33,870 bases of DNA from Planctomycetota bacterium (GTDB lineage: Bacteria > Planctomycetota > Planctomycetia > Planctomycetales > Planctomycetaceae). The translations under genes were made by a program, and so were the position numbers. The notes under the pieces were generated by a model, which did not search any database, had not been told where the DNA came from, and saw only the letters and a program-made list of their open reading frames with translations. The stretch lies in assembly GCA_003670925.1 (NCBI GenBank), contig QWQG01000021.1, forward strand, positions 1 through 33,870, in the 5' to 3' direction. The stretch's first letter is position 1, and every line of letters begins with the position of its first letter. This document shows, piece after piece, positions 1-33,870 of this stretch.

Positions 1-83
1 ATCTGAACCGCTTCCTCCTTGAACTCGTCGGTGTAACGACGACGTGTGTCTTTTGACTTCAATGCAATCTTCTTCCGAGCCAT
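1..83 (-). CDS. IS3-family transposase OrfA, N-terminal fragment (runs off window)
   Basis: Only the first 27 codons are inside the window, read leftward from an ATG whose complement is at 81-83. The start is preceded by a purine-rich AAGGA stretch. The peptide begins MARKKIALKSKDTRRRY and continues TDEFKEEAVQ. This basic leader followed by a Y(T/S)-x-EFK-x-EAV motif is the usual opening of the helix-turn-helix OrfA of IS3-family elements, which binds the element ends and is joined to OrfB by programmed frameshifting. Whether the rest of the element is intact cannot be seen. A candidate terminal inverted repeat lies just upstream at 123-148, so the element probably ends there. It is one of several mobile-element traces in the first 3.6 kb. 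Confidence 0.75.
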   Translation of the reverse strand, partial: MARKKIALKSKDTRRRYTDEFKEEAVQ

Positions 84-122
84 CTTCCTTGTCCTTTTGG
101 ATGCTCAGAATAAGAGTTTTGC

Positions 123-148
123 CTGTCCCTGAAAGTGTCAGCACCTCA
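123..148. repeat. Putative terminal inverted repeat of the IS3-family element
   Basis: Read on the minus strand this segment begins TGAGGTGCTGACACTTTC and runs into GGGACAG. It lies about 40 bases upstream of the OrfA start. A TG-starting end of about 25 bases containing a GGGACAG-like core is common for IS3-family elements. The partner repeat is outside the window, so the assignment rests on position and resemblance only. Confidence 0.35.
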
Positions 149-216
149 TAGAGTTGCAGGAGAGCCAGCAGTCAAGAAAGCGCCAATTTCCCAAAGCAAC
201 AAACAGTAATCATCCC

Positions 217-249
217 AAAAAATCGGGAGCAAGACGAGCTTGCTCCCGA
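217..249 (-). terminator. Rho-independent terminator of the cysteine-rich gene pair
   Basis: There is a perfect 11-bp inverted repeat, TCGGGAGCAAG at 223-233 and its complement at 239-249, with a 5-base loop. On the minus strand the stem is followed directly by six T residues (217-222). It sits 43 bases past the stop codon of the minus-strand cysteine-rich gene at 293-547, so it is well placed to end that transcript. Confidence 0.85.
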
Positions 250-292
250 CATCGTTGAATGCCGAAACATGCACGAAATCATCTGGCTGTAG

Positions 293-547
293 TTACTTGA
301 CGCAGCTACTACCGCCCGCACAGCATGAACCTGCAGCACAACATCCAGCATCGCATGCACAGTCGCCGCCGACATCACAGGCACAGCCGAGTTCATTGCA
401 AACGCAATCTTGGCATTTGCAAGCGGTGCAGCAGTCGCAACATGCTGCCGCTGCACGACTCTGATTGGTTCCTTGCACATGCATTGCGGCATACGCCAAG
501 GGAGCAGCACACAGACAGACAGCAAAGACACTGATGGACTTTTTCAT
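293..547 (-). CDS. Secreted cysteine-rich small protein (84 aa)
   Basis: The product is 84 residues. It opens with a clear Sec signal peptide (MKKSISVFAVCLCAAPLAYA, cleavage likely after AYA). A short linker leads into a tail of about 50 residues holding 17 cysteines in CC, CxC and CxxC spacings, with Gly, Ala and Asp between them. I chose the ATG at 547 because it starts the signal peptide and has a GGAG ribosome site 9 bases upstream; the frame is open further upstream but that part is not protein-like. The composition resembles metallothionein-type or disulfide-rich proteins, but I recognise no named family. The gene is second in a tandem with the cysteine-rich gene at 615-1100, 67 bases away, and is followed by a strong terminator. 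Metal binding is an inference. Confidence 0.7.
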   Translation of the reverse strand: MKKSISVFAVCLCAAPLAYAAMHVQGTNQSRAAAACCDCCTACKCQDCVCNELGCACDVGGDCACDAGCCAAGSCCAGGSSCVK

Positions 548-614
548 TAAAGGAATCTCCACTGAAATTTCACGAAAAACAAGAGACACAGGAGTCAACT
601 GTTTCGGACAGTGG

Positions 615-1100
615 TTAATTCCTCCAGACACACAGGGTGGCCTGCCTCAGATTGTGAGCGATGGAATCATGGACATATTGCGTTCCTGATCGAACTGCGT
701 CGCAGGTTAGGGGTGCCGGCGGATTGACGCCCGGACTCAATTCCATGAACCCCTTGTTCCAATCCCTTTTTTGATCGTCGCGGTGGTTGTTAGCCGCGAC
801 GCCGTTGGTAGCCGGGTGTTCGTCACAGCAGCACGTTCCAAGAAAGAACGCACTAGGATTCACTGCAACTTCTGCGCAACTGCAAGAGAATCTAGAATCA
901 TTCTTGCGGTTGGATTGCTTGCAGCAACAACATCCCTGAGCGGATTCGGCTGTACAGCAACTAGTTTCGTCCTGCGATGCACAGCAAGAGAATGCGGCAC
1001 AGCAACATGAGTCACTGGGTAAAATGCTAGCAAACACGCAAACTGCAGCCAACAGTCCGCGCCTGATTTGACCAAGAATTGCAAGTCTTCTAGATTCCAT
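615..1100 (-). CDS. Secreted cysteine-rich protein (161 aa), first gene of the pair
   Basis: The product is 161 residues. The ATG at 1100 has an AAGGA ribosome site 7 bases upstream and starts a basic n-region (MESRRLAILGQIRR) followed by a hydrophobic stretch (GLLAAVCVFASIL) typical of a Sec signal peptide. The next 70 residues are packed with cysteine blocks: CCC, CC, CC, CCCC, CSC and CCC. The C-terminal third has only two further cysteines and looks ordinary. About 18 cysteines lie outside the hydrophobic segment. No family is recognised. It is probably co-transcribed with the gene at 293-547 from the promoter at 1146-1174. Runs of consecutive cysteines suggest soft-metal binding or dense cross-linking in the envelope; both are inferences. 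The poorly conserved-looking tail could indicate a decayed C-terminus. Confidence 0.6.
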   Translation of the reverse strand: MESRRLAILGQIRRGLLAAVCVFASILPSDSCCCAAFSCCASQDETSCCTAESAQGCCCCKQSNRKNDSRFSCSCAEVAVNPSAFFLGTCCCDEHPATNGVAANNHRDDQKRDWNKGFMELSPGVNPPAPLTCDAVRSGTQYVHDSIAHNLRQATLCVWRN

Positions 1101-1145
1101 CGAAACATCCTTTGCGACGCAACACGCTCGCCCAACGTCCCTTTC

Positions 1146-1174
1146 ATTATTTACGAGACGGCAAACCACGTCAA
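1146..1174 (-). promoter_or_regulatory. Sigma70-like promoter for the cysteine-rich gene pair
   Basis: On the minus strand there is a TTGACG -35 box (complement of 1169-1174), a 17-base spacer, and an AATAAT -10 box (complement of 1146-1151). Each hexamer matches five of six consensus positions with ideal spacing. The predicted start would lie near 1139, giving a leader of about 40 bases before the ATG at 1100. Confidence 0.6.
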
Positions 1175-1327
1175 GCCAATAAAAAAGAGAAGGGCGGCGG
1201 GTGCAGTCGCAATTGCCCGCCTCTCCTAGGGCGCGCAGTTCCCACGGCAACCCAGGCTTTGATACTCATCATGTCCTTGCCAGAGCGAGCGAACCAGTCC
1301 AATCCGTTCGATACCGTAATCCTGAAG

Positions 1328-1344
1328 GTCGGCAAGTTGCCGAC
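1328..1344. repeat. Perfect 8-bp inverted repeat upstream of the IS110-type transposase
   Basis: GTCGGCAA and TTGCCGAC flank a single central base, about 37 bases before the transposase start codon. IS110-family elements carry a structured noncoding (bridge/seek) RNA in their non-coding ends, so a hairpin here could be part of that RNA or of the element end. The whole 1101-1380 stretch otherwise holds only the minus-strand promoter described separately; I cannot place the left end of the element. Confidence 0.35.
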
Positions 1345-1380
1345 TGATTCGTGGCTCAGCCTCACTCAGGAAAGAACACG

Positions 1381-2426
1381 ATGAAATTCTACAAACAACA
1401 GCACGAATCCTACTGCGGTATCGATCTCCACGCCAACTCAATGCACGTCTGCGTCGTTGATCAAGCTGGCAAAAAGCCACTCCACAAGAACTTGACACCA
1501 AAAACCCCGAAGCGTTTCTTCTCGCCCTAGCACCGTTCCGCAAAAGCGACCTCATCATCGGCTGCGAATCCACCTTCAATTGGTACTGGCTCGCCGATCT
1601 TTGTACCGCACAGAAACTGCCATTCCTGCTCGGCCACGCACTGTATGTCAAAGCCATTCACGGAGGCAAAACCTAAACCGACCGCATCGATTCTGAAAAG
1701 CTCGCCATGCTGCGCGGCGGCAATTTTCCCACGGCCTACGTTTATCCGGCAGAACTTCGCGACACGCGCGATCTGCTGCGTAAACGCTGCATAATCGTCC
1801 GCCGCCGAGGAGCCACGATCACTCACGTACAGATGATCAACCATCAACAGAACCTGCCCGCGTTCGAGAAGGCGATCCGCTACAAAGCTAACCGAATCGG
1901 GATTGCCGACCGATTTGAAGGCGACAGTCTGCAGCGAATGGTGAGTCTCGACGTGGATCTGATCGACTTCTACGACAAACAGATTCAGCAGCTCGATCTG
2001 TTTCTCGAACAGCACGCAAAGCTCGACGATCCCGACACGTTCTTTCGTCTGCAAAGTATTCCAGGTGTCGGTCGCATTCTGGCCATGACGATGCTGTACG
2101 AGATTCACGACATCAAACGCTTCCCTGCCGTAGGCGATTTCCTGTCGTACTCGCGACTGGTGAAAGGCACGAACTCTTCGGCTGGAAAGAGCTACAAGCC
2201 CACGGGCAGAAAGATCGGCAATCCGCATCTGAAGTGGGCCTTCAGCGAAGCCATCACACTACTGAAACGCGAGTGCCCGCAGGCCAAAGCCTTTGCCGAA
2301 CACATCGAAAAGAAACACAACAAGGTACGCGTTAACACGCTCCTGACCATCAAACTCGGACGCGCCGTCTACTGGATGTGGAACCGCAAAGCTGCCTTCA
2401 ACCCAAACGTTTTTGCAAAGGACTAA
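1381..2426 (+). pseudogene. IS110-family transposase, disrupted by a frameshift and a stop codon
   Basis: The reading starts at ATG 1381 after an AGGAAAG ribosome site and gives the IS110 DEDD-domain opening (YCGIDLHANSMHVCVVD). Around 1485-1495 the frame must shift to continue into LDTKNPEAFLLALAPF and IIGCESTFNWYWLADL, which carries the conserved Glu. At 1674-1676 an in-frame TAA replaces what is normally a Lys codon just before TDRIDSEKLA, the segment with the last two acidic residues. The remaining 239 codons are intact: the Transposase_20 domain with the IPGVGRILAMTML helix-hairpin-helix and the SSAGKSYKPTGRKIGNPHLK region with the catalytic serine area. With a split RuvC-like domain no active recombinase can be made unless both lesions are bypassed. 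The element is probably a relic. Confidence 0.85.
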
Positions 2427-3011
2427 CAACACACAATACGCCGTCCAACCTCCGCTCGGGCTCAACGAACGGGGCTCACCCAACGTCTTTGAATATTTTT
2501 CAAATCTTCAACACGGAGAATGCACTACCGCACGAACACACTCATAAGAATTCACATTCGCACCATCGCCCTGAGATAAACATTTCGGGGCCGCGGGACG
2601 ACTGGAATGACCGGAACAGTTGCACGTCAGTGCGAGCCGACTCATAACTGGACTCTCGATTCCGACCTTCACGGTCAGCGTCAAGGCGCGCCGCACCTTC
2701 TGAATGGACCAGTGACGTCACGGATGATTTCTACAGCCGTCTTCCACAAAGGAGTTTTCATAACGACTCCGGAAGACACCGGACACGGCGTGTCGAGTAG
2801 GCCAGGGGAATTGAATCAGCCGCGGTGCGCTAGCACCCGGTTTTCAAGGTAATCTTGCATGAACCGGACGCTAGCGCGTGCCGGCTGATCGAAGAAAGCA
2901 AGTGCCATTGGGCGTGCGACCGGCGGCTGGTGAATTGAATCAATCAACAGTCCCCTAGGACCTGTGGGGAAGCCACGACCGACAAGAATGATCATCGTAC
3001 GTGCCGACACC
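2427..3011. other. Gene-free stretch between the IS110 relic and the Rpn-like gene
   Basis: I find no convincing gene here. Open frames exist on both strands (for example a GTG-started 70-codon frame at 2816-3028 minus that overlaps the Rpn-like stop), but they lack recognisable motifs or ribosome sites. The right end of the IS110 element should lie within the first part, but IS110 elements often have no terminal inverted repeats and I cannot mark it. A small GACAC/GTGTC palindrome lies near 2780-2795. Confidence 0.5.
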
Positions 3012-3581
3012 TCAGGCCATTTCGCCACGCGTGCGAAGTTGCTGCTGCAACTGATCTGCCATATCAGTCAATTGACCTTCGTCGTATCCCGCGAATTCTT
3101 CCACCGTGGAGAGAGGGATGCCCAGCAGTTCTTGAAGTAGCGTAATGCGACCCACTTTTAGACCTCGTGCTGCGCCTCGCGCTTCCCCTCGCGCTTCCCC
3201 TCGCGCTTCCCCTCGCGCTTCCCCTACCTGAATCGCATACTGTAATCGCGCCTCTTCGTCGCGTTGGAATTTCAGCCGGGCGTTGTACAGCATCAGTTGT
3301 TCGGGTGTTTGGGAAATCATTTCTAAAACTCCGGCGGCTTCGGCAATTGCGTCATCTGGAAACAAGCGGCAAACTTCGGCTGACGTCAACTTGTCGGCAT
3401 TCTGCAAAAAATAAGCCCAACGCTCAGAGGGCAAGGCATGGTACACCTTCTCCGCCGTCACGCGAAGATGATTCAATTGTAAAAGATGAATTTGCAGATC
3501 GTTCGTCAGAATCAAGTCGGATGACGATTCACGCATGAGCTTAAACGCAAAATCCACCAGCGGACTGATGCCTATCGCCAT
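3012..3581 (-). CDS. Rpn/PD-(D/E)XK transposase-like protein lacking its nuclease core
   Basis: The product is 189 residues. It begins MAIGISPLVDFAFKLM, the normal opening of the Rpn-type 'PD-(D/E)XK nuclease family transposase' proteins common in planctomycetes. It then jumps directly to SSSDLILTNDLQIHLLQL, a segment that in full-length relatives follows about 150 residues of nuclease domain. From there it is standard: LRVTAEKVYHALPSERWAYF, FPDDAIAEAAGVLEMISQTPEQ, a GEARGEAR repeat, and the GRITLLQELLGIPLSTVEE C-terminal segment. The catalytic Asp/Glu-x-Lys region is therefore missing, probably by an in-frame internal deletion. Rpn proteins are recombination-promoting nucleases; this copy should be inactive. 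I chose the start at 3581 by the family N-terminus; the frame is open upstream but without family-like sequence. Confidence 0.75.
   Translation of the reverse strand: MAIGISPLVDFAFKLMRESSSDLILTNDLQIHLLQLNHLRVTAEKVYHALPSERWAYFLQNADKLTSAEVCRLFPDDAIAEAAGVLEMISQTPEQLMLYNARLKFQRDEEARLQYAIQVGEARGEARGEARGEARGAARGLKVGRITLLQELLGIPLSTVEEFAGYDEGQLTDMADQLQQQLRTRGEMA
3175..3222. repeat. Four perfect 12-bp tandem repeats encoding GEAR units
   Basis: The unit CCTCGCGCTTCC is repeated four times without a mismatch inside the Rpn-like gene. On the minus strand it encodes the GEARGEARGEAR run, with a degenerate GAAR unit beside it. Such arrays are known to vary in copy number by slippage, and because the unit is a multiple of three the frame is preserved. 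Confidence 0.9.
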
Positions 3582-3931
3582 GTTTCTGCCACCACGAATT
3601 TTGGTTCCACTCCTCGCCGGACCACCGGACGCAGTGTAGCAGTCGTAAGACGCAACGGAATCCACGTCGAGGTGATCGGTACTGTGGGGGCAGTCGAGGA
3701 TTTCGGGAGGCCGGGCTGGACGGAGTGAGTTCCGGAAATTCGACGGTCCCGGCACTTGCGTTGCTCCGTCCGTCTCCGGATTACACTGACCAATCAACAC
3801 AGATTGACAATGGCTGGCGACTACACGCTGCGTGGGGAGGCTGCTGAATTGCCTCACGGGTAGCAATTCTGTAAAAGCAATCGAGGAACCTGAACAACCG
3901 CCCACTCAGCTTACAAGGAATCGTGTTCCCG
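3582..3931. other. Intergenic region between divergent Rpn-like and MFS genes
   Basis: This must hold the upstream signals of both divergent genes. A TTGACA hexamer occurs at 3804-3809 on the plus strand, but no acceptable -10 box follows at 16-18 bases. AAGGA at 3915-3919 is the likely ribosome site of the MFS gene. Nothing else was recognised. Confidence 0.45.
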
Positions 3932-5494
3932 ATGGCAAAAGAAAATAAATCCAATCCCCTTTCGAGTCGCGGCCGCAATGCAACACTAATCGCGGCGTTG
4001 CTCGGCTGGATGTTTGACGGTTTTGAAATGGGACTGTTTCCGCTCATCGGCCGGCCAGCTCTGACGGATCTCCTGAAAGGTACTGATCAGGCAGGATTAG
4101 AAGCGGACTGGTTTGGTGTCATCATTGCAGTTTTTCTGGTCGGTGCAGCGAGCGGAGGTGTATTGTTCGGCTGGCTGGGTGACAAGATGGGGCGCGTCCG
4201 CGCGATGTCGCTCAGCATCTTCACTTACGCTGTGTTTACAGGTCTGTGCGGATTTGCGACTGAAGCATGGCACATCGCGTTGCTGCGATTCATTGCATCA
4301 CTCGGCATGGGTGGCGAATGGTCGCTCGGCGTCGCGTTAGTGAATGAAATCTGGCCTGGTAAGTCACGGGCGTTCATCGCGGGACTGATTGGAGCGGCAT
4401 CGAACGTCGGCTTTCTGCTAGTCGCCTTGCTCAGTATGGGGCTGACGGGCTTCATCGGTGGGACGCAGTCGGTGATGTTGTCGGTTGGGATCTCAGAAGC
4501 CACATCGCAACATTTGTTGTCAAATTCTGCATGGCGATTCCTGATGATCAGCGGAGCCGTGCCGGCACTCTTAATTTTCTTCATCCGCCTGTTCGTTCCC
4601 GAATCATCGAAGTGGGAGGAAGAACGCGACAGTGGGAAGACGTCGCACTGGAACAACATTGATCTGTTGGGTGTGCTGACAGGTTGCCTTGCCGCGATTG
4701 GGATCATTTATGTCTGGTCCCCGGTGGCAAAACATCTGCCAAGCTGGTTCTCCATTTTAGCCACGGTCGTCGGACTGCTCGTGTGTCTTCTCGGCTTTTT
4801 ATACCCCGTGCGACAATTCCTGACGCGTGCAGTGGCATCAGGGAAAGTTGCCGCCGCGCAAAAAACACGAGTGATTGGTCGAATGCTTTTCGGAGCTAGC
4901 CTTGCTGGAGTGGCATTACTCGGAACATGGGGATCCATTCAATGGGCTCCTAGTTGGGCCGATACACTGCAGCCTAACGAAGCCAACGTGACGTTGGCAG
5001 ACGGCACCCTAGTTGAGGGTATCAAATACTATGCAAAGGAGAAAACGCAGGCGGCCTTGGCGATCGGGGCCATTGTCGGGACAATTCTGGCGGCTTTAGC
5101 GGCCGGAAAATTTGGGCGTCGCATTACTTACGCATTTCTGTCGCTAGGCTCGATCGCGGCGGCGGTGTATTTTTATCAGGGACACACGACCTTCAATGGA
5201 AGTTTCCTAGTTGCGGCAGTGCTCGCTGGAGGAGTGACGGCCAGCTTCTATGGATTCTTCCCGTTGTATTTCCCGGAATTGTTTCCCACCGCCGTGCGGG
5301 CCACTGGCCAAGGGTTTGCATTCAACTTTGGGCGCGTAATTGCGGCGATCGGTGGATTGCAGACCGCAAATCTGAAAGCCTATTTCGGAGGCGACCTGCC
5401 GAAGGCTGGTTCCGCCCTCGCAGCCATCTATCTAGTCGGCGTGTTTATCATCTGGCTGGGACCAGAAACTAAGGGCGAGGATCTCCCGGATTAG
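3932..5494 (+). CDS. Major facilitator superfamily transporter
   Basis: The 520-residue product has the 12-helix layout of an MFS carrier in the inner membrane. Helix 1 contains IAALLGWMFDGFEMGLF. The diagnostic loop 2-3 motif appears as GWLGDKMGRVRAM, and its second-half counterpart as GKFGRRITYA. The helix 4-5 region RFIASLGMGGEWSLGVAL matches the sugar/aromatic-acid porter branch. A central charged loop (KWEEERDSGKT) separates the halves, and a polar loop of about 40 residues (WADTLQPNEANVTLADGT and onward) lies between the seventh and eighth helices. A GTG at 3923 is in frame, but it sits 3 bases from the AAGGA ribosome site, so the ATG at 3932 is preferred. The substrate cannot be told from sequence; an organic anion or sugar is likely. 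It converges on the methyltransferase gene with a 5-base gap. Confidence 0.85.
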   Translation: MAKENKSNPLSSRGRNATLIAALLGWMFDGFEMGLFPLIGRPALTDLLKGTDQAGLEADWFGVIIAVFLVGAASGGVLFGWLGDKMGRVRAMSLSIFTYAVFTGLCGFATEAWHIALLRFIASLGMGGEWSLGVALVNEIWPGKSRAFIAGLIGAASNVGFLLVALLSMGLTGFIGGTQSVMLSVGISEATSQHLLSNSAWRFLMISGAVPALLIFFIRLFVPESSKWEEERDSGKTSHWNNIDLLGVLTGCLAAIGIIYVWSPVAKHLPSWFSILATVVGLLVCLLGFLYPVRQFLTRAVASGKVAAAQKTRVIGRMLFGASLAGVALLGTWGSIQWAPSWADTLQPNEANVTLADGTLVEGIKYYAKEKTQAALAIGAIVGTILAALAAGKFGRRITYAFLSLGSIAAAVYFYQGHTTFNGSFLVAAVLAGGVTASFYGFFPLYFPELFPTAVRATGQGFAFNFGRVIAAIGGLQTANLKAYFGGDLPKAGSALAAIYLVGVFIIWLGPETKGEDLPD

Positions 5495-5499
5495 GAGTT

Positions 5500-6906
5500 C
5501 TAATTGACGATCATCCAGACGGCCTTCAAATAGTCTGTTTCCATACACGTCGAAATCACAGGATGATCCGGCGCGGCACCGGTGCGGGCGATGATCTGCA
5601 GTGTTCTCGACTGACTGATAATCCGACTGGAACCATTGGGATCAAGATCCTCGCCTTGTGATTTCGATGCTGACACAAGGAGTTGCAGGAATTCGGATTC
5701 AGGCAACAACCCGGCGCACGTGCAGCTCAGCAATAAACCGCCGGGTTTGACAAGTCTCATTGCGAGGCGATTCATGGCAAAATGCTTGCGTGTACCCTCT
5801 TCAATTTCAACGCGTGTGCGAATCAGTTTCGGCGGATCAAGCACTACGACATCGTACTGCTTTCCATTTCGCAGCATCTCACGCATGTAGCTGAACGCAT
5901 CGGACTGCACGAACTTTGCACGGGCTTGATTCAGGTTCGCGTTCTCTCGCGCCAACTTGAGCGGTTCTTCATCAAGGTCCACACCCGTCACGTCGTCTGC
6001 TTTGCCGAGCACTTTCGCCTGCACGGAAAATCCACCCGTGTAGCAGCACAAATCGAGAACACTCTTTCCTTGGCAGAACTCGGCTAACTTCTTGCGGTTC
6101 TCACGCTGGTCGCAGAAAAATCCGGTTTTGTGTCCGCCTTCAAAGCGAACGCGAAAACGCGTGCCATGTTCTGAAATCACGACCTGCGAGGGACAGCCCT
6201 CCGACATTAGCGGTGGCGGATCACAACCTTCCTGAGACAGAAACTGTGGACTGGTGCGAACCAGCCAGTGCCCCAGCCCCATCTGCGCGGCTAGCATCGG
6301 CAGCAACAAGCTGGCACGTTGATACATGCCCAGCCCGAACGTCTCTGCGGAAAGGACATCGCCAAAGCGATCAATCACGATACCAGACAGGCCGTCTGAT
6401 TCTGAATGGACGACGCGCCAAGCATCGGACTGCGACTCCAGTTTCAGCGTATCACGCCGCAGCGAGATGGCGGCTCTAAGTTTTTCTGACCATGCCGCGA
6501 TGGTCGGAAACTCCGGCGTATTCCATAACATCCTCACCGACATTTCACTGCGGGGATTGAACACACCGTACCCCAAGGGGTCCTGCTGTCCGTCGGTATA
6601 GACAGCAACGAGATCCCCGGGCTTTGCATCTTCGATTCGCGCGATCTGTTTGCGATAAAGAATTGGATGCCGCGTCCGATTTCTGGCATGAATGACGGGG
6701 ATCGATGCGGACGCCGATGGCCCCAATTGCGTCCTCTGTCGCACCATGAGCGACGTCATTTCTTTTGACGCAGGCGCCAGCGGTGACGGTTCATCGAATG
6801 CCTCGTAAGTTTCTACTTGCCGGGGGGCGTTTTGAGACACGGGGCTGCGCTCTCGCTGGTTTCCCGGCGGGCGAGATGAACGATCATTGGGAGAACGACG
6901 TGCCAT
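5500..6906 (-). CDS. RlmI-like class I SAM-dependent rRNA methyltransferase
   Basis: The 468-residue product resembles RlmI, which makes 5-methylcytosine in 23S rRNA. After a basic, probably disordered extension of about 65 residues comes a PUA-like domain (HPILYRKQIARIEDAKPGDLVAVYTD). A linker domain with the HKTGFFCDQRENR motif follows, then the Rossmann methyltransferase: motif I VLDLCCYTGGFSVQA, acidic SAM-ribose region GVDLDEEPLKLA, motif IV VVVLDPPKLI, and a conserved Cys region LLLSCTCAGLL. RlmI itself lacks the long N-terminal tail, so internal starts such as Met49 or Met54 (ATG near 6762 or 6747) are possible; no start has a strong ribosome site. It is on the same strand as purF, 122 bases downstream. 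Target nucleotide is inferred from the family. Confidence 0.8.
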   Translation of the reverse strand: MARRSPNDRSSRPPGNQRERSPVSQNAPRQVETYEAFDEPSPLAPASKEMTSLMVRQRTQLGPSASASIPVIHARNRTRHPILYRKQIARIEDAKPGDLVAVYTDGQQDPLGYGVFNPRSEMSVRMLWNTPEFPTIAAWSEKLRAAISLRRDTLKLESQSDAWRVVHSESDGLSGIVIDRFGDVLSAETFGLGMYQRASLLLPMLAAQMGLGHWLVRTSPQFLSQEGCDPPPLMSEGCPSQVVISEHGTRFRVRFEGGHKTGFFCDQRENRKKLAEFCQGKSVLDLCCYTGGFSVQAKVLGKADDVTGVDLDEEPLKLARENANLNQARAKFVQSDAFSYMREMLRNGKQYDVVVLDPPKLIRTRVEIEEGTRKHFAMNRLAMRLVKPGGLLLSCTCAGLLPESEFLQLLVSASKSQGEDLDPNGSSRIISQSRTLQIIARTGAAPDHPVISTCMETDYLKAVWMIVN

Positions 6907-6943
6907 GGCAATTTACCGTCAAGTTGAAAGGCTGGTGTGATGG

Positions 6944-6967
6944 CCGTTCGTCAAATAAGACGAGCGG
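6944..6967. other. Hairpin between purF and the methyltransferase gene
   Basis: CCGTTCGTC and GACGAGCGG pair over nine positions (one G-T pair on the plus strand, one C-A mismatch on the minus strand) around an AAATAA loop. It lies between two minus-strand genes, 61 bases past the purF stop. It has no T-tract, so it is not a standard terminator; an RNA-stability or read-through control element is possible. Confidence 0.3.
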
Positions 6968-7028
6968 CAGACGGCAGTCTCCTGCTGTAGTTGCCTGGAA
7001 CAAACGATTGACACTCGTCCAGCCGGCG

Positions 7029-8690
7029 CTATGTGTAAACTCGTTCGGATCGTTCTGGTGTGCACTCGGGGTTGCATCCGTCTGCCTTCTCACGTTTCGA
7101 CTTTTCCAACGCGCGTTGGTACATCGATTCACCGGCGAGTGTGGGATAAACAGTATTGACGCAGGCCAAGCAGAGTGACGATTCTGGCAAACCCACGCAG
7201 GCCGCTAACGCCTCAACCGGAAGATACCGCAAGCTGGTCGCGCCGATATAATCGGCCATCGCCTGCTCATCTTCGGCTGTCGGTACTTTACCTGTCATAA
7301 ATTTTGAAGCAAAGAGTTCGCTAACAGTCGACATGTCGATGCCGTAAAAACATGGGGCGATGATCGGAGGGCACGCAATCCGAATATGAATTTCTTTCGC
7401 CCGCCCCCGTGTCTTCAATAAAATTAGAAGTTCACGCAGCGTAGTGGCGCGGACGATTGAATCATCCACTAACAGCACACGTTTGCCTTCCATGACTTCC
7501 GGCAGCGGCGTATATTTCATCCGAACTTTGTCTGCGCGGTTATTGCCTTCGATGAACGTGCGGCCGATGTAGCGGTTGCGAATGAGTCCTTCGAGCGACG
7601 GGACTCCCAATTTATACGCCATTGCGTCCGCCGCAGCTTTGGCAGTGTCGGGAACGGGTACCACGATCACATCGTCGTCGATTGTGAGCGGTTCCCGCGC
7701 GGCGAGTTCTTCGCCGAGGCGTTTCCGCGACAGGTAAACTCCAGCATCGTCAAATTTACTTCCAGCGTTCGCAAAGTAGATCCACTCAAAGAAGCAATGC
7801 GCCTTTTGGGGGCTTTCGGCATATTTCTTGACCGTGACGGAATCACCATCCACGATCACCACATGCCCGGGTGGAACATTGTGCACACACTCTTCTCCAA
7901 ATCCTAGATGCGTCAGCGCTACGCTTTCACTGGCAGCTGCGAAAAGTGAGCCTTCGTGAGCGTAGCAAAGCGGGCGCATCCCGAGTGGGTCGCGCGAGAC
8001 AAACATCTGGCCACGAGCGTTCAGAAACACGATGTTCCATGAACCGTCGAGAATCTTTGACAGCTTGCTGAGCAGTTCGACGGGTGTGATGTGGGCATTG
8101 AGAGACATCTCATGGGAGATGAGATGATGCAGAACTTCGGTATCGGTTTCGCGAGTTAAATGGAAATCTGTATTTTGCAGAATGTCATTGCACAGTTCAC
8201 GATAGTTGGCTAATTGTCCGTTGAAAGCGAAGCTAAACCATTTTGAACGGGCGATATGTTGGCGTTCAAACGGCTGCGCGTGATTCGGATGATCCGTGCC
8301 ACAAGTGGCGTAGCGAACATGTCCAATCGCCGCATGGCCTGCGTATTCCGCCATCAATTCCTTGTAGGGTTCCTCCTGATTCATGCGGAACACCTCCGCG
8401 ACCCCGCCCACATCTTTGTGAGTCTTCATCAATTGCAGCCGACCGGGTTTATAGGTCGTGAAGCCAGCCGCCAATTGGCCGCGATTCTGCATGTCCAGCA
8501 GCATTCCGGGAATCATGCGTGACGTGCGCGTAATCGCTTGGTCGAATGCTTCCGGCTCCTCCAGCGGCGGCACTGATTTGTCGGCTATGTTAAGCGTTTT
8601 TTTGTCACGCGAAGGAATGAGCGGGCTGACGATGCCGGTTTCCAGATGATAGACGGCAGCGACGCCGCATTCGTGTTGCAGTTCGTCCAT
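7029..8690 (-). CDS. purF: Amidophosphoribosyltransferase
   Basis: This 553-residue enzyme makes 5-phosphoribosylamine from PRPP and glutamine, the first committed step of purine synthesis, in the cytoplasm. The N-terminal class II glutaminase domain starts [17 protein letters not shown], so the nucleophile is Cys8 after a short propeptide that must be removed, as in B. subtilis PurF. Further glutaminase motifs include GHVRYATCG and the asparagine/glycine region [10 protein letters not shown]. The phosphoribosyltransferase signature is [13 protein letters not shown] (about 405-417). Cysteines equivalent to the 4Fe-4S ligands are present: [25 protein letters not shown] and SSLCLACVN. It is longer than B. 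subtilis PurF, mainly through an extra segment near residues 25-55 ([15 protein letters not shown] and beyond). Identification is firm. Confidence 0.95.
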
Positions 8691-8892
8691 AGCGACGAAT
8701 TCAATGCCCGAAAAGAGGTACCGCTGTCGAACGAGCGGAAGAAAACGTCGCGGCTCAGATGAACCGCATCAAGCGGCAGATGATACTCGCCATATCGCCT
8801 CAGTCCAAACGAGTCTGGTAGGACGGAGGCAATCCCGTGGAAAGTTGAGAACCATGGGAGCGTTACGACCGGACTATTCTTGAGAAATTGGC

Positions 8893-8920
8893 TATAATCT
8901 GGGTTCTCTTCGAAAGGAGA
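8893..8920 (+). promoter_or_regulatory. Consensus -10 box and ribosome binding site of the sulfatase gene
   Basis: A perfect TATAAT at 8893-8898 is followed by AAAGGAGA (8914-8921), which is 8-9 bases before the ATG at 8929. The position 17 bases upstream of the -10 box holds only a poor -35 match (CGGACT), so activation by another factor is possible. If the -10 box is real, transcription starts near 8905 and the leader is only about 25 bases. Confidence 0.5.
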
Positions 8921-8928
8921 AGTCCTTC

Positions 8929-10503
8929 ATGAAACAACTGGCATTCTACATTGCCGTCGCTGCCATCGTCACTTTGGAACAATTGTCGGCAGTCAAGGCG
9001 GAGGAAGCGACTCGTCCAAATATCCTGTTCATTTTCTGCGACGACCTTACCTGCCAATCGCTGAGTTGTTACGGCGACAATCGTCATTTGCTGGACACAC
9101 CGCACATCGATCGTCTGGCCCGGGAAGGCATGCGGTTCGATCGTTGTCTGGTTACAAATTCGATTTGCGGCCCCAGCCGTGCGTCAATTCTGACAGGTAA
9201 GTATTCGCATCTGAATGGTTTTTACAACAATTCCAACTGCAAATTTGACGGCGATCAGGTGACGTTTCCAAAGCTGTTGCAAAAGTCTGGCTATGCGACG
9301 GCGATGATTGGAAAGTGGCATCTGGGATCTGATCCAACCGGCTTTGACGACTGGAATATCTTGCCAGGCCAAGGACTCTACTACAACCCATCAATGATCA
9401 CGAAAGACGGCCGCGTGAAAACGGACGGTTACGTCACTGATGTGGTGACGGATCTATCGCTGGCGTGGATCAGGAATCGAGACAAGTCAAAGCCGTTTCT
9501 GCTGATGAGTCAGCAAAAGGCTCCGCACCGCGAATGGGCTCCGGCATTGCGACATCTCGGCTGGAACAAGGATCAGGATTTTGCGGAACCGGAAACCCTC
9601 TTCGATGACTATGCAGGTCGTAGCCTAGCGATCAGGGATCACGACATGGGGCTGGAGCGGACGTTTACGGATCTTGACGTGAAACTGGTACCCTCACCAA
9701 ATATGACGGAAGCACAACTGCAGGAATGGAACGCTTACTACGAGCCACGGAATGAGGCATTTCGCCAAGCCAATCTGCAGGGCCGTGAGCTTGTGCGTTG
9801 GAGATATCAGCGATACATGCATGACTATCTGGCGTGCGTAAAGGCCGTCGATGAAAACGTCGGGCGGATCCTCGATTTTCTGGACGAAGAAAAACTGACC
9901 GACAACACCCTCGTCGTATTTTCATCGGATCAGGGATTTTTTCTGGGCGAACATGGCTGGTTCGACAAACGCTGGATTCTGGAAGAATCACTGCGATCAC
10001 CTTTGTTAGCACGCTGGCCTAGCAAAATCGCTGCCGGAGCAACAAACAAGAATATTGTGTCCCTGATTGACTTCGCGGAGACATTTTTGGACGCGGCTGG
10101 CTTGCAACCAGATGCCGAAATGCAGGGCCACAGTTTGCTGCCGCTGTGGAAAGGAGAAACACCGTCAGATTGGCGGCAGTCACTCTATTATCACTACTAT
10201 GAATTCCCAAGCCCACATCGTGTCCGGCCGCACGTGGGGGTCATTACGGAGCGTTACAAGCTTGTGCACTACTACAAACCTGACGTTGATGATTGGGAAC
10301 TCCTAGACCGCGAAAAAGATCCACTCGAAGTTACAAATTTCTATACCGACCCAGCTTACTCCAACACAGTCAAAGTCCTTCATGCAGAACTTGAACGACT
10401 GAAAGTTGAAGTTCAGGAAACTGCCGAACCACCACGATCCGCTTACGGAAGCGAACCGTTCGAAGGTGAAACACAACCTGAAAACCCAAAACCTAAGAAC
10501 TAA
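8929..10503 (+). CDS. Secreted sulfatase, N-acetylglucosamine-6-sulfatase-like
   Basis: The 524-residue product is a type I (formylglycine-dependent) sulfatase that hydrolyses sulfate esters on carbohydrates. It has a Sec signal peptide (first about 24 residues, ending SAVKA). Metal-binding Asp residues follow in NILFIFCDDLT, then the CGPSRASILTG signature with Cys80 as the residue converted to formylglycine. Next come GKWHLGSDPTGFDDWNILPG, KAPHREW, and the second metal site FSSDQGFFLGEHGWFDKR. The IGKWHLG...ILPGQG and MSQQKAPHR segments recall GlcNAc-6-sulfatases, so a glycosaminoglycan or related marine polysaccharide substrate is plausible but inferred. The gene appears monocistronic, with its own -10 box. 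The SUMF-type protein at 20626-21708 lacks a catalytic cysteine and probably is not the maturase. Confidence 0.9.
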   Translation: MKQLAFYIAVAAIVTLEQLSAVKAEEATRPNILFIFCDDLTCQSLSCYGDNRHLLDTPHIDRLAREGMRFDRCLVTNSICGPSRASILTGKYSHLNGFYNNSNCKFDGDQVTFPKLLQKSGYATAMIGKWHLGSDPTGFDDWNILPGQGLYYNPSMITKDGRVKTDGYVTDVVTDLSLAWIRNRDKSKPFLLMSQQKAPHREWAPALRHLGWNKDQDFAEPETLFDDYAGRSLAIRDHDMGLERTFTDLDVKLVPSPNMTEAQLQEWNAYYEPRNEAFRQANLQGRELVRWRYQRYMHDYLACVKAVDENVGRILDFLDEEKLTDNTLVVFSSDQGFFLGEHGWFDKRWILEESLRSPLLARWPSKIAAGATNKNIVSLIDFAETFLDAAGLQPDAEMQGHSLLPLWKGETPSDWRQSLYYHYYEFPSPHRVRPHVGVITERYKLVHYYKPDVDDWELLDREKDPLEVTNFYTDPAYSNTVKVLHAELERLKVEVQETAEPPRSAYGSEPFEGETQPENPKPKN

Positions 10504-10799
10504 CAGCCCACCCGACTCAGGGACTATAAATTCATTGAACCTGACAACGCATGAATCGCCGCGACCCAATTCGCTGGTTGCTCATCGTCAGGGTTCTTCG
10601 CGATGCTGGTGAATTTTCGCTTGAGGCAAGTGTTGAAATTGCAATTCAGTGCGTGATTCGCCACGCTACGATCCGGCAAACATTGCGGGGGAAATTGCGG
10701 CATCTTCAATTCTGCGACCAAACCACGAAGAATTGCCGTAATTAACGAATTCTGCATTGTACTCTTTGCATTGGCATTCAATTTGCCAGAGGTTAACTT
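10504..10799. other. Intergenic region before the SHOCT-like gene
   Basis: I see no convincing gene or terminator in these 296 bases. A 64-codon plus-strand frame at 10551-10745 has no recognisable motif or good ribosome site. The promoter of the downstream small membrane protein should lie here but no clean -35/-10 pair was found. Confidence 0.4.
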
Positions 10800-11339
10800 G
10801 TGATCGCCGCGAAGCGTACAATTGACTGGCTTGATCTGCTGCAATTGCCGAACTTCACTTGGCTGCAGTTTCTGTTTGCGGCGGCGTGTCTAGTCGTGCT
10901 GATTTGGCAAATTGCGCGTTTCATTTCAAGAGTAGACGAAGATATTGATCCTGCGGAGTCCGATGAGGATATGCTCAACACAATTAGCGAATTGAGGCGT
11001 GAGGGTGACCTGACAGAAGCAGAATACCGATCCATCAAAAGTCAGTTAATGGGGCGAATGAGATCCACTTTTTCGAGTAGACCGAAAGATACGCGATCGA
11101 ATGCCAAGCTTGGGGCAGATGCTGCCGCAACCTTGTCAGTCCTTTCGCAAAAGCCATTCGGCAAACTAGAAAAGTTGAAAGTATCTGAATCTGCCGAGTC
11201 AGAATCGATCCAATCGACAACCACTTCTAGTTTGACAGAAGTTCCTGATCGTCTTCAAAATACCGCCAACATGCCCCCAGGGTTGGTGGTTCCCAAAGCC
11301 GAAAACGGTGAAGGATTCTGCAGAGATAATTTATTGTGA
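10800..11339 (+). CDS. Small membrane protein with SHOCT-like segment
   Basis: The 179-residue product has one transmembrane helix near residues 20-43 (WLQFLFAAACLVVLIWQIARF). An acidic linker (DEDIDPAESDEDM) leads to a short helical hairpin (ISELRREGDLTEAEYRSIKSQLMGRM) matching the SHOCT-type 'short C-terminal' pattern of a G-x-(I/L)-(T/S)-x-x-E-(F/Y) core. The remaining about 85 residues are Ser/Thr/Ala-rich and look disordered. The start is a GTG with AGAGG about 9 bases upstream. SHOCT segments are thought to aid oligomerisation or anchoring; no function is assigned here. It lies 249 bases upstream of clpX on the same strand, and a link to ClpXP is only positional. Confidence 0.65.
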   Translation: MIAAKRTIDWLDLLQLPNFTWLQFLFAAACLVVLIWQIARFISRVDEDIDPAESDEDMLNTISELRREGDLTEAEYRSIKSQLMGRMRSTFSSRPKDTRSNAKLGADAAATLSVLSQKPFGKLEKLKVSESAESESIQSTTTSSLTEVPDRLQNTANMPPGLVVPKAENGEGFCRDNLL

Positions 11340-11588
11340 CCATGATGACCGAACGCAGTTTTTCCTTAGTGCCCTTGGAAAGTGGCGATGCAAGCCAAGG
11401 CCATTGCCGGCAACAGGGACTTCAGACGAAATTCAATTCCAAGAAACGGTTGGCAGGGACGCCGACAACCCGGAGCATCCACGACCTGCTAATCGCACAC
11501 GTTGCTTGAAGCGAACTTTGCCGGACTCAGTTCTCCAGAGTCAAGATGAGCCGCCAAAAACACGTAACGAACATCCAAAGGGCTAACA
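11340..11588 (+). other. Uncertain region between the SHOCT-like gene and clpX
   Basis: Two plus-strand frames compete here. One starts at ATG 11342, two bases after the preceding stop, and gives 55 residues ending IHDLLIAHVA. The other is a GTG-started frame at 11308-11586 that ends two bases before clpX. Neither has a recognisable motif, and I cannot decide whether either is translated. AAAGGG at 11577-11582 is the likely ribosome site of clpX. Confidence 0.35.
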
Positions 11589-12872
11589 ATGGTATCAGGT
11601 AAGGAATTTGGTACAGGCAAGACCGCACAGCAGGGCAAGCGAAATGCCAACTGTTCATTTTGCCGAAAAAACTACCGGGAAGTGGGCCCGCTGGTTGAAG
11701 GACCAGAGGATGTCTATATCTGCGGCGAGTGCATTGAACTGTGCCAGTCAATCCTCGATCAAGAACGTCGACGTCGCGGTTCATCGAAGAAACTCTTCAA
11801 TCGAGTTCCCACGCCGCGTGAAATCGTGAAAGAGTTGGATCAGTATGTGATCGGCCAAGACAAGTCAAAAAAACTACTGTCGGTGGCGGTACACAGTCAC
11901 TACAAACGACTGATGCACAATTTAGAAGTTGGGTCTGAAGAAGTTGAGATTGAAAAATCTAATATTTTGCTGATCGGCCCAACCGGGTCAGGCAAGACGT
12001 TGTTGGCCAAGACGCTGGCGAAGTCGCTGCAGGTTCCGTTTGCAATCGGAGATGCAACGACGCTGACCGAAGCTGGCTACGTTGGCGAAGACGTCGAAAA
12101 CCTGCTGCTCAAACTGCTGCATGCAGCCGACTTTGATGTCGAAGTCGCTCAACGCGGGATTATCTTCATCGATGAAATCGATAAGATCGGCAAGACAAGC
12201 CAGAACGTAAGTATTACGCGTGACGTTTCCGGTGAAGGCGTTCAGCAGGCGTTGTTAAAGATGCTGGAAGGCACAGTCGCCAACGTGCCGCCTCAGGGGG
12301 GCCGGAAGCACCCGGAACAGCAATACATTCAGCTTGACACCACGAATATCCTGTTCATCTGCGGGGGAACATTTGTCGGACTAGAAGATATTGTCGCTCG
12401 CCGATTAGGTAAGAAAGTTATCGGCTTCGGCAATAAGAACGAAGAGCATGAAGAAGTAGCACGCGAACAGCTGCTGTACGATGCCACGGTCGAAGACGTC
12501 ATGGAATTCGGCCTGATTCCCGAACTGCTTGGCCGCTTGCCGGTCATCGGTACGCTCGCGCAACTGGATGAATCCGCTCTCGTAAAGGTACTGACCGAAC
12601 CACGCAACGCCCTGATTCGACAGTACCAAAAACTGTTTGAAATGGAAGAATGCGAGTTGGAGTTCACGGAAGGTGCCCTCTGCGAAATCGCTAAGCTCGC
12701 TCGGGTTCGAAAGACCGGTGCCCGAGGACTTCGCAGCATTCTGGAACAGGTGATGTTTGACCTGATGTTTGAACTGCCAGAACTAGAACGCGGGCAGAAA
12801 TTTGTGATCACAGAAGACATCGTGCTTGGCAAACGAAAAGTCATTGCTCGAGGCGATTCAGCGGCCGCGTAA
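11589..12872 (+). CDS. clpX: ATP-dependent Clp protease ATP-binding subunit ClpX
   Basis: The 427-residue AAA+ unfoldase recognises tagged substrates and feeds them to ClpP. The N-terminal zinc-binding domain has C22-x2-C25 and C45-x2-C48 (NCSFCRKN and YICGEC). The Walker A motif is GPTGSGKT (130-137). The pore loop GYVGED, Walker [10 protein letters not shown], the RKH loop (GGRKHPEQQ), and the IGF-type ClpP-docking loop ([10 protein letters not shown]) are all present, followed by the C-terminal small domain ([24 protein letters not shown]). The length is typical. No clpP lies beside it in this window. It is followed 44 bases after its stop by a strong intrinsic terminator, so clpX ends its transcript. 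Confidence 0.97.
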
Positions 12873-12915
12873 TGCGGGGGTCGTGCGCGTCCTGCGTCGA
12901 TTTAAGATCAATCTC

Positions 12916-12954
12916 AACGGGCGAATCGAGCCACTCGATTCGCCCGTTTTTTTT
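12916..12954 (+). terminator. Rho-independent terminator after clpX
   Basis: A perfect 15-bp inverted repeat (12916-12930 and 12934-12948, beginning AACGGGCGAATCGAG) has a CCA loop and is followed by a run of eight T residues (12947-12954). This is a textbook intrinsic terminator, 44 bases past the clpX stop codon. Confidence 0.93.
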
Positions 12955-13343
12955 GGATCTCTGGTTCGCATGGGAACCACATCGACTGCGCGGGGATTGC
13001 GAATTCTCTGTGTGGATTAATGTGAAGTCTCATCCAGATCAACAAGCGACCTTATCCTGACATCGTGGTACGAAGTGAAATCAGCAAAGACCGTTCTTGC
13101 AGGGGTATGCGTCGGTGCTTTTTAATCTGCGTTCAGTGACACCACGTTCAAATTCGGCGAAAACCGATTGACGGTTTTGATTCGTCGGTTAATCTTCCTT
13201 GCCATCATCCCGATGGCGCGGTTGAGTCACAGGTAGTCATATCGACGGCTGCCGTCGGCGAAAAATGGAAACCTAGATGGGCAAAACGCGTTCAAGTATA
13301 GTGGAATTGAATACAGAGCGCTCGGCAGACGACCGCGAGATTA
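12955..13343. other. Intergenic region upstream of the sigma54-type activator
   Basis: No gene is evident. A TATAGT at 13297-13302 could be a -10 box, but the corresponding -35 position (TAGATG at 13274-13279) matches only three of six consensus bases. No GG-N10-GC sigma54 site was found. Confidence 0.4.
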
Positions 13344-15341
13344 ATGAAGGATCATGGTGTGGCTGCAATTGCATGGAAAACGTTGTCGCAGGTTTCGATG
13401 TTGTCGCCGGGTTCGGCCAGCGGAACATTGCTACAGTTGAGTGGCAAATTGTTATCAGATGCACTCAAAGTTCAGACTTTCGACTCATTTATCCGGACAG
13501 CATTGTCGGAAATTGCCTCCGAATTGTCGGTGCAGTGGATTGGTCTGGCGCAACGTATTCCGGGACCCGGGTGGGATGTAATTGCGGAACATGGCCAGCA
13601 GGCGATGTCTGTCCGTCCTATTTCGCTGTGGGATGAAGCACTTGATCGAGATGCGGCTGGTGTGAGCCGTACTGAACAAGGGAAAATCTTGGCCGCATTT
13701 CCGCTCACAGCCAATTCCCCATTTGCCCATCTACTTGTCACCGCCGGACGCCATGCCGACGATGATCTGGCTGATTGCGGCTTGATGACGGCTCGCTCGC
13801 TGTCGATGGCATTGAGGCTCGTTGATCACGACTTGCGAACACGGAACCAGATCGAACGATTGCGGTCAACATTAAATATTGCCTCACGTCTGTCGATGGC
13901 TGAAGACGCCGCACCGTTACTGGAGCTTATTGCGTTGGAAGCCACGCGGTTGCTTAACTGCGATCGCAGCAGTATTTTCCTGTGGGACCGCGACCGCAAT
14001 GAAGTGGAAGCACGTCCTGCGTTGGGTGTAAAGAATTCATCACTGAGGCTGCCGGCGGGCGAAGGCATTGTAGGTGAAACGCTGCGAACTGGCAAATCGA
14101 TTAACGTCGATGATGCCTACGAAGATTCACGCTTCAATCAGGAGGTTGATCGCAAGCATGGTTATCGCACACGAAATCTGATCTGTGTGCCGCTGCGCGA
14201 TGGGCAGAACAACATTTTGGGTGCGTTCGAAGCGATCAACCAGAACGACAATCGCGCGTTTACGCTAGAGGACATCGAATGCCTAACACAACTGGGAACC
14301 CAAGCCGCGGTTGCCCTCAGGAACCTTCAGGAACGCAACCTGCTACATCGCAGTCACAGCCAGTTGGCGGAACAGGTGACAAAAGGTGTGGCCATCGTGG
14401 GCGACAGCATGGCCATTTCCGCCTTGCGTGACACTGTCCGACGGCTTGCATCAACCGATCTGCCGGTTCTGGTGCTTGGAGAAAGCGGGACGGGTAAAGA
14501 AGTCGTCGCGCAATCACTGCATTATGCGGGCAATCGCGCGAACTGTCCCTTTGTCGCGGTCAACTGTGCTGCGTTAACAGAATCGCTGTTGGAAAGTGAA
14601 CTTTTCGGCCATGAACGCGGTGCCTTCACAGACGCGCGTGATATGCGTCAAGGCAAGTTTGAGCTCGCAGACGGAGGCACGTTGTTTCTGGATGAAATCG
14701 GCGACATGAGCGTCGGTGGCCAAGCCAAGTTATTGCGTGTGCTGGAACAAAAGGTGATCACACGCGTTGGTGGTTCGCAAACCATTCCGATCAACGTACG
14801 GATCATCGCCGCAACGAATTCCAATCTGAGCGAAGCGGTCCGGGCCAAGAAGTTTCGCGAAGACCTGTACTATCGCTTGGGAGTCGTCACACTCGATCTG
14901 CCGGCCCTGCGCGAACGACCGGAAGACATCCTGCCCCTCGCGGAGTTTTTTCTGCGCCGCTTTGCCGTGCAGGCTAAACGCCCGCAGTTACAGCTATCGT
15001 CTGAAGCCCGCCGGCGTTTGCAGTCACATGGATGGCCGGGCAACGTTCGTGAACTACGCAATCTGATGGAACGGATCGCGTTTCTGTGCCCTGCGGACCG
15101 TGTGGAACCTGAGGATCTGGCGTTCATTCTGAGTCCTCAATCTGACCATGCAAAACTGCCGGCGTTGGATCTAGGATTGGATGCCGCGACCCGCGAATTT
15201 CAAAGGGATTTTATCCGACGCACGATTCAGCATGTCACCGACAATATGACCGACGCCGCTAAGATGCTCGGCCTGCATCGCTCCAATCTGTACCGTAAAA
15301 TGAAACAGTTAGAAATGACGGAAGTCGGCGGTATGGAATAA
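13344..15341 (+). CDS. GAF-domain, sigma54-type transcriptional activator with GAFTDA loop
   Basis: The 665-residue product has a weakly conserved N-terminal sensor region (1-165) and a GAF domain (about 175-335, LLNCDRSSIFLWDRDRNEVEAR to AVALRNLQ). A sigma54-interaction AAA+ domain follows (about 350-580): Walker A GESGTGKE (379-386), ELFGHERGAFTDA, Walker B GGTLFLDEIG, and the arginine region YYRLGVVTLDLPALRER. It ends with a Fis-type helix-turn-helix (NMTDAAKMLGLHRSNLYRKM). Such proteins hydrolyse ATP to open sigma54-RNA polymerase promoters. The loop that touches sigma54 is normally GAFTGA; here residue 430 is Asp. The ATG at 13344 has only a weak ribosome site, and a later start is possible. 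The cyclase gene begins 32 bases downstream, so both are likely in one operon. Confidence 0.88.
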   Translation: MKDHGVAAIAWKTLSQVSMLSPGSASGTLLQLSGKLLSDALKVQTFDSFIRTALSEIASELSVQWIGLAQRIPGPGWDVIAEHGQQAMSVRPISLWDEALDRDAAGVSRTEQGKILAAFPLTANSPFAHLLVTAGRHADDDLADCGLMTARSLSMALRLVDHDLRTRNQIERLRSTLNIASRLSMAEDAAPLLELIALEATRLLNCDRSSIFLWDRDRNEVEARPALGVKNSSLRLPAGEGIVGETLRTGKSINVDDAYEDSRFNQEVDRKHGYRTRNLICVPLRDGQNNILGAFEAINQNDNRAFTLEDIECLTQLGTQAAVALRNLQERNLLHRSHSQLAEQVTKGVAIVGDSMAISALRDTVRRLASTDLPVLVLGESGTGKEVVAQSLHYAGNRANCPFVAVNCAALTESLLESELFGHERGAFTDARDMRQGKFELADGGTLFLDEIGDMSVGGQAKLLRVLEQKVITRVGGSQTIPINVRIIAATNSNLSEAVRAKKFREDLYYRLGVVTLDLPALRERPEDILPLAEFFLRRFAVQAKRPQLQLSSEARRRLQSHGWPGNVRELRNLMERIAFLCPADRVEPEDLAFILSPQSDHAKLPALDLGLDAATREFQRDFIRRTIQHVTDNMTDAAKMLGLHRSNLYRKMKQLEMTEVGGME

Positions 15342-15373
15342 TTCGGCAACGTGTTGCAAAAGGCCTGTTCGAT

Positions 15374-17134
15374 ATGTTTCGCGTGCTGACATTTCATAAC
15401 GGACGTCGTCTGGATTGCGAGTTTGTGCTCGTGGGCGGTGATACGTACGTTCTCGGACGCGGCGATGAGGCGAATTTGCACGCGGATTGGGACGACCACA
15501 TTTCCCGTCGGCATGTGGAACTTCATGCTGGGGCGGATCGTGTGACACTCCGCAAACTGGCCGAAACATCGAATCCGATCTTCGTCGATGGCCAAGTCAT
15601 ATCCGAGGCGAATCTAGCCTCGGGTGATGCCTTCGTGATTGGTTCCACCCGCTTTGAAGTCCAGCAGGTGCGTCAGAGTGATTCTCCAGGTCGCCAGCCC
15701 ATCCAGCAAATGACGATTGATCGCCAACATCTCCAACGCGTTCGCTATGACGATGCTGACAAACGAATTGAGGTGCTGACAAGTCTGCCGGCGGTGATCC
15801 GTGAGTCCGGGGTTGAACGCGATCTGTACATTCGGCTGGCCAGCCTTTTGCTGGCCGGAGTCCAGAACGCTGACGGTGTGGCGATTGTCGGACTGTCTGA
15901 CACGTTGCGACCGCGCGTGTTTCATCAGGAGCAGCGTTTCGAAACAGGGATCATCATGCAGCCCAGTGTGCGTTTGATTTCCAACGCCATGGAACAACAG
16001 ACCACGATCTTGCACATCTGGGACAATGCCGAAACCAACACCCAACAGTACACTCAGGTTGCCGGCTACGGTTGGGCGTTTTGCACACCGTTCCCCGACA
16101 TTACCGGCGACCGTGCTCTGTATGTGACTGGCCGAAGTCTGCCAGAAGCCGCGAGTTCCCACGAACGACGGTTGCATGCGGATATCAAGTTTACGGAGTT
16201 CATTGCGGATATCGTCGGATCACTGCAAAGACAACGTCGGTTAGAACGTCAGCAGTCCGGTCTGCGTCAGTTCTTTTCGCCGCCCATTCTAGAAGCCTTG
16301 GGCCAAGATCTTGATACATCCATGCTGGAACCACGTGAATGCGATGTGACCGTGCTATTCTGTGATCTGCGTGGCTTCAGTCATCGGGCAGAAGAAGAAG
16401 CCGATAACCTGACTAAGTTACTGGAATGCGTCAGTCTTGCGTTGGAAGTGATGACAAGTCAGATTTTGCGTTTCGGCGGCGTCACCGGCGACTTTCAGGG
16501 CGATGCGGCTCTCGGATTCTGGGGCTGGCCGATCGCGTCCGAAGAAGCGCCGCTGAATGCCTGCCGCGCGGCGTTGGCCATTCGAGAAGAATTCCGTAAG
16601 GCTCAGGCTGACCCTAACCATCCGCTCAAAGATTTTGAAACAAGTATCGGCATCTCGCATGGACGTGCGGTCGCGGGGAAGATCGGAACGCGGGAACAGG
16701 TCAAAGTGACCGTCTTCGGGCCGGTCGTAAACCTTGCTAGTCGCCTTGAGAGTATGACACGGGAACTCCATGTTTCGGTGCTGATCGATGAATTCCTAGA
16801 CAAGCAGATTCGTGAGAAACTTCCGAAGGATGAAGGGCGTGTGCGACGTTTGTTGCAGGTGTTGCCGTATGGTATGGAGCGGACATTGTTGGTGAGTGAA
16901 CTTGTCCCACCCGAATCTCGCTGTCCGTCGCTCACGGAGCAGCATTTGGCAGATTTCGAAAAGGGTGTCGCGTTGTTTATTGCAGGGCACTGGTCAGAGG
17001 CATGGAAATTCCTGCATCGGATGCCCGCCGAAGACCGTGCTCAAGATTACCTTTCCATGTTAATTACGCAGCATGACCGCAAATCGCCCACCGACTGGGA
17101 CGGAATCGTGCGCATGAAAAAGAAATCCGGTTGA
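15374..17134 (+). CDS. FHA-domain class III nucleotide cyclase
   Basis: The 586-residue product begins with an FHA phosphothreonine-binding domain (YVLGRGDEAN and HISRRHVELH carry the phosphate-binding Arg, Ser and His). A GAF-like region follows (about 130-290, ending in a RQRRLERQQ helix), then a class III cyclase domain. Both metal-binding aspartates are present: D331 in FCDLRGFS and D377 in DFQGDAALGFWG. The transition-state residues N453 and R457 are present in VNLASRLE. The two base-specifying positions are unusual: the Lys expected before the GD motif is D373, and the Asp expected before VNLA is P450. Nucleotide preference (ATP or GTP) therefore cannot be called. It lacks membrane segments, so it is cytoplasmic. 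The stop overlaps the next gene start (TGATG), implying translational coupling. Confidence 0.85.
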   Translation: MFRVLTFHNGRRLDCEFVLVGGDTYVLGRGDEANLHADWDDHISRRHVELHAGADRVTLRKLAETSNPIFVDGQVISEANLASGDAFVIGSTRFEVQQVRQSDSPGRQPIQQMTIDRQHLQRVRYDDADKRIEVLTSLPAVIRESGVERDLYIRLASLLLAGVQNADGVAIVGLSDTLRPRVFHQEQRFETGIIMQPSVRLISNAMEQQTTILHIWDNAETNTQQYTQVAGYGWAFCTPFPDITGDRALYVTGRSLPEAASSHERRLHADIKFTEFIADIVGSLQRQRRLERQQSGLRQFFSPPILEALGQDLDTSMLEPRECDVTVLFCDLRGFSHRAEEEADNLTKLLECVSLALEVMTSQILRFGGVTGDFQGDAALGFWGWPIASEEAPLNACRAALAIREEFRKAQADPNHPLKDFETSIGISHGRAVAGKIGTREQVKVTVFGPVVNLASRLESMTRELHVSVLIDEFLDKQIREKLPKDEGRVRRLLQVLPYGMERTLLVSELVPPESRCPSLTEQHLADFEKGVALFIAGHWSEAWKFLHRMPAEDRAQDYLSMLITQHDRKSPTDWDGIVRMKKKSG

Positions 17135-18318
17135 TGATGGATCAGACATATTTTGATGCGGACGAGGAATCTTTTCTGTTACGTCGGCTGAAGGACTGTC
17201 CCGAGATCTTTGCTGCGATCTCAGCCAGTACTCCGACCGAACTCAGCAGCCAGCGCAAGTTGAGGGAAACATTCGACGACGAGCTTGTCCGAGCGGCGTT
17301 GGCTGTGCATGAAGCCCGCCAGCGCGCGGCAAACTTGCTGCCCGATGCAGATCGGTTGTGGCTGACGCGCGTCGGGCTGGAACAATCCACGGCGTGGGAA
17401 GTAGCCACTCATAAGGCCAAACGATTTTCGCCATCCGCCCATGTGTTCGACTTATGTTGCGGCATCGGCGTGGATACCGCGGCAATTGCTGAGCATGCGC
17501 AAGTCACTGCAATCGATACGGCCGCAGCGATGTGCCTGCGAACCGAATGGAATGCCGCGCTCTGGAATCGCTTAGAACACATCCGGACGCAGTGCGCTGA
17601 TGTGACGAGCCTCAACTGGTCTGACAAAATTGTCCATGTTGATCCTGATCGCCGATCCGGACGCGATCGCCCCACCAAGCGTCTGGAACTCTATCAGCCG
17701 AGTCTGGAATGGATGCAACAGTTGACACGCACGGCAGCAGGCGGAGGGATCAAGGTCAGTCCGGCCAGCAATTTTCTGCAGAAGTTTCCGGGTTGTGAAA
17801 TTGAACTCATCAGCCTGAAGGGCGAATGTCGCGAAGCCACGGTCTGGTTCGGCAGTCTCGCTGGTGAACACGCTTTTCGCGCCACCGCGCTGCCCATGGG
17901 CGAATCGATCAGTGCTGATCCCTTGTCGGCGTGGACGAATGTGGTTCCAGCCACCGCAGAATACATTTTCGATCCTGATCCCGCGATCGTAAGATCGGGA
18001 CTGCTTGATGTGATGGCAGAACAGTATTCAATGCAGCGTCTGGACGCGGAAGAGGAATATCTCACAGGCGCTGAGTGTGTCACGTCCGGCTTTGTCACTG
18101 CATTCCGGATCGAAGCAGTGCTTTCAGGAAATGTGAAAGATCTCAGGCAGCATTTGCGAACTGCTCCATCGACGCACTACGAAGTCAAATGCCGCCGCAT
18201 CCCCACAAATGCCGACACCGTGCGACGACAACTTCCAACCGGCACCGCAGCACCGCGCGTCATCTTCTTTGCCAGAATCTCCGGCCGCGCGACAATCGTC
18301 GTGGCGCATCGCGTCTAG
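17134..18318 (+). CDS. THUMP-like domain class I SAM-dependent methyltransferase
   Basis: The 394-residue product has an N-terminal helical region (to about 90) and a Rossmann methyltransferase fold: SAM-binding motif HVFDLCCGIGVDTAAIA, acidic ribose site TAIDTAAAM, and the signature HVDPDRRSGRDRPTKR (V169-D170-P171-D172). The C-terminal part (PLSAWTNVVPATAEYIFDPDPAIVRSGL and following) is the THUMP-like domain found in this family. The RNA or other substrate is unknown. The ATG at 17134 shares its A with the TGA of the cyclase gene, and a second ATG follows at 17137. Such overlap usually means coupled translation, tying this enzyme to the FHA-cyclase unit. Confidence 0.8.
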   Translation: MMDQTYFDADEESFLLRRLKDCPEIFAAISASTPTELSSQRKLRETFDDELVRAALAVHEARQRAANLLPDADRLWLTRVGLEQSTAWEVATHKAKRFSPSAHVFDLCCGIGVDTAAIAEHAQVTAIDTAAAMCLRTEWNAALWNRLEHIRTQCADVTSLNWSDKIVHVDPDRRSGRDRPTKRLELYQPSLEWMQQLTRTAAGGGIKVSPASNFLQKFPGCEIELISLKGECREATVWFGSLAGEHAFRATALPMGESISADPLSAWTNVVPATAEYIFDPDPAIVRSGLLDVMAEQYSMQRLDAEEEYLTGAECVTSGFVTAFRIEAVLSGNVKDLRQHLRTAPSTHYEVKCRRIPTNADTVRRQLPTGTAAPRVIFFARISGRATIVVAHRV

Positions 18319-18614
18319 TGGCTGGTGAGTTTCCGGTAACACAGAGATGCTAGTTGGTTTCCCTTGACAGACACCTTCACATGATCGGCCGCATGTAGGA
18401 CTTCATGCACATCGTCATGGGGTTTTAGTAGATTGCGTCTGGATCAATATCTGGGAGTCCAGCAAGCCATGCTTGCCGCAGTAATTCCACAGCCGCTCTG
18501 GCATCTACTCTGTCCCCCCATTCCCTCTCAACCATAAGCGGTACTATCGATCTTTACGGGATTACCCGCAAGCAGATAGAATTTTGCACTGCAAATCGTC
18601 ACGGAGGGAGACTG
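18319..18614. other. Intergenic region before the copper monooxygenase fusion
   Basis: No gene was seen. TTGACA at 18364-18369 lacks a matching -10 box. GGAGGGAG at 18603-18610 is the strong ribosome site for the downstream GTG start. Confidence 0.45.
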
Positions 18615-20618
18615 GTGCCACGGAAACGAAGATTAACGGTTGCGGTTGCCATAGCGGCGTCGGTTGTTCTTGGATTTCTCTGCAGAAATATCTCACCGCT
18701 GCCGCTGCGGATTTCTTCCGGGCGATCTCCGGCAATCGAAGCGTCGAATACACTTGCCGCATCGTTTGAGATTGCCCCATTGCTGGCCGCATCTAGGGAT
18801 GGCGACGGTCCTGTGACGCAGGACAATTTTAGCGCCCTAGATAAACAAAAATCTGACGTCGAGGTTTACGTCTTTCTGTCGCCTCATTGCCCGATCAGTA
18901 ATGCTTATGTGCCATTGCTGAGCCATCTGATCGACGAATTTTCCCGTTCGAACTTTCAGTTTTTCGGAGTCATTTCCGGTGCGGTGTCGGACGACACCGA
19001 TGAATTTCGCCAGAAGTTCACGATTCGAATTCCGTTGATTGTTGACCATCAGAATCGGATTTGCGAAGCGCTCAACGCGACTCACACTCCCCAGGTCGTT
19101 GTTCGCACTGGATCAGAAACGATTTATTCAGGACGGATTGATGACCGCTTTGCGGACCTCGGCAAATCGCGACAGAAGGCCAGTCAGCAGGATCTGAAAC
19201 GCGTGCTGGAGTTGTTGCGGGACGGACTACCGGTGCTGCCATCGAAGAACGTTCCGACTGGATGCCTGATCGAAAGACAGTTGAAGTCGCCTGTTGACAA
19301 CGGCCCCTCTAGCCAAACTGCAACCGCGTTGACGTTTAACCGTGACGTAGCACCGATTGTGTATGAACATTGCAGCCGTTGTCATCGCCCGGGTGAGGCC
19401 GCGCCGTTTTCGCTCATGACGTTTGACGATGTCAGACATCATGCATCGCAAATTGAAGTTGTCGTTCGCCGTCGTCTGATGCCGCCATGGAAGCCCGAAG
19501 CTGGGTTTGCAGAGTTTGCCAATGTACATCGCCTCACCAATCACGAGATCAAGGTATTGTCTGCATGGATCGCTTCTGATCGGGCGGAAGGCAATCCGGA
19601 AGACTTGCCACTGACCCCGATTTTTCCTGCAGGCTGGCAACTCGGGAAGCCGGATCTTGAATTGGTGATGTCAGAACCGTTTCTCGTGCCAGCGGACGGT
19701 CCCGACGTGTACCAACACTTTATTATCCCCACGGGACTGACAGACAATCGCCTAGTCAGCGCTGTTGAATTTCGCCCGGGAGCACCGGAAGTGGTCCATC
19801 ACAGCATCACCTATTTCGACACCACGGGGCGCGGTCGGGAACTTGACGCTGAAGATCCGCAACCTGGCTACAGTCGCCTCGGCAGTCCGGGTTTCGCAGT
19901 TTCCGGATCGCTGGGAGGTTGGGGACCTGGAGGGCAGCCACGGCGATTGCCTAAGGGTCTCGGGCGACCGCTTGCGAAAGGATCCGACATCGTGCTGCAG
20001 ATTCATTACCATCCGATCGGGCGCGCTGTTTCTGATCAGTCACGACTGGGTCTGTATTTTGCACCCTCATCGTCGACGCACAAGACCACAGAAATCATGG
20101 TAGCCGATATCGACCTGCACATTTCAGCCGGTGCTGCGCGACATCACCATCATGCGGAGCTCGAGATTCCGGCTGATATCATTGTGTTTGATGCAACTCC
20201 GCACATGCATGTGCTGGGCAAAGAAATCAAGGCCGTCGCACACCGGCCAGACGGAACGACGGAACCACTCATCTGGATTCGAGACTGGGATTTCTATTGG
20301 CAGGACAATTATGTCTACCGGAATCCGGTGAGTCTGCCGGCGGGAACGCGGATCGAACTGGACTGCTGGTTTGACAATTCAACCAACAATCCTCTGAATC
20401 CGAATTCACCTCCGCGCGATGTTCATTGGGGCGACTTTTCAACTGACGAAATGGCGATCTGCTATTTTCAGGTGACCACGAATACATGGGATGATTATGT
20501 GATGCTCAATGAACACGCGACGAAATACTTCGCAACGCTCTTTGCCGAATACCAGAATCAAGTGAATGGGAGAAAGAAAAACTCTGCCATCACCAAGGCC
20601 CCGTCAAACAACGACTGA
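18615..20618 (+). CDS. Fused thioredoxin-fold / cytochrome c / PHM-like copper monooxygenase
   Basis: The 667-residue exported protein has three modules. After an N-terminal signal/anchor (MPRKRRLTVAVAIAASVVLG) comes a thioredoxin-like redoxin domain with a single-cysteine site (SPHCPISN, C92) instead of CxxC. A one-heme c-type segment follows (CSRCH, 253-257, with PPW further on). The C-terminal half is a type II copper, ascorbate-dependent monooxygenase-like domain. The copper ligands known from peptidylglycine hydroxylating monooxygenase all have counterparts: H395/H396 (VVHHSITYF), H464 (IVLQIHYHP), H530/H532 (ATPHMHVLG) and M613 (TDEMAICYF). A GTG start is chosen because GGAGGGAG lies 4 bases upstream and the signal peptide begins there. 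It probably oxidises a periplasmic substrate using electrons delivered through the attached heme; the substrate is unknown. Confidence 0.87.
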   Translation: MPRKRRLTVAVAIAASVVLGFLCRNISPLPLRISSGRSPAIEASNTLAASFEIAPLLAASRDGDGPVTQDNFSALDKQKSDVEVYVFLSPHCPISNAYVPLLSHLIDEFSRSNFQFFGVISGAVSDDTDEFRQKFTIRIPLIVDHQNRICEALNATHTPQVVVRTGSETIYSGRIDDRFADLGKSRQKASQQDLKRVLELLRDGLPVLPSKNVPTGCLIERQLKSPVDNGPSSQTATALTFNRDVAPIVYEHCSRCHRPGEAAPFSLMTFDDVRHHASQIEVVVRRRLMPPWKPEAGFAEFANVHRLTNHEIKVLSAWIASDRAEGNPEDLPLTPIFPAGWQLGKPDLELVMSEPFLVPADGPDVYQHFIIPTGLTDNRLVSAVEFRPGAPEVVHHSITYFDTTGRGRELDAEDPQPGYSRLGSPGFAVSGSLGGWGPGGQPRRLPKGLGRPLAKGSDIVLQIHYHPIGRAVSDQSRLGLYFAPSSSTHKTTEIMVADIDLHISAGAARHHHHAELEIPADIIVFDATPHMHVLGKEIKAVAHRPDGTTEPLIWIRDWDFYWQDNYVYRNPVSLPAGTRIELDCWFDNSTNNPLNPNSPPRDVHWGDFSTDEMAICYFQVTTNTWDDYVMLNEHATKYFATLFAEYQNQVNGRKKNSAITKAPSNND

Positions 20619-20634
20619 CAAAACGCTAGTCGTT
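20610..20634. terminator. Possible shared bidirectional hairpin between convergent stops
   Basis: AACGACT (20610-20616) and AGTCGTT (20628-20634) form a 7-bp stem around an 11-base loop that spans the stop codons of both convergent genes. There is no T-tract on either side, so any terminator role is uncertain. Confidence 0.25.
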
Positions 20635-21708
20635 ATCGGAATTCGCGATCACCACGCGAAATCCGTTTGTCGTACTAGCTTCCGTGGGGACTCCGTCATG
20701 CCGCCCGGATGAACGACAGCTGAATGGATTGTTGTACCAGCTGCCTCCGCGAACCACACGCCAAGTCTCCGCCTGCTCGGGACCTTGAGGATCCGTCTCC
20801 GGAGATGTGGCAAAGTAGTCGGGATCGAACCAGTCGAGGCACCACTCTCCGACGTTGCCATGCATGTCATAAATGCCAAAGGTGGTTGCCTGAAATGATC
20901 CGACCGGAGCTGTAAACGGGTAAGTGTCATCCCAATCTGCAGTGGATGTGAGCGAACGGCAAAGTGCTTTCAATGACAGATCGCCACAGTTTGCGATGCG
21001 TCTCAGTGAATCCGCATCGTCGCCGCCAGCGAAGACTCGAGCTGATCCCGCGCGGCAGCAGTATTCCCATTCCGCCTCCGTGGGGAGCCGGCATGTCAGC
21101 CCAGTCTTTGAAGTTAACCACTGACAGAATGCCAACGCATCATTCCAACTGACGCAGACGACCGGATGATCGTCAGTCTGACGAAAGCCCGGCGACAACC
21201 AAACACAGTCTGACTTCCTGACGACGCTTCCTGAGGCGACATCAAGCCCGTTGCAACCTTTCCCGGACTGCTCCGCTTCAGTCACGTAGCCGGTTTGAGA
21301 CACGAACCTTCGAAACTGGCCGACTGTCACTTCATGGCGTGCGACGAGCAGATCATTCGAAATCACGACCGGATGTTGCGGTCCTTCACCTTGACTGAAC
21401 TTGCCAAATCGCGACTGGTCCGGGTTTCCCATTTGAAACCGGCCTGATTCAATCCGCACCAACGAGATTCCAAGTTCCTGCAGGATGGCTGGCAACGCGC
21501 GGGCCTCGCTGACTGGATTCCGATCATCAGCGACTGCCCCGTCTGCAGCGGGCTTCACTTCCACAGTACCCCGTGCTTCAGGAGGATCCGAATCGACAAC
21601 TCTTTCCACCGCGGCAGGTGAACTACATCCTGCAGAGTTTAATATGGCTAGCCACAAAGCGATCGAGGCGCAAGGACGCAGTTCATTTCTCGGTTCCGTT
21701 GCTGTCAT
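20626..21708 (-). CDS. SUMF-domain (formylglycine-generating-enzyme-like) lipoprotein
   Basis: The 360-residue product begins with a lipoprotein signal peptide ending LNSAGC (Cys28). After a Pro/Ala/Asp-rich linker the SUMF/FGE-sulfatase domain runs from about 85 to the end: FQMGNPDQSRFGKFSQGEGP, HEVTVGQFRRFVSQTGY, HPVVCVSWNDALAFCQWL, RLPTEAEWEYCCRAG, YDMHGNVGEWCLDWF, RVVRGGSWYNNPFSC and NGFRVV. In true formylglycine-generating enzymes the last region has two copper-binding cysteines four residues apart; here the first is Asn326 and only C331 remains. It is therefore probably not a sulfatase maturase and may be a binding or structural paralogue at the envelope. The Met at 21708 is chosen by the lipobox; the upstream frame is open but not protein-like, and the ribosome site is weak. 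Confidence 0.85.
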   Translation of the reverse strand: MTATEPRNELRPCASIALWLAILNSAGCSSPAAVERVVDSDPPEARGTVEVKPAADGAVADDRNPVSEARALPAILQELGISLVRIESGRFQMGNPDQSRFGKFSQGEGPQHPVVISNDLLVARHEVTVGQFRRFVSQTGYVTEAEQSGKGCNGLDVASGSVVRKSDCVWLSPGFRQTDDHPVVCVSWNDALAFCQWLTSKTGLTCRLPTEAEWEYCCRAGSARVFAGGDDADSLRRIANCGDLSLKALCRSLTSTADWDDTYPFTAPVGSFQATTFGIYDMHGNVGEWCLDWFDPDYFATSPETDPQGPEQAETWRVVRGGSWYNNPFSCRSSGRHDGVPTEASTTNGFRVVIANSDND

Positions 21709-22563
21709 TTTTTGTTTCTCAAGACGGCCTGTTGCTCGGCCTAGTGTCACGCGCCGCGAAACGCTACGAGATCTGACACCTTTTGCTCGGCATCCAACAA
21801 CAGGTGAAGCCGTTTTATACCACCCTCTTAACGCGAAGACCAATCCGTCTGAAGTTCGCTGAGAATGGGGTTCAATGCATGTTTTGGATTGGAAGCCAAA
21901 GCCTGTTCACAGGTACGCAACGTTAAACCGTTTCTTAAGGTGCTGGTAAGTTAACAGATCTGCGACGCATATCCGGCCACGAGCAACGTGTCCGCATTGT
22001 TGGCACGTATTTCCGCTTAAGGAAACGCTGTGGGTATCGGCGCATCCCGCCTTGAACGGCGACGCAAGGTTGGGTAGCGAATACCAACGCCGGTTTCTAC
22101 CCACACGGTTCGCTCGCACACACCACTCACGCAGAAACTTGCCGGCCCATGTCCCCGACGTGCGCTTGTTGCTGGCGGATAGCACCAGCCTACAAAACAC
22201 GCCTCAGATGCACTTCTTTCTTCAGCCAATGATTGCGGCCACTCCAAAGTCCCGCTACGCTGGACAATGTCTGAGCGGAGGATAGGGCAACGCAGAAGTG
22301 CGACCCTAGCGCCGTCTCAGGGCTCAAGACCGAAGCGGCGACTGTGAACATTGCTTGCCGACGCCCTTCTCTGACTTCGGGATTGAGCCGAATGCGATAA
22401 ACTTAACGCCGCCCTACCTGTGCACTCACACGACACAACGCCACTTTTCCGAATCGATTTCACCCACAGATTCTGCGAACGAGCCAAGATCTTAGCTTTC
22501 AGAACAAGACGAGTGAATGGACGAGTGATTCTGAACCAGATTCGACGAACGCTCAATCGGAGA
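21709..22563. other. Long intergenic region between divergent SUMF and PVC-dehydrogenase genes
   Basis: This stretch holds a possible transposase remnant (annotated separately) but no intact gene. Both flanking frames stay open into it (minus strand to 21843, plus strand from GTG 22420), but the translated sequence outside the chosen starts is Arg-rich and not family-like. It must carry the promoters of both genes; no clear box pair was identified. Confidence 0.45.
21970..22080 (-). pseudogene. Possible TnpB (IS200/IS605-type) C-terminal remnant
   Basis: On the minus strand the peptide SPFKAGCADTHSVSLSGN followed by TCQQCGHVARGR resembles the segment before and including the first half of the TnpB zinc ribbon (typically YKAE...V...TSQTCxxCGHV). 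The second CxxC knuckle and the NADVNAA tail are absent, so at most a short decayed piece remains. The match is by eye to a short motif and could be chance. Confidence 0.3.
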
Positions 22564-25500
22564 ATGACCTTGCCGAAACAACTTCTGCTATTTTTCGTTG
22601 TCTGCGGATTGGGCTCCGCAGCAAATTGTCAGAGCCTGACTGAGGCACAGTCGGTGGCAAAGATGAAAGTGCCCGAAGGGTTTGTGCTTGAAGTGGTCGC
22701 CGCAGAACCGCTCGTACGGCAACCGGTGGCGATTGATTTTGACGATCGCGGGCGGTTGTGGGTGATTCAATACCTCCAATATCCAAATCCGAACGGATTG
22801 AAACGCGTGTCCGTGGATCGGTTTTCCCGCACGAAGTACGACCGTGTACCGGAGCCACCTCCGCATGGCCCAAGCGGCGACGACCGAATTACGATTCTCG
22901 AAGACACCGATGGCGATGGCCGCATGGACAAGGAACACGATTTCATCAATGGACTTAATCTGGCATCCGGCATGGCATTTGGTCACGACGGAGTGTTTGT
23001 GCTCAACGTACCGTATCTCTTGTTCTACCCGGATCGCAATCGCGATGATATTCCGGACTCAGACCCCGAAGTTCTGCTGACGGGATTCGGCATGGAAGAC
23101 GCGCACAGCGTCGCCAATTCGCTGACGTTCGGACCAGATGGTTGGCTGTATGGATGCCAAGGAAGCACTGTCACCGCCGACATTCGCGGCATCGAATTTC
23201 AGCAGGGGGTCTGGCGCTATCATCCCGGGACGCGCGTCTTCGAGTTATTCTGTGAGGGAGGCGGCAATTCATGGGGACTCGACTTTGATCGCACCGGGCG
23301 TTTACTCTACAGCACCAACTATGGTGGCCACACATTGCTGCACGGAGTCCAAGGCGGCTATTTTGTCAAATCTTTTGGTAAGCACGGCGCGCTGCATAAT
23401 CCCCATGCCTACGGATATCTGGAACATGCGCCACATCAGAACTTTCGCGGCGGACATGTGACCGTTGGCGGGATCGTTTACCAAGGCCATACGTTCCCTG
23501 CATCCTATCGCGACCAGTACATTGCTGGTGATCTGCTGGGCCACGGCGTTTACTGGCACTCGATCAATCCCAGTGGCTCGACCGTCACGACAAATCATAG
23601 CGGCGAATTACTCACCTCGCATGATTCGTGGTTCGCGCCCACCGATGTCACCATGGGCCCCGATGGCGCGATCTATGTCAGCGATTGGCATGATGCACGA
23701 ACGGCTCATCCAGATCCGGACGCCGACTGGGACCGTTCGAATGGTCGCATCTATCGTATTACTCCGGTGGGGGCGCCGCGCGCCGATGCCATCGATCTGA
23801 CAAAGCTGAGTGCCGATGATCTGTTCAAGCTTCATCAGCATCAAAGTCAGTGGTTTGTGCGCAAGGCCAGACAAGAGATTGTAAGACGTTACGGTCGGCA
23901 GAGCCTAAATGCGGCCGACCGCGCGGATGCCAAATCGCTCCACCGTAAGTTTCACGAGACTGTCACAACGGAAACCGATGAGACGGCGTCACTTGAGGGA
24001 CTCTGGTCGCTCAATTTGCTTGGTGGATTTGATGAAACTCTTGCCGCACAATTACTTCACAGTCCGCATCCTGCCGTACGGTCGTGGACTGTTCGTTTGC
24101 TCGGTGACGACCGCACAATCACCACCGAAATGGCAAATCACCTCGATGAATTTGCCGAACAGGAACAGGACGTCAGCGTGCGACAGCAGTTGGCCTGCAG
24201 CGCTGCTAGGTTCCCCGCAAATCAGGCAATGCCCCTGATTAACGCGAACATCAATCGCGATCTTGATGCCGACGATTCGTACCTCCCCTTGCTGTGGTGG
24301 TGGGCGGTTGAACAACACAGTGTCGTGGGACGTGAAGAAGTTCTGAAGCGATTTGTGCGGCCGACATTATGGAACTCCCGCCTAGGCCGTGACGTGCTCC
24401 TGACTCGACTCATTCGCCGATACGCGGCCGAGCGATCTGCGGCGGGACTTGATTCCGTGGTCAGCTTGTTAAAAGCTGCGCCGGATCAAAACGCGCGACG
24501 GCAACTCTGGCCACAGGTCTGGCTTGGTTGGCAGGAACAGACGAGAGATATGCAGACGGATGCGTGGCTGGAACTGGCTCGAAAACATGAGTTCTCGCAG
24601 TTGCTTCTGAGCGACTGGGTAGCCACCTCGGATGACTTGACGCTGCTCCAACTTGGCTGCGGACTGCGGCATATTGCCCCGCTCGCTGCGGTGACCCAGA
24701 CGGCGTTTAATCCTCAGGCAGCACCGGAACGTCGCGTCGCGTTGCTTGGAATCTTAAGTACAGTTGCTCAGCAAGAACTGCTGGCACCGTCGCTTGAGGT
24801 GCTTGCGACTGATCCTGCCGAATCCGTGCGATCCGCAGCGTTGCAGGTCCTCGCTCAATTCGACGATCCGGCTGTGGCGAAAGAACTAATTCGACTCTAC
24901 CAAACGTCGACTTCGAACGGATTGAAGTCCCAGATTTGCGAAATCATTTTGTCACGCGGCTCCTCGGCCAGCGTGTGGCTCGGGGCTGTTGATCGGGGTG
25001 AGATTGTGGCGGCGGCCACGTCGCTCGAGCAGGTGCGTCGAGTCGCCTTGATTGGCGATCCGCAGCTGGATGCCCTGGTCACCAAGCATTGGGGTAAATT
25101 GCAAGGGGCGTCACGCGAAGAAAAACTGGCCGAAGTGCGGCGACTCAATAATGATCTGCGTGCCGCCGGAGGAAACGCGGTTGCCGGTCAGCAGCTCTTT
25201 AAAAAGCATTGTGCAGCCTGTCATCAACTGTTTGGCGAAGGTACGAAAGTTGGCCCTGATCTAACAACCGCCAATCGACAAGATCGAGATTTCCTGCTGA
25301 TCAGTCTTGTTGATCCCAGCAGCGTTATTCGCAAAGAGTTTGTCAGTGTTATCATTCAGACTGCCAGCGGTCGAGTGCTGACAGGACTACCCATCGAACG
25401 CAATGATGCTTCGCTCACGCTTGTGGATGCCAAAGGAGAAAAACAAATGATCACGACTTCCGAGATCGAAGAGCTGCAGGATTCATCCATCTCGCTGATG

Positions 25501-25575
25501 CCCGAAAATTTGTACCTCCAATTTAAGCCTGCAGAACTACGAGATCTGTTTACCTATCTGCAGTCAAAGCAATAA
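22564..25575 (+). CDS. PVC-type beta-propeller/HEAT/cytochrome c dehydrogenase-like protein
   Basis: The 1003-residue exported protein follows the planctomycete 'membrane-bound dehydrogenase' plan. A signal peptide (MTLPKQLLLFFVVCGLGSAANC) is followed by a beta-propeller of about 400 residues starting MKVPEGFVLEVVAAEPLVRQP. Blades include DRGRLWVIQYLQYP, TILEDTDGDGRMD, LTFGPDGWLYGCQG and VTMGPDGAIYVSDWHD. Next are HEAT-like helices (about 500-800, for example PAESVRSAALQVLAQFDDP). The C-terminal heme-binding domain has CAACH (883-887) and GTKVGPDLTTANRQDRDFLL. The propeller resembles sugar/alcohol dehydrogenases; substrate unknown. I chose ATG 22564 for its signal peptide, although its CGGAGA ribosome sequence is very close to it. 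It is the first gene of a run of six. Confidence 0.88.
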   Translation: MTLPKQLLLFFVVCGLGSAANCQSLTEAQSVAKMKVPEGFVLEVVAAEPLVRQPVAIDFDDRGRLWVIQYLQYPNPNGLKRVSVDRFSRTKYDRVPEPPPHGPSGDDRITILEDTDGDGRMDKEHDFINGLNLASGMAFGHDGVFVLNVPYLLFYPDRNRDDIPDSDPEVLLTGFGMEDAHSVANSLTFGPDGWLYGCQGSTVTADIRGIEFQQGVWRYHPGTRVFELFCEGGGNSWGLDFDRTGRLLYSTNYGGHTLLHGVQGGYFVKSFGKHGALHNPHAYGYLEHAPHQNFRGGHVTVGGIVYQGHTFPASYRDQYIAGDLLGHGVYWHSINPSGSTVTTNHSGELLTSHDSWFAPTDVTMGPDGAIYVSDWHDARTAHPDPDADWDRSNGRIYRITPVGAPRADAIDLTKLSADDLFKLHQHQSQWFVRKARQEIVRRYGRQSLNAADRADAKSLHRKFHETVTTETDETASLEGLWSLNLLGGFDETLAAQLLHSPHPAVRSWTVRLLGDDRTITTEMANHLDEFAEQEQDVSVRQQLACSAARFPANQAMPLINANINRDLDADDSYLPLLWWWAVEQHSVVGREEVLKRFVRPTLWNSRLGRDVLLTRLIRRYAAERSAAGLDSVVSLLKAAPDQNARRQLWPQVWLGWQEQTRDMQTDAWLELARKHEFSQLLLSDWVATSDDLTLLQLGCGLRHIAPLAAVTQTAFNPQAAPERRVALLGILSTVAQQELLAPSLEVLATDPAESVRSAALQVLAQFDDPAVAKELIRLYQTSTSNGLKSQICEIILSRGSSASVWLGAVDRGEIVAAATSLEQVRRVALIGDPQLDALVTKHWGKLQGASREEKLAEVRRLNNDLRAAGGNAVAGQQLFKKHCAACHQLFGEGTKVGPDLTTANRQDRDFLLISLVDPSSVIRKEFVSVIIQTASGRVLTGLPIERNDASLTLVDAKGEKQMITTSEIEELQDSSISLMPENLYLQFKPAELRDLFTYLQSKQ

Positions 25576-25660
25576 ACCGGGCTTCTGAATGGCAAAGGTC
25601 GCCGGCACACGGCGACTCTCAATAACTTCACTTTCAAGCTTATCCACCGAGGCGACACGC

Positions 25661-26719
25661 ATGCGAGCTTCTATTATTTTCCTCCTTCTGCTGAGGTTGT
25701 TGACCAAGTCGGTGGGGGCAGATGAACCACAGCCACGAACCTACCAAAACCAGCTTCGGCGAATCGAGAATGCGAAGCCACTGCTGGCGGATTATCCTGA
25801 GTACTTTGAGCCCATTCAGGAAGAGGCACACTTTGAAGCAGCAGCCATCGTCAATGATGAAGGAGCTGATCTGCATGTCCGCGCTTGGCGTTTTTCCTAC
25901 AACGCTCGTGGAATCATTGAGATGCCTAATCATTTGCGGGCCGCCGAGACAGCCGTGATTATGGTCCACCCGTGGGCGATTGATGACGAATGGGGCTGGA
26001 GAAGTCCGCAACCGAACGGAGTTGCCGACTTCTGCACGCCGACAAAAAATGCGGTCGCGGCAACACATACGAAGGAAGTTGTTGATCCGTTTTTGAAGAG
26101 ACTGCGGGGCAAAGCGGCGTGCGTGATGTATAGCCTGCCTGGGCCAGCAGATCCCGTTCGCACCAAGATCTATCGCTCATTCAGCAGGGTGCCGACCGCT
26201 GTCGAACGCGAAGCCGGTGAAAAAGAACTGCGGCAGGTGCTAGCGGACTTTGACTACACCGGTGAGCCGCTACCGGAAACTTTGACGCTTGGAAACGAGA
26301 CACCGGTGATTGACTATTTTAAACAGTTCCCCGGACTTGATTCGGGCGCTCGATTCAATCACGAAGGATTTTGGAATCTTCCGATCCCCGTTTGCACATC
26401 CGTCTCGGTAGACCCACAGGACGTCGTGATCTACGACGCGGAAGGTTATGCGCCGCTCCGAGAATTCCTCAAAAAAAACGGCGTGCGGCATGTGTTGCTC
26501 ACCGGGTATGCTACCGACATGTGTTACTGTCGCACGACGGCCGGTTATGAAAATTTGTCAAAAGACTTCAACGTGTTTCTGGTCGCTGATGCCTCATTGG
26601 CCACATTCCCATCCAACACTTCGCCACGATTTGCCGTCAATGCCGCCATCTCGTTCGCCGCGCTCAATCAATTGATCACGCAGGTTTCTTGGGTGACACT
26701 CGAACCGGAGCAAAAATAA
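25661..26719 (+). CDS. Exported cysteine hydrolase of the isochorismatase fold
   Basis: The 352-residue product starts at an ATG with GAGG 8 bases upstream and has a short Sec signal peptide (MRASIIFLLLLRLLTKSVGA). The C-terminal half carries the isochorismatase-like nucleophile region LLTGYATDMCYCRTTAGY with Cys288, followed by the usual DASLATF and AISFAALNQL segments. The early motif that normally supplies the catalytic Asp (DMQxDF) reads TAVIMVHPWAIDDEWGW, so the Asp is displaced or replaced. Members of this superfamily hydrolyse amides or vinyl ethers (nicotinamide, carbamoyl-sarcosine, isochorismate). The unusual export and altered motif argue for another substrate. Its TAA overlaps the next ATG by one base, so translation is probably coupled with the deacetylase. 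Confidence 0.75.
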   Translation: MRASIIFLLLLRLLTKSVGADEPQPRTYQNQLRRIENAKPLLADYPEYFEPIQEEAHFEAAAIVNDEGADLHVRAWRFSYNARGIIEMPNHLRAAETAVIMVHPWAIDDEWGWRSPQPNGVADFCTPTKNAVAATHTKEVVDPFLKRLRGKAACVMYSLPGPADPVRTKIYRSFSRVPTAVEREAGEKELRQVLADFDYTGEPLPETLTLGNETPVIDYFKQFPGLDSGARFNHEGFWNLPIPVCTSVSVDPQDVVIYDAEGYAPLREFLKKNGVRHVLLTGYATDMCYCRTTAGYENLSKDFNVFLVADASLATFPSNTSPRFAVNAAISFAALNQLITQVSWVTLEPEQK

Positions 26720-27744
26720 TGTCTCATCCCCGGGCTTTCATCAACCGTCGTCGTTGGTTGCAAGCAACAAGCGGCTTATTGCTTGGTGGGGTCAGCCCCT
26801 TCGGGCTTGGTTCCGTGCTCCGCGGAAAATCGAAGACGAATAGTGTAAAAGCGCGGATCGCCATCACGCTAGACTTGGAGATGAGTCGCAATTTTCCTCG
26901 TCGAGAGGACACTCACTGGGACTTCGAAAAGGGAAATCTGAACGAAGCAGCAAAAACGTATTCCGTTGAGGCGGCGCGGCGTGTGAAGCAGCGGGGAGGG
27001 CGCATTCATTTCTTCTGCGTAGGACGCGTGCTTGAACAACCAGACATTGCCTGGCTAAAAGAGATTGCGCAGCAGGGGCACCCGATTGGAAATCATACCT
27101 ATGATCACGTGAACGTCTTAGCGAAGAGCAGCCAAGAATTGCAGTTTCGGTTTCAGCGTTCGCCATGGCTAATTGAGGGCCGCTCTCCGGCTGAAGTCAT
27201 TTACGAAAATATCCGGCTGACCACGTTAGCCTTGAAGCAACGAGCCGAAATTGACAATCGAGGATTTCGTACACCAGGCGGATTCGGCACGGGCCTCAAT
27301 GGACGCGAAGATCTGCAGCAAATGTTGCTGGATCTCGGCTTCACATGGGTGAGCAGTCTGTATCCAGCCCATGACAACACGGCTCCGGAAGTCGAACCCA
27401 CAGAGTCAGTTTATAACAGCCTTATCGCAGCGACCGTCAAAGCTCAGCCATTTGTCTATCCCACCGGTTTGGTAGAGATCCCGATGAGCCCGATTAGCGA
27501 CATTGGGGCTTTTCGGAATGGACAATGGAAGCTGGAATGGTTTCTGGAAGCTGTGCGCCGCGTTGTGGTATGGGCGATCGACAACAAAGCCACGTTCGAT
27601 TTTTTGGCCCATCCATCCTGCCTCGGTGTGGTTGATCCGGAATTCAAAACGCTCGATCTGATCTGCGACCTTGTTCAGGCGGCTGGAGACGCAGCCGAGA
27701 TTGTGGATCTCGATCAGATTGCGGCAGCGTGTACAGTGAAATAA
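26719..27744 (+). CDS. Tat-exported NodB-like polysaccharide deacetylase
   Basis: The 341-residue product begins with a twin-arginine-type signal (NRRRWLQATSGLLLGG), so it is probably exported folded. The NodB-like domain has motif 1 as ITLDLEM (D52, E54) in place of TFDDGP, and the zinc-binding motif HTYDH (H126, H130). RTPGGFG and FDFLAHPSCLG stand where the later active-site motifs belong. The second Asp of motif 1, normally a metal ligand, is Leu53; Glu54 may substitute, as in the TFDVE-type subgroup. Such enzymes remove N- or O-acetyl groups from polysaccharides; the substrate here is unknown. ATG 26719 is chosen because it overlaps the preceding TAA and has GGAG upstream. Confidence 0.82.
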   Translation: MSHPRAFINRRRWLQATSGLLLGGVSPFGLGSVLRGKSKTNSVKARIAITLDLEMSRNFPRREDTHWDFEKGNLNEAAKTYSVEAARRVKQRGGRIHFFCVGRVLEQPDIAWLKEIAQQGHPIGNHTYDHVNVLAKSSQELQFRFQRSPWLIEGRSPAEVIYENIRLTTLALKQRAEIDNRGFRTPGGFGTGLNGREDLQQMLLDLGFTWVSSLYPAHDNTAPEVEPTESVYNSLIAATVKAQPFVYPTGLVEIPMSPISDIGAFRNGQWKLEWFLEAVRRVVVWAIDNKATFDFLAHPSCLGVVDPEFKTLDLICDLVQAAGDAAEIVDLDQIAAACTVK

Positions 27745-27837
27745 TTCGGCGACCACCCAGCCGGAGGCTGCTACTGAATGTTTTAAGTCGATAGCCGGCG
27801 CCTGTGGCTGGCAGGAAAAGTGTCCTAGGGAAACGTC

Positions 27838-30800
27838 ATGAAGATCACCACTTGGAACTGCGTTTTAGCATGTACGATTCTCTGGGGGATGACAACCGTG
27901 GGAAACGCGGACGATGCCTCCGTCCCTTACATCCAGGCGGTAAAGCCAATTTTGAAGTCACGTTGTTATGCGTGTCATGGAGCGTTAAAGCAGGAATCGG
28001 AACTGCGACTCGACACCGGACCATCGATCCTAAAAGGTGGCAACAGTGGACCGGCAGTAGTCGCCGGAATGCCTGATGTCAGTGAGCTGTTGACACGCGT
28101 GACCTCAGCAGATCTCACCACCCGAATGCCACCTGAAGGGGCAGCACTCACCGCTGCAGAAATTGCTCAGATTCGCGAATGGATTGAGCTTGGCGCAAAA
28201 GGTTCAGCTGCTGAGCTACCGGATCTTGAGCCGGGTCAGCATTGGGCATTTCAGCAGCCCGTGCGCCCTAAATTGCCGACACGTGCGAACGGGCAGGTCA
28301 GTAGAAATCCGGTGGATGCGTTTCTCTTTGAAAAACTAGACACTGCAGGCATTGAACCTAGTCCGCGCGCTCACAAGGCTACGTTGCTAAGACGAGTAAC
28401 GTTGGATCTCATTGGCCTGCCGCCAACTCGCGATGAACTGCGTGCTTTCTTGGCTGACGAATCTGAAAATGCTTATGGCGTGGTCGTTGAACGACTTCTG
28501 AATGATGCGCGACATGGCGAACGGTGGGGACGTCACTGGATGGATGTTTGGCGTTACAGCGACTGGTATGGACGGCGTGATGTGAATGACGTTCGCAACA
28601 GTGCCTCGCAATTGTATCGTTGGAGAGATTGGATTGTCAGGTCACTGAATCAGGGCATGGGCTACGACCAGATGGTCCGTGAAATGCTGGCAGCTGATGA
28701 AATTTCACCGGAGGATTACGAGGCTGGCGTGGCCACGGGATATTTGATCCGCAACTATTATTCACTCAACTCTAACGACTGGATGCGGAGTGCGGTGGAG
28801 CATACCGGCAAGGCATTTTTGGGGCTCACATTTAACTGTGCCCATTGTCATGACCACAAATACGACCCGATCACACATACCGATTATTTTCGGATGCGCG
28901 CGTTCTTCGAGCCGCTTTTTGTGCGTCAGGATCGCGTCCCGGGGGAAGCAGATCCGGGCATCTTTCAAGATTATGCTTACTCCGGCACACGTGCGGTGCA
29001 GCGTCTTGGAACCGTGCGGGTGTTCGATAAGAGTGGCGATGCTCCGACTTGGTTTTATACGGGCGGCGATGAACGCAACCGCGTGCAGACGCGAGGTTCC
29101 ATTCCACCAGGTGTTCCCCTATTTCTGGAAAACGCTGCGTTTCGAATCGAGCCCGTGAATCTGCCGCCACGAGCGTGGTATCCCGGCCTTAGACCGGAGA
29201 TCCAAGCCACGATGCTCTCCGCTGCACAAACCGCCCTTAAACATGCCGAGTCGGACCGAGAGTTAGCCGAAACATCTGGTGCCGTAATCCCCGAGGCTCT
29301 GCGTGAGCAGGTTGTAATCGCGGAGCACGAATTCGAGACGGCATTTCATGAGTCTGAGAAGGCTGGAACCACTGGCGCACTTGCGGGCAAGCAGTCACTG
29401 GTACTCGATGCAACGACAGGCCGCAGTATTGTGCAGAACACCTTGCCGCAACTGAAGTCCTTCGATGACGGTGCACGGTTGGCCTTTCGATTGCGGATTC
29501 TGCAGGATGCGCATGTCAACTTTCAGTTCGTTAAGGACAGCGTTCAGGGGTTGACAGCCGGATACGTTGCCTTCGACCGCGGCCGCATTATGGCTTATCT
29601 GCATGGCACGCTAGGGGAGTCGGAGATTGGAAGATATGATTTCCTCGCCGGGCAAAATGATTTCGAAATTTCTGTCGTGCTGCGGCCAGAAATGGATCTT
29701 GGTCAGCTCACAATTATGAGCCGATCGGATAACAGCCTCCTTGTCCAGAATGTGTCCGTGGCCCTCAATGGCTGGAATCCCGTTGGGACATCGAACAAAC
29801 CGCTGAGTTTTGACGCTCGCGTGGGCAGTGTGGCGGTGCTTGATGATTTCCTCTGGTCAGTGCCGCTGGCCGACCAAGCTGCCGCCCATGAGCCGTGGAC
29901 GACGTTGATCAAGGTGGATTTCGAAGCCCCGCTGTATGTGGCTGGTAAGGACGTTGTGGGAATTGATGGCTGGGAAGCTTCGTCATTCCGGGTAAACCCG
30001 GCCACTTCGCTCGTATCTGCCTCAATTGGCAATGCCCAGCTGCAAACGCTGTCGCTGAAACTTCAGACGGCGCGCCGTGCAGTGCGTGGTCCGCAGCTGC
30101 AATTGGAAGCGGCCGAAGCGCGGGTGGTCGCCACCCGTGGAGGCCAGGCGGCGTTGGAAGCACGGATCGCGGCGGATGTTGGCAAGTACGTCAAAAACCT
30201 AGGCAACGACGTGCAATTTTTAATCCAAAGGGCCAGTCAATTGGAACGTGAAGCGGCCTTGCACATAGCGACAGCAGATGTCTTGGCAGCCGAGTTTGCG
30301 ATCGCCGTGGCTGAAGCCAAGGCACCAGAGGATGCGGAACGCGCGACGGAGCTAGCAACAGCGAATGCTGGCCTGACGGCGGCACGCACCGCGCAGGTCA
30401 CTGCCAACGCGGCATTGGCAAACAAGGATCTTTCGACGACCTACGCGCCCTTAACACCATCGTATCCTCAGCAGAGTACCGGTCGCCGAAGGGCGCTTGC
30501 AGAATGGATCACAAGTCGCGACAACCCCCTGACAGCCCGGGTGGCGGTCAACCATCTTTGGACGCGACATTTTCATGCGCCACTGGTGAGCAGCATGTAT
30601 GACTTTGGTCGCAATGGCGGCAAACCCACTCATCCCGAGTTGCTCGACTGGCTAGCAGTCGAGTTAATGGAGTCTGGCTGGGATATGAAACATCTCCATC
30701 GGCTGTTTGTCACGAGCGACGCATATTGTCGTGAATCTAAAACCTCGTTCCATGTCCAGCCACAAGCGGCTGACAATCACTTGTATTGGCGGAGGAATAC

Positions 30801-31320
30801 TTCACGCATGGAATCGGAAGTCGTGCGGGACAGTTTGTTGTACGTTGCTGGTCGTCTAGATCTCACGCAAGGCGGTGTCGAACTAGAAAACAAGGACGCA
30901 CTGACCACCAACCGTCGCAGTCTCTACTATAGCATCTATCCGGAATCTGGCGGCAAGAGTTCGCTAGGCGAACTTTTTGATGCTCCGGATCCGCTGGATT
31001 GTTACCGGCGGGTCAGCAGTATTGTGCCTCAGCAGGCATTGGCCCTCACCAACAGCGACCTGACACATGAGTCGAGCGTCGCGATCGTCAAGGCATGGCA
31101 GGAATCGGAGCAGCAGGCGACCGAGCCGTTTATTGTGGCGATGTTTGAACAGATTCTTTCGCGACTTCCGACGCCTGCGGAAGAACGAGTCTGCCGCGAT
31201 GCGTTAGCGCGGCAACAGACGTTGGCCACAAATCCCGATTCTGGAGCCACCCTGACGGAGTCTCGCGAGAGCCTCGTGCGGATCCTGCTCAATCACAACG
31301 ATTTTTTAACGATTAGATAA
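27838..31320 (+). CDS. PSD1-type cytochrome c protein (DUF1549/DUF1553)
   Basis: The 1160-residue exported protein begins with a signal peptide (to about residue 24, NADD). The planctomycete cytochrome C domain follows: CYACH at 43-47 and TRMPPEGAALTAAEIAQIREWI. Next is the DUF1549 domain (RNPVDAFLFEKLDTAGIEPSP, LDLIGLPPTRDEL, RWGRHWMDVWRYSD), with a second heme-like motif CAHCH (334-338) in FNCAHCHDHKYDPIT. Residues about 520-720 form a beta-rich, LamG-like insert, and about 720-860 an Ala/Glu-rich coiled coil. The C-terminal DUF1553 domain has LTARVAVNHLWTRHFH and LDWLAVELMESGWDMKHLHR. These proteins are very abundant in planctomycetes and always sit beside DUF1501 genes; the pair is thought to act in polymer or redox metabolism but the reaction is not established. 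The DUF1501 gene follows after 2 bases. Confidence 0.9.
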   Translation: MKITTWNCVLACTILWGMTTVGNADDASVPYIQAVKPILKSRCYACHGALKQESELRLDTGPSILKGGNSGPAVVAGMPDVSELLTRVTSADLTTRMPPEGAALTAAEIAQIREWIELGAKGSAAELPDLEPGQHWAFQQPVRPKLPTRANGQVSRNPVDAFLFEKLDTAGIEPSPRAHKATLLRRVTLDLIGLPPTRDELRAFLADESENAYGVVVERLLNDARHGERWGRHWMDVWRYSDWYGRRDVNDVRNSASQLYRWRDWIVRSLNQGMGYDQMVREMLAADEISPEDYEAGVATGYLIRNYYSLNSNDWMRSAVEHTGKAFLGLTFNCAHCHDHKYDPITHTDYFRMRAFFEPLFVRQDRVPGEADPGIFQDYAYSGTRAVQRLGTVRVFDKSGDAPTWFYTGGDERNRVQTRGSIPPGVPLFLENAAFRIEPVNLPPRAWYPGLRPEIQATMLSAAQTALKHAESDRELAETSGAVIPEALREQVVIAEHEFETAFHESEKAGTTGALAGKQSLVLDATTGRSIVQNTLPQLKSFDDGARLAFRLRILQDAHVNFQFVKDSVQGLTAGYVAFDRGRIMAYLHGTLGESEIGRYDFLAGQNDFEISVVLRPEMDLGQLTIMSRSDNSLLVQNVSVALNGWNPVGTSNKPLSFDARVGSVAVLDDFLWSVPLADQAAAHEPWTTLIKVDFEAPLYVAGKDVVGIDGWEASSFRVNPATSLVSASIGNAQLQTLSLKLQTARRAVRGPQLQLEAAEARVVATRGGQAALEARIAADVGKYVKNLGNDVQFLIQRASQLEREAALHIATADVLAAEFAIAVAEAKAPEDAERATELATANAGLTAARTAQVTANAALANKDLSTTYAPLTPSYPQQSTGRRRALAEWITSRDNPLTARVAVNHLWTRHFHAPLVSSMYDFGRNGGKPTHPELLDWLAVELMESGWDMKHLHRLFVTSDAYCRESKTSFHVQPQAADNHLYWRRNTSRMESEVVRDSLLYVAGRLDLTQGGVELENKDALTTNRRSLYYSIYPESGGKSSLGELFDAPDPLDCYRRVSSIVPQQALALTNSDLTHESSVAIVKAWQESEQQATEPFIVAMFEQILSRLPTPAEERVCRDALARQQTLATNPDSGATLTESRESLVRILLNHNDFLTIR

Positions 31321-31322
31321 AA

Positions 31323-32744
31323 ATGAAAATCACCCGCAGACCTTTTCTGGCCGATCTGGGCATGGGAGTCACGGGCATGGCGCTCGGTGCCATGCTGGCC
31401 GAAGGTGGCCACTCAGAGCACTTTACTCCACGAGCAAAGTCTGTCATCTGGATTTTTCTGTCTGGCGGCTACAGTCAGATGGAGACATTTGATCCAAAAG
31501 CAGCATTGAACAAGTATGCGGGTATGACGTTTGACAAGACTCCTTTTGATAATCCATTGAACTCACCACTGCATCGCAAACGATTCCGGTCAGTGCCTTC
31601 CGAAGAGATCAACGTCCGTGATGTGTACCCGACAATCTTTCCCATGCAAGTTGGCTGGCAAAAGCGCGGCGAAAGTGGCATCGAAATCACTGACTGGTGG
31701 CCACATTTGGCGCAGCATGTCGATAAGATCAGTTTTGTGCGTAATATGTGGACCACGGATAATGATCACGCGGCAGAAAATCAGTTTCACACGGGCCGTC
31801 ATAAACTGGATGAATCGCAACCCAGTATCGGCGCTTGGGCGCATTATGGTTTGGGTTCCCTGAATGAGAATCTGCCACGTTTTGTTGTGTTGGGTGGACC
31901 GACGCGTTCAGACACACGGGAATCGATAGACTCGCTGTATCTAGGACCGCAACATGCCGGCATTCCGCTCGCGCTTGATCCCAAAAATTCTTTGCCGTTT
32001 GCGCTGCGTAATGCCGACCAGACTCTCGAACAACAGCAACATGAATATGAAGTGATCAACCAATTAAACGAACTGACGGCGATTGAGTATCCAGAAGATC
32101 AGTCGCTGCGGGCTCGAATTCGCGCCTATGAACTGGCATTCAAGATGCAGGCCGCTGTGCCTGAGTCCGTCGATTTTTCTCAGGAAACAGCAGCGACCAT
32201 AGCGATGTATGGAATCGATCAAGACGCTACAAAAGTCGCAGGCCAGCGTTTCTTAGCGGCACGGCGATTGGTCGAACGCGGAGTGCGTTTCGTGCAGGTC
32301 TTTCCATCTCCGTACGGATCGTGGGATTCGCATCAGCAGCTAAAGGACAATCATACAAAACTCTGTGCTACGGTCGATCTCCCGGTCGCCGGACTGCTCC
32401 AGGATCTGAAGCAGCGAGGTCTGCTGGACGACGTCATTGTTGTGTTCGGCACAGAATTTGGCCGAACACCGGGACTGGAGTTGCGTGGCGGGGCCAACAC
32501 TGGGCGAGACCATCACCCCAACGGTTTTACCATCTGGATGGCTGGTGCCGGTCTGAAGCAAGGGCATGTTCATGGTGCCACTGACGAATTGGGATATCAC
32601 GCCTTGGGTGAAGGGCATTATGTCACCGACTTGCACGCGACAGTGCTGCATCTGCTTGGACTCGACAATCGGCGACTGGAAATTCCCGGGCGAAAACGAT
32701 TAGAAATCGATCATGGACGGGTGATTCGGGATGTACTCGTGTAA
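31323..32744 (+). CDS. DUF1501 protein, Tat-exported (first of two)
   Basis: The 473-residue product starts MKITRRPFLADLGMGVTG, a twin-arginine-like signal. Core DUF1501 features follow: SVIWIFLSGGYSQMETFDPK, ISFVRNMWTTDNDHAAENQFHTGRH (written here in two parts: ISFVRNMWTTD, NDHAAENQFHTGRH), QPSIGAWAHYGLG, and the late motifs VVFGTEFGRTPGLE, GRDHHPNGFTIWMAGAGLK and LHATVLHLLGLD. The family is related to alkaline-phosphatase-like sulfatases and is almost always paired with PSD1 cytochromes in planctomycetes. The ATG is only 2 bases after the PSD1 stop and has no ribosome site of its own, so translation probably depends on the upstream gene. Catalytic activity is not established. Confidence 0.88.
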   Translation: MKITRRPFLADLGMGVTGMALGAMLAEGGHSEHFTPRAKSVIWIFLSGGYSQMETFDPKAALNKYAGMTFDKTPFDNPLNSPLHRKRFRSVPSEEINVRDVYPTIFPMQVGWQKRGESGIEITDWWPHLAQHVDKISFVRNMWTTDNDHAAENQFHTGRHKLDESQPSIGAWAHYGLGSLNENLPRFVVLGGPTRSDTRESIDSLYLGPQHAGIPLALDPKNSLPFALRNADQTLEQQQHEYEVINQLNELTAIEYPEDQSLRARIRAYELAFKMQAAVPESVDFSQETAATIAMYGIDQDATKVAGQRFLAARRLVERGVRFVQVFPSPYGSWDSHQQLKDNHTKLCATVDLPVAGLLQDLKQRGLLDDVIVVFGTEFGRTPGLELRGGANTGRDHHPNGFTIWMAGAGLKQGHVHGATDELGYHALGEGHYVTDLHATVLHLLGLDNRRLEIPGRKRLEIDHGRVIRDVLV

Positions 32745-32941
32745 AAAATGTCTTACAAGCAGTGCTCTTTTGGAAGTGTCTTCATTTCAAATCCTGAGAT
32801 GCCACTGATTGGCGTGAGCATGCTGCCGACGGTCGTACAGCCACGTCTGTTTTGTAGGCAGTCGTCTCAGACATTCAGACGCAGCCTGACCTTGCCGGAC
32901 TTTTTTAATCCGCCGGGTGAGGCTTTCAAGGGGGCGCAGGC

Positions 32942-33870
32942 ATGCAACATCTTCCAGTAAACCGCCGTGAGGGCTGTACACGCCACGACCACCCTCAACT
33001 TGGTCGGCGAGATCTGTTGCAGGTTGGGGGAATGAGTCTCGTTGGGATGGGGCTAAGTGATCTGTTGCGGCTAGAGGCGCAGGCAGCAGAGGCCAGTCAT
33101 CGCCGCCAGGGGACCGCCAAATCAGTGGTGTTCATCTTTCAGTCAGGCGGACCATCACAACACGAAACCTTTGATCCAAAACCGAAAGCTCCGGATTCGA
33201 TTCGAGGCGCCTACGGTGTCGCACAGACGCAGATCCCGGGTGAGTTATTTTGCGAGCATCTGCCCAAGCTTGCGGCGCGGTCGAATCAGTTTTCAATCGT
33301 GCGCACGATGCATCATATTGCTGGTCGCGAGTTTCGCAATGAGCACAACAGTTGCATGTACCTGCTGCACACGGGCAGCACCGCGTTGCCCGTGGGTGAC
33401 ACCAACGCTTCGATCACCCAGTCGCGTGCAGGACGCATTAGCTGGCCTTCAATTGGTTCAATGCTGGCCTATGCAGCGCCCCCTGATTCTGCTTCGGGAC
33501 TGCCGGCAACGATTGAAATTCCGCGAGGCAGCCTGATGCAGTATCCTGGCAGGGAATCTGGAATTCTCGGGCCACAATATGACCGTCTCGGTTTAGACAT
33601 CGCCGAAAAATGTCATGCGAAAGATGCGGCGGGCTCTTGTCCCAACTGTTTCAGTCACGATGATCCGAACCTCGATCTCGAACGCAGACCGGGGCCCGGT
33701 GCGAAAGCTTGGTGGGATAATTCTAGCTGTCGTCATCCGCATTTCCACCTGCCGGATTTTGGTCAGGAGACAGGCATCTCCATTCCGCAACTGGAGAACC
33801 GATCTGCGCTGCTGCGACAATTCGAGAACTTGCGCAGAGGCTTCGACATTGATGCGGGCATTCATTCAAT
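32942..33870 (+). CDS. DUF1501 protein (second), 3' end outside window
   Basis: The frame is open from ATG 32942 to the window end (309 codons seen). GGGGG lies 7 bases before the ATG. The N-terminus has a twin-arginine-like signal (LGRRDLLQVGGMSLVGMGL) followed by the DUF1501 core: VVFIFQSGGPSQHETFDPKP, IPGELFCEHLPKLAARSNQF, FSIVRTMHHIAGREF and ISWPSIGSMLAYAAP. Unlike the first copy it has an insertion of about 50 residues with four cysteines (C224, C233, C236, C263) and a run of histidines (RHPHFHLPDFG), suggesting a bound metal. The 197 bases before it contain no convincing gene. It probably belongs to the same transcription unit as the PSD1 and first DUF1501 genes. Confidence 0.85.
   Translation, partial: MQHLPVNRREGCTRHDHPQLGRRDLLQVGGMSLVGMGLSDLLRLEAQAAEASHRRQGTAKSVVFIFQSGGPSQHETFDPKPKAPDSIRGAYGVAQTQIPGELFCEHLPKLAARSNQFSIVRTMHHIAGREFRNEHNSCMYLLHTGSTALPVGDTNASITQSRAGRISWPSIGSMLAYAAPPDSASGLPATIEIPRGSLMQYPGRESGILGPQYDRLGLDIAEKCHAKDAAGSCPNCFSHDDPNLDLERRPGPGAKAWWDNSSCRHPHFHLPDFGQETGISIPQLENRSALLRQFENLRRGFDIDAGIHS

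Follow-up and report, generated by a model that had tools for sequence, protein, structure and literature searches.

In a 5.78-Mb planctomycete genome, two adjacent genes at the beginning of contig C7 encode small proteins packed with cysteines, and the question raised by this locus is what such a gene pair does. The stretch of DNA analyzed here (33,870 nucleotides, hereafter the window) carries both genes on the minus strand, with gene B first and gene A 67 nt downstream (Table 1). An earlier reading of the letters alone, the first-pass annotation, had described two neighboring genes for exported Cys-rich proteins, and this was borne out at the same positions, export being judged by eye: A (ATG at 547, stop at 293-295) holds 19 Cys in total, of which 17 follow the export segment, while B (ATG at 1100, stop at 615-617) also holds 19, with 18 past the export segment, including CCCC and CCC runs. 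The promoter and terminator said to delimit the unit were likewise found by scans, at counts not above those of shuffled sequences (2 vs 1.3 for promoter sites and 4 vs 3.5 for terminators), and most relatives of A also carry hairpin-like sequence 3' of the gene, as read by eye. No metal gene adjoins the B-A operon within the window.

Table 1. Positions of the operon's features in the window.
Feature	Positions	Strand	Basis or remark
Promoter-like site TTGACG-17-AATAAT	1146-1174	-	10/12 matches; consensus match only
SD of gene B (AGGA)	1108-1111	-	sequence
Gene B, Cys-rich leader ORF of 161 aa, export-like segment at its N-terminus	615-1100	-	conserved family
Cys cluster of B (CCC ... CCC)	825-1007	-	final CxC 69 residues from C-terminus
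B tail RQATLCVWRN-stop, putative arrest motif	615-647	-	family Trp conservation; arrest inferred
Stem 5' arm (TGGAGGAATTAACCACTG) across B's final codons and stop	609-626	-	RNA pairing
Stem 3' arm (CAGTGGAGATTCCTTTA) holding SD of A (GGAG, 557-560)	548-564	-	RNA pairing
Gene A, 84-aa predicted exported metallothionein-like protein, 17 Cys after export segment	293-547	-	homologues
Intrinsic terminator-like hairpin, 12 pairs, then T-run	222-250	-	scan

The surroundings had been read as a mobile or plastic region on the strength of flanking IS remnants, and of this reading only the remnants themselves stood. A weak HTH_Tnp_1 fragment, under the curated cutoff, lies at 3-83, and an IS110-type transposase match at 1707-2426 belongs to a copy spanning 1384-2426 that looks like a decaying element, truncated at its start and interrupted by an in-frame stop. 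The locus is common to three related genomes; the operon is accompanied in G014 and G012 by the same MFS, methyltransferase and amidotransferase genes, and lies there about 2.5 kb nearer the MFS gene than in the window, which makes the IS copies look younger than the operon rather than its carriers, and the possibility that the operon is mobile-element cargo was rejected. The interval that separates the operon from the conserved MFS gene also holds a gene for a PDDEXK_2-type nuclease/transposase (3012-3905).

A search of 149 related genomes gave relatives of A in 13, in addition to that of the window and mostly within the same genus, the weakest match (G017, E 0.003) being unsupported in a later profile search. 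With a profile, A was detected in 18/170 genomes of the family, and 4 more cases came from elsewhere in the class, outside the family. Conserved cysteine spacing, which the first-pass annotation had proposed looking for by profile searches, is present: 12 Cys are invariant across 13 aligned relatives at 37-73% identity. Together with dN/dS values of 0.148/1.13 and 0.033/0.65 in two pairs of A genes and 0.51/1.52 for B, the homologues and conserved cysteines rule out composition noise or spurious open reading frames for both genes. Neither protein had been recognized at first, and neither gave a meaningful match in Pfam, NCBIfam or PDB sequences; the Pfam metallothionein families, searched with 13 members of A at E up to 1, gave none at all. 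A is nevertheless small and Cys-rich with conserved CxC/CxxC spacing, as metallothionein-like proteins are. It resembles bacterial metallothioneins of the SmtA type in its size, its approximately 17 Cys and this spacing, and differs from them in its export-like look and in lacking a match to any metallothionein profile or PDB sequence. The best-supported reading of A is that it is likely an exported metallothionein-like metal binder.

The role of B is a separate matter. A first profile found relatives of B in 30/170 family genomes, and a larger one in 35/392 genomes of the phylum and in 106/397 genomes of the class, covering 55/185 genera. A narrow pattern search of genome contigs returned planctomycete MAGs only. 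G005 (contig CAMAXD010000022.1), one of the genomes compared, groups with Planctomycetaceae MAGs and was assigned to the same genus as the window. The association of the two genes, computed directly from the genomes, is consistent: in informative loci a relative of B lies directly upstream of A, and in a blind check this was so in 4/4 A relatives outside the family, where the B tails read LSVWLK, LCVWII, LCVWRK and FCVWVI.

The association of B with metal operons was computed in the same manner, and extends well beyond A. Besides A-type proteins, the genes found behind B across genomes encode exported Cys-rich proteins of other kinds, adaptors of the CusB/HlyD type that contain a heavy-metal binding domain, outer-membrane efflux proteins (OEP), proteins of the TRASH/YHS type (mostly under curated cutoffs) and lipoproteins of about 300 aa with a weak TRASH-like end, the recurring metal-efflux neighbors that the first-pass annotation had proposed looking for being represented by CusB and OEP genes. 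At locus L153 (G045:C13:5500-10500), one run of genes comprises the leader, a 64-aa exported Cys-rich protein and a DUF326 copper-storage-like protein; no other locus hints so clearly at copper as the metal. Only at a few loci (G222:C369; L198) does B have no evident metal gene beside it. Taken together, these comparisons point to a previously undescribed family that precedes metal-handling genes across the phylum.

Other loci add variety to this picture. The window's own genome carries a second, weak B-like ORF (L161, G000:C230:7000-11700) upstream of a lipoprotein of about 300 aa with a weak TRASH-like end; its CxC lies about 73 residues from the end and its tail, SVRRC, is degenerate. At eight loci (L151, L154, L097, L098, L153, L206, L210 and L217), the gene behind B encodes a second kind of exported Cys-rich protein, with the pattern CxCVxCxCPxC...CxC and no Pfam match for those scanned.

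The range of partners bears on the suggestion that A, and perhaps B, serve as structural proteins at the cell surface, linked by disulfides, an idea that the first-pass annotation had also entertained. Planctomycete walls are Cys-rich, and both export-like segments and an abundance of Cys would be expected of such proteins, but in other genomes the B leader family stands in front of CusB, OEP and TRASH/YHS metal proteins, and A is very small, patchy in its distribution (18/170 family genomes) and endowed with the CxC/CxxC spacing typical of metal clusters. This explanation is accordingly the less likely one, and we regard it as improbable. The companion suggestion, that both proteins are metallothionein-like effectors, retains its force for A but not for B, which belongs to a leader family and is likely a regulator.

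The sequence of B itself is informative in this regard. All members of the family carry a hydrophobic N-terminal segment, judged by eye to be export-like, and a CC/CxC cluster predicted to bind metal. The cluster ends in a final CxC, and a spacer of nearly constant length (68 residues) and the family tail [LF]CxWxx-stop follow. As computed across the family, Trp is third from the end in 45/47 members and Cys stands two residues before it in 38/47, the window's B ending in LRQATLCVWRN. The conserved Leu, Cys, Ala, Gln and Val of the tail are written with several synonymous codons, which argues for selection on the tail peptide. The distance from the last CxC to the C-terminus is 61-73 residues, with a median of 68, in 45/45 measurable members, whereas the first CC-type motif lies anywhere from 92 to 168 residues from the C-terminus. 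Among 38 loci fetched after the rules for tail, spacer and pairing had been fixed, the Trp was present in 32/38 and the CxC lay 59-75 residues from the end in 34/38; at least 3 of the 6 loci lacking the Trp belong to the subfamily that precedes lipoproteins of about 300 aa. A length of 60-70 residues is approximately the span of the ribosome tunnel plus the translocon.

The main rival to a regulatory role is that B is an ordinary exported Cys-rich metal binder beside its partner, the two being joined by plain translational coupling, with no sensing by the nascent chain. B is indeed Cys-rich and export-like, and an RNA stem at the junction of the genes, described below, would by itself provide coupling. 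Yet the linker of B evolves fast and has many indels, while its last 10 residues and the distance from CxC to the end are kept, and the partner gene changes completely between operons while the tail of B stays the same. The fixed CxC-to-stop distance counts against an ordinary protein because a free protein needs no such distance, and on balance we consider this rival unlikely.

The third element is that stem, formed in the computed RNA structure by the final codons and stop of B and the ribosome-binding site of A (fold z-score -3.89 in the window). Since the arms of the stem shift, column-wise covariation on a MAFFT alignment was unusable, and cognate and non-cognate duplex energies were compared instead. 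In 22 short-gap operons, from which close relatives had been taken out, cognate pairing had a mean of -20.3 kcal/mol vs -13.4 kcal/mol for mismatched partners (0/20,000 permutations), and for the 13 A-type operons alone 0/20,000 permutations reached the cognate pairing. Because high-GC genomes could inflate pairing energies, a comparison with dinucleotide shuffles was added, giving a mean z of -2.21, whereas a segment of B that served as control gave -0.04. Pairing of the SD by the tail amounted to 0.53, vs 0.16 in 19 ordinary tandem gene pairs (p = 0.003). The arms vary in sequence yet stay complementary, as in CCACTG/CAGTGG in the window, CCAGA/TCTGG in G005 and AATTAGCTC/GAGCTAATT in G059.

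The pairing was replicated in later short-gap loci with an assigned start (n = 16, mean z -1.58 vs -0.06 for the control, p = 0.002), this test and that of the tail being not fully independent because the loci are related by descent. Among the blind A operons it was present in 3/3 with a short gap (p = 0.033, 0.020 and 0.010) and absent in one with a long gap; tail pairing is generally lacking where the gap exceeds about 150 nt, and some A-type operons (G006 L037, G077 L102) show a weak stem or none. By SD accessibility alone these operons were not separable from shuffles, and a search for known RNA families returned one chance snoRNA match only. The pairing alone would equally fit plain translational coupling.

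It is the combination of features that makes a cis-acting regulator the most likely role for B, since it heads many metal operons, carries a conserved C-terminal motif at a near-fixed spacing from its cysteines and ends in a stem over the next ribosome-binding site. In the reading we prefer, to which a probability of roughly two in three is assigned, B is a cis-acting nascent-chain metal sensor and A an exported metallothionein-like effector. The two genes would constitute a metal-response operon in which sensing is performed by the nascent chain of B. Its N-terminus would target the chain to Sec and, because about 68 residues separate the end of the Cys cluster from the C-terminus, the last CxC would have about cleared the ribosome tunnel and the translocon when the ribosome arrives at the stop codon. 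Depending on metal at the exposed cysteines, the [LF]CxWxx-stop tail would then slow or arrest the ribosome near termination. With no paused ribosome, the RNA at the end of B would pair with the ribosome-binding site of A and keep A off; a ribosome paused on the tail would cover the 5' arm, freeing the site so that A is made, exported and able to chelate the metal, probably Cu(I) or another soft metal. That metal should turn A on, rather than off, we infer from the protective look of A, and copper is the likeliest metal given the CusB, DUF326 and TRASH partners at other loci.

The CCC and CCCC runs of B call to mind another kind of leader, namely the polycysteine ORFs of mycobacteria, in which attenuation works by the slowing of ribosomes at Cys codons. 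Were B such an attenuator, ribosomes would slow at its runs when cysteine is short, but the runs lie some 200-400 nt ahead of the stem (cluster at 825-1007, 5' arm at 609-626), so stalling there would not open it, and the downstream genes concern metal, not sulfur metabolism. Cysteine starvation as the signal is thus highly improbable.

If B is indeed a nascent-chain metal sensor, its significance would lie in the distance from what is known. Metal-sensing nascent chains have so far been shown in a few Proteobacteria only, with proline-based tails, and a family that lacks sequence similarity to them, present in roughly one in four genomes sampled from the class, would suggest more than one origin of such regulation. 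The family would be new in its tail, in its ruler and in its direct link to exported metallothionein-like proteins; the tail is a defined new candidate for an arrest motif, and the proposed roles of B and A offer a possible function for many unannotated Cys-rich planctomycete genes. A bolder proposal, which we put forward tentatively and at somewhat under even odds, is that B founds a phylum-wide class of termination-acting arrest peptides ([LF]CxWxx-stop) that read metal beyond the Sec translocon, with a ruler of about 68 residues setting the CxC just outside the membrane at the stop codon and the paused ribosome itself uncovering the next ribosome-binding site.

Three known systems invite comparison. 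CopL of Xanthomonas and Stenotrophomonas is, according to a summary of that work in PMC9973294, a small leader needed in cis for a downstream copper gene; B too is a small leader before a metal gene and is predicted to act in cis, and the CopL NCBIfam profile found no match among 27 B members at E up to 1. A search of B against NCBIfam gave nothing beyond chance at E up to 0.1. In CruR of Bordetella pertussis, CxxC and RAPP motifs at fixed spacing control copper-regulated genes (PMC9426467), and arrest has been demonstrated in vitro (PMC12992588). The likeness to CruR and DUF2946 consists of a leader ORF at the head of copper operons with a Cys motif fixed 45 residues from a C-terminal arrest motif, and the 162-nt gap of CruR is resembled by the long-gap B operons. 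On the other hand, CruR acts by Rho-dependent termination and its export signal is dispensable, and the DUF2946 profile (PF11162) gave no match among 27 B members at E up to 1, the tails of the B family also having no RAPP. Elsewhere, a weak match to the B family (L165, G260:C2:910500-915500), situated before a 526-aa ORF, has the tail LLRPPQS, an RPP-type ending that resembles those of CutF and CruR leaders, and Planctomycetota may hold both tail types.

The closest comparison is with CutF, of the cutFOG operon in Rhodobacter capsulatus, whose nascent chain has been reported to bind copper, to hold back its own export by means of a stalling-like motif at the C-terminus and to let a stem that masks the cutO SD be opened (PMC9973294). 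Like CutF, B is a small leader that stands first in a metal operon and has a Cys motif, predicted to bind metal, and a C-terminal tail that is conserved; CutF is exported, and the N-terminus of B looks export-like by eye. The short-gap B operons, including that of the window, share the stem-loop over the SD of the next gene. The CutF tail is proline-rich, whereas that of B is [LF]CxWxx-stop without PP; B has a large Cys cluster, a ruler of about 68 residues, a length often above 150 aa and no known profile, and instead of a multicopper oxidase the downstream gene here encodes a Cys-rich protein that looks exported. Because the survey for CutF proteins was limited to those under 150 aa with PP close to the C-terminus (PMC9973294), the window's B would escape it. 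In conclusion, B would appear to work like CutF, yet it is not filed as a member of the CutF family.
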